64,000 nt of DNA from Actinomyces oricola (GTDB lineage: Bacteria > Actinomycetota > Actinomycetes > Actinomycetales > Actinomycetaceae), in assembly GCF_004104015.1 (NCBI RefSeq), contig NZ_RYFV01000002.1, positions 1-64,000 on the forward strand, given 5' to 3'. Under the pieces are notes generated by a model that was given only the letters and a program-made list of their open reading frames with translations, ran no database searches and had not been told where the DNA came from. A program made the translations under genes and the position numbers. Position 1 is the stretch's first letter; each line of letters opens with the position of its first letter. Positions 1-64,000 of the stretch are shown one piece after another.

Positions 1-1
1 C

Positions 2-118
2 ATCGCCAATATCAAGACTTGGAGAATCCTCCACAACGACTACCGAAGACCCCTGAACACATTCAACACAACAATCACCGCAGTACTAGCCCTCATATTC
101 ACCTACAACACCCCATGA
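2..118 (+). CDS. IS5-type transposase, C-terminal fragment cut by the window edge
   Basis: The first 38 codons of the window end at a TGA at 116-118 and read like the C-terminal tail of an IS5-family transposase, with the recognisable stretches IANIKTWRILHNDYRRPL and then a hydrophobic end. In the family this tail follows the DDE catalytic core. The upstream part lies outside the window, so it cannot be said whether the gene is intact. The complete IS630 element begins 12 bases downstream, so this end of the window is an insertion-sequence cluster. The family call rests on a short stretch. Confidence 0.6.
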   Translation: MANIKTWRILHNDYRRPLNTFNTTITAVLALIFTYNTP

Positions 119-129
119 ATAACCCTCTA

Positions 130-146
130 TGGCCGGCTTTAAACAA
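130..146 (+). repeat. Left terminal inverted repeat of the IS630 element
   Basis: The sequence TGGCCGGCTTTAAACAA is the exact reverse complement of positions 1264-1280. It is preceded by the TA target duplication at 128-129. Confidence 0.93.
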
Positions 147-206
147 AACCGTATTCCAGTGCGTTCTTAGGTGGAGATTAGTGTGGGCGCGGTATAGAAT
201 GGGTGC

Positions 207-1271
207 ATGCAGGTTGATGTGACACCGGAAGAACGCGATGTCCTTTTGAGGTGGAAGAAGCGCAACGACACGCTGATCCTGGTCAGATTGAAAGCCGAAG
301 CGATCCTCTACGCGTCCCGCGGCGTTGATACGGACATCATCGCTGAAATGGTCGACCGAACCGAAAGAACCGTGAAGGAATGGTTCTCGGAGTGGCGGCG
401 CACCAGGCTGCATTCGGTGGTGACCGGTCATGCCGGCAATCAGAACGCCGCGAAACTCACCCGCACCCAAAAAGAACAGCTCAAGGAAGTGCTGAGCCTG
501 CCACCATCGCAGTCCGGCATCAGGGCTGACTTCTGGGACGTGCCCGCCCTACGCGATGTGGTGAAGGCGAGGTTCGGTGTGGAGTATGAGTCGGACTCCT
601 CCTACCAGTTGCTCCTGCGCTTCGTCGGCATGAGCTTCAAGCTGCCCGACCCCTTCGACAAGCGCCGCGATGAGAAGGCCATCACCCAGCGCATGGCGCA
701 GATCCGCCAGGAAGTCGCTGATCTCATGGCCGGCGGCTGGGAGGTCTACACCATAGACGAGGTCCGTGTCGAGCATGAGGCCGAGACCCGCCGCATGTGG
801 CTGCCCAAGGGCAAAAGAACCAGGATCTATGTGGACCGGAACCGTTCTTCATGCTCGTTCTTCGGTGCCCTGAGCCTGACCACCAAGAAGATGAAGGTCT
901 ATCCCATCGAGGGAAACCAGAACACCGAGCAGATCATCCTGGCGATGGCCCGCCTGGCACGTGAAACAGATAACGATAAGATCGCTGTCGTCCTGGATAA
1001 CGCCAGATTCCACCACGCCAAAGCCCTCACCAGCCTGTACGAGCCCGGCGAAGCATTAGAGAGAATCACCCCGATCTACCTACCGCCATACGCGCCGGAC
1101 CACAACCCGACCGAGCACGTCTGGAACACGGCCAAAGGAAGCATCGCCAACATCCAGCGCGACACCCCCGAACAAACATACGACGCGTTCCTTGACTACA
1201 TCAACAGCCGCACCTTCGACTACGACTTCGAACACCTACCAACAACACCCCCCGACAACGATCTTGTTTAA
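207..1271 (+). CDS. IS630 family transposase (DDE)
   Basis: A 354-residue DDE transposase that cuts and pastes the surrounding element into TA sites. The N-terminal third carries a helix-turn-helix region (about residues 40-62, DIIAEMVDRTERTVKEW). The catalytic triad fits the family: Asp near 184 in YTIDEVR, Asp near 264 in VVLDNARFHH, and Glu near 302 in PDHNPTEHVW. The length is normal for a one-frame IS630 transposase and there is no frameshift. The stop codon lies inside the right terminal repeat. The start at 207 is the first ATG giving the usual N-terminus; an ATG at 198 is in frame too. Confidence 0.93.
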   Translation: MQVDVTPEERDVLLRWKKRNDTLILVRLKAEAILYASRGVDTDIIAEMVDRTERTVKEWFSEWRRTRLHSVVTGHAGNQNAAKLTRTQKEQLKEVLSLPPSQSGIRADFWDVPALRDVVKARFGVEYESDSSYQLLLRFVGMSFKLPDPFDKRRDEKAITQRMAQIRQEVADLMAGGWEVYTIDEVRVEHEAETRRMWLPKGKRTRIYVDRNRSSCSFFGALSLTTKKMKVYPIEGNQNTEQIILAMARLARETDNDKIAVVLDNARFHHAKALTSLYEPGEALERITPIYLPPYAPDHNPTEHVWNTAKGSIANIQRDTPEQTYDAFLDYINSRTFDYDFEHLPTTPPDNDLV

Positions 1272-1280
1272 AGCCGGCCA
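1264..1280 (-). repeat. Right terminal inverted repeat of the IS630 element
   Basis: The sequence TTGTTTAAAGCCGGCCA is a perfect inverted copy of 130-146. It contains the transposase stop codon (TAA at 1269-1271) and is followed by the TA duplication at 1281-1282. Confidence 0.93.
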
Positions 1281-1325
1281 TATTAAAGGATATGAGTGCG
1301 TTGAGTATGTTGTGGAGAAAAGGCC

Positions 1326-2594
1326 ATGAGTTCGGCTGACGCTGAGGACAATGAGGACGATGGTGCTGAGGATGATGGTTCAGGGCGCGCCGATTATCTG
1401 GCTTGGTTGTGCGCCGACACCTCCTGGCAGTTGGGGTCGGTCATTGGCACCTTCGCGTTCATGATGGTGGCCTTGGACGTCACCGGGTCGACGGCGCAGG
1501 CGGGGCTGGTGTCCACGGTCGCCGGGGGCGCGGCAGCGGCGCTCTCCGTCCCCGGGGGCATGGCAATGGACCGCGTCGACCGGCGCGGTGCCATTATCGC
1601 CTCCGGGGTGCTGCGAGCCGTTCTTTACACGGCCGTCGCCGTCATGTGCGCGACCGGCCACGCGGGACTGGGCGTTCTCATGGTATGCGGGGCACTGGCG
1701 GGGCTGATTACGGGAGTATTCGGCACGGCGTCGGATGCGGCTCTGCCCAGCGTCGTCTCCGGTGAACGGCTGCCGGGTGCGCTGGCCGTCAACCGGGGGC
1801 GCGACGGCGTCGTCAACATTGTTGGGCAGCCGATCTCCGGGATTCTGCTCGCGCTGGGGTCGCGGGCGCCGTTCGTCGCCTCGGTTATCGGTGCGCTCGG
1901 TCAGGCCGCCGGCATCAGCCGCGTGAGAACCGATCTGCACCCGCTTTCTGGAGATGGGGACCATGGCGATGCGCCGCGGGCGCCGCAAACACCGGTGACC
2001 TGGGAGCTCCTGCTGCGGGTCCTGTTGCAGCCGATTTCGCTGGCACTGCTCGGTTCCGCAGTACTGCTGAACGTCCAGGTCCTGCTCCTGGTCGACGGTA
2101 TGCAGATGGCCCTGCGGATAGCGGGCGCGTCTACCGCCGCGGTAGGCCTGCTCAATACCGTCATGGCGGCGGGAGTACTCGTGGGGGCGCTGCCGGCCTC
2201 CTGGATCATCCGGCGGGTTCGGGCGGGCTGGATCATTGTGGTGGGCTCGCTGCTGTGCACCGTGGTTGTTGTGCCCGCACTGGTCCACTCCGGGCGTGCG
2301 GTTCAGGTGGTGACAATGGCGCTGATCGGTCTGCCCGCCGCAACCATGAATGGCTGCGCCTTCGGCTACGTGCAGCATGTGGTGCCCAAGGCGGGGCAGG
2401 GGCGCGCCCTGGCACTGGTGGGCCTGATCATCGCCGTGATCTCGGCGGCCGTGCCGGTGACCGCCGGCGTCCTTCTCGAGGTCGGCGGCCTGCGCCTGTG
2501 CCTGCTGGTTGCGCTGCTCCTCGGGGCGCTCGCCACCCTGGTAGCCGTCGCCGTCAGCCCGGTCAGGCGCTTGGCACGCGTCGCCGAGTGGTAG
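1326..2594 (+). CDS. Major facilitator superfamily transporter
   Basis: A 422-residue integral membrane protein with an acidic 20-residue N-terminal tail and about 12 hydrophobic segments split by a central hydrophilic loop (about residues 200-225), the usual 6+6 MFS layout. The loop between the second and third segments (GGMAMDRVDRRGAIIASG) fits the conserved MFS loop signature. The best general resemblance is to proton-driven drug or siderophore exporters. A siderophore-interacting protein gene follows 158 bp downstream, so a role in iron or siderophore traffic is possible but unproven. A GGAGAAAAGG stretch just upstream serves as ribosome binding site. The IS630 right end lies 45 bp before the start, so native expression may be altered. 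Confidence 0.82.
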   Translation: MSSADAEDNEDDGAEDDGSGRADYLAWLCADTSWQLGSVIGTFAFMMVALDVTGSTAQAGLVSTVAGGAAAALSVPGGMAMDRVDRRGAIIASGVLRAVLYTAVAVMCATGHAGLGVLMVCGALAGLITGVFGTASDAALPSVVSGERLPGALAVNRGRDGVVNIVGQPISGILLALGSRAPFVASVIGALGQAAGISRVRTDLHPLSGDGDHGDAPRAPQTPVTWELLLRVLLQPISLALLGSAVLLNVQVLLLVDGMQMALRIAGASTAAVGLLNTVMAAGVLVGALPASWIIRRVRAGWIIVVGSLLCTVVVVPALVHSGRAVQVVTMALIGLPAATMNGCAFGYVQHVVPKAGQGRALALVGLIIAVISAAVPVTAGVLLEVGGLRLCLLVALLLGALATLVAVAVSPVRRLARVAEW

Positions 2595-2696
2595 GCCGAC
2601 CCATTACCCCCTGGCCCCGTACGCACTGCTCAGGGGTAAGCCGCGCAAAGCGCTGCCGGATCCGCTCACCCGCCTATCGCCTCCACCATCCAGAAG

Positions 2697-2712
2697 CTAA
2701 GGTCAGCCTTAG
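2697..2712. promoter_or_regulatory. Possible DtxR/IdeR-type iron operator before the siderophore-interacting protein gene
   Basis: The 16-bp palindrome CTAAGG-TCAG-CCTTAG lies 40 bp before the start of the flavoprotein gene. Its core AGGTCAGCCT differs by one base from the AGGTTAGCCT core of the known DtxR/IdeR box. The outer right half fits the consensus poorly. Position and core suggest iron-dependent repression; this is inference from sequence. Confidence 0.5.
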
Positions 2713-2752
2713 TAGCGTTGGTGCCGGGGTGCCCGGAGTGAGGGGGACGGCA

Positions 2753-3502
2753 ATGTCGCGCGGAGTTCAGGGAGCGGTACTCAAGGCCCTGCGCGCTCCC
2801 GAGTACCGTCTGACGATCACCGAGGTCGGTGAGCAGGATCCGTACACCGTGCTGACCGTCCACTGCCCCGGCCTCCTGGGACCGCAGGCCAGTCCTTTGC
2901 CGCCCACAACCTGGGTGCGGATGTGGATCCCCGAGGGCGGGCGGGAGTACCAGCGCGCCTACACCCTGACCCGCATGGACACCGGGCGGGCCTGCGCGCA
3001 GATCCTAGTGGCGCATCACGAACCGGAGGGGCCTGCCTCCCGGTGGGCGCGTCGCGCCCGCCCGGGCGACGCCGTGGCCATCCACGTCCTGGGCGGCACG
3101 CGCTACCGGTCCCCGTCCCCAAGCGATCGCATGCTCCTGGTCGGCGATCCCGCCTCCGCGCCGGCGATCACCGACGCCGTGAAGGCCGCCCCGGCCTCCT
3201 GCCGCGCAGAAGTCGTCATGCTGGCCGAGCCCGGGGGCAGCCTCCCGCGCGCCGAGCGCGACCACGGCTGGACCCTCGTGGACCCATGGGCCCCGCAGTC
3301 TCAGCACCTGGAGGCCATCGACCGCGCTTTGGAGTCCCTGGCATCGACGACCTGGGCCTGGGTGGCCCTGGAGAGCGCGCTCACGCGCACCGTGCGGCGC
3401 CATCTAATGAATGCGGGCCTGGCGCGACGCGCCATCCAGCACCAGGCCTACTGGGTTCGCGGCCGGGCCATGGGGATCGCTGCGGACCCCGACCCGGCGT
3501 GA
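2753..3502 (+). CDS. Siderophore-interacting FAD-binding protein (ferric-siderophore reductase family)
   Basis: A 249-residue cytoplasmic flavoprotein of the SIP/ViuB family, which reduces Fe(III)-siderophores to release iron. The N-terminal half is the FAD-binding barrel with the family motif YQRAYTLTR (about residues 65-73), followed by a loop like the flavin phosphate-binding region (RPGDAVAIHVLGGTRY). The C-terminal half is the NAD(P)-binding part starting at RMLLVGDPASAPAITDAV and ending with the usual Y-W-R-G region (QAYWVRGRA). The length is typical. The ATG at 2753 was chosen because it has a strong ribosome binding site (GAGGGG) and gives the family N-terminus; the open frame continues upstream without support. 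A putative iron operator precedes it. Confidence 0.86.
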   Translation: MSRGVQGAVLKALRAPEYRLTITEVGEQDPYTVLTVHCPGLLGPQASPLPPTTWVRMWIPEGGREYQRAYTLTRMDTGRACAQILVAHHEPEGPASRWARRARPGDAVAIHVLGGTRYRSPSPSDRMLLVGDPASAPAITDAVKAAPASCRAEVVMLAEPGGSLPRAERDHGWTLVDPWAPQSQHLEAIDRALESLASTTWAWVALESALTRTVRRHLMNAGLARRAIQHQAYWVRGRAMGIAADPDPA

Positions 3503-3715
3503 CGCCGCCCGTCACAGCGGCGACCCGGTAGACGACGAGAATCGTGCGCGTCCGGCTCTCCGGCGTCCTCGACTCCCTCGAACCCTGGATGCATGGGGGA
3601 TGCCGTCACTGATGTCGACACCAAGCCACCCCCGTCAACTGTTATTGACGCCTTGGCCGATCCTCGCCGCGGCTGGCCCACAGACAGCGGGCGAGTTATC
3701 CGTCTCAACGGTGGC

Positions 3716-4594
3716 TCAGCCGGCAGCTCCTTCCAGGAGCGTCTCCGCGTCCGACACCGAGGCGCTGCGTCCCGCTAGATCCTGTGGAACACCGGGGTGG
3801 GCGATGTTCACTCGCACCAGCTGGGACTCCGGCAGGGAGCGCACGATGTGCTCAACGGGCCAGCGCACAACACTGGGGGTGTTGAAACCGGCGCCGATCT
3901 CGAGGACTACCACGCCCTGGCCGTCCTGCGGCAGAGCAGACAGCCAGTTGTTGGCCTCTGCAATGCCAGGTCGCAAGTGCTCGTCGATGAAGGAGGAGTC
4001 CGCCCGCACATTGAGGAAGGTTGGTCCGCCGCAGTTGGGGCAGGTCGGCAGCACCTCGGGCCGGGACAGCCCTGGATGGGTCGCAGCGTCGTCTCTGAGG
4101 CGCTCGACAACCGGGGCGACGTCCCAGACCCGTCGTACGCAGGGCTTCGTGCACTGGTAGAAGGCGTAGTCGCCCTGGGGTTTGGCGTAGGCATCGACGC
4201 TGAAGCCGTTCCGGGCCAGGAGCTCATCGACGTTGCTGGTCAGGACGGCGTAATCGCGGTCGGCGATCATCTCGCGAAGCCGCGAGTACAGGGGATTGGG
4301 GTCGGGGTGGGGATGCAGTCGGATATCCCAAACGTAGTTTCTCCAGAAGGTCCACAGAACCTGTTGGGGGAGTTCTGTAGTGATGAACTGGAGACAGTTG
4401 CGGGCGCCCATGGCGTGCAGTTCGGGGTGAACCCGGGCGAAGTACGCCTCGTCGCCGTAGTCGTATCCGGCGGCGGCGCTCATGCCCGAGCCCGTTGCCA
4501 CAAGGATGTGCTCCGCTCCCACCAGGAGGGCGCGCGCCTCACTGATCGAGGTGGCATCTGCGGACACGAGGTCCTCGGGCCAGGTGGGTCTCAT
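3716..4594 (-). CDS. Class M sirtuin (SirTM), probable protein ADP-ribosyltransferase
   Basis: A 292-residue Sir2-fold NAD+-dependent enzyme. The NAD loop reads GSGMSAAAGYDYG (about 35-47) and the second motif is TSNVDE (119-124, with Asn121 and Asp123). Where deacetylase sirtuins have the catalytic His-Gly, this protein has Gln140-Gly141 (KPQGDYAFYQC). That replacement is a trait of class M sirtuins, which ADP-ribosylate proteins instead of deacetylating them. Four zinc-ligand cysteines are visible (148, 152, 185, 188). The start overlaps the macrodomain stop by 4 bp (ATGA at 4591-4594), so the two are translationally coupled. In Staphylococcus and Streptococcus such pairs sit with a GcvH-like lipoyl carrier and a lipoate ligase; neither is present here. 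Confidence 0.87.
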   Translation of the reverse strand: MRPTWPEDLVSADATSISEARALLVGAEHILVATGSGMSAAAGYDYGDEAYFARVHPELHAMGARNCLQFITTELPQQVLWTFWRNYVWDIRLHPHPDPNPLYSRLREMIADRDYAVLTSNVDELLARNGFSVDAYAKPQGDYAFYQCTKPCVRRVWDVAPVVERLRDDAATHPGLSRPEVLPTCPNCGGPTFLNVRADSSFIDEHLRPGIAEANNWLSALPQDGQGVVVLEIGAGFNTPSVVRWPVEHIVRSLPESQLVRVNIAHPGVPQDLAGRSASVSDAETLLEGAAG

Positions 4595-5466
4595 ATCGTC
4601 TCCTTGGATCGTTGTGCCCGGGCGCTGGTGAGCAGCTCGCGATACACCTCGGTGTCTCGTGGCGAGAAGGTGTCGAAAACGATGAACATGCCGCGACCGT
4701 CTGGTCCGCCCAGCCACTGCGTCACGGCGTTGAGTGCCACCGCGGCCGCCTGCTCGATCGGGTAACCGAAGACGCCAGTCGAGACGGAGCACAGGGCGAT
4801 GCTGTCGAGCCCGGCGCGTTCGGCTGCGTCCAAGCACGCGCGGTAGCAGGAGGCGAGAAGACGAGCGTCCTCAGCCGTGGGCTGTCGCCCGGTGACGATC
4901 GGTCCAACAGTGTGGATGACCGCTGCTGCTGGCAGGTTGAAGGCCGGCGTGATGGTGGCGGTTCCCGTGGGCTCCGGTGTGCGCCGACGTCGCATGTGTT
5001 CGGCGCAGGCATTGCGCAGCTCGGGCCCGGAGGCGGCATGGATCGCATTGTCGATACAGGAATGCCCCGGGGTGCGGCACCCCAGCATGGCGCTGTTGGC
5101 GGCGTTGACGACTCCGCCGATGCGCAGACGAGTGATGTCCCCCTGCCACAGGGCCACATGGGCCAACGGGCCACTGTCCGCGATGCGAGGAAGATCCTCA
5201 GCCTCGACAACGCCCCGCTCCCGGACCTCGGCCGTCAGAAGCGCGTCAATTGCTCGTGCGGCCGCGGTGGGCACCGGACCGGGATCCCGCAGGGTCAGCA
5301 GGGCGGCGAGCAGTTCCCGATCGGCCTCGACCTGCCCCCGCGGGACCAGACGATCAGTGAGATCCGCCGACAGGTACCGTCCGGCATCCTCAATCGCCCA
5401 TTGCAGTGCACGATCCAGGTCGCGGCGGTAGGTCACCGAATTCAGCAGTGCTGGAGAACTGCGCAT
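4591..5466 (-). CDS. Zinc-containing macrodomain protein, probable ADP-ribosyl hydrolase
   Basis: A 291-residue macrodomain protein. An N-terminal helical extension of about 100 residues precedes the fold, as in the SirTM-linked macrodomains. The fold starts at WQGDIT (107-112), with the substrate loop VVNAANS (119-125) and then the zinc-macro signature C130-x4-H135-x-C137 followed by IDNAIH. The second phosphate loop is STGVFGYP. In the known systems this enzyme removes the ADP-ribose that the partner sirtuin adds. The ATG at 5464-5466 overlaps the upstream HxlR stop (TGATG) and has a GGAG at 5474-5477; a GTG one codon upstream is the alternative. The downstream sirtuin overlaps by 4 bp. Confidence 0.9.
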   Translation of the reverse strand: MRSSPALLNSVTYRRDLDRALQWAIEDAGRYLSADLTDRLVPRGQVEADRELLAALLTLRDPGPVPTAAARAIDALLTAEVRERGVVEAEDLPRIADSGPLAHVALWQGDITRLRIGGVVNAANSAMLGCRTPGHSCIDNAIHAASGPELRNACAEHMRRRRTPEPTGTATITPAFNLPAAAVIHTVGPIVTGRQPTAEDARLLASCYRACLDAAERAGLDSIALCSVSTGVFGYPIEQAAAVALNAVTQWLGGPDGRGMFIVFDTFSPRDTEVYRELLTSARAQRSKETI

Positions 5467-5942
5467 CACGCATTCTCCTGTCCGCTGACACCCTGCGAAT
5501 CCTGGTGGGCTTCGTGGTCGGCGTCGTAGGCCGTGCGGGCGGCCAGGACTTCGCGGGCGTTGTCCTGCGCCCAGCGGCGCAACGCGGCGATCGGTTCACT
5601 GATGGTGATCCCCAGCTCGGTGAGCTCATAGTCCACGCGCGGGGGCACACCCCCGGTTTGAGTGCGAGTCACCAGACCGTCGCGCTCCATGGAGCGCAGC
5701 GTCTGCGTGAGCACCTTGGGCGTGACCCCGCCGACTCGACGGCGCAACTCGGTGAAGCGCAGCGGCCCATCGGCCAGGGCGGAGACCACCAGAGGCGTCC
5801 AGCGGTCCACGACATGACGTAAAACGGAACGCGAAGGGCACTGCGGTGACATGACGTCGAAGTCAACAAGCGCCTCGCTCGCCTCGCTTCGCGCCGTGTC
5901 CGCCGCCCGACGAGAAGTATTCGTGAAGACCGTCACATCCAT
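5466..5942 (-). CDS. HxlR-family winged-helix transcriptional regulator
   Basis: A 158-residue DNA-binding protein. After a 30-residue N-terminal tail it shows the HxlR signature: the Cys in QCPSRSVLRHVVDRWTPLVV, the helix-turn-helix GPLRFTELRRRV, and VTPKVLTQTLRSMERDGLV followed by the wing. HxlR proteins respond to aldehydes, redox stress or other small electrophiles, often through that single N-terminal Cys. It is the first gene of an operon with the macrodomain and sirtuin genes (stop and start overlap by one base) and is divergent from an NAD(P)-binding oxidoreductase gene. That arrangement suggests it controls both directions from the 138-bp spacer. The ligand is unknown. Confidence 0.88.
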   Translation of the reverse strand: MDVTVFTNTSRRAADTARSEASEALVDFDVMSPQCPSRSVLRHVVDRWTPLVVSALADGPLRFTELRRRVGGVTPKVLTQTLRSMERDGLVTRTQTGGVPPRVDYELTELGITISEPIAALRRWAQDNAREVLAARTAYDADHEAHQDSQGVSGQENA

Positions 5943-5949
5943 CCTTTAG

Positions 5950-5980
5950 TATCTTTGAGGTATCTGATATCTAGAGGATA
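5950..5980. promoter_or_regulatory. Candidate HxlR operator in the divergent spacer
   Basis: The AT-rich stretch in the otherwise GC-rich spacer contains TATCT three times (5950-5954, 5961-5965, 5968-5972), overlapping the palindrome GATATC (5966-5971) and followed by GGATA in the opposite sense. It lies immediately upstream of the HxlR start, where an autorepressor and divergent promoter site would be expected. The exact binding site is inference. Confidence 0.4.
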
Positions 5981-6080
5981 GCGTAAGTGCACCCCCTGAG
6001 CAAGGACAGCAAGGACATCGTCCCCATGGATCAGGGGGCACTCACAGCCCACGCGCTTCTCTCACCAAACCGGAGGAAAC

Positions 6081-6713
6081 ATGAAGATCGCAGTCATCGG
6101 TGGTACCGGGATGATCGGATCACGCGTCGTCGCCGAGGCATCCTCACGCGGACACGACGTCACCAGCGCAAGTCGCTCGGGGCGCCCCATCGAGGGCGCC
6201 GCCGTGAACGTCGCCGTACCCCTGTCCGACGTGCCAGGGGTGCGTCAGCTGCTGGCGGACCACGACGTCGTCGTCATCGCCACCTCCCCGGATCGCAGCG
6301 GCGGTCCGGTCCAGCCCACGATTGATGAGCACCGGGCACTGGTGGAGTCCTTGACTGGCGAGCCGGTGGGCCGGCTCGTGGTCGTCGCCGGTGCCGGGGC
6401 TCTGGAAACCGAGCCGGGCTCGGGTCTGCTCCTCAAGGACGCGCCCGGATTCCCCGCGGAGTACCTCGCCGAAGCAAACGCCTACACCCGAATCCTCGAG
6501 TTCTACCGGGAGGCGGGGCCCGCCTTCGCCTGGTCCGTCATCGCCCCGGCGCCACTGATCGAACCCGGCAAGCGAACCGGGCGCTACGCGCAGGCCACCG
6601 ACTCCCCGGCCGGGCCCAAGGTGTCGGCCGAGGACATGGCCGTGGCCATCGTCGACGAGGCCGAGTCTGACGCCCACCGCTCCATCCGGTGGACCGTGGC
6701 CTCCGAGGGCTGA
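6081..6713 (+). CDS. NAD(P)-binding oxidoreductase (atypical SDR, NmrA/YwnB-like)
   Basis: A 210-residue Rossmann-fold protein beginning MKIAVIGGTGMIGSR, the GxxGxxG dinucleotide motif of atypical short-chain dehydrogenases. Further conserved parts are VVVIATSP after the third strand and the GRLVVVAGAGALE strand. No canonical YxxxK is visible, as in NAD(P)H-sensing or small flavin-reductase-like members. The gene has a ribosome binding site (CGGAGG) 5 bases before the ATG. It is divergent from the hxlR-macrodomain-sirtuin operon, a common arrangement in which the HxlR protein controls a stress oxidoreductase. The substrate is unknown. Confidence 0.8.
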   Translation: MKIAVIGGTGMIGSRVVAEASSRGHDVTSASRSGRPIEGAAVNVAVPLSDVPGVRQLLADHDVVVIATSPDRSGGPVQPTIDEHRALVESLTGEPVGRLVVVAGAGALETEPGSGLLLKDAPGFPAEYLAEANAYTRILEFYREAGPAFAWSVIAPAPLIEPGKRTGRYAQATDSPAGPKVSAEDMAVAIVDEAESDAHRSIRWTVASEG

Positions 6714-6959
6714 GGCGCCGCGTCGTGGCGGACGGCTCACCAGCGAGGAGTGACGGGCCCACGTCGGACCGAGGTCCGCCTCGTCCTCCTCGCCGGTGAG
6801 AGGCCGGGCTCGGCGGCGGCCGGTGGCACCGCCGTCGAGCACCCCGGGGGTAGACCTATTCCGCGGGTGCGGGGCCGCGAGTAGGCTCAAGGGAGGAGAG
6901 GCCGGAGCGAGCATCGCCCCGCTCCCCACATTCCGTAATGGAAAATGGAGGGAGAACCC

Positions 6960-7169
6960 ATGAACACGATTCGTGAATCCAACAGGAGAAGTTGGGGTGA
7001 ATTCATTCGGCGCCCCGAAAGGAATCTGCTGCTGTGGGTGATCCTGGCAGCACTGAGCTTCTCGTTCCTTCCCTATGATCTCTGGCGGTATGCGCGGTGG
7101 ATCCTCGCCGTCCTGCTTATTGCGGAGATGGGTCGTCTCGCTGCGCGCAAGCTCCGTCGCTCGTCCTGA
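6960..7169 (+). CDS. Small membrane protein, function unknown
   Basis: A predicted 69-residue protein starting MNTIRESNRRSW. It has a basic amphipathic N-terminus and a hydrophobic stretch from about residue 22 to 55 that would form one or two membrane helices (LLLWVILAALSFSFLPY and WILAVLLIAEM), then a basic tail. A ribosome binding site (GGAGGGAG) supports the ATG at 6960 over one 15 bases upstream. It stands alone between the oxidoreductase gene and the CRISPR-Cas operon. No family recognised. Confidence 0.55.
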   Translation: MNTIRESNRRSWGEFIRRPERNLLLWVILAALSFSFLPYDLWRYARWILAVLLIAEMGRLAARKLRRSS

Positions 7170-7394
7170 GCCGGCGGCGATCGTCACTCGCGGCGACCAC
7201 GTCGTCATCCGTTGCCGCAGAACCCGGAACATCCGCGCCCTCATCTGCGCAGGCAGGTCGGTTGCCGTTTACCTCTGATTGGCGGTGTTGTCGAACTGTG
7301 ACGCCATTCAGGGAACACTCAACCCCGAAGAGGACAATGATGTCTACGCGCGCCGTGAAGACCCGCGCATCACCCGTTCAGTGAGGAGTGCACT

Positions 7395-8582
7395 GTGACT
7401 GTCCCTGCCCTTGAAGACCTACTCGCAGCGTGCCGACCGGGAGGGGCGAGCGTCCTGACCTCCGTGACCCCCTTGGAGCCCGCGGCGGGGCCGCACGCCT
7501 CGGTCGCGCCGGCGAAGTTCAAAGAAGGCGACAAGAGCGTCTTCGCCTACGAGCGGCGCTTCTGGGAGGGGCGGGCGGTGGATGCCGTCCTCCTCGACTC
7601 CAAGCAGTCCCAGAACAACCGGATCGAGGCCGCCGTGGCGGCGGCGATCGCGGGCGGCGACCCGGTCCTGTCACGGTTGCCGTGCATTGAGCTCCGCTTC
7701 TCGGACGGTCCGGTGTTCAGCGACATCGAGTTGCCCCACCGGGCCTTCGACGGTCAGATCCGTGCCGGGACGATCAACGGCCAGCCTGCGACCGCCGATC
7801 CGGACTACCGGTTGCTGCGCGACGCCACGTTCTCCCATGCGCGCGCACTCCTGGAGCGCAGTCCCATGACGCTGCTGCTGGGCGGCTGGGACGCCAGCCG
7901 CAAGAGCCATCAGGGGCGCTACCGCTCCATCCTCGTCGGCGAGATCATTGGCATCCTCGCGGACCAGGACGGGAACCCCAGTGCTCACCAATCCAAGCGG
8001 GGCGGGGCCCGCATCGACCCACTTGGAATGAAGCTCGAGATCACCGACAAGGACCGCAAGGCGATCGCAGACGCCCAGAAGAATGAGCTGTCCAAAGGCA
8101 CCTATAACAATGCAGTGAAGGAGAAGAAGCAGCTTTCAATCCTTGGTCTCGGCGGCATCCCACCGGCCCTGAAACAGCTGGGCGGCGTGGCCTGTCAGGC
8201 GATCATCCGCTCCCATGTGCTGAGCTTCTCGGCCCTGCGGGCGCTGCGCTTCGACTGCGACAACCCTGAGGGCGACGTCGCCTGCCGCGCGGTCCTGGCC
8301 GCCCTCGCCCTCAACGGCCTGGCCCGCTCCGACGCCGAACTGTTGCTGCGCGCCAACTGCGACCTGGTCGAGGCGGGTCCCACCGTGGTGACCCTGGACA
8401 AACGCTACGGGCAGAAGGAGACCCTCGACCCCTTGAGCGTGGACCAGGCCCAGGGCCTCCTCACCGCGGCGATCGAGCATGCGGAGCGCGAGGCGGACTT
8501 GACCTGGGACGGCTCAGCCCTCGTGGTCGAGGGCAACCCGGCGATCCTCGCCGCAGCGGTCGATGACGCACAGGACGAGTGA
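7395..8582 (+). CDS. csb1: Type I-G CRISPR-associated protein Csb1 (Cas7u, backbone subunit)
   Basis: A 395-residue Cas7-family RAMP protein of the Csb1/GSU0053 group, which forms the crRNA-binding backbone of the type I-G Cascade complex. The characteristic N-terminal part FEGxxV-like region followed by DSKQSQNNRIEAAV (about residues 68-81) is clear. Later family stretches include SHQGRYRS and the RGGARIDPLG loop. The GTG at 7395 has a GAGGAG ribosome binding site and is the first gene of the cas operon. It overlaps csb2 (TGATG). Together with csb2 it is diagnostic for subtype I-G (formerly I-U). Confidence 0.92.
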   Translation: MTVPALEDLLAACRPGGASVLTSVTPLEPAAGPHASVAPAKFKEGDKSVFAYERRFWEGRAVDAVLLDSKQSQNNRIEAAVAAAIAGGDPVLSRLPCIELRFSDGPVFSDIELPHRAFDGQIRAGTINGQPATADPDYRLLRDATFSHARALLERSPMTLLLGGWDASRKSHQGRYRSILVGEIIGILADQDGNPSAHQSKRGGARIDPLGMKLEITDKDRKAIADAQKNELSKGTYNNAVKEKKQLSILGLGGIPPALKQLGGVACQAIIRSHVLSFSALRALRFDCDNPEGDVACRAVLAALALNGLARSDAELLLRANCDLVEAGPTVVTLDKRYGQKETLDPLSVDQAQGLLTAAIEHAEREADLTWDGSALVVEGNPAILAAAVDDAQDE

Positions 8583-10186
8583 TGGGCCCGGTTGCGATCA
8601 CAGCGCGCTTCCCGCTCGGCGTCTACCACGGTCATGGTGACGATGGCGCACCCGACCCCTGGCCCTCGCCCGCCCGGCTCTTCTCCGCACTGGTCAGCGC
8701 CGCCTGCACTGGAACCACGGCCACACCCGAGGGTGCGCCCTCCCATGAGGCTGAGGCGGCCCTGAGGTGGCTGGAGGAGCACCCGCCCAGCGGCCTGAGG
8801 ATACCTCCCACCATGGCCGTCCGCACCTCCCACAGGATGCGCGTCGCCTACTGCGACACCGGGGTTGTGGAGACGAACCAGTCGACGAAGAAGAAGGAGA
8901 TAAAGAAGAAATCGAAGCCGATCTCCGACGGCGTGGCCGTCGCCGGCGGCTTCGCCTGGATCTGGGATGAGATGCCCACCGCGGTCCAAGAGACCCTCAC
9001 CGGCCTGTGCGCCGATATCCCCCACCTCGGCGAGGCGGACAGCGTCGCCGTCTTCGAGGTGGACACCGGGGTAGAGCCGACCTGGCGCATCGACGAGCAG
9101 GCCACGGCCTTCACCCCCGGTGGGCTGCGGCTGCCGGTGCCCGCCCTGGGACGGGCGAAGGTTCTCGCCGACCTGCACGCCAAGACCCGGCCCACCAAAT
9201 GGCCGACGGCGAGCGCAGACAAGCCGAAGGCGAGCGAATCGGTCGTCGTCTTCCCCACCTCGACCGAATGCCTGCGCACCGTCCGATACGTTGCTGCGGG
9301 ATTCGACGACGGGCGGGAGGCCGCGGACGGTTTCGGCTCACCCTGGAACGAGGTCCTCGTCCTCCTCGCCGACGACGGTTCCGGGCAGGAATTCTCCGCC
9401 CTTCGGCGCCTCGACTGGTGCGTCGGCTTCCACAAGGCGCTCATCTCCCGGATCGGGTATGGCGCCCCCGCCGTCGTCACCGGCCGCTACCCCGAGGGAC
9501 TCAAACTCCCCGCCAATCGCCTTGCCATCCAGTACGTCCCCGCATCGGTGCTCGCCCGCTCGCGCATTGGCCGGGATGCCGGTGGGGCGCGCGGGGCGTT
9601 CCTCGTCATGCTCCCCGCCGACATCAGCGCAGCAGAGGCCGAGGTGGTGCGCCGGGGCCTGATCGGGATGCCGCACGTGAGGTCGCGCTGGGGCAAGGCC
9701 CGATTGCGCCCCTTGGGTGAGGTGTACCGGGCCGGTGATTTCTGGGCGGCACCAGCCTCGGGCACGACTCGGCTCTGGTCACCGACCCCGGTCGCCGTTC
9801 CCGAGGTAGTGCGTCAGCGCGGCCAGTGGACCTTCGAGGATGCGATCCTGCTGTCCCTGGGCTTCGTGTGGCGCGGCGCCCTGGAGCCGGTCGGCAAGGG
9901 CCCGCAGGGCTACCGGAACCTCGTTCAGCAGGTGCGCGCCCTGGGCGCCTCAGTCATGTGGTACGAGCACGTGACGAAGCGGCCCCCCGCCTACGCCCAC
10001 AAGATGCCGCAGGGAATGGTCGCCCAGCCCTATCACGCCCTCATCCGCGCCGGGGAGCTGCTGCCGGACTCGGCACTCGCCGCCGTCGGCCAGAGCCGCC
10101 ACCTGGGCGGTGGGCTGCTCGTTCCCGCAGACCTGCCCACCGAATTGGTGCAGGAGACGCTGAGGAGCCGCCGTGTTGAGCCGTGA
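8582..10186 (+). CDS. csb2: Type I-G CRISPR-associated protein Csb2 (Cas5-Cas6 fusion)
   Basis: A 534-residue protein of the Csb2/GSU0054 family, the signature of subtype I-G. The N-terminal Cas5-like part begins VAITARFPLGVYHGHG with the family stretch WPSPARLFSALVSAA. The C-terminal part is related to Cas6, the pre-crRNA endoribonuclease, with KRPPAYAHKMPQG and the terminal SRHLGGGLLVP glycine-rich loop. In known systems it caps the crRNA 5' end and processes the repeats. A lysine-rich patch (TKKKEIKKKSK) lies near residue 100. The ATG overlaps the csb1 stop by one base; a GTG three bases upstream is the alternative start. It overlaps cas3 by 14 bp. Confidence 0.92.
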   Translation: MGPVAITARFPLGVYHGHGDDGAPDPWPSPARLFSALVSAACTGTTATPEGAPSHEAEAALRWLEEHPPSGLRIPPTMAVRTSHRMRVAYCDTGVVETNQSTKKKEIKKKSKPISDGVAVAGGFAWIWDEMPTAVQETLTGLCADIPHLGEADSVAVFEVDTGVEPTWRIDEQATAFTPGGLRLPVPALGRAKVLADLHAKTRPTKWPTASADKPKASESVVVFPTSTECLRTVRYVAAGFDDGREAADGFGSPWNEVLVLLADDGSGQEFSALRRLDWCVGFHKALISRIGYGAPAVVTGRYPEGLKLPANRLAIQYVPASVLARSRIGRDAGGARGAFLVMLPADISAAEAEVVRRGLIGMPHVRSRWGKARLRPLGEVYRAGDFWAAPASGTTRLWSPTPVAVPEVVRQRGQWTFEDAILLSLGFVWRGALEPVGKGPQGYRNLVQQVRALGASVMWYEHVTKRPPAYAHKMPQGMVAQPYHALIRAGELLPDSALAAVGQSRHLGGGLLVPADLPTELVQETLRSRRVEP

Positions 10187-12866
10187 GGATTTCGCAGAGT
10201 TCTTCGAGGCCCTCCACGGGCCCGGGGTCAGGCCCTTTGCCTGGCAGGAGAAACTACTTGACCATGTCATCTCCACAGGCCGATGGCCCGAGCAGATCGC
10301 CGCACCCACCGGGGCCGGCAAGTCGAGCGTCGTCGAAGCGCACGTCTTCGCCTGCGCGCTGGCGGCCCTGGGAGCGGGCGCCCGCGTTCCGCGCCGACTG
10401 GCCGTGGTCGTCAACCGTCGGGCCCTCACCGACGCCCACGCGGACAGGGCCGCCCGGCTCCGCGATGAGTTGGCCCAGGCGCCCGACGGTGACCACGGTG
10501 TCCTCGGGCGGGTGCGCGATGCGCTCGTAAGCCTGCGACCACCTGAGGCACTCGACCGGGCTCCGCTCGTCGTGACAACCATGCGGGGCGCCGCGGCCAC
10601 GGACCGGGCGTGGCTCAACGCGCCGGAGGCCTGCGCCGTCCTGTGCATGACCCCGGCCATGTGGGCATCCAGTCTCCTGTTCCGCTCCTACGGTGCCAGT
10701 CGTTTCGCGCGACCGCGGCTGGCCGGGCTGCTCGCCCTCGATGCCGCCGTCGTCCTCGACGAGGCGCACCTCAACCGTCAGGTCCTTCTCACGGCGCGGC
10801 GCGTCGGCCAGTTGAGTACGGCCAGTGCCGGTCGGCTCGGCGTGCCCGGCCTGCAGGTCGTGGAGATGACGGCGACGCCGTCGCAAACCTCCGATGCGAC
10901 CATTGGTGTTGAGCGCGGGGATCTCGCCCGCGACCCGCGTCTGGCCCACCGGGTGCAGGCGGCCAAGACCGCCGTGTACGCACCGACCGATCACTGGCCC
11001 GCGAACGGCACGATGACGGCGAAGTATCGGGATGTCGTCGTCGAGCAGGTGGTGAGCGCCGTCGAGGAGGCGCGCGAACTCGTGCCCGACGCGGCCGACG
11101 GCACCCACGCGCCGCGCACCGTGGGCTGCGTCCTCAACCGGGTCGAGTCCGCCACCCAGGTGGTCAAGAAGCTGCGCGACAAGCATGGGCTGGAGTGCCG
11201 CCTGTGGGTGGGGCGCATGCGCCCGTGGGATCTTGAGCGGCTCAAGCGGGAGGATCCGGGCCTGTTCGACGTTTCCGGTTCGGGGCGTGTTGACGTGCTC
11301 GTGGCCACCCAGACCATCGAGGTCGGTGTGGATCTCGATCTTGCGGCCATGGTCACCGAACTGGCCTCCGGCAGCGCCCTGGCTCAGCGGGCGGGCCGCG
11401 TCAATCGCCTGGGTGATCGGCAGTGGGGGAGCGTCATCGTCGTCGGCCCGCCACCCGAGACGGAGTTGACCAAGAACGCACTCCCCTACCAGGCCGCCGA
11501 TCTGACCGAGGGCCGGGATTGGGCGCTGGCCCGCGCCGACGACGGCGATCTATCCCCGCTGGCCGTCAGCGAGGACCCGCCGTCGCCGGAGCAACCCCGC
11601 AGATTCCTGTGGCAGCGGCCCGAGCCGTGGAACGCCGCCCTGTGGGCCAAGACGTCCATGGACCTGGTCATCGAACCCGAGCTCGACCTGTGGCTCAGGG
11701 ACGACCTGGAACCGGAGGTCGGGACGGTCGGCGTGGTGCTGCGGGATCTGGCGGCCCTGCCCGACGCCACGGCCTGTGAGACGCTCCTGCGGGCCGTCCT
11801 GCCGCAGGAGAGCGAGGTCTTCCCCACGATCACCACAGCGCGCGCCATGATGAAGCAGCTGGCGCAGGCTGCCGACGCCCCGCTGGAGCAGGCCGTGCTG
11901 TGGCGGGACGGGGAGGCGTTGCCCCTGGGGCAGTCGGCCCGGGCCGAGGACGACGTCGAGATCGACGTCGGGTGGGCGCTGCGCCCCGGTGATGTGCTCG
12001 TGCTCGACGCCTCCACGCCGCTGCTCACCGAGGGGGTTGTCACATCCGACGGCGCGGATACGGGTGCTCCGGTGCCGGCGCAGGATCTCGAGGGCATCGC
12101 CGCCATCGTCACCGACCCTGACGAGCTGGGGCGTTTGTCCGATATGGAGATCGACGAGCTGGAGCGCGAATTCCCCGATCAGAGCCTGGAGTGGTCTCCC
12201 GGGTGGGATCCGGACGCCGCTACACCACCGGCATGGCTTGTGGTGCGCAGCGGGGAAGTCGTCGATGACGAATCCGATACCCGCTCTGCCTGGTCGCGCA
12301 GTCGCCGCGTGCTTCTGGCGGACCACAATGCGGCCGTCTCGGGGCGGGCGGAGGTGCTGGCCAGCGGGCTCGGCCTTGCGCCGGCGCCGACCCGCGCCCT
12401 GGCCGAGGCGGGGCGCTGGCACGACGTCGGCAAGGCCGATGAGCGCTTCCAGGCGATGCTGGGACGGCGTGAAGGAGACGAGGTCCTGGCCAAGAGCGGG
12501 GGTAGGCCACCCCGGTCGGTTCAGCGGGCATGGGCCGATGCCGGGCTGCCACCGGGGTGGCGCCACGAGTTGGCTTCGGCCGCCGCCTACTGGGAGCAGA
12601 CCGGCAGGGAGGGAACCGACGCTCCGGAACGCGATCTGGTGACCCGGCTCGTGGGAACCAGCCACGGCAGGGGCAGGCCCACCTTCAATCACGACCCCGT
12701 CACGGCCGGCCCTGCGTGCCTGGAGGCGCTCGGGGAGCTCGTAGGCGAGGGCGAGTGGGAGTCGCTCATCGCTCGCACCGACAGGTCCTTCGGGCCGTGG
12801 GGAACCGCCTATGTGGAGGCGCTTCTGCGCGCCGCCGATTGCACCATCTCTGCGGAAGGGAAGTGA
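10173..12866 (+). CDS. cas3: CRISPR-associated helicase/nuclease Cas3 with C-terminal HD domain
   Basis: An 897-residue effector that unwinds and degrades target DNA once Cascade has bound. The N-terminal superfamily 2 helicase has Walker A APTGAGKSS (about 45-53), the DEAH box VVLDEAH, the motif EMTATPS, and the C-terminal helicase motif near LAQRAGRVNRLG. The HD nuclease is at the C-terminus: LADHN, GRWHDVGKADERFQ (about residue 750) and a late His-rich region. Helicase first and HD last is the domain order of type I-G Cas3, the reverse of most type I systems. The GTG start lies inside csb2 and is placed by this overlap. Confidence 0.92.
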   Translation: MLSREDFAEFFEALHGPGVRPFAWQEKLLDHVISTGRWPEQIAAPTGAGKSSVVEAHVFACALAALGAGARVPRRLAVVVNRRALTDAHADRAARLRDELAQAPDGDHGVLGRVRDALVSLRPPEALDRAPLVVTTMRGAAATDRAWLNAPEACAVLCMTPAMWASSLLFRSYGASRFARPRLAGLLALDAAVVLDEAHLNRQVLLTARRVGQLSTASAGRLGVPGLQVVEMTATPSQTSDATIGVERGDLARDPRLAHRVQAAKTAVYAPTDHWPANGTMTAKYRDVVVEQVVSAVEEARELVPDAADGTHAPRTVGCVLNRVESATQVVKKLRDKHGLECRLWVGRMRPWDLERLKREDPGLFDVSGSGRVDVLVATQTIEVGVDLDLAAMVTELASGSALAQRAGRVNRLGDRQWGSVIVVGPPPETELTKNALPYQAADLTEGRDWALARADDGDLSPLAVSEDPPSPEQPRRFLWQRPEPWNAALWAKTSMDLVIEPELDLWLRDDLEPEVGTVGVVLRDLAALPDATACETLLRAVLPQESEVFPTITTARAMMKQLAQAADAPLEQAVLWRDGEALPLGQSARAEDDVEIDVGWALRPGDVLVLDASTPLLTEGVVTSDGADTGAPVPAQDLEGIAAIVTDPDELGRLSDMEIDELEREFPDQSLEWSPGWDPDAATPPAWLVVRSGEVVDDESDTRSAWSRSRRVLLADHNAAVSGRAEVLASGLGLAPAPTRALAEAGRWHDVGKADERFQAMLGRREGDEVLAKSGGRPPRSVQRAWADAGLPPGWRHELASAAAYWEQTGREGTDAPERDLVTRLVGTSHGRGRPTFNHDPVTAGPACLEALGELVGEGEWESLIARTDRSFGPWGTAYVEALLRAADCTISAEGK

Positions 12867-12871
12867 TCGGG

Positions 12872-15917
<3,046 letters not shown>

Positions 15918-16095
15918 CGCGAGCGCTCCGGTGGTCCGGGATCCCCGGTCAGCGCTCGTCGCCCAGCTTTTGGCGTTCTCATGCCGATTCACGGAGATGG
16001 TGCGGTCGAGCTGAGGCTCGACCCGAGCTACGCATAGCCGAGCGGTCGCAGTCGGTTCGCTCGCCAGCGGCGTCGTAGGCTAGACTACGGGGACT
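15918..16095 (+). promoter_or_regulatory. CRISPR leader with terminator-like hairpins
   Basis: The stretch between cas2 and the first repeat. It begins with an inverted repeat (CGAGCGCT at 15920-15927 and AGCGCTCG at 15951-15958) that probably ends the cas transcript. A second hairpin has 8-bp arms (GGTCGAGC at 16004-16011 and GCTCGACC at 16016-16023). The last 30 bases before the array (TAGGCTAGACTAC near 16076-16088) are the best candidate for the array promoter. The leader assignment is supported by the degenerate repeat at the opposite end of the array. Confidence 0.6.
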
Positions 16096-17136
16096 GTTGC
16101 AGTTCCTTCGGGAACTGCACTTCATTGAGGCCGTGCTTAACCGACGGGGTTACATCGACCTCAAGTTGCAGTTCCTTCGGGAACTGCACTTCATTGAGGC
16201 GTGGCGGAGGAGTCCGCCGTGGAGCTGGATCTCTAGTTGCAGTTCCTTCGGGAACTGCACTTCATTGAGGCGCGCAGTCCATGTCTGAAGGATACTTGAA
16301 GATGATGTTGCAGTTCCTTCGGGAACTGCACTTCATTGAGGCGCTTCCGCTTGACCTCAGAAGAAAAACCCCCGAGAGTTGCAGTTCCTTCGGGAACTGC
16401 ACTTCATTGAGGCTCAATTCATCGTCCCCTTCCGAGACAGTAGTGCCAGGTTGCAGTTCCTTCGGGAACTGCACTTCATTGAGGCCAGTTCGCCGTTGGA
16501 CATACCCTTCACATTCATGGTTGCAGTTCCTTCGGGAACTGCACTTCATTGAGGCCCATCCAAGAGGGCGTCGTGCAGATAACCCGGCTTGTTGCAGTTC
16601 CTTCGGGAACTGCACTTCATTGAGGCTTATCTGGTCTGTGTGGTCTATCGGAGTTGCCGTGGGTTGCAGTTCCTTCGGGAACTGCACTTCATTGAGGCAT
16701 TCGAACACGTCGAGCACATTGTTGTAATCAAGCCAGTTGCAGTTCCTTCGGGAACTGCACTTCATTGAGGCGAATGGTCACCGTATACATACGCGACTGC
16801 ATAATGGTTGCAGTTCCTTCGGGAACTGCACTTCATTGAGGCATATCTCCATGCACCAGGACTACAGCCAGGTGCCCGGTGTTGCAGTTCCTTCGGGAAC
16901 TGCACTTCATTGAGGCGCGATCAGCGTCACCCCGATGGGGATGGTAATCGAAGTTGCAGTTCCTTCGGGAACTGCACTTCATTGAGGCCCCAGGATGTTC
17001 TCCTGGATCGTCTCCAGGGACTCGCCAGGTTGCAGTTCCTTCGGGAACTGCACTTCATTGAGGCCCGCACGAGCCTGCTCCAAACGCGACGCACCCGGCA
17101 TGTTGCAGTTCCTTCGGGAACTGCACTTCATTGAGC
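16096..17136 (+). CRISPR. CRISPR array, 15 repeats and 14 spacers (type I-G)
   Basis: The 36-bp repeat begins GTTGCAGTTCC and ends TTCATTGAGGC. Copies start at 16096, 16165, 16236, 16307, 16378, 16450, 16520, 16591, 16663, 16736, 16807, 16881, 16953, 17029 and 17102. The first 14 are identical. The last keeps 34 bases to GAG and then diverges (one G missing), marking the leader-distal end. Spacers are 33-40 bp. Inside each repeat an 8-bp stem (GCAGTTCC and GGAACTGC) closes on TTCG, so the RNA would form a very stable C(UUCG)G tetraloop hairpin, the likely site recognised by the Cas6-like part of Csb2. The array follows cas2 on the same strand. Confidence 0.98.
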
Positions 17137-17199
17137 GCTGGTACCCGCCCTTCCGGCTCCGGCACATCGATCGCCGTGATGCCGGTTGGCACCGAATAC

Positions 17200-17254
17200 G
17201 AACCTTTTGGCCCCGGTCCCCGGGCAAAAGCAGGGGACCGGGGCCAAAAGGTTC
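17200..17254. terminator. Perfect 22-bp inverted repeat after the CRISPR array
   Basis: Arms at 17200-17221 and 17233-17254 are perfect complements, with an 11-base loop. The stem is GC-rich in its inner half and AT-richer outside (AACCTTTTGG), with no T-tract. It lies 64 bp past the last repeat and is the likely terminator of the array transcript. Confidence 0.7.
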
Positions 17255-17505
17255 ATTCTCGGCGTTGCGGTGGGCGGCGTCGGCGGATAGACAGCTGCCG
17301 CGCTTCGCGATCCGTCGGCCGCCGTGGCAGCAACGTTGATGTAGCGGATGGGCGCGGACGGCCAAGTCGGCGCGGATCGCCTCCAGAGCCGAACCCGCCC
17401 TCGTGGCGGTCGGCCGATCCTCATCCGGCCGGGGCCCCGCATCGTGCACGTCCGGCGCACGCGCGCAGGATATTGTGCTGCATACGTTCACCCTGGAGGT
17501 CACCC

Positions 17506-18324
17506 ATGCGCATCACCCCCCACCTCAGCACCCCCGACGAGCTCGCCGCCCTGCCCCGCCCTTCCGCCTGGCTGTGCGACATGGACGGGGTGCTCGTCCA
17601 CGAGAATCTCGCCTTGCCGGGGGCGGTCGAGTTCATTGCGGCCCTGGAGGACACCTCCACCCCGTACCTGGTGCTGACGAATAATTCGATCTTCACCCGC
17701 CGGGACCTTTCCGTTCGCCTGCGCAACTCGGGCCTGACCATCCCCGAGGAGAAGATCTGGACCTCCGCCGTCGCCACCGCCGACTTCCTGGCCTCGCAGC
17801 GCCCTGGTGGCTCCGCTTTCGTTATCGGCGAGGCGGGTCTCATCACGGCCCTCCACCAGGAGGGTTTCGTCATGACCGAAACAGATCCGGAGTTCGTGAT
17901 CCTGGGCGAGACGCGCAACTACTCCTTCGACGCCATCACCCGAGCCATTCGCCTCATTGAGGGTGGCGCGACCTTCATCGCCACGAACCCCGATGTCACA
18001 GGCCCCTCCGCCGACGGCGCTCTGCCCGCCACCGGCGCGGTGGCCGCCATGATCACCGCGGCAACGGACCGCGAACCCTACTTCGTGGGCAAGCCCAACC
18101 CCATTATGATCCGCGCGGGCCTCAACCGGATCGACGCCCACTCCGAGACCACGGCTTTCGTCGGCGACCGGATGGACACTGACATGCGGGCGGGCCTGGA
18201 GGCCGGCCTTCAAACCCACCTTGTCCTCACCGGCTCGACGACGCTCGCCGACGTCACCACCTACCCCTTCCGCCCCATCGCCATTCACGAGGGCATTGGA
18301 GGGCTGGTCCCGCTCATTAGCTGA
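17506..18324 (+). CDS. HAD-IIA family phosphatase, NagD-like
   Basis: A 272-residue haloacid dehalogenase-type hydrolase of the NagD/Pho13 group (phosphatases of small phosphorylated metabolites such as sugar or nucleoside monophosphates). Motif I is WLCDMDGVLVHE (about residues 22-33) with the nucleophile Asp, motif II LVLTNNS (about 57-63), the capping domain follows, motif III Lys lies in FVGKPNPIM, and motif IV is FVGDRMDTDMRAG. The ATG at 17506 has GGAGGT five bases upstream and gives the usual length; the frame upstream runs into the array-terminator region and is not coding. It stands alone. Confidence 0.9.
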   Translation: MRITPHLSTPDELAALPRPSAWLCDMDGVLVHENLALPGAVEFIAALEDTSTPYLVLTNNSIFTRRDLSVRLRNSGLTIPEEKIWTSAVATADFLASQRPGGSAFVIGEAGLITALHQEGFVMTETDPEFVILGETRNYSFDAITRAIRLIEGGATFIATNPDVTGPSADGALPATGAVAAMITAATDREPYFVGKPNPIMIRAGLNRIDAHSETTAFVGDRMDTDMRAGLEAGLQTHLVLTGSTTLADVTTYPFRPIAIHEGIGGLVPLIS

Positions 18325-18539
18325 GCATGGGGGCGACGGCGAAGCGGCCGGGGCGGATGACCGGCGGCGATCGGCTGGCAGATCCTCTTCAGGTGCTGGC
18401 ACGCCCTGAGCCCTGCTCTGCCTCGCGCACACGCGGACCGTCCGCGCCAGGCTTCCGCACTTCTCACCTGACTCGTGCTGATTTAGTTCCCTGGGCAAGT
18501 CAGGCCTGGGATCTCTTCGGCGTGTGCTCGGGTGTGAGC

Positions 18540-18740
18540 GTTGCACATTCTTTCTGTCCCCGAAGAGTGGCAGGGCGCTGAATCCTGCGGATCTGCTCGG
18601 GGGCTGGGGGCCTGGGAAGGAGATGAATGTGCAACGGCGTCGCCGTTGCACATTCATCCTTGTCTAACGGGTGCTCTACAACAAGGGATCGTTGAGATAT
18701 CAACGATCCCTCGCAGGCCGGTGTAAGAAGAATGTGCAAC
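18540..18740. repeat. MITE-like 201-bp element with terminal and internal inverted repeats
   Basis: The ends are 13-bp inverted repeats: GTTGCACATTCTT at 18540-18552 and AAGAATGTGCAAC at 18728-18740. The same core (GTGCAAC and GTTGCAC with ATTC) recurs in the middle as a perfect palindrome with 18-bp arms (18622-18639 and 18641-18658, one base between). A third hairpin has 11-bp arms (GGGATCGTTGA at 18685-18695 and its complement at 18700-18710). There is no coding capacity and no obvious target-site duplication. It could be a non-autonomous mobile repeat or a cluster of protein-binding sites. Confidence 0.6.
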
Positions 18741-18883
18741 ACCGCCAAGTCCGACTCCTGGCACTCGGGCTGGGTTTGAGTGTGCCGGCGGGCGTTGGAG
18801 TGTGGTGAGGATCTTGCGTGCTTCAGGTGTCAGTTGGGGCTGGGCGATCAGGATGTGGTCTGATCCAATCGCCGAAGCGGACA

Positions 18884-19063
18884 TTAACGCTGAAACACCT
18901 CGTGCTGCCCTAACCGTAGTGAGTTTCCGGGACCCGTTAACGGCAGGAGAATGACGTCGACTCCTAGTCGATTCTCGACCCGGTTGACGAGGTCCAGTGC
19001 GAACCCCTCGTCCAAGAGGTCCCGCACCTTGCACGGCGGGAGCCCCTCAATAACTGAGGTCAT
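18884..19063 (-). pseudogene. Possible remnant of a minus-strand gene
   Basis: A 59-codon frame starting MTSVIEGLPPCKVRDLLDEG and continuing FALDLVNRVENRLGVDVILLPL. The composition is protein-like (alternating helix-forming and hydrophobic residues), and the frame continues upstream of the ATG for at least 15 sensible codons (EDREILESVALLYRQASFA, up to about 19118). There is no ribosome binding site and no complete domain, and I recognise no family. The best reading is the conserved middle of a decayed gene; chance coding is possible. Confidence 0.3.
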
Positions 19064-19193
19064 GCGAAGCTGGCCTGCCGGTACAGGAGTGCGACACTCT
19101 CCAAAATCTCCCGATCCTCATGCGAATGGCAGGAGTAGGTCCTGGAGACACCGTCGAAATCATGCCTGGCCACTGGGCGCGCCTCGAAGGGGT

Positions 19194-19241
19194 CCACCTC
19201 CCCGCGAGCCCCAGAGCGACCTGGGGCTCGCGGGGAGGTGG
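19194..19241. terminator. Perfect 21-bp inverted repeat behind the MerR gene
   Basis: Arms at 19194-19214 and 19221-19241 match perfectly around a 6-base loop. They lie 20 bp beyond the stop codon of the minus-strand MerR-family gene, so they probably terminate it. There is no T-tract. Confidence 0.75.
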
Positions 19242-19261
19242 TCGGTCCGGGCCCGCCCCGC

Positions 19262-20089
19262 TCAGGCGAGCGGGACGTGGACCTCGGTGACGAGCTCGGC
19301 CTCGCTGACTTCTCCGGGCGTCGCCAGGTAGAGGTTGAAGACGCGGGCCCACACCTGCGTGCTCCGGGCCACGCTCAGGGACTCATCAGTCAGGCGCTTG
19401 CCGATGAGGTCATGGGCCTGCGAGATGAGGCTGTAGGGCCCCACCACGCGCGCCACGAGGCAGTCGCGCTCGGGCAACTCCAGCTTCTCGACCGGAGCGC
19501 GGACCTCGGTGTGCGGGGCCACGGGCACGAAGACCGACAGGTCGACGTCGTGCTCGACGTACTCGTCGGCGTGCTCAATGGCACCGCATGGGCCAGTCGG
19601 CTCGATCCCCTGCTCGGTGAGAATGGGCAGGAAGCGCTCCCACAGCTGCCCTTCGTCGCCGTAGGTGGGCACGGTTGCGCGCAGGGCGGCCACCGTCATG
19701 GCGGGGATGGTGCGGCGTTCAATGGTCACGGACATGGTTGACTCTCCTTCGTTGAGCATGCGGTCGATGAGGGTGAGCCGACCTTGGGCCGCGCGCAGTT
19801 CCTCGGTGAGGGCCTCGCGCTGGAGTCTTAGCGCACTGGGCCAGGCCGGGGTGCCGCGGGCGGCGAGGAGGGCGGGAATGGCGGAGACGCCGATGCCGAT
19901 GTCGCGCAGGTTCCGCACGTCGGCCGCATCCCGGAGCTGGGCCGGGGCGTAGCGGCGATAACCAGTGACCGGGTCGACGTCCGCGGGGACGAGGACGCCG
20001 TGGGCGTCGTAGTGGCGGAGCATGCGCACCGACAGGCGACTTCGGGAACTGAACTGCCCAATGCCCATGAGCTTCGTGATCTCGGCCAT
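19262..20089 (-). CDS. MerR-family regulator with GyrI-like effector-binding domain
   Basis: A 275-residue activator. The N-terminal MerR winged helix reads MGIGQFSSRSRLSVRMLRHY (helix-turn-helix, about 8-27), followed by the wing VDPVTGYRRYAPAQ and a coiled-coil dimer helix (about 85-115). From about residue 120 to the end is a GyrI/effector-binding domain (RTIPAMTVAALRATVPTY and later ATPGEVSEAELVTEVHVPL) that binds hydrophobic drugs or other small molecules in BltR/TipA-type regulators. It stands alone, so its target genes are probably elsewhere or itself. The ATG at 20089 was chosen; a GTG two codons upstream is in frame. It is followed by a strong hairpin. Confidence 0.85.
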   Translation of the reverse strand: MAEITKLMGIGQFSSRSRLSVRMLRHYDAHGVLVPADVDPVTGYRRYAPAQLRDAADVRNLRDIGIGVSAIPALLAARGTPAWPSALRLQREALTEELRAAQGRLTLIDRMLNEGESTMSVTIERRTIPAMTVAALRATVPTYGDEGQLWERFLPILTEQGIEPTGPCGAIEHADEYVEHDVDLSVFVPVAPHTEVRAPVEKLELPERDCLVARVVGPYSLISQAHDLIGKRLTDESLSVARSTQVWARVFNLYLATPGEVSEAELVTEVHVPLA

Positions 20090-20178
20090 GAGCACAGCAT
20101 GAGGCCTCCCACGATGTGAGAGTCAAGCACTGCGACCGGCCGCCGCCCGCGCTCCCCGCCGACCCACCGGCCCGCGCC

Positions 20179-20928
20179 TCAGGCGTAGACCACGTCCGTA
20201 CCCGAGCCCTCCAGTGCGGCCAGCTGCGCCGTCGAGGGCGGCGCGGTGGTCACCACCGTCTGCAGGTCGCTCAGCGCGCAGACCGCGAGCAGCCCGGTTC
20301 CGGGGAACTTGTCGGTCGTGGCCACAAGGCACGTGCGCTCGGAGGCCGCCCGGATCGCCTGCTTGATCGGCACCTCCACGCCCGTGGAATCCAAGACCGT
20401 GCCGTCGGGTCGGATTCCCGAGGTCCCCATGAAGGCGATGCCAGCGCTGAGCTGGGCCAGCGCCTGCTGCGTCAGCGACCCCACCAGTGAGAGGTACGAG
20501 GCTCGCAAGAGCCCGCCCAGCACAATGAGCTCAACTGTCCGGTCATTGCGCAGCTCATCGACCACCGCCAGCGAGGCGGTGACCACCGTAATGTCCCTGC
20601 CGCGCAGGTGCCGGGCCACCGCCGCGCAGGTGGTGCCGATATCGAGCAGGACGACGTCACGATCCTGAACAAGACCGGCGGCCGTGGCCCCGATCCGGTC
20701 CTTCTCCTCGGCATAATGCGTGGCCACATGTGCGAATGGCTGATCATCGACCTCCACCGCGCCACCGCCGCGCACCCGCTGCAACAGCCCTTCGCGGTCC
20801 AGCGCGTTGAGATCGCGCCGGATGGTCGACTCCGAGACGTCAAGGCGCCTGGCGAGATCGGTCACCGAGGCACCTCCGCGCTCCCTCACGAAGGACAGGA
20901 TGGCCGTGTGCCGTTGCTGGACCAGCAT
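20179..20928 (-). CDS. DeoR-family transcriptional regulator of the sugar locus
   Basis: A 249-residue repressor. The N-terminal DeoR helix-turn-helix is textbook: RHTAILSFVRERGGASVTDL then ARRLDVSESTIRRDLNALDREG (about residues 5-46). The C-terminal sugar-phosphate-sensing domain contains VVLLDIGTTCAAVARHL, LIVLGGLLR and LVATTDKF. It is divergent from the ABC transporter operon. The spacer carries four phased decamers (20949-20988) that also occur before the aldolase and kinase genes, so it probably controls the whole locus to 28202 and itself. The ligand is probably a phosphorylated sugar formed by the pathway. The start may be the ATG at 20928 or the GTG at 20934. Confidence 0.88.
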   Translation of the reverse strand: MLVQQRHTAILSFVRERGGASVTDLARRLDVSESTIRRDLNALDREGLLQRVRGGGAVEVDDQPFAHVATHYAEEKDRIGATAAGLVQDRDVVLLDIGTTCAAVARHLRGRDITVVTASLAVVDELRNDRTVELIVLGGLLRASYLSLVGSLTQQALAQLSAGIAFMGTSGIRPDGTVLDSTGVEVPIKQAIRAASERTCLVATTDKFPGTGLLAVCALSDLQTVVTTAPPSTAQLAALEGSGTDVVYA

Positions 20929-20948
20929 GACCACACCCTATCCCACTT

Positions 20949-20988
20949 CGAGCACTATCGTGCAGAATCGTTCAAATTCAGTCAGAAT
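20949..20988. promoter_or_regulatory. Four phased decamer repeats, probable DeoR operator (deoR-ABC spacer)
   Basis: Four direct 10-bp copies start at 20949, 20959, 20969 and 20979, exactly one helical turn apart. The first is CGAGCACTAT and the third CGTTCAAATT; the shared pattern is YGWKCANAAT. The array lies between the divergent deoR and transporter genes. Phased direct repeats are typical DeoR-family operators. Similar arrays lie at 25438-25481 and 27137-27176. Confidence 0.65.
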
Positions 20989-21127
20989 TGGCGTAGACTC
21001 GTCCTCGCCACACTCTTGCGCAGCCCCGAACCGGCGCGTCTGAGACTCCGCCTGACACCGCCGTCGGCGATCCATCGTCTCGGCCGACCGCCGGGGCGCC
21101 GTCCACCTCATGAGCAAGGAGAACCCC

Positions 21128-22522
21128 GTGCGCCGCACCCCCACCCCCGTCACCCAACGGGCCCACCACCTCAGCCGTCGCCACGTCATTGCGGGCGCCG
21201 GGGCCCTGGCGGCCCTGGCCGCCCTGTCCGCCTGCGCGCCCTCCGGCTCCGGCTCGGGCTCCTCGGCCGGCCCCGTGGCGGTCTCAACCGATATCGCCGG
21301 CCTTCCCGACCAGACCCTCACCGTGTGGGACCAAGAGGTCCGCGGCGGCCAGAACGAGCAAATGGAGACCCTCAACGCCGCCTTCATGGCCGCCTACCCC
21401 AACATCACGATCAAGCGCGTCTCCCAGTCCTTCGACGACCTCCAAACCACCCTGCGCCTGGCACTGACCGGAGACGACGCCCCCGACGTCGTCGAGGCCA
21501 ACAACGCCCGCTCCACCATGGGGCAGTTCGTCGCCGCGGGCCAGCTCATGAGCCTCGACCCGTGGATCACGACCTACGGCTGGGACTCCAGCTACAGCGC
21601 CTCCATCCTGGCCTACTCCTCCTACTCCAGCGACGGTGCCACCTTCGGCGAGGGCTCCCTGTGGGGTCTGCCCCAGGTCGGCGAGGCCATCGGCATCTAC
21701 TACTCGCCCTCGCGCCTGAGCGCACTGGGCCTGTCCGCCCCCACCACATGGGAGGACTTCACCGCCCAGCTGGCCACCATCAAGGCCGCCGGACAGGTCC
21801 CGCTCATGCTGGGCAACGTCGAGAAATGGCCCGCCTTCCACATCTTCGGCCCGGTTCAGGCCGCACACGTCCCCGCCGACCAGATCCGCGCCCTTGGCTT
21901 CGGCAACCCCGGCGCCTCCTGGAACACCCCCGAGAACCTCGCGGCGGCCACCGAACTCCAGGACTGGGCGAAGAACGGCTACTTCAACGACGGCTTCAAC
22001 GGCGTCGACTACGACTCGGTGTGGCAGGACTTCTCCCAGGGCACCGGCATCTACCTCATGGCCGGCTCCTGGCTCGCCCCGGACCTCAAGGCGGTCCTGG
22101 GCGACGACGTGCGCTTCATGCTCCCGCCGAAGTCCGCCACCATGGACAAGCCCGCCACCACCGGGGGCACCGGGCTGCCCTTCGCCATCACCTCAGCGGC
22201 CAAGGACCCCAATGTGGCCGCGGCCTACATCAACTTCATCACCAACGCCGAGGCCATGAAGGTCCTGGCGGAGACCGGCAACGTGCCCGTCAACGGCGCC
22301 TCGACCTACGCCGAGGGCCAAACCGGCGTGGTCCACGACGTCATGACCGGATTCGACACCCTCACCACCCAGGGCGAGGTCCTGCCCTACCTCGACTACG
22401 CCACGACCACCTTCGACCAGGTCCTCGGCGACTCACTGCAATCCCTGCTCGACTCGCGCACCACGCCCCAGGACTTCCTGTCCGCGCTGGAGGCGGCCTA
22501 CACCGAGCACACCGCCGGGTGA
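21128..22522 (+). CDS. ABC sugar transporter, extracellular solute-binding lipoprotein
   Basis: A 464-residue lipoprotein. The N-terminus has RR (SRRHVIAGAGAL) and then a lipobox LSAC, so Cys near residue 36 would be lipidated; the twin arginines suggest possible Tat export. The mature part is a family 1 carbohydrate-binding protein (LTVWDQEVRGGQNEQ, then DAPDVVEANNA and LWGLPQVGEAIGIYY). It captures a sugar outside the membrane and delivers it to the two permeases encoded next. The GTG at 21128 was chosen because AAGGAG lies six bases upstream, while the ATG at 21110 has none. No ATPase gene is in the cluster, so a shared MsiK-type ATPase encoded elsewhere is expected. Confidence 0.9.
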   Translation: MRRTPTPVTQRAHHLSRRHVIAGAGALAALAALSACAPSGSGSGSSAGPVAVSTDIAGLPDQTLTVWDQEVRGGQNEQMETLNAAFMAAYPNITIKRVSQSFDDLQTTLRLALTGDDAPDVVEANNARSTMGQFVAAGQLMSLDPWITTYGWDSSYSASILAYSSYSSDGATFGEGSLWGLPQVGEAIGIYYSPSRLSALGLSAPTTWEDFTAQLATIKAAGQVPLMLGNVEKWPAFHIFGPVQAAHVPADQIRALGFGNPGASWNTPENLAAATELQDWAKNGYFNDGFNGVDYDSVWQDFSQGTGIYLMAGSWLAPDLKAVLGDDVRFMLPPKSATMDKPATTGGTGLPFAITSAAKDPNVAAAYINFITNAEAMKVLAETGNVPVNGASTYAEGQTGVVHDVMTGFDTLTTQGEVLPYLDYATTTFDQVLGDSLQSLLDSRTTPQDFLSALEAAYTEHTAG

Positions 22523-22528
22523 GGCCCG

Positions 22529-23413
22529 ATGACGCCACCTGCCACCATCCGGCGCGGACGCACCATGGCCATCGTCGGCCTGCTGACGCCGCCCCTGATC
22601 GTCTACGGCCTATTCATGCTCTACCCGCTGGCGCGCGTTGTCACACTGTCCTTCTACGAGTGGGACGGCCTGGGGGTGGGCCGGTGGGTCGGCGTCGAGA
22701 ACTACATGACGACCTTCTCCGACGACCGCCTCGCAGGAGCCTTCGGCCACGCCCTGGTGCTCATCGTCTTCTACGCGCTGCTTCCGCTCATTATCGGCCT
22801 GCCCCTGGCCACGCTCCTGACCCGCAGTGAGCTGCGCGGCATCGGCCTGTTCCGCACGGTGGTCTTCCTGCCCCAGGTCATCGCCATGGTGGTGCTGGCG
22901 GTGGCCTGGCGCCGGATCTACGCCCCCGACGGCCTGCTCAACAGCGTCCTGCGCGCCGTCGGGCTGGACGGGCTCACCCGCGCCTGGCTCGGTGACTTCT
23001 CCACGGCGCTGCCCGCCGTCGGCCTCATCGGCACCTGGGTGAGCACCGGACTGGTCACCGTTCTGCTCATGAGCGGCATCGCCGCCATACCCAAGGACTA
23101 CTACGAGGCGGCCATCCTCGACGGCGCCGGCTGGTGGCAGCGCTTCTGGCACATCACCATCCCCGGCGTGAGGGCCGAGATCCTCGTGTGCCTCACCCTG
23201 ACGATCATCGCCGCCCTGAAGACCTTCGACCTCGTCTATGTCACCACCTCCGGCGGCCCTGGCTCGACGACGACGGTCCCCAGCTACGAGGTCTACAACC
23301 AGGCCTTCCGCCTGGGCAGCGTCGGGACGGCCTCCTCCCTGGCCGTCGTGCTGACCCTCGTCATCTTCGTCATCAACCTGACGATCAACCTGGTCGGGGA
23401 GAGGCGACGATGA
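22529..23413 (+). CDS. ABC sugar transporter permease (MalF/UgpA type)
   Basis: A 294-residue inner-membrane permease with six predicted helices. The first lies at about residues 10-32 (LLTPPLIVYGLFMLYPLARV). The family EAA loop that contacts the ATPase is KDYYEAAILDGAGWWQRFWH (about 187-206). The gene starts six bases after the binding-protein stop and overlaps the second permease by 4 bp (ATGA), so the three form one operon under the DeoR-type operator. Substrate unknown; the neighbouring GH4 enzyme points to a glycoside. Confidence 0.92.
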   Translation: MTPPATIRRGRTMAIVGLLTPPLIVYGLFMLYPLARVVTLSFYEWDGLGVGRWVGVENYMTTFSDDRLAGAFGHALVLIVFYALLPLIIGLPLATLLTRSELRGIGLFRTVVFLPQVIAMVVLAVAWRRIYAPDGLLNSVLRAVGLDGLTRAWLGDFSTALPAVGLIGTWVSTGLVTVLLMSGIAAIPKDYYEAAILDGAGWWQRFWHITIPGVRAEILVCLTLTIIAALKTFDLVYVTTSGGPGSTTTVPSYEVYNQAFRLGSVGTASSLAVVLTLVIFVINLTINLVGERRR

Positions 23414-24219
23414 GGGCCTCGCGCATGGAGAGGGCCGTCAACTACATGGTCCTCGTCCTCTTCGCCGCCCAGGCCCTCATCCCGGTGCTGTACGTCGTCA
23501 TCCTGTCGCTGCGCTCGGAGCGGATCGGCGACGACTCGTGGGGGCACGTCGAGAACTACGCGACCGCCTGGGAGCAGGGGCGCTTCTCCCAGTACATGGC
23601 CAACTCGGCGATCATTGCCGTGCTCGTCGTCGGGCTGGCGCTCGTGCTCTCGCTCATGAGCGGATACGTCCTGGGGGTGCTGCGGCCGCGGGGCGGAAAC
23701 GTCCTGTTCTTCGTGTTCCTCCTGGGCATTATGGTGCCCAGCGAGGCCATTGTGCTGCCAATGTTCTTCGACATGCGCGCCCTGGGGCTGACCGACACGG
23801 TCTGGGCGGTGGCCCTGCCCCAGACCGCTCAGTCGCTGGCATTCGGCACCTTCTGGATGCGGGCCTTCTTCCGCGGGGTGGACCCGGCCATCCTCGAGGC
23901 CGCACGGATCGATGGCGCCGGCGATCTGCGGATTCTGGTCTCGGTGCTCCTGCCCATCGGCAGGCCCGCGATCGTGACGCAGGTGGTTCTGACCTTCATG
24001 TGGACGTGGAACGACTTCCTCATCCCGCTGGTCATGTCGCCCTCGGGCGCCATGCGCACGGCCCCACTGGGGTTGGCCTTCTTCCAAGGGCAGTACACGC
24101 AGGGCTCAACCCTGCTGGCCGCCGGCGCCGTCCTGGTCGCCCTGCCAATGGTCATCCTCTACCTGGTGCTGCAAAAGCAGTTCATCTCCGGCATGACCGA
24201 AGGCGCCGTCAAGGGGTAG
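23410..24219 (+). CDS. ABC sugar transporter permease (MalG type)
   Basis: A 269-residue inner-membrane permease with about six helices. The first is at about 10-32 (VNYMVLVLFAAQALIPVLYV). The EAA loop reads DPAILEAARIDGAGDLRILV (about 160-179), the coupling helix to the ATPase. The C-terminus ends LQKQFISGMTEGAVKG, the usual ending of this family. The ATG overlaps the stop of the first permease (ATGA). Upstream frame extension is antisense to known structure and excluded. A hairpin at 24288-24328 follows. Confidence 0.92.
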   Translation: MRASRMERAVNYMVLVLFAAQALIPVLYVVILSLRSERIGDDSWGHVENYATAWEQGRFSQYMANSAIIAVLVVGLALVLSLMSGYVLGVLRPRGGNVLFFVFLLGIMVPSEAIVLPMFFDMRALGLTDTVWAVALPQTAQSLAFGTFWMRAFFRGVDPAILEAARIDGAGDLRILVSVLLPIGRPAIVTQVVLTFMWTWNDFLIPLVMSPSGAMRTAPLGLAFFQGQYTQGSTLLAAGAVLVALPMVILYLVLQKQFISGMTEGAVKG

Positions 24220-24287
24220 TTAAGGGGGAGGGGCCGCCCGGCAGCCGCGGCATTTCGCCTTCGAGGCCTTCCGCCCACTTCGAGGCC

Positions 24288-24328
24288 TTCCGTCGAGTTC
24301 GAGCCCGCCGGGCCCGAACTCGACGGAA
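24288..24328. terminator. Inverted repeat after the ABC transporter operon
   Basis: Perfect 14-bp arms (TTCCGTCGAGTTCG at 24288-24301 and its complement at 24315-24328) enclose a 13-base loop, 68 bp beyond the last permease stop and before the convergent aldolase gene. Just upstream a 15-base phrase (CTTCGAGGCCTTCCG) is repeated. Confidence 0.65.
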
Positions 24329-24452
24329 AGCGCTCTAAGGGCGACCGTCCGTGGCGCTGCACCGCGGCCTGGCGCCCGACCGGGTGACGGAGCCCGGGCC
24401 GATCCCCTGCGCGCCCCGGTCAACCTCCGTCAGGTCCTCGTGCCCCTGACCC

Positions 24453-25340
24453 TCAGGCGACAGAGGCCCGGTAGATGCCCTCGACGCTCGCGGCGAGGGT
24501 CGAGTCGAACTCCTCCTTGCTCTGGGAGTCCGACAGCCCCTCGAGGAGGGCCCGCGAGAAGCTGGCGATGAGCCCCGGGTTGCGGGCCAGGCGGGCATTG
24601 GCGTCCTCGCGCTCATACCCGCCGGACAGGGCCACCACGCGCATGACTCGAGGGTGCTCCATGATCGGGGTGAACAGGCCGTCCACACTGGGGATGGTCA
24701 CCTTGAGCATGACGTCGCGCCCCGGGCCCAGGGCATCGAGGCGCTTGGTGAGCGCGGCGATGAGGAGGTCCTCGGCGGCGGCCTTGTCCGGTGCGTGGAT
24801 GTCCACCTCGGGTTCAATGATCGGCACGAGTCCGGCGTCGAGAATCTGCTCGGCCACCTCGAACTGCTGGTCGACGACGGCGCCCACGCCCTCCGGGTCC
24901 GCCCCCAGGATGACCGAACGCATCTTGGTGCCGAAGATCCCGGCGTCCACGGCCCGCTTGAGCAGATCCGCCAAGCCGGGGTTGTCCACCATGAGGCGGG
25001 CGGAGTGCTGCTCCTCGGCGAGGCCCTTGTCGACCTTGAGGAAGGGCACCACCCCCTTGACCTCCCACAGGTAATCGGCCGTCGGCTTGCCTTCGATCTG
25101 GCCGTCCATGGTGCGTTCGAAGAGGATCGCGCCGAGGATCCTGCTTGAACTGAAGGCCTTCGAGGTGATGACGCGGGTGCGCATCTGGTGGACGAGGTCG
25201 AACATTTCGGCCTCGTTCGAGTAGCGCTCGGGGCCTACGCCGTAGGCTGCGAGGGCTTTGGGGGTTGATCCGCCCGACTGGTCAAGAGCGGCGATGAAGC
25301 CGGCTCCGTGTCGCATCTGCTGTGCCTGTTGCTGGTTCAC
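24453..25340 (-). CDS. Fructose-bisphosphate aldolase, class I
   Basis: A 295-residue metal-independent (Schiff-base) aldolase of the bacterial class I type, cleaving fructose 1,6-bisphosphate or a related ketose bisphosphate. The N-terminus has the family stretch [20 protein letters not shown] (about 13-32); then [24 protein letters not shown] (Lys region), [10 protein letters not shown] and MLKVTIPS, with [11 protein letters not shown] near the C-terminus. The GTG at 25340 has a GAGGAG site and gives the family length; the frame upstream is excluded. Its own promoter and operator-like repeats lie at 25438-25481. In this locus it is the likely last step of the sugar pathway. Confidence 0.92.
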
Positions 25341-25437
25341 GGTTACTCCTCGGGTATGCGAACGCTCGGAATCCGGAGCCGGGCCCGGCGCGGGGTCCCG
25401 TACGGAACCGTCGTCAGTGCCCGACACCACCATTCTA

Positions 25438-25481
25438 CGTGAGAACGATTCTCAATCATAGTGCATGATCGATTCTGCTAC
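25438..25481 (-). promoter_or_regulatory. Promoter and DeoR-like operator of the aldolase gene
   Basis: On the minus strand, decamers CATGCACTAT (25467-25458), GATTGAGAAT and CGTTCTCACG run in 10-bp phase, with a further copy (GTAGCAGAAT) at 25481-25472. They share GCACTAT, five bases to AGAATCGTTC, with the deoR spacer (20952-20973). A -10-like TATGAT at 25460-25455 is embedded. The inverted repeat TGAGAACGATTCTCA (25440-25454) also resembles a Fur/Zur box with one mismatch. The DeoR reading is favoured because the similarity to the other operator extends beyond it. Confidence 0.6.
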
Positions 25482-25521
25482 CCGGGCCCAACCAAGCCGG
25501 CGCCGCGCCGCCACCGCGGGC

Positions 25522-26928
25522 TCATTGGCCGAAGACGCGGGCCACCTCCGGGCTATTGCGCACGTAGCCCTCGACAATGCGCCGGGCCACCTCCACGGAG
25601 TCGACAAGTGGATGAGCGGCCACCGCGCGCCAGGCGAGGTCGAAGTCGCCGCGGAGGGTCGCCTCGATGACGAGTTCTTCACAGGCCTTGACGGCCGTCA
25701 CCAGCCCGAGCTCCGGGCCGCTGACCGGAGCCACATCCTGGGGGTGAGCGCCGTCGTCGCCCACGAGACAGGGCACCTCGACCACGGCATCCTCACGCAA
25801 CTGGGGCACGGTGAGGCCCGCCCCGCCGTCGTCGCGCCGGTCGGAATTGGCGACGTTGAGGATCATGCGGGCGGGCGATCCGGTGGCCACGGCCGTCATG
25901 AAGTCCAGGGCGACCTCCTGGTAGCCGCCTGCGGCGATGTCCTCCTCGCGCCGGGCGGAGCGTTGGGATTCGGCCCGGGACTCGGCCATGTAGGTGGCCT
26001 CGCGCTCGCCGTGCGCACAGACCCACAGCTCGCCCGCGCGCCCCGGATCGGCGGTGACGGCGTCGAAGAACGCGGTCTGCTGACGGTCGAGGAACTGCCC
26101 GCGGGTTTCGTCCTCGCGGCGGATCCGGGCCACGGACTCGCGGTTGAGGTAGTAGTAGAAGAGGTACTCGTTGGGGAGCACCCCCAGAGCGCGAACCCAG
26201 TCCACTCCGATGGCGCGTACCTCCTCGATGGCATCGAGGAGGTCGTCACGGGCCAGGAGCTCGGGAAGCCGGTCGACGCCGTCGACCGTCAGCCTGCGCA
26301 GCCAGCCCAGGTGGTTGAGTCCGGCATAGTCGAACTCCACCCGCCCCCGTGGTCGGGCGGCCTCCCGCGGGTCGACCCCCAGGGCCGCGCAGGCGCGCCG
26401 CACCAACCCGATGGGGGTGTCGCAGATGCCGACGACGCGCCGCCCGAGCACGGTGCGCATCGCCTGGGTGATGATGCCCGCCGGATTGGTGAAGTTGATG
26501 ACCCAGGCCTCGGGGGCGAGGTCGCGCACCACGCGGGCCAGGTCCACGGCCACCGGGATGGTGCGGAAGGCATAGGCGTAACCGCCCGGGCCCACGGTCT
26601 CCTGCCCCAGCACCCCCTGGTCGAGGGCGACGCGCTCGTCAACAATGCGGCCGCCGGTTCCGCCCACGCGAATGGCGGAGAAGACGAAGTCCGCGCCGCG
26701 CACGGCCTCGCGCAACTCGGTGGTCGTGGTGACGGCGGGAGCATGGGGGAAGGCCAGGTCGGTCAGGATGGCCCGCATGGCGCTCAGGCGGCGCGCCGAG
26801 ACGTCGTAGAGGCACAGCTCGTCGACAACGAGATGAGCGTGACTGCCGGCTCCGGCGCGGGCCTGAGCGAGCACCTCGACGATCTGGGGCACGCGGAATC
26901 CGCCACCCCCGACAATGACCAGCTTCAT
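25522..26928 (-). CDS. Glycoside hydrolase family 4 (6-phospho-beta-glucosidase-like)
   Basis: A 468-residue NAD+- and metal-dependent glycosidase. The Rossmann N-terminus is MKLVIVGGGGFRVPQIVEVL. The family stretch VINFTNPAGIITQAM (about residues 130-144) precedes the metal-binding Cys in GICDTP, and the metal-binding His is in LNHLGW (about 200). GH4 enzymes cleave alpha- or beta-glycosides by an oxidation-elimination route. The closest named class is 6-phospho-beta-glucosidase, but uptake here is by ABC transporter, so the substrate may be unphosphorylated. The ATG at 26928 has a GGAGG upstream and starts the NAD motif; the 102 preceding codons of the frame are excluded. It is divergent from the kinase gene. 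Confidence 0.9.
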   Translation of the reverse strand: MKLVIVGGGGFRVPQIVEVLAQARAGAGSHAHLVVDELCLYDVSARRLSAMRAILTDLAFPHAPAVTTTTELREAVRGADFVFSAIRVGGTGGRIVDERVALDQGVLGQETVGPGGYAYAFRTIPVAVDLARVVRDLAPEAWVINFTNPAGIITQAMRTVLGRRVVGICDTPIGLVRRACAALGVDPREAARPRGRVEFDYAGLNHLGWLRRLTVDGVDRLPELLARDDLLDAIEEVRAIGVDWVRALGVLPNEYLFYYYLNRESVARIRREDETRGQFLDRQQTAFFDAVTADPGRAGELWVCAHGEREATYMAESRAESQRSARREEDIAAGGYQEVALDFMTAVATGSPARMILNVANSDRRDDGGAGLTVPQLREDAVVEVPCLVGDDGAHPQDVAPVSGPELGLVTAVKACEELVIEATLRGDFDLAWRAVAAHPLVDSVEVARRIVEGYVRNSPEVARVFGQ

Positions 26929-27136
26929 GCGTGACAAACCTCCGTGTGCGGCCAGCCCGGGTGGTGGAGGCGTCATGGCCGCCCGGCGGAGGCGCCTCCG
27001 TGCGCCGGGCCCGGGCCCATTGCCGCGGCGCATGGACTGCATGCCGCGGCGAGGTGGCCGTGAGGTCGCCGGCGCCCGCATTGGCGGAGGCCCGGTTCGC
27101 CCGCAGCCGCGCCAACACAGTCCCACTCTACAACAA

Positions 27137-27176
27137 TGAGCAGAAATGAGCATCTTCGAGCAAAAGTGAGTACGCT
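27137..27176. promoter_or_regulatory. Four phased decamer repeats, probable DeoR operator (GH4-kinase spacer)
   Basis: Direct 10-bp copies start at 27137, 27147, 27157 and 27167. The first is TGAGCAGAAA and the third CGAGCAAAAG, with the same YGWKCANAAT pattern as the deoR spacer. The array ends seven bases before the kinase start codon, between divergent GH4 and kinase genes, so one site could repress both. Confidence 0.62.
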
Positions 27177-27182
27177 GGGCGG

Positions 27183-28202
27183 GTGGATTCCTTGGCAGGC
27201 AGAACCGTGTCCGGCGGGAGTGAGCCCGGTACAACCGCCTCCAGTGCGGGTGGGCCCGGCGCGGGCGGGCCCACCACTGGTCCGGTCCTCGCCGTCGGCC
27301 CGCTGTTCCTCGACGTCGTCATGGGCGGCCTCGAGCACGCCCCTCGCCCCGGCCAGGAGCAGTGGGTGCCCGATTGCGCGCTAACCCCTGGGGGCGTGGC
27401 CAATCAGGCCGTGGCGCTGTCACGGCTCGGGCTGGCGGCGTCCGTCGTGACCTATGTGGGCCGCGATACCGCCGGGCGGCTCGTCGAGGCCATGCTCGCC
27501 GAGGAGGGCGTCGGGCTGGATGCGGTGGCTTACGTCGAACGCCAATCGGTGTCGACCAGTCTGTTCTTCGACGGCGACCGGGCGATAACGACCTTCGGCT
27601 CCGACGCCGCCCCACCCGTGGCCCCCGGTCCGGCCCCCGCGGCGCTGCTCGCCGATCTCGCCGGCATTGCGGGCAGCCTCGACGTCATACGCGCGTGGCG
27701 GGATTCGTCGACGCCGACCTGGGTGCTGGGCGATGTCGGCTGGGATCCCACGGGCCGCTGGGACCCCGCTGACCTCGATCCGCTGCACGCCGTCGATGTG
27801 TTCACGCCCAATGACGCCGAGGCCCTTCATTACACGCGGGCCGACTCCGTCGCCGAGGCGGCCGGCATGCTCGCCCAGAGGGTGGGAACCGTCATTGTGA
27901 CCTGCGGTGCGCATGGAGTGGTGGCCATCGGGGAGGAGCGCATCAGCCTTCGCTGCCCGGCGGTCCGCGCCGTGGACACCACGGGTGCGGGCGACACCTT
28001 CTCCGCCGCCCTGACGTGGGCGCATCTTCACGGACTGGGGCTGCGGGCGGCTCTCAGTGCCGCGGTCCTCGCCGCCACGCTGACGGTCCTCTCGCCGGGC
28101 GGGGCATCCAGCGCGCCGCGTCCGGCGCAGCTGGCCGCCTTCGCACGCAGCCATCGGCCCGAGCTCGAGGGCTACGACCTGGCCTTCCTCGACCTTCTTT
28201 GA
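27183..28202 (+). CDS. PfkB-family carbohydrate kinase
   Basis: A 339-residue ribokinase-family sugar kinase. After a low-complexity Gly/Pro-rich N-terminus the fold starts at LAVGPLFLDVVMGGL; the substrate loop reads CALTPGGVANQAVALSRLG (about 62-80) with the first PfkB signature, and the second signature VDTTGAGDTFSAAL (about 264-277) carries the anion hole and catalytic Asp. It phosphorylates a sugar or sugar phosphate. In this locus it would act between the GH4 hydrolase and the class I aldolase, making the substrate for one or the other. Start is the GTG at 27183, directly behind the phased repeats; a more internal start is possible because the first 30 residues are not conserved fold. 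Confidence 0.87.
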   Translation: MDSLAGRTVSGGSEPGTTASSAGGPGAGGPTTGPVLAVGPLFLDVVMGGLEHAPRPGQEQWVPDCALTPGGVANQAVALSRLGLAASVVTYVGRDTAGRLVEAMLAEEGVGLDAVAYVERQSVSTSLFFDGDRAITTFGSDAAPPVAPGPAPAALLADLAGIAGSLDVIRAWRDSSTPTWVLGDVGWDPTGRWDPADLDPLHAVDVFTPNDAEALHYTRADSVAEAAGMLAQRVGTVIVTCGAHGVVAIGEERISLRCPAVRAVDTTGAGDTFSAALTWAHLHGLGLRAALSAAVLAATLTVLSPGGASSAPRPAQLAAFARSHRPELEGYDLAFLDLL

Positions 28203-28478
28203 AGTCGGGGGGCCCGGCGGGGTCCTCAGCCCCGGTGCCGGGGTGGAGCTCCAGGGCCGACAGCCTCCCCAGCACCCGCCCGCCCCGGTTCAGAAGCGCG
28301 GGGAGGAGCCTCATAGTCCCCGCCTTCCGACACGACCAGTGGGACCCTCAGCGTAGCGCCCGCCTCCTGACTCGAGGCCCCGTTCGGGCCCGCCCGGCCC
28401 CACCGCAATACCGCCCGGGCACGAAGGTGGACGCCGCCGGGTGCCACACTGAGCGTCAACGACATGAAGGGAGCCCCG

Positions 28479-29405
28479 ATGGACCCACGCCCCCGAGCCG
28501 TCGAGCAGGTGCGGCGGCTGGCTGAGCGGCTGCGCACGAGCCCATCGCAGGCCGCCTCTCAAGCGGCTGCCCGGGCGGGCAAGATGGTGCGCAGCGCCCT
28601 GCCCGGGGCGGCCGGAGCCGCCCCGGCCGACGCCGCCACCGCCGCAACCAATGCGACCCCATTCGGCCGAGCGCTCAGCACCGCCATGGCCTCGCGTCCG
28701 CATGCGAGAGGATTGTCGACGGCGCTGAAGGGATCGACCTTCATATTCTCCGGGTTTCGTGCGCCGCGCCGCGAGCACCGCAAGCTGCGCGATCAGGGAT
28801 TCGACGCGGCGGCCGCACCCGAGCTGGGCCTGCTCGACCTTGACGAGCTGGTCCATGTGCACGGGCGCCGCCTGCCCTCACTCATGGAGATGAGCAGCCT
28901 CAACCGCTCGGGTCGGCAGACCATAGCCAGCTTCACCGGCAACGCCACTGGAAGTTTGCACGCGGTGACGGTCAGTGAGGAGGACCGGGCCCGGGGCGCC
29001 CTTGATTGGACGCGGCTGTGCGTCGACACCGACCAGTCCGCGACGCTCTTCGATATCGTCGAAGACACCCACCTCGACATTCTCATCGCCGCTCCGGGAC
29101 GGGATCGCGCCGAGCACGCCGCGGATCTGGCGCTGCTACTGCCCCAGGGACTGCCCCCGCAGGTCATCCAGGCCTTGGGCCGGGACCCGAGACGCCCCAC
29201 TGCGCGCCTGCACCTGCTGGGCAAGGGCCGTGTCGCCGTCGATCACGGCGCCTCCACCGTCATCCCCTTCTCCAAGGTGCCCCACAGCCTGCGAGGCTCC
29301 CTCGTCGTGGTCGGCGGTCGGATCACCCGCGCCGAGCTGTGGGTGGCCACGAGACACAATGTGCTCCCGTGGGTCTTGGGCGGGCTAATGGAGGCGGGCG
29401 GCTAA
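28479..29405 (+). CDS. Protein of unknown function
   Basis: A 308-residue soluble protein that I do not recognise. An Ala-rich, helical N-terminal third (to about residue 75) leads into a segment FSGFRAPRREHRKLRDQGFD, then a beta-rich region with LLDLDELVHVHGRRLPS, DWTRLCVDTDQSATLFDIVE and a final all-beta part (ARLHLLGKGRVAVDHGAS, RGSLVVVGGRITRAELWVAT). There is no signal peptide or clear membrane helix. The ATG at 28479 was chosen because AAGGGAG lies five bases upstream; an ATG at 28464 is in frame. It stands alone between the kinase gene and the convergent transhydrogenase operon. Confidence 0.6.
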   Translation: MDPRPRAVEQVRRLAERLRTSPSQAASQAAARAGKMVRSALPGAAGAAPADAATAATNATPFGRALSTAMASRPHARGLSTALKGSTFIFSGFRAPRREHRKLRDQGFDAAAAPELGLLDLDELVHVHGRRLPSLMEMSSLNRSGRQTIASFTGNATGSLHAVTVSEEDRARGALDWTRLCVDTDQSATLFDIVEDTHLDILIAAPGRDRAEHAADLALLLPQGLPPQVIQALGRDPRRPTARLHLLGKGRVAVDHGASTVIPFSKVPHSLRGSLVVVGGRITRAELWVATRHNVLPWVLGGLMEAGG

Positions 29406-29494
29406 TGCCGCGGAGGGATCGGGCAGTCCGACGGCGAACAATGGACCGCGCCCGGCCGCCACGCTCGTTGCGGCTCCCGGGCCGCTCCGGGTCC

Positions 29495-29540
29495 GCCTCC
29501 AGGAGGGTCGGCCGGACCTGGGGCCGGCCCTCCTGGAGGC
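29495..29540. terminator. Inverted repeat between convergent genes (unknown gene and pntB)
   Basis: 18-bp arms at 29495-29512 and 29523-29540 match except for one G-T pair, with a 10-base loop. They sit between the stop codon of the plus-strand gene (29405) and the pntB stop (29553), so they can act for both. Confidence 0.75.
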
Positions 29541-29552
29541 TCCGGCCGCGTC

Positions 29553-31025
29553 CTACTCCAGTGCCCGAATAATGCCTTCGACAGTGTCTTTGGCGTCACC
29601 GAAGAGCATAGAAGTGTTGTCCTTGAAGAACAGGGGATTCTGCACCCCGGCGTAACCGGTGGCCATGGAGCGTTTAAAGACGACGACCTGCCGGGACTCC
29701 CACACGCGCAGCACCGGCATGCCGGCAATGGGGGAGCCCGGCTCCTGGGCCGCGGGATTAACGGTGTCGTTGGCGCCAATGACCAGAACCACATCGACCT
29801 CGGGGAAGTCGTCGTTGATCTCGTCCATCTCCAGGACAATGTCGTAGGGGACTTTGGCCTCGGCCAGAAGAACGTTCATATGGCCTGGAAGCCTGCCGGC
29901 CACCGGGTGAATACCGAAGGTGACCTCAACGCCTTCATTGCGCAGCATATCGGTCAGGGTCGCCACCGGGTACTGCGCCTGGGCCACCGCCATGCCGTAG
30001 CCGGGGGTAATAACCACGCGCCGGGCCCCCTGAAGCGTGTGCGCCACAGTGGTGACATCAGTGGCATCAATGGTGCCCTCCTCGGCGCCGGCCGGCATGG
30101 GCGCGGATCCCTCGGTGCCGAATCCGCCCAGCAGCACCGACATGAAGGAGCGGTTCATGGCCTGGCACATGAGGTAGGACAGGTAGGCGCCGGACGAGCC
30201 CACCAGGGTTCCGGTGATAATGAGCAGGTCATTGTTGACGAGGAAACCGGTGAAGGTTGAGGCCCAGCCCGAGTAGGAGTTCATAATCGACACCACCACG
30301 GGCATATCGCCGCCGCCGATGGCCACCACCAGGTGCACGCCGAGGGCCAGGGCGATGACCGTCATGACGACCAGGCAGGTCCAGGCGGCCGGGGAGCCGT
30401 CGGGCAGGACCATGAAGGCGGCCATGAGCGCCGCAGACACCAGCAGGGCGGCGAGGTTGAGCAGGTTGCGCCCGGGCAGGGTGATGGGGCGGCCCGGGAT
30501 CCTGCCGGCGAGCTTGAGGGCGGCCACAATGGAACCGGTGAAGGTCACCGAGCCCACGAAGACGCCCAGGAAGACCTCGCCGAGGTGGAAGGTGCCCAAG
30601 GAGGCGGCCAGGGCGTCGGGGGACAGGTAGGAGTTGTATCCCACGACGACGGCGGCCAGGCCGACCAGCCCGTTGAGGACGGCGATGAGTTGAGGCATGC
30701 CGGTCATGGCGACGCGGCCGGCCAGCACCATGCCGATAACCGCCCCGATCCCCAGGGCGAGTGCGATGAGAAGCGCAGTGGTCAGCACCCCTCGGCTCGG
30801 ATTGGAGGAAAGGGCCAGGCCGATGGCGGCGGCCACCGCCACACACATGCCGGCGGCCCCGGCGACATTGCCGGCGACGGCGGTTTCATGCCTGGACAGG
30901 CCGGCGGCGGCGGCAATGAACAGGACGGCCGCCAGGATGTAGGCCAGAGCCACGGGCGAGGGCAAAGAGCCGAGAAGAGGGACCTCGGCGGCGATGGGCA
31001 TGGATGCTGCGGGAATGGCGAGCAT
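29553..31025 (-). CDS. pntB: NAD(P) transhydrogenase subunit beta
   Basis: A 490-residue membrane subunit of proton-translocating transhydrogenase, which makes NADPH from NADH using the proton gradient. About nine hydrophobic helices fill residues 20-280. The C-terminal NADP(H)-binding domain (dIII) contains [15 protein letters not shown] (about 335-350), the [18 protein letters not shown] stretch, [14 protein letters not shown] and [13 protein letters not shown]. The length is slightly above the E. coli protein. The ATG lies 4 bp after the pntA stop; an AAGGAC-like site precedes it. It is convergent with the upstream plus-strand gene. Confidence 0.96.
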
Positions 31026-31029
31026 GGCC

Positions 31030-32577
31030 TCAGTCCTTCTTGAACATGGCGAGCATGCGGTGAGTCACCGCGAAACCGCCGAAAACGTTAATGGTGGACA
31101 GGACGACGGCGACGAAGGCGGCGGTGCTAATGAACAGATTGGAGTGGCCCACCTGGGAGATGGCGCCCAGCAGAATGATCCCGGAGATCGCGTTAGTCAC
31201 GCTCATGAGCGGGGTGTGCAGAGCGGGGGTGACATTAGAAATAATGTGGAAACCGAGGATGATCGACAGCGCCAGCACAATGTAGTGGCTCGTGACCGCC
31301 GCCGGGGTGACCAGGATTAGGGCGGCTCCCGCCAGGGAGGCAAGGGCCAGGCCGATGATCCGGTTGCGCCGGGAGCGCGCCCGGGCTGCGGCCTCCTGCG
31401 CCTCAGTGCGGGCGACCTCGTCGGCGCTCGGGGCGGGTGTCGCGCTCGGTGCCGCCGAGACGGTCACCGGCGGCGGTGGCCACAGCGTCTCGGAGTCGTG
31501 GCACACGGTGATGGTGCGCACGATCTGATCGTCCAGGTCGAGCGTGAACCGGCCGTCCTTGCCCGGGGTCATGAGGGTCAGAAGATTGACCAGATTCTGG
31601 CCGTAGAGCTGGGAGGCCTGGGAGGGCAGGCGCCCGGCCAGATCGGTGTAGCCCACGATTATGACCCCGCCGTCGGTGGTCACCACCTCCCCGGGCACCG
31701 TCAACTCGGTGTTGCCCCCATTGGCCGCCGCCATGTCCACAACGACTGAGCCGGGGCGCATGGCGTCAATGGCGGCGCGGTCCAGCAGGATAGGGGCGCG
31801 CCGCCCAGGGATATTCGCGGTGGTGATGACAATGTCGGACCGGGCGGCCTGCTCGGCGTACAGCAGGGCGGCTCGGGCAGCCTGGTCGGCGGACATCTCC
31901 TGGGCGTAGCCGTCGGAGGACACGTCCTGCGCGGTGGGAACGGCAATGAACTCGGCCCCCATGGAGCGCACCTGGTCGGCAACCTCCGGGCGCACGTCGG
32001 TGCCGCGCACCACCGCCCCCAGTGAGTAGGCGGTTCCAATGGCGGCCAGCCCGGCCACGCCGGCGCCAATGACATAGGCCGTGGCTGGCGGGAACTTCCC
32101 GGCCGCCGTCACCTGGCCGTTGAGAAGGCGACCGAAGTGCGCCGCCGCCTCGATGACAGCGCGGTAGCCGGCCAGGTTCGCCTGGGAGGACAGCACGTCC
32201 ATGGCCTGGGCGCGCGAAATGCGCGGCACTGCGTCCAGCGCCAGGGCGGTCACGCCGCGGGCCCGGAGGGCTTCAACAAGCTCGGGGTGTCGGCCGGGAT
32301 CGAGTCGACCAATGAACGTCGCCCCCTCGGTGAGGCGGTCGAGATCGCTGGTGGCCGGGGCCTGCACGCCCAGTACCAGCTCGCAGCCCCAGGCGGCGTC
32401 GCCGTCGACGAGACTGGCTCCGGCGGCCTCATAGTCGGCGTCGTGGAAGCGGGCCCGATGCCCGGCACCGCGTTCGACGCAGACCTCATACCCGAGGCGG
32501 ACGAGCCTCTCGACGCTCTGGGGGGTGGCGGCGACCAGGCGCTGGCCTGGACTCTCGCACGGGACTCCAAGACGCAC
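31030..32577 (-). CDS. pntA: NAD(P) transhydrogenase subunit alpha
   Basis: A 515-residue single-chain alpha subunit. The NAD(H)-binding domain I starts [18 protein letters not shown] and includes [20 protein letters not shown] (about 180-199) and [20 protein letters not shown]. Then comes a linker and the membrane part of domain II (four helices from about 415 to the end, [17 protein letters not shown] onward). Some bacteria split this into two genes; here it is fused. The GTG at 32577 was chosen for its TAGGAG ribosome binding site and family N-terminus, excluding 12 extra codons. It forms an operon with pntB (4-bp gap). The promoter lies in the 353-bp spacer shared with the fructanase gene. 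Confidence 0.95.
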
Positions 32578-32829
32578 GGCAACTCCTAACTGATGTGGAT
32601 GCGAGGCGAGCACGCAACCCGGGCCCGGCCCCTGGGGTGGGTGTTGGGGAGAACCTTAGATGAGTGATCAGTCTCGCTGAGCGGTCCCCTCAACCGCCGA
32701 GATGGTGCAGCTGTCCTCGGCCGGGTCCCGCTGGGGTTGTCCTCGCGCAAACGCGCGCAGCGACTGGGGGAGAGCGGTGTCGCGAACGCAGTGGGCGCCT
32801 CTTGGATGGGGGCGGCTCATCATCACCCC
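32578..32829. other. Spacer between pntA and the fructanase promoter
   Basis: About 250 bp without a supported gene. It must contain the pntA promoter (minus strand); the AT-richest part is TTAGATGAGTGATCAG near 32656-32671. No hairpin or conserved RNA element was recognised. Confidence 0.4.
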
Positions 32830-32859
32830 TTGCCAAAACGTTCTACCATCTTCTATGGT
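32830..32859 (+). promoter_or_regulatory. Putative promoter and operator of the fructanase gene
   Basis: TTGCCA at 32830-32835 and TATGGT at 32854-32859 are separated by 18 bp, a sigma-70-like pair. An inverted repeat (ACCAT at 32845-32849 and ATGGT at 32855-32859) overlaps the -10, and AACGTT, a LacI-type core, lies in the spacer. Sugar-dependent repression is plausible; no regulator gene is adjacent. Confidence 0.45.
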
Positions 32860-32930
32860 TGCGGTGCGGCAGCGAGATCTTCCCTTAACTCATGACTGTG
32901 GCTGCCGCTCCCCGTATCGAAGGAGATACC

Positions 32931-35732
32931 ATGCGAGCCCCGTATCGCTTCCTGGCGCTGTGCGTGGCGATGGCTCTCGCGTCTATCGGAGTTCTGACCA
33001 TCGTGCCCGAGTCGGCTCTCGCCGACGACGATGCGACTGCTTCGGAGGCCTGGCGACCGCTGGCGCACTATGCACCCGAGAAGAATTGGATGAACGACCC
33101 CAACGGACTGGTGTACGAGAACGGCACGTATCACCTGTTCTACCAGTACAACCCCTACGGCCTGGAGTGGGGCAATATGTCCTGGGGGCATGCCACATCC
33201 CCAGATCTCATTCACTGGACTGAGCGGGAAGTCGCGATTCCTGCGACCGACTCCTATGGAGTCTTCTCCGGGTCGGCGGTCTACGACGAGAACAACACCT
33301 CGGGGTTGGGAACAGCCGAGGCCCCGCCGATTGTCGCGGTGTGGACGCGCGCGGATACAGCGACGGGTATCCAGGCCCAGTCGCTGTCCTACTCCACCGA
33401 TCACGGCGCTACCTGGACGAACTACAACGATGGCGCCCCGGTGCTGGACATCGGCTCCAGGGAGTTCCGCGACCCCAAGGTGTTCTGGGATGACGTCTCG
33501 GGCAAGTGGATTATGGTCGCCGTCGTCGCCACCGAGCACAAGGTCGTCTTCTACTCCTCGAACAACCTCATCGACTGGGCCTACGAGTCCGAGGTCGGCG
33601 GGATCGGGGACACCACCGCCGTGTGGGAGTGCCCCGACCTGTTCCCCCTGCAAGTCGATGGCGGCGACCAGACCAAATGGGTGCTGAGCGTATCCATTGC
33701 GGGCGGGGTCGGCCGAACCAAGTACTTCACCGGCGACTGGGACGGCTCGGTCTTCACCCCGGATCCGTTGCCGAGTTACGACGGCTCTGAAGGCGAGATG
33801 CTGGCGAACTTCGACTCCGGCAGCTGGGACGGATGGGTTGTCGACGGTTCCGCCTTCTCCAAGGAGCCGGCAACTGGTTCATGGCCGGATCAACTGCCGG
33901 TGGCCGGATATGAAGGCAGTGGCTTTGTGAATACCTTCTATGATGCCGCCACCGGCCGGGGCAGTGACGCCACCACGGGCACGGCCACCTCCCCGGAATT
34001 CACCATTAACGCGGATTATCTCAATATGCGCATTGGCGGCGGCAACCACCCCTATGACCCGGTCGCCACCGGTGACGACGGCGGCGGCACGTTATTCGCA
34101 GGCTTCGACTCCGGGACCTGGGAGGGCTGGTCCGTGGAGGGGGACGCCTTCTCCTCCGCTCCCGCGACGGGCGGCTGGCCCGATCAACTGCCGTTGGGCA
34201 ACCAGCGCGGAGCCGGACTGATCAATACCTTCTATGATGCCGTCACCGGTCGGGGCTCCGACGCCACCACGGGCACGGCCACCTCCCCGGAGTTCACCAT
34301 TAACGCTCCGTATATTAACCTCAATATCGGAGGCGGCTATCACACTGCCGATTCCCCGTCCGGACGCACAACAGTGGAACTGGTCGTTGACGGTCAGGTC
34401 GTGCGCACGGCCACCGGGCGCGACACCGAAGTGCTCAACTGGCAGTCGTGGGACGTAACGGATCTCAACGGCAAGACCGCCACGATCGTCGTGACGGATG
34501 CGGCTACCGGGGGATGGGGGCACATTCTCCTCGACGAGGTGCGCCTGGGTGAGCGCCCTGCCACGCCCGTGCCGAGTCATACATCAGTTAACGTCGTGGT
34601 TGACGGGGAGGTTGTCGGCTCCGCCACGGGAAACCAGAGCGAACTCCTGGCATGGCAGAGTATTGATCTCAGGCAGTGGAAGGGCCGGCAGGCAAGCATT
34701 GTCATTGAGGACGCCAACACTTCAGGTGATTACGGGCATATCCTGGTCGACTCCATCCTCGCCTCGAATACTCAAGGCTTCTCGGGAGCCGATGCCATGC
34801 CCATCATCGACCACGGCATGGACTACTACGCCGCGGTGACGTGGAACCACACCCCTGATGGCGAGCGCTACGGGATTGGTTGGATGTCGCATTGGTCCTA
34901 CGCCGGCGCCCTGCCCACCTCGACGTGGCGCCAGGCCATGACCATGGTGCGCAAGTATGAACTCAGGACGGTCAATGGGCAGGTTCAGCTCGTGTCGTCT
35001 CCGGTGGAGGCGCTGGATACCTTGCGCACCGGGGAATCTTTCTCGACCACCGATGTGACTGTCAGTGATGGTGCGGACGTGGTCCTTGACCAGGGGGCCG
35101 CCGGCAACGCCTATGACATGGAAGTGGTGTTTGATCCGGGCTCCGCCAGTCGCAGCGGCGTCAAGGTTCTCGCCTCCGGTGATGAGGCCACGGTGATCGG
35201 CTACGACGCCCAGGCGGGCACGGTCTACGTGGATCGCACTAATTCTGGGCGCACCTCCTTTAGCCCGGCGTTCCCGTCAGTGTCCTCGGCTCCTGTTAAG
35301 CCTGATGCCGATGGTCTGATCCACTTGCGGGTGCTCGTTGACCGCTCGAGCGTTGAGGTCTTCGCCGGAAGCGGTGAGGCGGTCATCACCTCAGCGGTCT
35401 ACCCCTCGCCCCAGTCCACCAATGTCATTCTCTTCTCCGAAGGCGGTGAGATGACGGTGCGAAGCATGGCGATCCACCACCTTGGGGATTATCACAGCGG
35501 TGATCAGCCCACGCCTACGCCCACGCCCGCGCCCACGGGTGATCCGGCGACGACTCCGCCGTCTGACAACCCGACAGGGGGAGCGTCAACCCAGCCCGTG
35601 GCCACGCCGACGTCAGCGGGATCGAGTAGTTCGTCGTCGTTGGCGACTACTGGAGTCCGGATCGGCCTGCCGCTCTTGCTGGCTGTGTGCGCTATTGGTG
35701 TCGGGCTGCGGCTCATGCGGCGCAGGACCTGA
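32931..35732 (+). CDS. Cell-wall-anchored GH32 fructan/sucrose hydrolase (levanase or inulinase type)
   Basis: A 933-residue secreted beta-fructosidase. The signal peptide spans about residues 1-31 and ends SALA-DDD. The GH32 five-bladed propeller begins with WMNDPNG (nucleophile Asp56), then FRDPKVF (Asp near 180) and ECPD (acid/base Glu near 233). The propeller is interrupted at about residues 290-475 by two similar beta-rich insert modules and a third shorter related part (see the repeat entry). The C-terminal GH32 beta-sandwich follows (VDRSSVEVFAGSGE). A Pro/Thr/Ser-rich wall spacer ends in the sortase signal LATTG, a hydrophobic helix and RMRRR-like basic tail. It probably degrades dietary levan, inulin or sucrose outside the cell. 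The ATG at 32931 has an AAGGAG site. Confidence 0.93.
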   Translation: MRAPYRFLALCVAMALASIGVLTIVPESALADDDATASEAWRPLAHYAPEKNWMNDPNGLVYENGTYHLFYQYNPYGLEWGNMSWGHATSPDLIHWTEREVAIPATDSYGVFSGSAVYDENNTSGLGTAEAPPIVAVWTRADTATGIQAQSLSYSTDHGATWTNYNDGAPVLDIGSREFRDPKVFWDDVSGKWIMVAVVATEHKVVFYSSNNLIDWAYESEVGGIGDTTAVWECPDLFPLQVDGGDQTKWVLSVSIAGGVGRTKYFTGDWDGSVFTPDPLPSYDGSEGEMLANFDSGSWDGWVVDGSAFSKEPATGSWPDQLPVAGYEGSGFVNTFYDAATGRGSDATTGTATSPEFTINADYLNMRIGGGNHPYDPVATGDDGGGTLFAGFDSGTWEGWSVEGDAFSSAPATGGWPDQLPLGNQRGAGLINTFYDAVTGRGSDATTGTATSPEFTINAPYINLNIGGGYHTADSPSGRTTVELVVDGQVVRTATGRDTEVLNWQSWDVTDLNGKTATIVVTDAATGGWGHILLDEVRLGERPATPVPSHTSVNVVVDGEVVGSATGNQSELLAWQSIDLRQWKGRQASIVIEDANTSGDYGHILVDSILASNTQGFSGADAMPIIDHGMDYYAAVTWNHTPDGERYGIGWMSHWSYAGALPTSTWRQAMTMVRKYELRTVNGQVQLVSSPVEALDTLRTGESFSTTDVTVSDGADVVLDQGAAGNAYDMEVVFDPGSASRSGVKVLASGDEATVIGYDAQAGTVYVDRTNSGRTSFSPAFPSVSSAPVKPDADGLIHLRVLVDRSSVEVFAGSGEAVITSAVYPSPQSTNVILFSEGGEMTVRSMAIHHLGDYHSGDQPTPTPTPAPTGDPATTPPSDNPTGGASTQPVATPTSAGSSSSSSLATTGVRIGLPLLLAVCAIGVGLRLMRRRT
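33810..34344 (+). repeat. Duplicated insert module inside the fructanase gene
   Basis: Two copies offset by 294 bp (beginning at 33810 and 34104) encode FDSGSWDGW and FDSGTWEGW, then WPDQLP, NTFYDA and RGSDATTGTATSPEFTIN in each. The DNA is nearly identical in the last 80 bases of each copy. Each resembles the small beta-sandwich inserted in GH32 enzymes of Gram-positive bacteria. The near-identity suggests a recent internal duplication. Confidence 0.8.
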
Positions 35733-35752
35733 GCGTCTGCACTGCGTCCAGC

Positions 35753-35800
35753 GGCGCTGGGGTGGGTGGGCAGCGACCTGCGCCCACCCACCCCAGCGCC
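35753..35800. terminator. Bidirectional terminator between the fructanase and coaA
   Basis: Perfect 19-bp arms at 35753-35771 and 35782-35800 with a 10-base loop. They lie 20 bp from both convergent stop codons. Confidence 0.8.
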
Positions 35801-35820
35801 GTACGCCAGGGATCAGGGGA

Positions 35821-36777
35821 TCAGGCCTTGCGCAGCAGCACCCGGCTCATGTGGTGATCGGAGTCCTTGTGCAGCACCAGGGTGGCGCGCCCTCGTGTTG
35901 GGGCGATGTTCTCACGCAAGTTGAGGAGGTTGACCGACTCCCACACCCCGCTCGCGGCGCTGAGCGCAATGTCGTCGCGGACGTCCGCAAAACGCTGGAA
36001 ATAGGATTCAGGGTCGTTGAAGGCGGTGCGCTTGAGGGTGAGGAAGCGTTCCAGGTACCAGCGGCGAATATCACTGGGGTCGGCGTCAACATAGATCGAG
36101 AAGTCAATAAAATCCGAGACCGCTAACGCCGAGGCCCGGGAACCACCGGCCCCTACGCGCCCGCGCGGCGCCGGCTGAAGCACATTGAGCCCCTCCAAGA
36201 CCAGCACGTCGGGGCGCTCAACCACCACGCGGCGTCCGGGCACAATGTCGTAGACCGTGTGGGAGTACACCGGGGCCTCCACCCGCGGCGCCCCCGACTT
36301 CACCGCCGAGACGAACTCCAGTAGGGCCCGCCGGTCATAGGACTCCGGGAAGCCCTTGCGGCCGGTCAGGCCACGTTCTTCCAATACCGCGTTGGGCAGG
36401 AGGAACCCGTCGGTGGTCACCAGGTCCACGCGCGGGGTGTCGGGGAAACGGGCGAGCAGGTGGGCAATAAGGCGGGCCGTCGTGGATTTGCCCACAGCCA
36501 CCGACCCCGCCACGGCAATGACAAAGGGCGTTGGCCCCTCAGTGACCCCCAGGAAGCCGGCGGTGCGGCGGGCGCGCTCGCGGGTGGCGGCAATGTAGTC
36601 CTGGAGCAGCGCCGTCAAGGGCCGGTAGACGACGTCGACCTCAGCCAGATCGATGGGGTCGCCTAGGCCGCGCAGGTGTTCAACATCGGCTTGGGTCAGT
36701 GGCAGGGGGGCGGTGGAGGCCAGGCCTGCCCACTGCTCCCGCGACAACTCGATGTAGGGGGACGGCGAGGTGGTCAC
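35821..36777 (-). CDS. coaA: Type I pantothenate kinase
   Basis: A 318-residue enzyme that phosphorylates pantothenate, the first step of coenzyme A synthesis. The N-terminus SPYIELSREQWAGL matches the family; Walker A is AGSVAVGKSTTARL (about residues 96-109), followed by VDLVTTDGFLLPNAVLEERG, KGFPESYD and the later EGLNVLQ and DFSIYVDA. The length matches the E. coli-type enzyme. It stands alone, convergent with the fructanase gene and divergent from glmS with a 122-bp spacer. The ATG at 36777 was kept; no strong ribosome binding site decides it. Confidence 0.96.
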   Translation of the reverse strand: MTTSPSPYIELSREQWAGLASTAPLPLTQADVEHLRGLGDPIDLAEVDVVYRPLTALLQDYIAATRERARRTAGFLGVTEGPTPFVIAVAGSVAVGKSTTARLIAHLLARFPDTPRVDLVTTDGFLLPNAVLEERGLTGRKGFPESYDRRALLEFVSAVKSGAPRVEAPVYSHTVYDIVPGRRVVVERPDVLVLEGLNVLQPAPRGRVGAGGSRASALAVSDFIDFSIYVDADPSDIRRWYLERFLTLKRTAFNDPESYFQRFADVRDDIALSAASGVWESVNLLNLRENIAPTRGRATLVLHKDSDHHMSRVLLRKA

Positions 36778-36899
36778 CGACTAAGTGTGACGCATAGCGG
36801 CCAATTCGGCTCACCCGCGTGCACCACCTGGGCGCGAATCACAGAACTGGCCGAGCATATCGTTGAAGGGGGCGCCGTGGGCGTGGTTCGATCAGCCGC

Positions 36900-38801
36900 A
36901 TGTGTGGAATCGTCGGGCACGTCGGCCCCCTGTCACCCGCCGGATCGGATCGCCCCCTGCACGTCCTCATGGACGGCCTGGGGCGCCTGGAGTATCGCGG
37001 CTACGACTCCGCGGGAGTGGCCCTTGTGGGCCCGAGCGGGCTCAATGTCGTTAAGGCCGCCGGCAAACTCGACGAGCTGCGCGCGGCCCTGTCCGCCCGC
37101 CCCCCGGCCCCCGCCACCTGTGGCATTGGTCATACCCGTTGGGCCACCCACGGTGGCCCCACCACCGCCAACGCCCACCCCCATCGTGCCGGCAACCTCG
37201 CCGTGGTCCACAACGGCATTATTGAGAACTTCCGCCCCCTGCGCGCAGAGGTGGAGGCGGCCGGCCGCGAGCTCCTGTCAGACACTGACACCGAGGTGGT
37301 CGCCCAGATCCTGGACCTCGACTTCACCGCCCGCCTGAAGGCCGCCGGCGAGGCCCTGTCCCAAGAGGCCGTGGCGGCCGTGCTCGTGGAGTCCATGCGC
37401 GCCGTCACCGCCCGCCTGGAGGGCGCCTTCGCCCTGCTGGCCGTCACCCCCCTGGCCCCTGGCGTCATTGTGGCCGCCCGCCGCTCCAGCCCCCTGGTCA
37501 TTGGCCTGGGTGAGGGCGAGAACTTCCTGGGTTCGGACGTCGCTGCTTTTGTCGCCTTCACCAAGCGCGCCGCCGAAGTCAACGACAACCAGGTCCTGCT
37601 GCTGACCGCCCAGGAGGTGCGCGTGTGGGATGAGGACGGCGCCCCGGTGGAGCCGGCCACCTGGGAGGTGTCCTGGGACGCCTCAGCCGCTGTCAAGGGC
37701 GGCTACGAGACGTTCATGGACAAGGAGATCCACGAGCAGCCCACCGCCGTGGCCGACACCCTGCGCGGGCGCGTCGATGAGCGCGGTGAGCTCCAGCTCG
37801 ACGAGATGCGCATTGAACCCACTGTGCTGCGCAGCGTCGACAAGATCATTGTCGTCGCCTGCGGGACCGCCGCCTACGCCGGGCACGTCGCCAAGTACGC
37901 CATTGAGCACTGGTGCCGCATTCCGGTGGAGGTCGAACTCGCCCACGAGTTCCGCTACCGCGACCCCGTGGTCTCCGAGAAGACCCTGACCGTGGCCATC
38001 TCCCAGTCCGGGGAGACCATGGACACCATTCAGGCGGTGCGCCACGCCCGCGAGCAGGGCTCGAAGGTGCTCGCTATTGTCAACACATACGGTTCGACCA
38101 TTGCCCGTGAGGCCGATGCGGTGCTCTACACCCACGCCGGCCCCGAGGTGGCGGTGGCCTCCACCAAGGCCTTCCTGGCCCAGATCACCGCCTGCTATCT
38201 GCTGGGCCTCTACCTGGCCCAGCTGCGCGGCAACAAGTGGCCCGACGAGGTCGCCGACTACCTGGAGAACCTTGAGCGCATGCCCGAGCGCATTCAGCAC
38301 GTCCTGGACACCCAGGAGGAGCAGGTCCGCGCCCTGGGCGCCGAACTGGCCGACAAAACCTCCTTCCTATTCCTGGGCCGGCACGTGGGCTTCCCGGTGG
38401 CCCTGGAGGGGGCGCTCAAGCTCAAGGAGCTCGCCTACGTCCACGCTGAGGGCTTCGCCGCCGGGGAACTCAAGCACGGGCCCATCGCCCTGGTCGAGGA
38501 GGGGCTGCCGGTGTTCGTCATTGTCCCCACCCCGCGCCGCCCGGTGCTGCACGACAAGGTCATCTCCAATATTGAGGAGATCCGCGCCCGAGGCGCCCGC
38601 ACCATTGTCATCGCCGAGGAGGGGGATGAGGCCGTCACCCCCTTCGCCGACGACATTATCCGCGTGCCCGCCACGCCGACACTCATGTGGCCGCTCATGA
38701 GCGTGGTCCCCCTCCAACTCTTCGCCGCCGCCCTGGCCGGCGCCAAGGGCCTGAACATTGACCAGCCGCGCAACCTGGCCAAGTCCGTCACCGTCGAATA
38801 G
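36900..38801 (+). CDS. glmS: Glutamine-fructose-6-phosphate aminotransferase (isomerizing)
   Basis: A 633-residue enzyme making glucosamine 6-phosphate for peptidoglycan. The N-terminal glutaminase has the catalytic Cys after the start Met (MCGIVGHVG), then GYDSAGVAL, HTRWATHG and NGIIENF. Two SIS sugar-isomerase domains follow (VACGTAAYAGHVAKY and SQSGETMDTIQAVRHA in the first, SFLFLGRHVGFPVALEGALK in the second), and it ends DQPRNLAKSVTVE as in the whole family. No glmS ribozyme was recognised upstream; in actinobacteria none is expected. Confidence 0.98.
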   Translation: MCGIVGHVGPLSPAGSDRPLHVLMDGLGRLEYRGYDSAGVALVGPSGLNVVKAAGKLDELRAALSARPPAPATCGIGHTRWATHGGPTTANAHPHRAGNLAVVHNGIIENFRPLRAEVEAAGRELLSDTDTEVVAQILDLDFTARLKAAGEALSQEAVAAVLVESMRAVTARLEGAFALLAVTPLAPGVIVAARRSSPLVIGLGEGENFLGSDVAAFVAFTKRAAEVNDNQVLLLTAQEVRVWDEDGAPVEPATWEVSWDASAAVKGGYETFMDKEIHEQPTAVADTLRGRVDERGELQLDEMRIEPTVLRSVDKIIVVACGTAAYAGHVAKYAIEHWCRIPVEVELAHEFRYRDPVVSEKTLTVAISQSGETMDTIQAVRHAREQGSKVLAIVNTYGSTIAREADAVLYTHAGPEVAVASTKAFLAQITACYLLGLYLAQLRGNKWPDEVADYLENLERMPERIQHVLDTQEEQVRALGAELADKTSFLFLGRHVGFPVALEGALKLKELAYVHAEGFAAGELKHGPIALVEEGLPVFVIVPTPRRPVLHDKVISNIEEIRARGARTIVIAEEGDEAVTPFADDIIRVPATPTLMWPLMSVVPLQLFAAALAGAKGLNIDQPRNLAKSVTVE

Positions 38802-38977
38802 GAATAAGCCGAATAGGAATAGAGGGCCGGGCGGCCCCGGCCGGCGGGGATGACGCTGGGGCCAGGAGCCGTGGCGCGCCCCTGGTCTCGCACTCACCGC
38901 CCCGGTGCCCGCGCGCAGCAGCAACCGCGAACCCGGATGCTCACATCCTTGCGCCAGGTCGGGGCCATGATGGGGCC

Positions 38978-40897
38978 GTGAGCACCCCAAGCACCGCCGC
39001 GGCCCCGCCCCGCACCCCGCCGGGTTCCACCTTCGCCCCCCGCACGGCCTGGCCCGCCCGCGCCGTCGCCCGGGCCGAGGCGCCACTGACCGCCCGGACC
39101 GACCGCTACATGCGTGCCGCCGCCCACGCCGTCGCAGCCGCCGCCCGCGCCGAGCTGCGCCGGGCGCGCGGGCGCGTGGCCGGGGCCAGGGTGCTCCTGC
39201 TCGTGGGCGGCGGGCACAATGGCGCCGACACCCTCCTGGCCGGTGGCGCCCTGGCCCGCCGGGGCTGCACCGTCACCGCGGCCCTGGCCACCGACAGACC
39301 CCACGCCCGGGCCCTGGCCCAAGCCCGCCGCGCCGGCGTGCGCACGGTCGAGGACGATCCCATCGACCCCATCAGCTCCGTCAACCTTATCCCCGGCGCG
39401 GAAGCCGCGCCCGCAGCGGCCGGGCCCACTCCCGCCGGCGGGGGCGAGCCCGGGGGGCGCGGAGGGAAGGGAGCAGGCCCAAACGCCCCCAACGCCCCTG
39501 ACGCGGGGCCTCCCGACGGCGCCCGCTTCGACCTGGTCTTGGACGGACTGACTGGCATTGGGGCCACCGGGGCCCTCAGGCCCCGCGCCGCGGACCTGAT
39601 CGCCCCGCTTCAGGCCGCGGGCCCGCCCGGCCAACGGCCCTTCAGGGTCCTGGCGGTGGACCTTCCCAGCGGCACCGGCGTAGACGACGGCACCCTGCCC
39701 GGCCCGGTCCTGGCCGCCGACCGGACCGTTACCTTCACCTGCCTCAAAGGTGCCCACCTTCTGCCCCCGGCCGCCCCTACCGCCGGCATCATTGAGACGG
39801 TCGACCTGGGGCTGCCCCTGCCGCCGGGGCCGCCCCTGGCCGTGAGTCTCGACGACGGTGAGCTCGCCGCACTGCTGCACGCCCCCGGCCCCCAGGACCA
39901 CAAGTACACCCGCGGGGTTCTCGGGCTGTGGGCCGGCTCCCAGACCTACCCGGGCGCCGCCGTCCTGACCGCCTCGGCCGCCGTGCGCTGCGGAGTCGGC
40001 ATGGTGCGCCTGGCGGCGCCCCGGCGCGTCGAAGACCTCGTCCTGGCAGTCCGACCCGAGGTGGTGCCCGCACCGGGGCGCTGCCAGGCCCTCGTCATTG
40101 GACCCGGCACCGACCCGGCCGACAAGCCGCGCGCCGAGGAGCTGCGCCGGGCCCTGCGCAGCCTCATGCGGCAGGCCCGGCCCAAGGCAGCACCACGGCC
40201 CGAGACTCCAGCACCGCCCGGCACCGGCCCCCTGCCCGCCGTCATTGACGCCGGGGCCCTGCCCCTGGTGCCGGCCCTGCTCGCCACAGGCGCGCGCTTA
40301 GACGCGGTGCAGGTCCTCACCCCCCACGCGGGTGAGGCCGCTGCGCTGCTCACCGCCCTGGGGGAGCCCGCCTCACGCGAGAAGGTCGAGGCCGCGCCCG
40401 CCCGGGCCGCCGACCGGATAGCCCGACTCACCGGGGCCACCGTCCTACTCAAGGGGACCCCAACACTGATCGCCCCGCCCTGGCCGTCACCGGTGCTCTG
40501 CGTGGACCCCGGCCCCGGCTGGCTGGCCACCGCCGGCAGCGGCGACGTGCTCGCCGGCATCCTCGGCGCACTCCTGGCCGGCATGCGGGCACGCCAGGAG
40601 GCCGATCAGTCCGGGCCGGGAGACGAGGCTGATCAGTCCGGGCCGGGAGACCGTGACACCCCCCGGTTCGCGGCACTGGCGGTCCGCCTCCACGCGCTGG
40701 CGGGCCACTGCGCCGCCGGGTCCCAGGAGACTTCCGGCCCCAGCATTGGGCGCCCCCTTGCCGCCCTCGACATCGCCCGCGCCGTGCCGCGGGCCTGGGC
40801 CGAGTTACGAGCCCACCCGCCCGCCCAAGGCGCCTGTGCGCCGCACCGCCGGGCCGCCGGGGAGCAGGCCGCCGGCGGGCCAGGTCCTGCCACCTGA
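38978..40897 (+). CDS. nnr: Bifunctional NAD(P)H-hydrate epimerase and ADP/ATP-dependent dehydratase
   Basis: A 639-residue repair enzyme for damaged NAD(P)H hydrates. The N-terminal YjeF epimerase domain has LLLVGGGHNGADTLLAGG (about 68-85) and DLVLDGLTGIGATG (about 188-201); it is enlarged by a Pro/Gly/Ala-rich insert at about 145-180. The C-terminal ribokinase-like dehydratase shows HKYTRGVLGLWAGS, VIGPGTD, VIDAGALP, LTPHAGEAAALL, LLKGTPT and the catalytic TAGSGDVLAGILGA. A 24-bp unit (encoding DQSGPGDEA-like repeats) occurs twice, 27 bp apart, near 40605. It starts with GTG. The acpS gene that often lies between glmS and nnr in actinobacteria is absent here. Confidence 0.93.
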   Translation: MSTPSTAAAPPRTPPGSTFAPRTAWPARAVARAEAPLTARTDRYMRAAAHAVAAAARAELRRARGRVAGARVLLLVGGGHNGADTLLAGGALARRGCTVTAALATDRPHARALAQARRAGVRTVEDDPIDPISSVNLIPGAEAAPAAAGPTPAGGGEPGGRGGKGAGPNAPNAPDAGPPDGARFDLVLDGLTGIGATGALRPRAADLIAPLQAAGPPGQRPFRVLAVDLPSGTGVDDGTLPGPVLAADRTVTFTCLKGAHLLPPAAPTAGIIETVDLGLPLPPGPPLAVSLDDGELAALLHAPGPQDHKYTRGVLGLWAGSQTYPGAAVLTASAAVRCGVGMVRLAAPRRVEDLVLAVRPEVVPAPGRCQALVIGPGTDPADKPRAEELRRALRSLMRQARPKAAPRPETPAPPGTGPLPAVIDAGALPLVPALLATGARLDAVQVLTPHAGEAAALLTALGEPASREKVEAAPARAADRIARLTGATVLLKGTPTLIAPPWPSPVLCVDPGPGWLATAGSGDVLAGILGALLAGMRARQEADQSGPGDEADQSGPGDRDTPRFAALAVRLHALAGHCAAGSQETSGPSIGRPLAALDIARAVPRAWAELRAHPPAQGACAPHRRAAGEQAAGGPGPAT

Positions 40898-40940
40898 GCC
40901 GCTGACCAAAGCGGCGCCCGGGGGTGAGACAATCACCACC

Positions 40941-42257
40941 GTGAATCACCGGCCAACACCAGCCCCCTCGGACGCCCCGACCCCCGCAGCGGCGACATCC
41001 CGCGCCGTCATCGACCTGGGCGCCATAGCCCACAATGCCGGCGTCCTGGCCAAGGCCGCGGGCGTCCCCTGGATGGCCGTGGTCAAAGCCGACGCCTACG
41101 GTCATGGCCTGGGACCGGTGGCCGCCACCTGCCTGGAGGCGGGGGCCACCTGGCTGGGTGTCGCCCAGCTCGCCGAAGCCCTCCACCTGCGCACCCTCCT
41201 GGATGCCGCCGGGACCGCCCGCCCCGCCCCCGGGGCGCACACCACCCCCACGCAGGCGGCGCCGCGCCTCATGTGCTGGTTGCTGCCCGTCATGACCCCC
41301 GAAGCCGCCGCCGCCCCCCGCTCACCCCTGCGCGCCGCCCTGGACGCTGAGATCGACCTGTCCGTCTCCACCCGCCCAATGCTGGCGGCGGTGGCCGCCG
41401 CCGCCAACGCCCAGGGCACCACTGCTCGCATCCACCTGAAGGCCGACACCGGCATGTCTCGCGCCGGCGCCGTCGCCGAGGACCTTCCGGCACTGGCCGG
41501 CGCCGCCCGCACGGCGCAGGATGAGGGGAGTGTCGCCGTCGTCGGCCTGTGGAGCCACCTGTCACGGGCTGATGAGCCGGCCAGCGGCTCCACCGAGGAG
41601 CACCTCGCTCGTTTCCACCATGCCGAGCAGGTTCTGGCTGACGCCGGGCTCACCCCAGGCGTGCGCCACCTGGCCGCCACCGGCGGACTGCTGTGGCACC
41701 CCCGGGCCCGTCTGGACCTGGTGCGCGCCGGCATCGGCCTGTACGGGCTCTCCCCGGATCCGGCCCTGGCCACGTCCGCCGAACTCGGCCTGCGCCCCGC
41801 CATGCGCCTGGAGGCGCCCCTCGTCCAGGTCAAGCGCATCCCCGCCGGGCAGGCCGTCTCCTACGGGGGCACCTGGACAGCCCCCACCGAGCGCTGGCTG
41901 GGCCTAGTGCCCCTGGGATATGCGGACGGCGTCCCGCGGGCCGCCGCCAGCGCCGGGCCGGTGAGCGTGGCGGGCTACCGCACCCGCATTGTCGGCAGGG
42001 TGTGCATGGACCAGGTCATTGTGGACCTGGGGCCGGCCACCCGCGCGGATGGGTCCCTGCGCCCAGCGCCGGCGCAGGCCGGGGACCTCGCCGTGCTGTG
42101 GGCCGATCCGGCCCGCACCCCCGGTGCCCCCACCGCCGACGAGTGGGCGCAGGTGTGCGGCACCATTAACTACGAGATCGTCACCCGCCTGGGCCCCAAC
42201 GTCCCCCGGCACCATATTGGCGCCCCGACAGGGCCCGGCTGCCAGGAGCAGCCATGA
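40941..42257 (+). CDS. alr: Alanine racemase
   Basis: A 438-residue PLP enzyme that makes D-alanine for peptidoglycan. The PLP lysine is in VVKADAYGHG (about residues 48-57). The catalytic Tyr of the other face is in AVSYGGTWTA (about 310). Family stretches LVRAGIGLYGL and GRVCMDQVIVDLG are intact, and the C-terminal beta domain ends NYEIVTRLGPNVPRH. The GTG at 40941 was chosen because it gives the family start; the long frame upstream overlaps nnr. It overlaps tsaE by 4 bp (ATGA), placing it in the alr-tsaE-tsaB-rimI operon. Confidence 0.95.
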   Translation: MNHRPTPAPSDAPTPAAATSRAVIDLGAIAHNAGVLAKAAGVPWMAVVKADAYGHGLGPVAATCLEAGATWLGVAQLAEALHLRTLLDAAGTARPAPGAHTTPTQAAPRLMCWLLPVMTPEAAAAPRSPLRAALDAEIDLSVSTRPMLAAVAAAANAQGTTARIHLKADTGMSRAGAVAEDLPALAGAARTAQDEGSVAVVGLWSHLSRADEPASGSTEEHLARFHHAEQVLADAGLTPGVRHLAATGGLLWHPRARLDLVRAGIGLYGLSPDPALATSAELGLRPAMRLEAPLVQVKRIPAGQAVSYGGTWTAPTERWLGLVPLGYADGVPRAAASAGPVSVAGYRTRIVGRVCMDQVIVDLGPATRADGSLRPAPAQAGDLAVLWADPARTPGAPTADEWAQVCGTINYEIVTRLGPNVPRHHIGAPTGPGCQEQP

Positions 42258-42844
42258 GCACCGCCCCCGCACAACGGCTCACCGTCACCGACGCCGAGCA
42301 GACCCGCGCCCTGGGCGCCCGCCTCGCCGCCCTCCTACGCCCCGGTGACCTGGTCATGCTCTCGGGCGAGTTGGGGGCGGGCAAGACCACCCTGGCCCAG
42401 GGCGTCGGGGCCGCCATGAAGGTGCGTGGACGCGTCTCCTCCCCGACGTTCATCATTGCCCGCACTCACCGCGCCACCGGCGATGGCCCCGACCTCATCC
42501 ACGTCGACGCCTACCGGCTGGGCTCCCTGGAGGAGATTGACGCCCTCGACCTGGAATCCTCCATGGACTCCTCGGTGACCCTGGTGGAATGGGGGAGGGG
42601 CAAGGTCGAGTCACTGGCCGCCGACCGCCTGGAGATCGAGGTCTCCCGCCCCCGCGGCGCCCTGGCGGCCCCGACGGTCATCGCCCCCAAGGCGGACACG
42701 GCTAAGGACGCGGCCACCGCCCAGGACGCGCCGGCCGCCGCAGACACCGACCTGGCCGGCATTGACGATGGCCACCGCGTTATTACCATTCGCGCCCTGG
42801 GAGCCCGGTGGGCCGGGGTGGACTTGGGGGTGGTGCGCCCGTGA
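42254..42844 (+). CDS. tsaE: tRNA t6A biosynthesis ATPase TsaE
   Basis: A 196-residue P-loop ATPase that, with TsaB and TsaD, installs threonylcarbamoyl-adenosine at position 37 of ANN-reading tRNAs. Walker A is LSGELGAGKTTLAQG (about residues 35-49), followed by VSSPTFIIAR, HVDAYRL and LVEWGRGK, all conserved. An Ala/Asp-rich insertion (about 140-170) precedes the last strand and is unusual. It overlaps alr and the next gene by 4 bp each, so translation is coupled. Confidence 0.95.
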   Translation: MSTAPAQRLTVTDAEQTRALGARLAALLRPGDLVMLSGELGAGKTTLAQGVGAAMKVRGRVSSPTFIIARTHRATGDGPDLIHVDAYRLGSLEEIDALDLESSMDSSVTLVEWGRGKVESLAADRLEIEVSRPRGALAAPTVIAPKADTAKDAATAQDAPAAADTDLAGIDDGHRVITIRALGARWAGVDLGVVRP

Positions 42845-43878
42845 GCCCAGCCTCCCGTCCGCACCATCGACCGCCGCCTCTGGCCGCCCCGGCCGCAGCG
42901 GGGCGGCCACGGGCTCATGGCTCGGGCCGGTGGCTTTGGCGGCACCGGGCCCGCCTGCTCGGCTGGCTACTCCTGGTCGCGGCCCTCCTGCCCATGTTCC
43001 CCGCCCTGGCCTTCCCGCCCCCGGCCACAGGCGCCACCACCGCCACCCCCATCTCCCCGGCCAGTGCCGCCGGGGACGAGGAGGCCCGGGCCACCGTCCA
43101 GGCCTGGGTTGACGGTGAGGGCTTGCAACTGGTCCGGCAGCGGGCCGGCGCGCAGGCCACCATTGCCCTCGGTTCCCCCACGCAGATCCGCTCCTGGGCC
43201 CCGGCCTTCCTGGAGGGGCGTGACACCGCCGCCGCCCCGGTGCTCACCGGGGACTGGGCCGTGCCGGTTCGCGTCGACGACACCGCTCACGGCGTCCTCA
43301 TCGTCACCGTCTCCGCCACCGGGGCCACCGGCTCACTGAACGCCGACCCCGAATTGGCGGCCGCCGTTTGGCAGGACAAGGGCGCCGGCTTCCTGGTGCG
43401 CGATGACGGCGCCTGGTACCTGGTGAAGGACTCCACCGTCAGCGCCATTAACGCCGAGGCCCGTGCGGGCCTGGCCGGCACGGTGAGCACCCAAGTGTTC
43501 TCCGTGGTCCTGCGGGAGCGCACAGGGACCCTGCGCACCGAGACCGCCACGGACAAGGACGGCCTGTCCCTGGGGGACGTGCCCGTATGGGCGGTCGCCC
43601 TGGCGGTGGTCACCTTGGGCGTGGTCTGCCTGACCGCCACGATCCTTCACGAAAGGCGCGTGACCGAGCCCCTGCGGCGGGTGAACGTGAGTGCTCCGGG
43701 TAAGCGGCGCCAGGACCGTCAAAGCGCGAACCGGGCCACGCACCAGACCCAGCCCGAGCGGCCCCGCCCCCTGGAGGCCACCCTCCAGCTGGAGAATACC
43801 CTCGATGCCGCCCGAATCCCGCGCCCCTCCGCCTCCAAGGTGCGCCGGTACTCCAGGGGGTCGTGGGGGAAGGCCTAG
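42841..43878 (+). CDS. Membrane-anchored protein of unknown function in the tsa operon
   Basis: A predicted 345-residue protein, no family recognised. A basic, Pro/Arg-rich cytoplasmic stretch (1-35) is followed by a membrane helix (LLGWLLLVAALLPMFPALAF, about 40-60), an extracytoplasmic domain of about 190 residues with alternating beta stretches (VPVRVDDTAHGVLIVTVSA, AAVWQDKGAGFLVRDDGAWY), a second helix (VWAVALAVVTLGVVCLTATI) and a charged cytoplasmic tail. The GTG overlaps the tsaE stop (GTGA), and tsaB starts 9 bp after its stop. Its position is probably operonic linkage rather than a part in tRNA modification. Confidence 0.7.
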   Translation: MSPASRPHHRPPPLAAPAAAGRPRAHGSGRWLWRHRARLLGWLLLVAALLPMFPALAFPPPATGATTATPISPASAAGDEEARATVQAWVDGEGLQLVRQRAGAQATIALGSPTQIRSWAPAFLEGRDTAAAPVLTGDWAVPVRVDDTAHGVLIVTVSATGATGSLNADPELAAAVWQDKGAGFLVRDDGAWYLVKDSTVSAINAEARAGLAGTVSTQVFSVVLRERTGTLRTETATDKDGLSLGDVPVWAVALAVVTLGVVCLTATILHERRVTEPLRRVNVSAPGKRRQDRQSANRATHQTQPERPRPLEATLQLENTLDAARIPRPSASKVRRYSRGSWGKA

Positions 43879-43887
43879 GCTGGGCGC

Positions 43888-44613
43888 GTGCGCATCCTCT
43901 CCATTGACTCCTCCCTGGGCACCCAGCTCCTGGTGTGCGACGCCGTGCGGAGGGCCGGTGCCCCCGTGAGCCTGCGGGTGCTCGCCAGCGCCCAGCAGCC
44001 GGACCCCCGCCGTCACGCCGAGTCCCTGGGGCCCATGCTGGCCCGGGCACTCGCCGACCCCGCCGTGGCCGACGCCCCCCTGGGGGCCGTCGTCGCCGCC
44101 ACCGGGCCCGCCCCCTTCACCGGTCTGCGTGCTGGGCTCGTGACCGCACGCACCGTGGGGCGCGCCCGCGGCATCCCGGTCTACGGCGTGCCGAGCCTGG
44201 ACGCGGTGGCCCGGGCCGCCTTCGATGAGCTGGCCCAGGAGCGGGGGCAGGAGGCGGCCGCTGGCGCCACCATTATCGTCCTGACCGACGCCCGCCGCCG
44301 CGAGGTCTACTCCGCCGCCTACCGGGCGCGCGGCGCCGACGACGTCGAGCGACTCACCGACCTGCGGGTGGGGGCCCCGGACCGGGCCCGGGAAGGCGTC
44401 GGTGAGCGCGCACTGCTGGCCGGATCCGGCGCGCGCCAGTACGCCTCGGTCCTCGGGGACGCTCCGGTGCTGGCCGCCGCCTCAGGGGATGGGGCCACGC
44501 AGGTCCGCATTGCCCTGGCTCGCCTGGCCCGGGGTGAGGAACTGGGCACCGAGCCCCTCTACCTGCGTCATGCCGACGTCCAGGCGCCGAGGCCGCGCAA
44601 GCGCGTCCAATGA
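43888..44613 (+). CDS. tsaB: tRNA t6A biosynthesis protein TsaB
   Basis: A 241-residue ASKHA-fold scaffold that binds TsaD. The N-terminus MRILSIDSSLGTQLLVCDAV is typical; the helical dimerisation part is ESLGPMLARAL (about 48-58), followed by TGPAPFTGLRAGLVTARTVG (about 70-89) and IIVLTDARRREVYSA. It starts with GTG, nine bases after the preceding stop, and overlaps rimI by 4 bp (ATGA). The partner tsaD lies 5 kb downstream, behind sdhCAB. Confidence 0.94.
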   Translation: MRILSIDSSLGTQLLVCDAVRRAGAPVSLRVLASAQQPDPRRHAESLGPMLARALADPAVADAPLGAVVAATGPAPFTGLRAGLVTARTVGRARGIPVYGVPSLDAVARAAFDELAQERGQEAAAGATIIVLTDARRREVYSAAYRARGADDVERLTDLRVGAPDRAREGVGERALLAGSGARQYASVLGDAPVLAAASGDGATQVRIALARLARGEELGTEPLYLRHADVQAPRPRKRVQ

Positions 44614-45113
44614 GCCCCGCGTCACGCCAGTGGGGGCGGCTGATTCTGCGCGAGATGAGGGCGGAGGACCTGCCGACCCTGGAGCGCCTGGAGGCTGAGC
44701 TCTTCGGCGGCGAGTCCTGGAGCCGGGCGCTGCTGGAGGCCGAATTGGCTCAGGCGCAGGCAGGGGACCGAACTTACCTGGTGCTCACCGACGACGAGCA
44801 GATCCTGGGGTACGCGGGCCTGTGGTTCGGTGACGGGCGCAGTGAGGCCGACCTGCTGACTATTGCCACCGTGCCCGCCGCCCGCCGCCAGGGCCTGGGC
44901 GGGCTCATGCTCGACGCCCTGGTCGACGCCGCCCGCGACCGCGGCTGCACCGCGGTACTCCTGGAGGTGCGGGCCTCTAACGCCGGGGCGCAGGCCCTGT
45001 ACCGGGGGCGGGGATTCGTGGAGCTGGGACGGCGCCGGCGCTACTACCAGCACCCTGCTGAGGACGCCCTGGTCATGCGCCTGGACCTGGGCGCCCGCAA
45101 TAGATTTGTCTGA
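44610..45113 (+). CDS. rimI: Ribosomal protein S18-alanine N-acetyltransferase, RimI type
   Basis: A 167-residue GNAT acetyltransferase. The acetyl-CoA loop is TVPAARRQGLGGLMLDALV (about 88-106), the preceding strand AEADLLTIATV-like is ADLLTIATV, and the C-terminal substrate part ALYRGRGFVELGRRRRYYQ is the usual RimI ending. It overlaps tsaB, as in many bacteria where tsaB, rimI and tsaD form one operon. Confidence 0.92.
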   Translation: MSPASRQWGRLILREMRAEDLPTLERLEAELFGGESWSRALLEAELAQAQAGDRTYLVLTDDEQILGYAGLWFGDGRSEADLLTIATVPAARRQGLGGLMLDALVDAARDRGCTAVLLEVRASNAGAQALYRGRGFVELGRRRRYYQHPAEDALVMRLDLGARNRFV

Positions 45114-45298
45114 CGACCGCGTCACGAAATGGCGACGGCCCGATTGCGCTACCGGCCCCTCCCGCGGCCCCACCCGGCCCTCCGACTCCCCGGGCGACCG
45201 GCACTTTCGCCTGGAACGGCGCCGATCACCAACGACCCCTTTCGGGTGGGCGGAACATCCGCGGGCGAGCCGGACATGTTCCCGATTACCCTTCGCGT

Positions 45299-46078
45299 GT
45301 GGCCAAAACGACTGTTCCCTCCAAGAAGCGGACCGCGTTCACGACGACTGTCTTCATGAAGCGCATGATGGCGATCTCGGGAATCGTGTTCCTGCTCTTC
45401 GTCCTCTTCCACGCTTACGGCAACCTCCACTACTTTGAGGGCGAGATCGCCTACGACCACTACGCGCACTTCCTGCGTGAGCTGCTCGTGCCGATCCTCC
45501 CCCGCGGCGGGGTCCTGTGGATCCTGCGCATCGTGCTCCTGGTGCTCCTGTGCGCCCACGCCTACAGCGCCTTCTACCTGTGGAACCGCAATAGGAAGGC
45601 CCGCGGAAACGACCGGTACGCGGTTAAGAAGTCCAATGCCGACTACTTCGCCTCCCGCTACGCCATGCGCACCATGCGCTGGGGCGGCGTCATCCTGCTG
45701 ATGTTCATTGTCTGGCACATCCTGCAGTTCACCACCTTGCACATCCAGGCCGGCGGCACGTACATCCACGGACGCGCCTACATGAACATGTACTACGGCT
45801 TCCACCTGTGGTGGGTGTGGCTCATCTACGCCGTCGCCCTGGTGGCTTTGTGCCTACACGTGTGGCACGGCGTGTGGTCGGCCCTCCAGACCCTGGGCGC
45901 GGTGCGCGGCAACACGGTGCCCTTCATCCGCCTCATCGCCTTCGTGGTCGCCTTCGGACTCTTCGCCGCGTTCATGTGCGTCCCGACGGCGATCCTCTTC
46001 GGCTTGACCGAGGCCCCGATGGACGCAGCCGAGTACGCGATTAAGGCCGCTGAGGCCGGTATCGGATCTTCCCACTGA
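45299..46078 (+). CDS. sdhC: Succinate dehydrogenase cytochrome b subunit
   Basis: A 259-residue membrane anchor of complex II of the Bacillus/Wolinella type (one large subunit, two haems, no SdhD). Five hydrophobic helices are visible, with haem-ligand-type histidines in VLFHAYGNL, LCAHAYSAF, FIVWHILQF and CLHVWHGVW. It passes electrons to menaquinone (inference for this group). The GTG at 45299 begins the frame MAKTTVPSKKR; sdhA follows 12 bp after its stop. Upstream 185 bp separate it from rimI, so it likely has its own promoter. Confidence 0.94.
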   Translation: MAKTTVPSKKRTAFTTTVFMKRMMAISGIVFLLFVLFHAYGNLHYFEGEIAYDHYAHFLRELLVPILPRGGVLWILRIVLLVLLCAHAYSAFYLWNRNRKARGNDRYAVKKSNADYFASRYAMRTMRWGGVILLMFIVWHILQFTTLHIQAGGTYIHGRAYMNMYYGFHLWWVWLIYAVALVALCLHVWHGVWSALQTLGAVRGNTVPFIRLIAFVVAFGLFAAFMCVPTAILFGLTEAPMDAAEYAIKAAEAGIGSSH

Positions 46079-46090
46079 GAGTGAACCACC

Positions 46091-48087
<1,997 letters not shown>

Positions 48088-48091
<4 letters not shown>

Positions 48092-48858
48092 ACATCAAGC
48101 TCAAGATCTGGCGCCAGAAGAACCAGGGCTCTGCGGGGCACTTCGAGGAGTACCCGATGAGCGGCATTGAGGAGCACATGAGCTTCCTGGAGGTCCTCGA
48201 CCTGCTCAACGAGCAGCTTTTCAGGAAGGGCGAGGAACCGGTGGCCTTCGACTCGGACTGCCGTGAGGGAATCTGCGGCCAGTGCGGCGTGGTCATTAAT
48301 GGGCAGGCCCACGGGCCTATTCGCTCAACCACCTGCCAGCTGCACATGCGTCACCTGGCGGAGGACCCCTCCTTCAAGGATGGGGACACCATTACCATTG
48401 AGCCCTGGCGCTCCACCGGTTTCCCGGTGCTACGCGATCTCATTGTGGACCGCTCGGCCCTGGACCGCATTGTTCAGGCCGGCGGCTACATCTCAGTCAA
48501 CACTGGTGCGGCACCGGAGGCCCACTCGGTCCCCGTCCAGAAGGAGAAGGCGGACGCCGCCTTCGAGGCCGCCGCCTGCATTGGCTGCGGCGCCTGCGTG
48601 GCCGCCTGCCCCAACGCCTCGGCCATGCTGTTCACCGGTGCGAAGATCTCTCACCTGGGCCTGCTCCCGCAGGGTCAGCCCGAGCGCCTAGCACGTGTGG
48701 TGAACATGCTGAACCAGCACGACGCCGAGGGCTTCGGCGGCTGCACGAACATTGGCGAGTGCGCCGCGGTGTGCCCCAAGTCGGTTCCCCTGGAGGTTAT
48801 TACGCGCCTTAACCGGGACCTGGGTCACGCCCTGTGGAAGGGGCAGCACGCGCACTGA
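48088..48858 (+). CDS. sdhB: Succinate dehydrogenase iron-sulfur subunit
   Basis: A 256-residue Fe-S protein linking SdhA and SdhC. The N-terminal plant-type ferredoxin domain has [17 protein letters not shown] (about 59-75) for the 2Fe-2S cluster, and the C-terminal helical domain has [14 protein letters not shown] (about 166-179) and a last Cys set in [14 protein letters not shown] for the 4Fe-4S and 3Fe-4S clusters. The GTG start overlaps the sdhA stop and begins with NIKLKIWRQ, the family N-terminus. An inverted repeat follows 48 bp later. Confidence 0.97.
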
Positions 48859-48906
48859 TCCACGTCGGCGACGCTGAGGCTGCTTGACAGTGTCGCTGCC
48901 CAACCT

Positions 48907-48943
48907 GAGGGGTGGTCACCAACGCGGGCGGTGACCGCCCCTC
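48907..48943. terminator. Inverted repeat after sdhB
   Basis: 14-bp arms (GAGGGGTGGTCACC at 48907-48920 and 48930-48943) match except for one G-T pair. They lie between sdhB and the convergent phosphatase gene (stop at 48966). Confidence 0.65.
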
Positions 48944-48965
48944 GGGTCTGCGTGCGAGGGGCGGC

Positions 48966-49652
48966 TCAAACCCGGGCCACCCGCAAACCGCGCAGGTCGG
49001 GCACCCAGGGCGTGTTCTCGGCGGAGCCCGGCTGCGAACCCACCAGCAGGACTGCGGCCCCGGCCGCGCGGGCGGCGATGTAGCCCGACGGCGCGTCCTC
49101 CAGGACCAGGCAGGAGCCGATTGGCACGCCCACGAGTTCGGCGGCACGCAGGTAGGCGTCCGGGGCGGGCTTGCCGCGGGCGACGTCCCCAGCGCACACG
49201 GTCACCGGCGGGACGGGGACGCCCGCGGCCCCCATGCGCGCCCGCATGAGGCCTTCCGAGGCGGAGGTCACCAGTGCCGTGGGCACGCCGGCCTCAAGCA
49301 GGCCGGCCACCAGGGCGGCGGCGCCGGGTACCTCGGTAATGCCCTCGGTGCGGGTGGTCTCCTCGCGCACAAAACGCCGGCTAATCGCGGCGCGCTGCTC
49401 CTCGGGGAGGTGGGGCAGGAAGTGGCTAATGGTGTCCATGCTGGTTCGGCCGGGGGAGTACTCCATGATCTCGTCAAAACGGTCGCCCAGGCCGTATTGG
49501 TGGGCGAACAGCTCCCACATGGCCTCCACCACGGCCGTGGAGTCCACCAGCGTGCCGTCCATATCGCACAGGACCGCCTCGGCCTGGGCCAATGGCTGGC
49601 GCCAATGGCGGGGGGAGTCGGTTCCTAACGCCGGCAGGAGCTGGAAGAGCAT
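48966..49652 (-). CDS. HAD-superfamily phosphatase, beta-phosphoglucomutase/GS1-like
   Basis: A 228-residue HAD hydrolase. Motif I is [14 protein letters not shown] (about residues 27-40) with the nucleophile Asp, motif [11 protein letters not shown] (about 128-136), motif III Lys in [11 protein letters not shown] and motif [21 protein letters not shown] four-helix cap lies between motifs I and II. Substrates of this group are small sugar or nucleotide phosphates; the exact one cannot be read from sequence. The ATG at 49652 was chosen for its GGAGG site; the upstream frame overlaps tsaD on the other strand. It lies between sdhCAB and tsaD on the opposite strand. Confidence 0.85.
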
Positions 49653-49782
49653 GGTGCCTCCAGGGGCGGGGCCGAGAATCTGGGCGGGGCGAGCTGGGGC
49701 AAGGCTAGCAAGGCGGGGTGCACGAGTCCGCGGGGATTTCGCGGGATATTGGCGGGGCGCGTGCGGGATAGGCTGGGTGCCC

Positions 49783-50829
49783 GTGAGCGAACCACTAGTC
49801 CTGGGCATTGAGTCCACCTGCGATGAGACCGGCGTGGCCCTGGTGCGCGGCCGCGAGCTCCTCGGTGACGTGACCGCCACCTCCATGGACGAGTACGCCA
49901 GGTATGGCGGCATCATCCCCGAGATAGCCTCCCGCGCCCACCTGGAGTCCTTCATCCCCACCCTGGACGCCGCCCTGGCCGCGGCCGACGTCGACCTGGG
50001 GCAGGTGGACGCCGTCGCCGTGTGCGCCGGGCCCGGCCTCATTGGCTCACTGACCGTGGGGGTCTCCGCCGCCAAGGCCCTGGCCGTCTCCCTGGGCAGG
50101 CCGGTCTACGGCGTCAACCACGTCATTGGGCATCTGGCCGTCGATGAACTCACTGATGGCCCTCTGCCCGAGCGCTTCATAGGTCTCATTGTCTCCGGCG
50201 GACACTCCAACCTGCTAAGCATCCGCAATATAGCGACCGACGTTGTCGAACTCGGCGGCACACTCGATGACGCCGCCGGGGAGGCCTTCGACAAGGTCGG
50301 GCGCCTCCTGGGCCTGCCCTACCCCGGCGGCCCCCACGTGGACCGGCTCGCCCGGGCCGGCGACCGCCACGCCATCCGCTTCCCGCGCGGCCTGGCGGCC
50401 GGAAAGGACAAGGAGCGCCACCGTTACGACTTCTCCTTCTCCGGGCTCAAGACCGCGGTGGCCCGCTATGTGGAGTCCCTTCAGGACGCCGGCCAGGAGG
50501 TGCCGGGCGCTCACGTGTGCGCCGGATTCTCCGAAGCCGTCAATGATTCCCTGACGGCCAAGGCGGTGCAGGCCTGCCTGGACCACGACTGCGACACCCT
50601 GGTGGTCGGGGGCGGCTTTTCTGCCAACTCCCGCCTGCGCGAGCTCGCCGCCCAGCGCTGCGCGGCGGCCGGCATTACGCTGCGCCTGCCCCCGCTGCGC
50701 TACTGCACCGACAACGGCGCCCAGATTGCGGCCTTGGGCTCGGCGGCGGTACGCGCGGGCGTGGAACCCTCCCCGCTGGGCTTCGCCCCCGACTCCGGGA
50801 TGCCCCTGAGCGTCACCGTCGTCCACTGA
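49783..50829 (+). CDS. tsaD: tRNA N6-adenosine threonylcarbamoyltransferase TsaD
   Basis: A 348-residue ASKHA-fold catalytic subunit of t6A synthesis. It begins [19 protein letters not shown] (about 5-23), with the metal-binding His pair in [11 protein letters not shown] (about 112-122), [31 protein letters not shown] and [14 protein letters not shown]. The GTG at 49783 starts the family N-terminus; the 204 codons upstream are antisense to the phosphatase gene. It completes the TsaB-TsaE-TsaD set with the operon 5 kb upstream. Confidence 0.96.
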
Positions 50830-50965
50830 CGCGTCCGCTGACGTTCTTCACTGAGCTCACTGAGGCCCCGATTCGGCGGCTCCAGCGCCCTGACGGGCGT
50901 CCTGCGGGCCCTGCCGGCCGGGGCCGGCCCCTTTTGACGCAGTCCTTAACCTTTTGACACGGCCC

Positions 50966-52243
50966 TTAGAGGGGTTCGACGACGAGCACCGCGCCCCTGG
51001 CCCCCGCACGGCCCGATGCCTCTGCGCTGACGCCAATGCGTGTGACCACCCAGGTCTCCCCGGCCGGCCCGCGCGGTTTGAGGGAGGCGCGCAGGGCGTC
51101 GGGTGAGACCTCCACGCCGCGCTTGTGGATCTCCAGGCGCCCAATACCGCGCTCACGCACCCGGGCCTTGAGGTCTTTGAGGTGCAGGGGCAGCACCTCC
51201 AGGACCCGCCAGGAGCGCACAAAGGGGGCCAGGTCACCTCCCGGCGGTGTTGGACCGGACAGGTACGCGATGCGCGAGGCCACCGGCGCTGCCCCCAGCC
51301 GTTCGGCCAGGTGGGCCACCAGGCCCGCCCGAATAGCGGCGCCGTCGGGCTCAATGAGCAGTTCGCCGAGTTCGTCGACGTCGGTGAGCGGGTCGATCTG
51401 CCTGGGCTCGGTGGAGGGGTCCTGGCAGTCGGGGTCGACCAGGGTGTGGGCGGTCTGCCGGCCCTCGGAGCTTGAGCGCAGGCACAGGGCGCTGCGCCCC
51501 GGGCCCTCGACGGCCAGTGGGCCGCACCAGATCCCGGCCTCGACGACCTGTCCGTCCACGCTCACCCACTGCACGTGGGTGTCGGCGGGCAGGGTGGCGT
51601 GGTCAATGCCCGGGGCGACCTTGACGCCCAAGGCCGCCACCTGCTCGCGCAGCGCCAGGATCTGGGAGAGTCGAGGGGACCACTGTTCGGGGTCGCCCAC
51701 CCGTTCGCCCTGGCGCCGTCGGGCGGGGTCGGCGAAGACGGCGTCGACCCCCTCGGCGGCCAGGTCCACCTCCAGCGCGTCGGCGCAGCGCACCACGGCC
51801 TGCGGGAAGGGCATGAGATTGACTGTGGCCAGGGCCGCTGTGGCTTCATCGTGCTCGACGGCCAGGACCGACAGGTCCAGGCCCGCCAGGGCGAGTGCGT
51901 CCCCGCCGATGCCGCAGCCCAGGTCGGCCACCCGACTAACTCCGGCACGGGCGTAGCGGGAGGCGTGGTGGGCCCCGACCGCCAGGCGCGTGGCCTGCTC
52001 CAAACCTTCAGGGGTGAAGAGCATCTGGGCGGCGAAGGGACCAAATTTTGCGGTGGCTCGTGACCGCAACCGCTGTTGAGTCAGCGCGGCGGCCACCAGG
52101 TCCGGTGCGTGCCCCTGTTCGCGTAGCGAGGTGCCCAGGGCCAGCGCCTCATCCTCCCGGTAGGGCGGCAGCGAGGACAGTAGGGCCCAGCCTTCAGAGG
52201 TGAGCAGAGGGGCGAGGTCGGCGGCGTTCATCACCGGAATCAT
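50966..52243 (-). CDS. SAM-dependent methyltransferase, class I, with THUMP-like C-terminal domain
   Basis: A predicted protein of about 425 residues, substrate unknown. A helical N-terminal part (AADLAPLLTSEGWALLSSLP) precedes the Rossmann methyltransferase core: RVADLGCGIGGDALALAG (about residues 108-125, SAM motif I), SVLAVEHDEATAALA (motif II) and VDAVFADPARRRQGERV. The C-terminal part (ELLIEPDGAAIRAGLVAHLAE to IHKRGVEVSPDALR) resembles THUMP-like domains of RNA-binding methyltransferases, so an RNA substrate is suggested. The start is uncertain: ATGs at 52243 and 52231 are in frame, both without a strong ribosome binding site. It is convergent with tsaD. Confidence 0.78.
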   Translation of the reverse strand: MIPVMNAADLAPLLTSEGWALLSSLPPYREDEALALGTSLREQGHAPDLVAAALTQQRLRSRATAKFGPFAAQMLFTPEGLEQATRLAVGAHHASRYARAGVSRVADLGCGIGGDALALAGLDLSVLAVEHDEATAALATVNLMPFPQAVVRCADALEVDLAAEGVDAVFADPARRRQGERVGDPEQWSPRLSQILALREQVAALGVKVAPGIDHATLPADTHVQWVSVDGQVVEAGIWCGPLAVEGPGRSALCLRSSSEGRQTAHTLVDPDCQDPSTEPRQIDPLTDVDELGELLIEPDGAAIRAGLVAHLAERLGAAPVASRIAYLSGPTPPGGDLAPFVRSWRVLEVLPLHLKDLKARVRERGIGRLEIHKRGVEVSPDALRASLKPRGPAGETWVVTRIGVSAEASGRAGARGAVLVVEPL

Positions 52244-52398
52244 GTCATGGGCCGCGTCCCGAATGGGGATCTCTGCCCTGGGATGTGAGGGCCCGGCGGC
52301 CGGCCCGGACCAGACCACGGCGTTAGAGTCGTTAGAGTCGTGTTGACGCCCGGGGCCGGTTGTGGGCGCTTGGACGCTAATAGGAGAGGTGGGAGCAC

Positions 52399-53430
52399 AT
52401 GACGAACCGCGACGAAGTGCCCGAGTCGGAGCACTCCGACCACCGCGGACCTGGAGGCGCCCATCCCATGGCCGTCGACGGTGGATACGCCACCCGCACG
52501 GCCCCCGATCAGGAAGAGGGGAACCCCAACGCCGACAACGCTGACAACGCTGACAACGCCGGCAACACCGATAAAGCCGGCAACGCTGACAACGCCGGCA
52601 ACGCCGGCAACACCGATAAAGCTGGCAATGCCGGCATTGCTGACGCGGGCGGCGACGGCTCGACTCTTGTGGGCGCCGTGCCCGGCGGTGAAAGGGCGGC
52701 CAGCACTAGGGGCACTATGCGGTCGGCCCACCGGCGGGCTCCACGGCGCCGCCGCCCGGTGCTCAGGGGGCTAGTGGGCCTTCTTGTGCTGGCCGCCATG
52801 ATCCTGGCGGTCCCCAATATCTGGATCTGGGGGGCTTCCCGCGGCCATATCCGCGTCTACGGCTCCGAGGGGGACACTGCGCGGGCGCCGGTAGCCATTG
52901 TGCTGGGGGCCTCGGTGTACCCCAACGGCACCCCCTCCCCATGGCTGCGCTACCGTTTGGAGGTCGCCGCCGGCCTGTACGAGTCCGGCCGTGTTGACGC
53001 CATCCTGGTGTCGGGGGACAACGGCCGGACCACCTATGACGAGCCCTCGGCCATGCGCGACTACCTGGTGAAGATCGGGGTGCCCAGTGAGGCGGTCGCC
53101 CTGGACTACGCGGGCTTCGACACCTACGGGACCTGTGTGCGGGCCACCAAGATCTTTGGAATCGACGAGGCGATTATCGTCACCCAGGACTTCCATGAGC
53201 CGCGCGCCGTATTCGCCTGCCGCTCCGCCGGGCTCCAGGTCGAAGGGGTGGCCGATACGCGCGCCCGGGCCTACCGGAGCACCTGGGTGAAAAGCTGGTT
53301 GCGCGAGCGGCTCGCCGCGATCAAGGCTGTCGCGGATGTGGTGACCGGCCGCGATCCCGTGCTCGGCAGGCACGAGACCAGTGTGGATGACGCCGTGGCC
53401 TGGACCCGCGCCAATCGCGGGAAGCAGTGA
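52399..53430 (+). CDS. SanA/YdcF-type DUF218 membrane protein with a repeat-rich N-terminus
   Basis: A 343-residue protein. Residues 1-110 are low complexity, including an Asn/Ala/Asp/Gly repeat tract and then a basic stretch (RSAHRRAPRRRRPV). One membrane helix (LVGLLVLAAMILAVPNIWIW) leads to an extracytoplasmic DUF218 domain with APVAIVLGASVYPNGTPSPW, ILVSGDNGRTTYDEPSAMR, FDTYGTCVRATKIF and VTQDFHEPRAVFACR. SanA-like proteins influence envelope permeability (vancomycin exclusion in enterics); the biochemical activity is not settled. The ATG at 52399 has a GGAG upstream. It stands alone before groES. Confidence 0.85.
   Translation: MTNRDEVPESEHSDHRGPGGAHPMAVDGGYATRTAPDQEEGNPNADNADNADNAGNTDKAGNADNAGNAGNTDKAGNAGIADAGGDGSTLVGAVPGGERAASTRGTMRSAHRRAPRRRRPVLRGLVGLLVLAAMILAVPNIWIWGASRGHIRVYGSEGDTARAPVAIVLGASVYPNGTPSPWLRYRLEVAAGLYESGRVDAILVSGDNGRTTYDEPSAMRDYLVKIGVPSEAVALDYAGFDTYGTCVRATKIFGIDEAIIVTQDFHEPRAVFACRSAGLQVEGVADTRARAYRSTWVKSWLRERLAAIKAVADVVTGRDPVLGRHETSVDDAVAWTRANRGKQ
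52528..52638 (+). repeat. In-frame tandem repeats in the SanA-like gene
   Basis: A 9-bp unit encoding Asn-Ala-Asp or Asn-Ala-Gly is repeated about ten times. Inside it the 24-bp phrase encoding GNTDKAGN begins at 52561 and again at 52606 (45-bp period, two base differences). Such repeats can change copy number by slippage without breaking the frame. Confidence 0.85.
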
Positions 53431-53458
53431 ACGCCATCGGCGAACCGCAACCGGCGCG

Positions 53459-53485
53459 CTGGCACTCGCTTTGACTGAGTGCTAA
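53459..53485. promoter_or_regulatory. CIRCE element (HrcA operator) before groES
   Basis: CTGGCACTC, nine bases, GAGTGCTAA: the right half is the perfect CIRCE half-site and the left half matches at seven of nine positions (consensus TTAGCACTC-N9-GAGTGCTAA). It lies 167 bp before groES and indicates heat-shock control by HrcA. Confidence 0.88.
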
Positions 53486-53651
53486 CGCCGACGTAGATTC
53501 CTCACCAGGCGCGGGGGCGTGCTCCGGCACGCTTCTGCGACCCGCACTCCGACGCGACCGGCCGACCCCCGCGACGGCGGTCCGGTCGTGTTGACGAGGG
53601 CGACCCGCCTGTCATCTACACACGCTATGAAGCGAGAAGGGGAGGTCCGCA

Positions 53652-53948
53652 ATGTCGATCTCCATCAAGCCGCTCGAGGACCGGATTGTCGTCCAGACGG
53701 TCGAGGCCGAGCAGACCACCGCCTCCGGCCTGGTCATCCCTGACACCGCCAAGGAGAAGCCCCAGGAGGGCAAGGTCGTGGCCGTGGGCCCCGGCCGCGT
53801 CGACGACAATGGCAACCGCATTCCGGTGGATGTCGCCGAGGGCGACATTGTCATTTACTCCAAGTACGGCGGCACCGAGGTCAAGTACCTGGGTGAGGAG
53901 TACCTCATCCTCTCGGCCCGTGACGTTCTCGCCGTCGTCACCCGCTGA
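53652..53948 (+). CDS. groES: Co-chaperonin GroES
   Basis: A 98-residue chaperonin lid, full family length. It begins [20 protein letters not shown]; the mobile loop is [18 protein letters not shown] (about 21-38), followed by [15 protein letters not shown] and [22 protein letters not shown] ribosome binding site (GGGGAGG) precedes the ATG. A CIRCE element lies upstream. groEL is not next to it; the gene is followed by a palindromic terminator, so it is monocistronic. Confidence 0.98.
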
Positions 53949-53994
53949 GTCTTAGGCGGCGCCGGTTTCCGGCCCGCCTGCTGCCCAGCCGCAG

Positions 53995-54044
53995 CGCACG
54001 CCTGTGGGGCGGGAAGCGTACGCTTCCCGCCCCACAGGCGTGCG
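53995..54044. terminator. 50-bp perfect palindrome after groES
   Basis: Positions 53995-54019 and 54020-54044 are exact inverted 25-bp arms without any spacer. It begins 46 bp after the groES stop. As RNA it would form a long GC hairpin; as DNA it is a perfect palindrome. Confidence 0.8.
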
Positions 54045-54086
54045 TGTCCCATCACTCTCGAGCGGGGCGGGGTCCTCGGCGAGTCC

Positions 54087-55409
54087 ATGACCGATAAAAC
54101 AGTTCAGCGCACTGCCGGTAGCATTTATGATCTTGCCGTGCCTGCCTCCCTTGATGATGAAGCGCGTCTGGCCGCAGACCCCACGACCGACCCGACCATG
54201 CTCCACCAGCTCGCCCAGCGATCGGCCGAGCTCTGGCCGCTAATCGTCGCCAATCCGGCGGCCAGCCCCGAGCTGCGCGACTGGATCCACGCTCAAGCCA
54301 TCTCAGCAGCAACCGCTGCGGCCGCCGACGCCGACCCTGTCGCCGACCCTGCCGACGCCGACGTCGTCAGCCCCGTCGACATTGACCTGTCCTGGGCGCC
54401 CACGGCCGAGGCCGCGGGCTCGCCCTATATGGTCATGCCCGCCCCGCAGCCCCATGAGGCGGGCCCCGTCCCGCCGCCCGCCCCCATCCCGGTCAGATCC
54501 AGCTACCCGGCCATTGAGCCTCAACCCGCCGGCGGGCGCGGCCAAGGGTCCGCCTGGTCCGGTATGCGCATAGCGCTGGTCGCCGTCCTGGCCGTGGTGG
54601 TCGCTGTCGGCGGGGGATTCGCCGGCGCCCTGCTTCGCGGCGGGGACGACACCCGCGCCTCCAGCCCCTCCGGGCAGCCCTCCGCGTCGGCCACGACGGT
54701 ACCCAGTGTCATGGGTACCGAGGCCTCACCCGGGGCGGCCGCTGGTGACAACGCGGCCCTGCCCACTGCGACCGCAACTACCGCCACAGGCCTGACGGCC
54801 CTGAGCAACTCAAGCTGTGCCACAGCCTCCACGGACGCCAGTGTGCTCGTGTCTTACGGGGCCTCGAACTCCCGTGGGGCCACCTGGACGACCGCGGACG
54901 GTGAGAATTCCGTCATCCTGGCCATGGCGGACCTGCAGTCCTCCTGCGGGCACGACTATGCGCGCCAGGTGGCGCAAACAGCCACCGCCTCAGGGGCGAC
55001 CCCGGCCCTGACCACGACGCTCAGCAGCTACACGCGGACCGAGGCCAGTCCCGCACCGGCCGGCTCCTTCACCTACCAGTACATAGACACGCCTTCGAAG
55101 AACATCTCCTGTGAGCTCCATGAGGACTACGTGGCTTGCTCGATTCTGCTGCGCGATTACAGCGCCGCCGGCCAGAGCGACTGCTCCTCCTCGCACTTCT
55201 CCATCTCGGTGGGGCAGGGCAGCTCGCAACTGCGCTGCGGAGAGCAGTTCCTGGGCGTGCCGGGGATGACTTTCCACGAACTCCAGTACGAACAGTCCAC
55301 AACCTTCTCGAACTTCGCCTGCACCGCCCGCCTCACCGGTATGACCTGCTGGAATACGGTCACTGGTCGAGGTTTCACCATCTCATCGGAGTCTTACACC
55401 CAGTTCTGA
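54087..55409 (+). CDS. Membrane protein with variant leucine-rich-repeat domain and secreted C-terminal part
   Basis: A 440-residue protein. Residues about 22-72 form a variant LRR-type helical domain (ARLAADPTTDPTMLHQLAQR, LWPLIVANPAASPELRDWI) common near the N-terminus of actinobacterial membrane proteins. A Pro/Ala-rich linker leads to one membrane helix (MRIALVAVLAVVVAVGGGFAGAL, about 158-180). The outer part is Ser/Thr-rich and then holds a Cys-containing domain with at least eight cysteines (for example SCELHEDYVACSI and SDCSSSHFSIS). Function unknown; a sensor or envelope role is possible. The ATG at 54087 is the first of the frame. Confidence 0.75.
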   Translation: MTDKTVQRTAGSIYDLAVPASLDDEARLAADPTTDPTMLHQLAQRSAELWPLIVANPAASPELRDWIHAQAISAATAAAADADPVADPADADVVSPVDIDLSWAPTAEAAGSPYMVMPAPQPHEAGPVPPPAPIPVRSSYPAIEPQPAGGRGQGSAWSGMRIALVAVLAVVVAVGGGFAGALLRGGDDTRASSPSGQPSASATTVPSVMGTEASPGAAAGDNAALPTATATTATGLTALSNSSCATASTDASVLVSYGASNSRGATWTTADGENSVILAMADLQSSCGHDYARQVAQTATASGATPALTTTLSSYTRTEASPAPAGSFTYQYIDTPSKNISCELHEDYVACSILLRDYSAAGQSDCSSSHFSISVGQGSSQLRCGEQFLGVPGMTFHELQYEQSTTFSNFACTARLTGMTCWNTVTGRGFTISSESYTQF

Positions 55410-55471
55410 GTGGTTCTGAGTGCGGCGGGATGCGGCGAGCCCGCTTCAGGCGGGCGGCCCAGCGGCGCCGG

Positions 55472-55777
55472 TCAGCCTGTGGCGGCGCTGCGGGCATAGC
55501 GCTCCTTCTGCTTAATCCAGGTGCGGCGCTCATCCTCCGTCATCCCGCCCCAGACCCCGTACGGCTCATGGGTGGCTAGGGCGTGGGCGCGACAGGAGTC
55601 AATCACCGGGCAGGTGCGACAGACGTTTTTGGCGTCCTCGTCCCGACGTCGCCGGGAGTTCCCACGTTCGCCCTCAGGATGGAAGAAGAGCGCAGAGTCC
55701 ATTCCCATGCAGGCTCCGCTGTGCTGCCACTCCCACAGGGCCAGTACAGGCCCTGGAAGGCGTGAGTTGTCGAGCAT
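55472..55777 (-). CDS. WhiB-family iron-sulfur transcription factor
   Basis: A 101-residue actinobacterial regulator that binds a 4Fe-4S cluster and sigma factor. Four Cys ligands are present: SGACMG (about 20), CRTCPV (two, about 52 and 55) and SCRAHAL (about 61). The turn signature GVWGGMTEDERR follows, then a basic C-terminus. The length and spacing fit the WhiB2/WhiD or WhiB1 type; which one is uncertain. The ATG at 55777 was chosen for GGAGGG eight bases upstream; the frame starts 17 codons earlier without support. It is divergent from guaB. Confidence 0.93.
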   Translation of the reverse strand: MLDNSRLPGPVLALWEWQHSGACMGMDSALFFHPEGERGNSRRRRDEDAKNVCRTCPVIDSCRAHALATHEPYGVWGGMTEDERRTWIKQKERYARSAATG

Positions 55778-55915
55778 CGATGTGTCCCTCCGTTGGGTTC
55801 GACCATCAGCGGGGTGTGCCAAACACACCGGATAGATGTGTTGACCTTGTAGAAAACCTTAGCCAATGCTGGTGTCGGAGGCAAGATTCGACGCCCACTT
55901 TTCCTAGGAAACTAG

Positions 55916-57598
<1,683 letters not shown>

Positions 57599-57608
57599 GC
57601 GAAGCAGT

Positions 57609-59495
57609 TCAGGATGACCCCGTATCGGGCGGCCCGGAGGATTGCAGTGGCGCTGCGCCGTCGCCGCGGCGCCACGGTGGTGGCGTCTCGGAGATGAAGC
57701 GGCGTCCGCGCTTATCGAGGAGCAGCAGGCTTCGTCCCAGGATGCCGAAACCCTCCCGCCTCAGTTCCCGGCGGTATGAACTGATTTCGCTCGCGTCGAT
57801 GCTCTCGGAGAGCAGGGCTTGATCATTGCGGAAGTACGCGTACAGCCTGAAAGCGTCAATCTGGGCGATGGTCGTCAGAATTGCGGCAGTGACAAGATAG
57901 AGGATCACGCCCGTGCACACGCCGATCACGGATAGGAAAGGCAGATCCCAGCACTGGCCGAGGAAATCAGGGAGCCACTGCGGCATGTGCACGCGGAGGG
58001 CGGGATGCGAGCCGTTGAAGGTCTCGACCGCGGCGTAGCTGAAGGCCGCGCACGAGGCAATGATCACGCCGAGTCGTCCGCTTGCCTGTGATTCAGCCAT
58101 GATGGCGTGCTCGTGCGGGGTGGCGATATACATCGTCACCAAAGGTGGGAGCAGTGACAGGAGTGTTGTCGGTCCCGCCTCTGCTGCATTGCTGTCCCAA
58201 AGGTACCGGTAGGAGAGGCTGAGAAGGAGGAGTGTGAGCAGGAGGTTCAAGACTGCTGAGATGGCGAAATGACTGCGGTCGGGGATGAAGGTGACGGTTG
58301 CTTTGCAGATCGGTTGATCGGCGCCGGGCCCGGGAATGTCTGTTAGGAGCGAAGCAATGTCATCGCTGCGCTCATGAAGGGCGTCGGGGTGGGTGAGAAT
58401 CTCGATCTGGCGCCGATTGCGATTCAGCTCGATGAACGGGTGAACCGGGTCGTCAGCGATAATGCGCATCCCCGGTTCTACCGGTTCTGGCGTGGAACCT
58501 GATGTATTCCGGTGGGGCTGCGACGGCAGAAGGGGCAACTCATGCTCGCCGAATGAGATGGCGATTCCCCCGATCTGCATTTCCTCCGGTGCGAGAATTC
58601 TAATATGGGTTCCGGCCCGTTTGGAGCTATTGAGTAATGGTAGCGCGATTTCATAGGGAGCTGGTCGTGGGAGCATCCGTGTGGCAAGGCTCTCGAGCCA
58701 CCACGAAGACGCCGGGATGCTGCGCTCGAGCCACGAGACTTTCAGGACGTCGTCGCGCACAAAGCGATCGCCGTTTCGATGCGGCGTGTAGATGACGTGC
58801 AGGGTATAGTGCTCTCGGAGTCTGTTCAGCTCATCAGTGAATCCCGGTGACTTCGCAATGCCCTTCACGGATTCAGGTAGCTGCTCTATTCCTCCGATAT
58901 GATCGTGGAAAACATCTGTGGTCGGGATCTGGTGTTTGAGGAACCGATAGATCGTTTGGGCGGCCTCTGGAATCCAATGCCATTCTCTTATGGAGTCGGC
59001 GTCCAAGAGAGCGCTCATTAACTGGAAGGTGATCGCTTCATTATTCTCGTGTCGCCGGGCGATGCTGAGGACTCTATTTTGTCCGTCTTTGGCGTCGATG
59101 TCGAGAATCGGGCCCGGAATCATTCCTGCTAGCGCGGGCAGACAGATAGCCGAGTGCTCATGATCCCAGGCGTTGAGGATGGCGGCCAGGTGAATTCCGT
59201 TGATATCAATGCTCATGGAGCGCCGATGGGTTTCCTCGTCGGCGAAGGTGATTGTCTGAACGATGCGCCGCTGCCAGTGGATGCGCTCCTTCCAGAGATA
59301 CCCCTGGAAGCCGATGCGATCAATGAGTTCGGCGATGTCGCCGGTGAACGCACCAGTCTCCCGGTCGAACAGCGACTCTGCCCGACCGGGCTCGGAGTAT
59401 GGGGTGCGCTCCGGCTGGCGTGGCGTCACTCGGCGAGGCGGTCTCGCCGAGTTGAGACTGCGTTGACGGACCGGCCTCCGGCAAGGGAATCGCAT
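57609..59495 (-). CDS. Large membrane protein of unknown function
   Basis: A 628-residue protein that I do not recognise. The N-terminal 400 residues are soluble, with ETGAFTGDIAELIDRIGFQG (about 47-66), a Trp-rich EWHWIPEAAQ stretch and several short beta segments. From about residue 425 there are four hydrophobic helices (including LLLTLLLLSLSYRYLW, LSVIGVCTGVILYLVTAAIL) and then a charged cytoplasmic tail. The DNA is less GC-rich, with more AT-rich codons than its neighbours, suggesting horizontal transfer. The first 35 residues are Arg/Pro-rich and a more internal start is possible. A small basic protein gene precedes it by 60 bp in the same direction, probably as one transcript. It is convergent with guaB (10-bp gap). 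Confidence 0.7.
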   Translation of the reverse strand: MRFPCRRPVRQRSLNSARPPRRVTPRQPERTPYSEPGRAESLFDRETGAFTGDIAELIDRIGFQGYLWKERIHWQRRIVQTITFADEETHRRSMSIDINGIHLAAILNAWDHEHSAICLPALAGMIPGPILDIDAKDGQNRVLSIARRHENNEAITFQLMSALLDADSIREWHWIPEAAQTIYRFLKHQIPTTDVFHDHIGGIEQLPESVKGIAKSPGFTDELNRLREHYTLHVIYTPHRNGDRFVRDDVLKVSWLERSIPASSWWLESLATRMLPRPAPYEIALPLLNSSKRAGTHIRILAPEEMQIGGIAISFGEHELPLLPSQPHRNTSGSTPEPVEPGMRIIADDPVHPFIELNRNRRQIEILTHPDALHERSDDIASLLTDIPGPGADQPICKATVTFIPDRSHFAISAVLNLLLTLLLLSLSYRYLWDSNAAEAGPTTLLSLLPPLVTMYIATPHEHAIMAESQASGRLGVIIASCAAFSYAAVETFNGSHPALRVHMPQWLPDFLGQCWDLPFLSVIGVCTGVILYLVTAAILTTIAQIDAFRLYAYFRNDQALLSESIDASEISSYRRELRREGFGILGRSLLLLDKRGRRFISETPPPWRRGDGAAPLQSSGPPDTGSS

Positions 59496-59554
59496 GGCTC
59501 ATAAACGATCGATGACGAGTGACCGCCGTGGGCGGGACTCCCGGTGCGAGGCGG

Positions 59555-59773
59555 CTACGCCATCTTCCGGCGCAGCGACCGCCGCGGCCGCCCGCGTTTG
59601 AGCTGCGCCCGAGTCGGAATGTTCGCGTACAACTCGTCAGATGCGGGACTCGGGGCCACTTGCTGAGATAGGACGATAATGCGCGGAGTGCCGACAGAAG
59701 TCTTCGTGGCGGCGACAGACGGCCGCTTGGCGATGCGCTTCGAAGGCGGTTGCTGCAGTAACGGCTGGGCCAT
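59555..59773 (-). CDS. Small basic protein of unknown function
   Basis: A 72-residue predicted protein, MAQPLLQQPPSKRIAKR then a middle with VGTPRIIVLSQQVAP and a basic end RGRPRRSLRRKMA. An excellent ribosome binding site (AGGAGG seven bases before the ATG) supports expression; the upstream spacer is AT-rich (TAAACTAATGTATCTT on this strand), a plausible promoter. It precedes the large membrane-protein gene by 60 bp. No family recognised; nucleic-acid binding is suggested only by charge. Confidence 0.6.
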   Translation of the reverse strand: MAQPLLQQPPSKRIAKRPSVAATKTSVGTPRIIVLSQQVAPSPASDELYANIPTRAQLKRGRPRRSLRRKMA

Positions 59774-59847
59774 GCCCGATCCTCCTGACTGTCAATACCG
59801 AAGATACATTAGTTTACCAGGGCTACGTGGATCATCGGCCGCACGGC

Positions 59848-60603
59848 TCAAAGGCCCTCGGCGAGCGGCCAGGACGTGGAGACATCGGGTGTGCGGCCGC
59901 GGCGGCGCAGGAAGTCATTGAAGGACTCCGCCCAGGCGCGGTGCGCGCCGGCCTGGAAGGGGACGAGCTCGTCGGTGCTCCTGCGGGACAGTGCGGGGTA
60001 GGCGACGGTGATCGCCGCCAAGACATCGAGAGTGGCGGTGACGTCAACTTCCGCTGTGTGCAGCGAATCCTCGACGCTCACGCCGTAGACCGTGCACAGG
60101 TCCTCCAGGCGGCGCTTGCCCGGGCGGTAACGATCCACCGCCCGATCAAGGACGAGGGGGTCAAGCACGGGGCCAAGCTCCCGCCCCAGGCGCTGACGCA
60201 GAGTCGGCAGGCCGTGGCGGGCGAGTTCGGCTTCCATGAGGGTGAGATCGAAGCTGGCGTTGAACACGACGACGGGGATGTTCGCCGCCATGGCCTCAGT
60301 GAGGACCGAGGCGATCTCCTCAAGCACCTCGACCGCCGGCCTGCCCTCGGCGCGCGCCCGCTCAGTGGTCACGCCGTGAACCGCTGCCGCGGCGGCGGGG
60401 ATCTCGACCCCCGGATCCGCCAGCCACATGCGCACGGATTGGGCGCGAACCCCACCGGCATCCATTGACTCGCGGGACACGACCGCGGCCGTGACGAGCC
60501 GGTCATGCCGCGGGTCCACGCCCGTGGTCTCGGTGTCAAAGCCGACCAGGGGTCCATAAACCCATGGGCGGCGGGAGACGGTGCGGTCCGGTGCGGCGCT
60601 CAT
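59848..60603 (-). CDS. DnaQ-like 3'-5' exonuclease (DEDD family)
   Basis: A 251-residue exonuclease resembling the polymerase III epsilon subunit. ExoI is GFDTETTGVDPRHDRLVTAA (about residues 21-40, the DxE pair), ExoII has VVFNASFDLTLMEAEL with its Asp, and ExoIII LHTAEVDVTATLDVL with His and Asp, the DEDDh order. It probably trims 3' ends in repair or replication. The ATG at 60603 was chosen as the start MSAAPDR; eleven further codons upstream are not conserved. It is divergent from guaB3 (87-bp spacer). Confidence 0.88.
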   Translation of the reverse strand: MSAAPDRTVSRRPWVYGPLVGFDTETTGVDPRHDRLVTAAVVSRESMDAGGVRAQSVRMWLADPGVEIPAAAAAVHGVTTERARAEGRPAVEVLEEIASVLTEAMAANIPVVVFNASFDLTLMEAELARHGLPTLRQRLGRELGPVLDPLVLDRAVDRYRPGKRRLEDLCTVYGVSVEDSLHTAEVDVTATLDVLAAITVAYPALSRRSTDELVPFQAGAHRAWAESFNDFLRRRGRTPDVSTSWPLAEGL

Positions 60604-60690
60604 GGATCGAGTGTGCCACCGGCCTGCGACACTCATGGCGCCCCGGCCTGTGCCGGCCGCCAGAGCCGGCCGGTCGCCTACGATCGGGCC

Positions 60691-61815
60691 ATGACCTCAG
60701 AGATCGAGATTGGGCGCTCCAAGCGGGCGCGCCAGGCCTACTCTTTCGACGACATCGCCCTGGTGCCCGCCCGGCGCACCCGGGACGTGCATGACGTGCG
60801 CGTGGGCTGGCAGATCGACGCCTACCACGTGGAGCTGCCGGTCATCGCCTCACCCATGGACTCTGTCATGAGCCCCGGCACCGCGATCCTCGTGGGGCAG
60901 CTTGGGGGCATTGGCGTGCTGGATCTCGAAGGCCTGTGGACCCGCTACGAGGACCCCACCGAGGCCTTCGCCCGCATTCGCGAAGCCGACCCTCAAGACG
61001 CCACCCGGGTCCTCCAAGAGGTCTACCGGCCCCCGGTCCTCCCCGAGCTCATTACCGCCCGCCTGGCCCAGATCCGCGCCGCCGGCGTCGTGGTCGCCGG
61101 GCGCCTCAGCCCCGGGCAAACCCAGCGGCACTGGCGCACAGTCGTCGAGGCCGGCGTTGACCTCTTCGTCATCCGCGGGGCCGCGGTCTCCGCCGAGCAC
61201 GTCTCGGGCTCGACCGAACCCCTCAACCTCAAGCGCTTCATCTACGAGCTCGACGTGCCCGTCGTCGTCGGCGGCGTGAGTACCTACACCGCCGCCCTCC
61301 ACCTCATGCGCACCGGTGCCGCCGCCCTCCTGGTGGGGCAGGGGGGCGGCGCCTCCTCCTCGGTGCGCCAAGTCCTGGGGCTCCACATGCCCATGGCCAC
61401 CGCCGTGGCCGACGTGGCCGGGGCGCGACGCGACTACCTTGATGAATCCGGGGGCCGCTACGTCCACGTTATCGCCGACGGCTCGGTGGGCAACTCCGGG
61501 GACGTCGTCAAGGCCATTGCCTGCGGGGCCGACGCCGTCATGCTCGGTGCCGCCCTGGCCCGTGCCCGGGAAGCTCCCGGAGGCGGTTACCACTGGGGCG
61601 ATGAGGCCCGCCACGAGAGACTTCCACGCGGCTACCGCAGTCGCGTGGGGACGGTGGGCACCATGGCCGAGATCCTCAATGGGCCTTCGGACCGCGCCGA
61701 CGGGACCCTCAACCTCATGGGTGCCCTGCGGCGGACCCTGGCCACGACCGGCTACTCCGACGTCAAGGAGCTGCAGCGCGTCGAGATCGTCCTGGCCCCC
61801 TACGATCCCTCCTGA
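60691..61815 (+). CDS. guaB3: GuaB3-family IMP dehydrogenase-related protein
   Basis: A 374-residue TIM-barrel protein of the GuaB3 family, found in actinobacteria next to IMP dehydrogenase. It lacks CBS domains. It begins IEIGRSKRARQAYSFDDIAL, then PVIASPMDSVMSPGTA, VVGGVSTYTAAL and GGGASSSVRQVLGLHMPMAT. Where GuaB has its catalytic Cys this protein has Ser, as in mycobacterial GuaB3, so it is not expected to oxidise IMP by the usual route; a GMP reductase-like role is proposed for some members. The ATG at 60691 starts the family N-terminus; 62 upstream codons are excluded. Confidence 0.9.
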   Translation: MTSEIEIGRSKRARQAYSFDDIALVPARRTRDVHDVRVGWQIDAYHVELPVIASPMDSVMSPGTAILVGQLGGIGVLDLEGLWTRYEDPTEAFARIREADPQDATRVLQEVYRPPVLPELITARLAQIRAAGVVVAGRLSPGQTQRHWRTVVEAGVDLFVIRGAAVSAEHVSGSTEPLNLKRFIYELDVPVVVGGVSTYTAALHLMRTGAAALLVGQGGGASSSVRQVLGLHMPMATAVADVAGARRDYLDESGGRYVHVIADGSVGNSGDVVKAIACGADAVMLGAALARAREAPGGGYHWGDEARHERLPRGYRSRVGTVGTMAEILNGPSDRADGTLNLMGALRRTLATTGYSDVKELQRVEIVLAPYDPS

Positions 61816-62089
61816 ACCGCAGCGAGACAGGGCGTTCAGTGCGCTCAGGACGTTCAGGCGCCGTGAGGCCCGGCGGGCGGGCGCCGGCTCGTGGTGGCGC
61901 GGGCCTTGGGCCCCGGCAGGGGGGTGAGGGCGGGCGGCGGTGAACGATTTCTTGAATCAATCCTCCACTCCGCCTTGCGCGCTCATAATCTCCGGTACTG
62001 TGTGGGCACAAGCCTAAGCGCTGTCATTGCCGACGAGCGGGCGCACATGCCCCGGGAGTCGGCACCAGATCCCTCACTAGGAGCTATTC
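61816..62089. other. Spacer between guaB3 and ptsH
   Basis: About 270 bp with no supported gene. The first 130 bases are very GC-rich; then an AT-richer part (TTCTTGAATCAATCC near 61952-61966, and TAATCT near 61985) probably holds the ptsH promoter. AGGAG lies just before the ptsH ATG. Confidence 0.45.
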
Positions 62090-62356
62090 ATGGCCCAGGT
62101 CACCGCCACCGTCGCTTCCAAGGTCGGCCTTCACGCCCGTCCCGCTGCCACCTTCGTCAAGGCCGTCGCCGAGAAGGGTGTCCCTGTCACCATCGCCAAG
62201 GAGGGCGGTGCCCCCGTTGACGCCTCCTCCATCCTCGGCGTCATGACCCTGGGCGCCGGCTTCGGCGACGTCGTGACCCTCACTTCCGAGGCCGCTGGTG
62301 CCGAGGGTGCCCTCGAGGAGCTCAAGGCTCTGCTTGAGACCGACCTCGACGCCTGA
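62090..62356 (+). CDS. ptsH: Phosphocarrier protein HPr
   Basis: An 88-residue phosphotransferase-system carrier. The active-site His15 lies in VGLHARPAATFVK and the regulatory Ser in DASSILGVMTLGA (Ser near 46). The length and fold signature match HPr. It accepts phosphate from enzyme I and passes it to sugar-specific EIIA units. No enzyme I gene is adjacent. A CACTAGGAG ribosome binding site precedes the ATG, and a 36-bp palindrome follows. Confidence 0.97.
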   Translation: MAQVTATVASKVGLHARPAATFVKAVAEKGVPVTIAKEGGAPVDASSILGVMTLGAGFGDVVTLTSEAAGAEGALEELKALLETDLDA

Positions 62357-62373
62357 CGCTTGTCAGATCCTGT

Positions 62374-62409
62374 CCGAGGGGGCGCGCCTGATCAGGCGCG
62401 CCCCCTCGG
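62374..62409. terminator. 36-bp perfect palindrome after ptsH
   Basis: Arms at 62374-62391 and 62392-62409 are perfectly complementary (18 bp each) with no spacer. It begins 18 bp after the ptsH stop. No T-tract. Confidence 0.8.
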
Positions 62410-62550
62410 CGCGTTCGGCACCGGTGACGTCCTGCATGCTCTGAGCATTGACGTATTGGCGGCGTACCGGCGGCCTGCGGGATCGACCGGCGCCCGACGA
62501 GCCCAGTGACGGGAGCACGAGGAGGGCCCGTTTGACGCCCACATAGTGAG

Positions 62551-63444
62551 GTGCACCACTACTATCGGTGGGTGGACCTCGCGATCGCCTTGCTGCCCTC
62601 CCTCCTGTTCGGAATCATGAGCCTCCTGCTTGGAGGCTTCGCCACGGATCAGAGACGGCAGAACGTCGCCGTCCTCATTGGCGCCGGCCTGGTGAGCCTG
62701 GCCTGCTCGCTCATGATGGGCGGCGCCTGGAGCCCGCGCGCCACCATTTGGGGCGCCCTGGCGGGGCTTATGTGGGCCGGTGGGCAGGTACTCATGCTGC
62801 GCGCCTACAACTACTGGGGCGTGGGACTGACCATGCCAGTAACCACCGCCCTCCAGCTGGTCCTCAACGCCGTGCTGGGAATCATCCTCTTCAGTGAGTG
62901 GCGCGCCCCAGGGGCCATGCCCCTGGGCGTGACGTCCCTGATCTTCATTATGGTCGGCGCCGCCGCCTGCTCCTGGCAGGAGCGCAGTGGGCCGGGGCCC
63001 GACGCCGCCTCCCGCCGGCTCGGTTTCCTGGCCACCGCGGCCTCGTCTGCTCTCTACGGCTCGTACGCCTCCATGCTGCGCCTGGTCCGCGTCAGCCCCG
63101 GCGAGGCCCTGGGCCCCATGGGTCTGGGCCTGCTGGTGGGGTCCGTACTCGTCGCCTTCATCTTGCCGCGACCGGTTCCCCTGCGCGGGCCCAGAATCCT
63201 CCCCGGGATCATTGCCGGGGGAGTGTGGGCGGTGGGCAATGCGGCCCTGCTGCGCTCCACCAGGGCCGTCGGCGTGGCCAGCGGTTTTACCCTCTCCCAG
63301 CTCGGCTTCGTTATCGCCACTATTGGCGCCATGACCATCCTGGGGGAGCGCAAGACCCCTGCGGAGACGCGCACCACCCTGATTGGCATTGTCGTCGCCG
63401 TAGCCGGCCTCATCCTCATGGGGGCGGCCGCCGCGCGGGAGTGA
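62551..63444 (+). CDS. GRP/DMT-family membrane transporter, probable sugar uptake
   Basis: A 297-residue membrane protein with ten predicted helices in two related halves, the layout of the drug/metabolite transporter superfamily. The stretches LFGIMSLLLGGFATDQRRQN, MWAGGQVLMLRAYNYWGVGL and the C-terminal GVWAVGNAALLRSTRAVGVA resemble the glucose/rhamnose (GlcU/RhaT-like) group. Substrate not determinable. The GTG at 62551 opens the frame; another in-frame GTG lies at 62572. It follows the ptsH terminator and probably has its own promoter. Confidence 0.78.
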   Translation: MHHYYRWVDLAIALLPSLLFGIMSLLLGGFATDQRRQNVAVLIGAGLVSLACSLMMGGAWSPRATIWGALAGLMWAGGQVLMLRAYNYWGVGLTMPVTTALQLVLNAVLGIILFSEWRAPGAMPLGVTSLIFIMVGAAACSWQERSGPGPDAASRRLGFLATAASSALYGSYASMLRLVRVSPGEALGPMGLGLLVGSVLVAFILPRPVPLRGPRILPGIIAGGVWAVGNAALLRSTRAVGVASGFTLSQLGFVIATIGAMTILGERKTPAETRTTLIGIVVAVAGLILMGAAAARE

Positions 63445-63637
63445 GGCCCGGCCGGTCCCGCCGCGCGGTCGGGGCGGCCCGTGCCGCTGGGGCGCTCGCT
63501 CCGGGGCTCTGCGGGCAGCCCGGACAGGGCGGTCGGGGGCAGTGCGCCGCGGGCACCGAACCCCGCTTGGTCCTCGCCACATGCCGCAGAGTCCCGATAC
63601 CCGCCCCAATGACCTCCAGCCGGTTGACAATGGGGGC

Positions 63638-64000
63638 GTGAATACGGCACTCCTGGTCAAGGCTCTCGGGGCTTTCTTCGCAATCATGAACCCCTTCGTC
63701 AACCTCCCCATCTTCCTGAGCCTGACCGCCGGGCAGGACCCGGGTCGCCAGCGCCGCACCGCCCTGCGCACCATCCTGTTCTCCACCATGATGTGCGCCG
63801 TCGTTGTGCTGACCGGCTCCCGGCTGCTCGGGTTCTTCGGGGTGAGTGTGGACGCCTTCAGGGTCGCCGGGGGCCTGGTGCTCTTGACTATTGCCCTGGG
63901 CATGCTCTCCGGCCGCGGGTCCAGCGCCCACGAGGGCAGCCAGGAGGAGAAAAGCCACCACGCGACCGTCAACGACATCGCCTTCTACCCCATGACCTTT
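63638..64000 (+). CDS. MarC-family membrane protein, truncated by the window end
   Basis: The first 121 codons of a MarC/UPF0056 membrane protein, starting with GTG. The N-terminus LVKALGAFFAIMNPFVNLPI is the family signature (NP near residue 18), then LSLTAGQDPGRQRRTALRT and two helices (LFSTMMCAVVVLTGSRLLGF and FRVAGGLVLLTIALGML). The frame is open to the last base and the C-terminal half is missing. MarC proteins have no established substrate. Confidence 0.88.
   Translation, partial: MNTALLVKALGAFFAIMNPFVNLPIFLSLTAGQDPGRQRRTALRTILFSTMMCAVVVLTGSRLLGFFGVSVDAFRVAGGLVLLTIALGMLSGRGSSAHEGSQEEKSHHATVNDIAFYPMTF

Follow-up and report, generated by a model that had tools for sequence, protein, structure and literature searches.

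A conserved DeoR-type decamer operator and a predicted Zur box at the class I aldolase of a sugar locus in Actinomyces oricola

Two regulators probably meet in the sugar locus of A. oricola that we analysed within a stretch of 64,000 nucleotides (the window). Judging from the sequence, a DeoR-type repressor would act on a local sugar regulon through arrays of 10-bp decamers, and the zinc regulator Zur would act on a class I fructose-bisphosphate aldolase. In the best reading, the regulon would comprise deoR, a GH4 glycosidase, a sugar kinase and a sugar importer, with the aldolase as a neighbour. A central enzyme of glycolysis thus seems to be under the control of a zinc sensor, and the earlier reading of the aldolase promoter as a DeoR target would have to be corrected.

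Genes and predicted sites of the locus

The locus contains the following genes and predicted sites.

20179-20934, minus strand: DeoR/GlpR-type repressor (DeoRC PF00455, 141 bits, cut-off 31.8; HTH_DeoR PF08220, 57 bits, cut-off 21)
20949-20988, plus strand: predicted DeoR-type operator array 1, lying between deoR and the importer genes and made up of four decamers in phase
21110-24219, plus strand: solute-binding protein and two permeases of an ABC sugar importer (SBP_bac_1; BPD_transp_1 twice)
24453-25340, minus strand: class I fructose-bisphosphate aldolase (NF003784, 464 bits, cut-off 392, scored on the longer frame 24453-25433)
25440-25454, minus strand: predicted Zur-type palindrome (7-1-7) in the aldolase promoter, minus-strand sequence TGAGAATCGTTCTCA
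25522-26928, minus strand: GH4 glycosidase (Glyco_hydro_4 and Glyco_hydro_4C), start at 26928
27137-27176, plus strand: predicted DeoR-type operator array 2, whose first three decamers (27137-27166) are strong and whose fourth is weak, directly before the GTG of the kinase
27183-28202, plus strand: PfkB-family sugar kinase (PfkB, 116 bits)

The aldolase start was placed at the GTG at 25340, which follows GAGGAG. The DeoR protein matched none of the named NCBIfam equivalogs at their cut-offs, and had no match in a sequence search of the PDB. A sigma-70 scan of positions 20900-27300 found no promoter, and the -10 elements given below were therefore read by eye. Rfam and tRNA scans of the window gave no matches.

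The decamer arrays

Array 1 consists of the decamers CGAGCACTAT CGTGCAGAAT CGTTCAAATT CAGTCAGAAT, followed by a -10 element (TAGACT, 20994-20999). Array 2 reads TGAGCAGAAA TGAGCATCTT CGAGCAAAAG TGAGTACGCT; its fourth unit scores 3.5 bits and includes the -10 element TACGCT (27171-27176). We scored both with a unit matrix learned from the deoR-kinase spacers of 10 relatives. The window was kept out of the training, as were the near-duplicates L030, L034 and L040 and the Flaviflexus locus L026. With this matrix, array 2 ranked first in the window (32.2 bits) and array 1 second (30.5 bits), the best unrelated site reaching 12.3 bits. Both exceeded all 40 random Markov-1 windows, in which the maximum array score averaged 12.1 (sd 2.85) and peaked at 25.2. 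Applied to the window at the other periods from 7 to 14, the matrix gave peaks of at most 20.4. By these measures of sequence the two arrays are real and conserved, and the earlier note was right to propose a deoR-linked operator common to the importer and kinase promoters. It had listed three control regions with phased decamers: those at 20949-20988 and 27137-27176 hold, whereas the one at the aldolase (25438-25481) does not, its best four-unit score being 8.4.

The spacer array was the top site of the locus in all 14 related loci when each was scored without its own clade, a test that included L026. Hence, the decamer period is conserved in orthologous spacers, a point on which the earlier note had made its proposal depend. 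Consecutive units with a 10-bp period lie in the promoter region of the linked genes at the two window sites and in each of the 14 other loci. Gene order is also kept in these loci (14/14). There, a single array serves a divergent locus, with GH4 and deoR on one side and the kinase and importer on the other; the A. oricola locus is instead divided, with an array at each of its parts. The conserved letters of the units are YG-N-KCA, beyond A+T richness. The TGMKCA core is nearly self-complementary, the strand reading towards the kinase scoring better in eight of the 14 loci and the opposite strand in six. In the window, the opposite strand of array 2 scores about equally (32.15 bits at 27133-27172). 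Owing to this near-symmetry of the core, side-by-side binding of DeoR in a head-to-tail order is only a candidate arrangement. At L029 and L030, the TANNNT spacing is missing from the arrays.

The period also emerged when no motif was assumed. In the self-similarity of the 14 focal spacers, the window included, lag 10 had a mean z of 2.61 (above 3 in six spacers) and lag 20 a mean z of 2.05, the other lags from 6 to 24 remaining at or below 1.14. A further 92 regions upstream of DeoR genes in the genus, hand-picked among the matches listed, had a mean z of 0.54 at lag 10 (5/92 above 3) and of 0.99 at lag 22 (10/92 above 3). Since lag 10 is no clearer than other lags in this crude test, a general rule for the family is unsupported.

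An exact pattern (YGNKCAN4YGNKCAN4YGNKCA) was tried as a marker of the regulon and rejected. It matches somewhere in 30 of 49 genomes and recovers the focal array in just five of the 14 deoR genomes (G000, G003, G004, G007 and G037); it thus does not track deoR and was not used as evidence. With two mismatches allowed, it has 346 matches in the A. oricola genome, compared with 161 for a reversed control. Further array candidates of this genome (C5, C20, C21 and C42) scored at most 20.8 bits with the array matrix and were dropped.

The aldolase promoter

Positions 25440-25454 read TGAGAACGATTCTCA, a palindrome of the 7-1-7 type of the Fur family, beside the -10 element of the aldolase (TAGAAT, 25437-25432). 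The region proposed as a third DeoR operator has no in-phase decamers. Its best four-unit array scores 8.4 on the minus strand and 4.0 on the plus strand, it is absent among the best 25 array-matrix sites listed for the window (lowest listed 7.1), and we rejected it as such an operator.

We built a matrix for the palindrome from 23 other aldolase promoters, leaving out the A. oricola box and the boxless loci L067, L069, L070, L071 and L072. The palindrome scores 25.2 bits, the next site of the window 14.5, and it is the sole place in the genome that matches the box with no mismatch. The box precedes the aldolase in 24 of 29 loci, i.e., in 24 of the 26 genomes of the genus with the gene, and is missing before the aldolase of G047. 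Outside the genus it was found at none of nine aldolase loci, three of them near-identical (best 7.4 bits), and neither class II aldolase locus has it (best scores 5.3 and 2.9).

The zinc-uptake operon and its regulator

Only three places in the genome match the box with at most one mismatch, and two of them are the promoters of the aldolase and of znuA. The matrix trained on aldolase promoters recovers the same box at znuA of the znuACB-zur operon of this genome. Of 25 znuA loci of relatives that adjoin zur, each spanning 3.8 kb, 23 have their top site at the znuA promoter, with 17.8 to 24.5 bits. The null for this matrix per 4 kb has a mean of 7.0, a 95% value of 12.4 and a highest value among 300 of 20.7; among the 23 znuA sites, five fall short of that single highest value. 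The 13 other box-like loci of the genome, besides the aldolase and znuA, score 11.5 to 20.0 bits, and the three inspected have no clear zinc link.

The search for Fur-family genes in the genome gave a single one, located behind znuA-znuC-znuB. Its product is nearest to the structures 7vo0/3mwm (158 bits), then to the zinc regulator of Mycobacterium tuberculosis (2o03, 144 bits), with PerR next (62 bits). The NCBIfam models for the metal-binding protein, ATPase, permease and regulator of the operon all scored below their cut-offs, e.g., the regulator reached 48 bits with the Zur model PRK11639 (cut-off 167). On its closeness to characterised zinc regulators and its linkage to znuACB, the protein is the predicted Zur.

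A model with two regulators

We infer that the DeoR protein (20179-20934) would bind the arrays and repress the importer, the kinase, the GH4 glycosidase and itself. Its operator would consist of some four decamers of the form TGMKCANWWT, spaced by one turn of the helix, over the -35 and 4-5 nt before the -10. Because the array lies over the -35 and close to the -10, bound repressor would cover the promoter. An inducer, probably a sugar phosphate, would release it. In this species the split locus encloses the class I aldolase, which would be controlled by Zur; Zur would sit on the box beside the -10 when zinc is present and leave when it is absent. Without zinc, a putatively metal-free class I aldolase would then replace the metal-dependent class II enzyme, whose metal here is presumably zinc.

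The earlier note had gathered uptake, hydrolysis, phosphorylation and aldol cleavage of one sugar in one regulon. The operators at the importer and kinase promoters agree with this, but the aldolase probably falls outside the DeoR regulon, because its conserved site is a Fur-family palindrome common to znuACB-zur and present in 14 genomes without this deoR. The case for a single DeoR regulon covering all three promoters rests on the position of the aldolase inside the deoR locus in this species and on an element, GCACTAT-N5-AGAATCGTTC, that the earlier note had seen at both the deoR and aldolase sites. The element is indeed there, with 17 of 22 bases in common. Across the other loci fetched, which partly overlap, none of 2,266,222 positions reaches 17, and seven reach 16. 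Zur alone does not explain this likeness. GCACTAT is found in only one of the 29 aldolase promoters, that of A. oricola, and so could be newly gained; the AGAATCGTTC half falls within the palindrome. Yet the low four-unit score of the aldolase site speaks against DeoR, as does the distribution of the genes: 14 of the 24 genomes with box and aldolase lack this deoR, deoR occurs without this aldolase in four genomes, and of the 14 further deoR loci fetched only L040 was found to contain the aldolase, some 5 kb past GH4. We consider a single DeoR regulon very improbable. A broader scenario, which as a whole we rate only slightly higher and still improbable, is that zinc starvation rewires glycolysis in Actinomyces, with Zur derepressing the class I aldolase to replace class II, and that the gene has here moved into the DeoR locus and acquired a composite promoter, its Zur box interleaved with degenerate DeoR decamers, that reads both zinc and sugar.

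The palindrome could instead be the site of a Fur-family regulator of iron, manganese or peroxide responses. Boxes of the 7-1-7 type are common across the Fur superfamily. The best NCBIfam models of the regulator are also Fur and PerR, below their cut-offs, and for Anabaena a tabulation of FurA-affected genes includes a class I aldolase (PMC4788461). This is nevertheless unlikely, given that the one Fur-family gene found lies behind znuACB and that its product scores over 80 bits higher with actinobacterial zinc-type regulators of solved structure than with PerR or Fur. There is similarly little probability that a regulator other than the adjacent DeoR binds the arrays, or that they act as promoter or bending elements. 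The units do have a higher A+T content than the genome, and promoters often show an A+T periodicity close to 10 bp. However, the specific YG-N-KCA letters are kept, the arrays remain in the deoR-kinase spacer in 14/14 loci, and the 92 other DeoR upstream regions have no comparable excess at lag 10. We therefore retain DeoR at the arrays and Zur at the aldolase as the preferred reading.

Comparison with known systems

The comparisons draw on the available sections of the cited papers. In layout, decamers repeated every 10 bp across the -35 region match published operators of the DeoR family. The operator of Lactococcus lactis FruR (Barriere et al. 2005, as described in PMC10765703) likewise has four contiguous repeats of 10 bp that overlap the -35 box, a likeness of layout, although organism, sugar and regulator differ. 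RhaR operators share the periodicity (10-11 bp) and vary in sequence by group, but have two imperfect direct repeats (PMC3870299), compared with about four units here. The decamer operator would thus be a conserved actinobacterial addition to this known class.

The Zur box of Mycobacterium smegmatis, found before znuABC and zur, is also a YGA-AA palindrome with one central base, but the fourth base of each half is A/T there and G/C here; the available text on it mentions no fructose-bisphosphate aldolase (PMC7174638). If our reading is true, zinc-sparing replacement extends from the M. smegmatis Zur targets (ribosomal proteins, zinc uptake) to an aldolase. In the available parts of the literature searched on the topic, no class I aldolase is described as a target of Zur.

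In zinc-short Salmonella, as would be the case here, the class II aldolase is affected, and a class I aldolase restores intracellular growth, but that gene was expressed from a plasmid promoter and is described as induced by gluconeogenic substrates, with no Zur link in the sections available (PMC6221366). In Staphylococcus aureus, the class I aldolase FdaB takes over from a metal-dependent isozyme when metal is scarce; there the metal is manganese, and FdaB is regulated by ArlRS and a further unidentified regulator (PMC9973326). Which metal-responsive regulator turns on the metal-free aldolase is a question open for FdaB, and for Actinomyces Zur is a candidate answer.

Phased, probable DeoR operators in the sugar locus

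The genes and control sites concerned are the following:
20179-20934, minus strand, DeoR/GlpR-type repressor
20949-20988, array 1, deoR/importer spacer
21110-24219, ABC sugar importer
24453-25340, minus strand, class I aldolase
25440-25454, minus strand, Fur-family 7-1-7 palindrome, aldolase promoter
25522-26928, minus strand, GH4 glycosidase
27137-27176, array 2, GH4/kinase spacer
27183-28202, PfkB kinase

The relatives named here are Actinomyces, with Flaviflexus more distant. A DeoR orthologue is present in 14 of the 49 genus genomes, including our own, at 70-77% identity; G028, an incomplete genome, has it split over two frames (79 and 62% identity). All 14 other loci that we fetched (13 from the genus and the Flaviflexus locus L026) have the divergent order GH4 - deoR facing the kinase, followed in 12 of them by orthologous importer genes; the permease matches of loci L035 and L040 are merely 31-35% identical. 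In the window this order has been rearranged: the importer lies opposite deoR and the kinase opposite GH4, with the aldolase adjoining GH4.

Gibbs sampling for runs of four adjoining 10-mers, applied to the deoR-kinase spacers of the 13 relatives within the genus, settled on a single unit (430 bits vs 159-187 bits in 8 shuffled sets), registered as TGMKCANWWT. When the matrix trained on 10 relatives was applied to the window, array 2 ranked first (32.2 bits) and array 1 second (30.5 bits); the best unrelated window site scored 12.3 bits and 40 Markov-1 windows gave at most 25.2 bits. The earlier note had proposed a third array at 25438-25481, which we do not retain: its best four-unit score is 8.4 bits. 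The period is specific, with 32 bits at 10 and at most 20.4 at 7-9 and 11-14. Even when a locus was scored by a matrix trained without any member of its clade, the spacer array outscored every other site of the 12-20 kb locus; this held for all 14 loci, L026 among them (narrowest margin 27.6 vs 22.3, in locus L031). In a motif-free test of the 14 focal spacers, the window included, self-similarity was raised at lags of 10 and 20. A crude pattern search of our genome revealed no further convincing array.

Eleven of the 13 relatives within the genus, all but L029 and L030, have a TANNNT motif 4-5 nt past the fourth unit or past a fifth one in phase; in the window this motif lies 5 nt past array 1 and 4 nt past the third unit of array 2. 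This spacing suggests that the array is placed over the -35 region, a reading based on position and conservation, since a promoter scan gave no sigma-70-type match. Operators of this kind are described for Lactococcus lactis FruR, where four abutting repeats are reported to cover the -35 box (as recounted in PMC10765703), and for four RhaR groups of the DeoR family, with 10-11 bp periodicity (PMC3870299). Judged by its sequence, the window operator is an additional case of this known 10-bp-repeat class.

Read on the opposite strand, the core TGMKCA is almost unchanged. The kinase-ward strand scores higher in 8 of 14 loci and the opposite strand in 6; in the window, the strands of array 2 are alike (32.2 and 32.15 bits), and the plus strand of array 1 is better (30.5 vs 16.2 bits). 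Head-to-tail, side-by-side binding of DeoR is thus hypothetical, because short dyads lined up at one-turn intervals are compatible with several packings.

Other DeoR paralogues also have 10-bp units. Array-like units (TGTGCAAAGT, TGATCAATAC) precede another paralogue (36-38% identical) at 8772-8821 of locus L043 and 7241-7300 of locus L041 (21.4 and 16.3 bits with the array matrix), and from this resemblance related repressors may share an operator code. In our genome (L022, contig C23, 2246-2305), TGTTCGA/TGAGCGA units with a 10-bp period lie upstream of the gene for a DeoR paralogue that adjoins a galactokinase-like gene; this row scores 13.2 bits with the array matrix and has the phase of the arrays but different letters.

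A separate box at the aldolase promoter

The aldolase had been placed in one regulon with deoR, the importer, GH4 and the kinase. Instead, it has a box of its own: a palindrome with consensus TGAGAACCGTTCTCA, common to the genus orthologues and found with up to 3 mismatches in 24 of 29 aldolase loci, i.e., one each in 24 of the 26 genomes with the gene (3 mismatches in L050, 0-2 in the others). Of the five loci lacking it, one is the gene of G047, one is a gene fragment (G038) and three are second or divergent copies (G009, G043 and G028). The box and this deoR thus occur independently: 14 of the 24 box genomes are without this deoR, and this aldolase is missing from four of the genomes with deoR. 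The box is absent from all 9 aldolase loci outside the genus, and the arrangement therefore looks like a genus property.

Among solved structures, GH4 is nearest to 6-phospho-beta-glucosidases and the kinase to ribokinases. A route of ABC import, kinase phosphorylation and GH4 cleavage of the phosphorylated glycoside would require no dedicated aldolase, which agrees with the lack of this gene in the clusters of relatives. Seventeen of 22 bases agree between the deoR operator and the aldolase promoter, a likeness reached nowhere else in 2,266,222 positions of the fetched loci. The right half of this stretch falls within the palindrome; the left half, GCACTAT, occurs in our aldolase promoter only (1 of 29). 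By sequence, a recently gained partial DeoR contact there is conceivable.

The box recurs at znuACB-zur

Allowing at most one mismatch, TGAKAAYNRTTMTCA occurs at three places in the 2.93-Mb genome: the aldolase promoter (0 mismatches), a place on contig C34 (1) and the start of znuA (1). This znuA opens znuA-znuC-znuB, followed by the sole Fur-family gene found in the genome. Its product is closest to PDB 7vo0 and 3mwm (158 bits; entry name putative metal uptake regulation protein), which we take to be Streptomyces coelicolor Zur; the Mycobacterium tuberculosis zinc regulator 2o03 scores 144 bits and the next, PerR, 62. All four znuACB-zur proteins scored below the NCBIfam cut-offs, so zinc specificity rests on structural relatives and linkage.

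Trained on 23 other aldolase boxes, a matrix that included neither znuA sequences nor the window gave 25.2 bits for the window box and 23.2 for our znuA box (null per 4 kb: mean 7.0, 95% 12.4, highest of 300 20.7). We fetched 30 znuA loci, 25 of them judged zur-adjacent from coordinates; the znuA promoter gave the top score of the 3.8-kb locus in 23 of these (17.8-24.5 bits), and in the two misses (L150, L151) zur is upstream of znuA. The five other loci had sites of 16.2-20.5 bits in L147, L148 and L161, and none above 11.8 in L146 and L149. A Zur orthologue is present in 49 of 49 genomes. In layout, our box matches the Zur consensus of Mycobacterium smegmatis (PMC7174638).

At position 1378 of L147 (G004) and L148 (G003), the box lies upstream of a second metal-binding-protein gene (20.5 and 16.3 bits); our copy (L146) has a degenerate box (10.6 bits). 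A box-like site of 20.0 bits between ABC ATPase and small membrane-protein genes of our genome (L143, contig C12, 28648-28662) possibly marks another metal-regulated transporter.

Possible zinc sparing

Class II aldolases need a metal and class I enzymes do not (PMC9973326). Of the aldolases in our genome, the class I gene has the box and the two class II-type genes do not. The simplest reading is a zinc-sparing replacement of class II by class I aldolase: zinc-loaded Zur would keep the class I gene repressed until zinc runs short, assuming that the class II enzyme here uses zinc. In Salmonella lacking zinc uptake, a plasmid-supplied class I aldolase is reported to fully restore intracellular growth (PMC6221366). 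S. aureus also uses class I aldolase under metal starvation, but the account given involves manganese, ArlRS and an unidentified regulator (PMC9973326). In the open-licence literature searched, no class I aldolase was described as controlled by Zur; in Anabaena, such an enzyme is listed in a table of FurA-affected genes (PMC4788461).

Other features of the window

At 16235-17064, the unit GTTGCAGTTCCTTCGGGAACTGCACTTCATTGAGG is repeated with differing spacers, in a CRISPR-like manner. The region 32892-35732 encodes a large secreted protein resembling a GH32 fructan hydrolase, with a sortase-like LATTG-hydrophobic-RRR tail at its end; it carries WMNDPNG, a GH32 signature.
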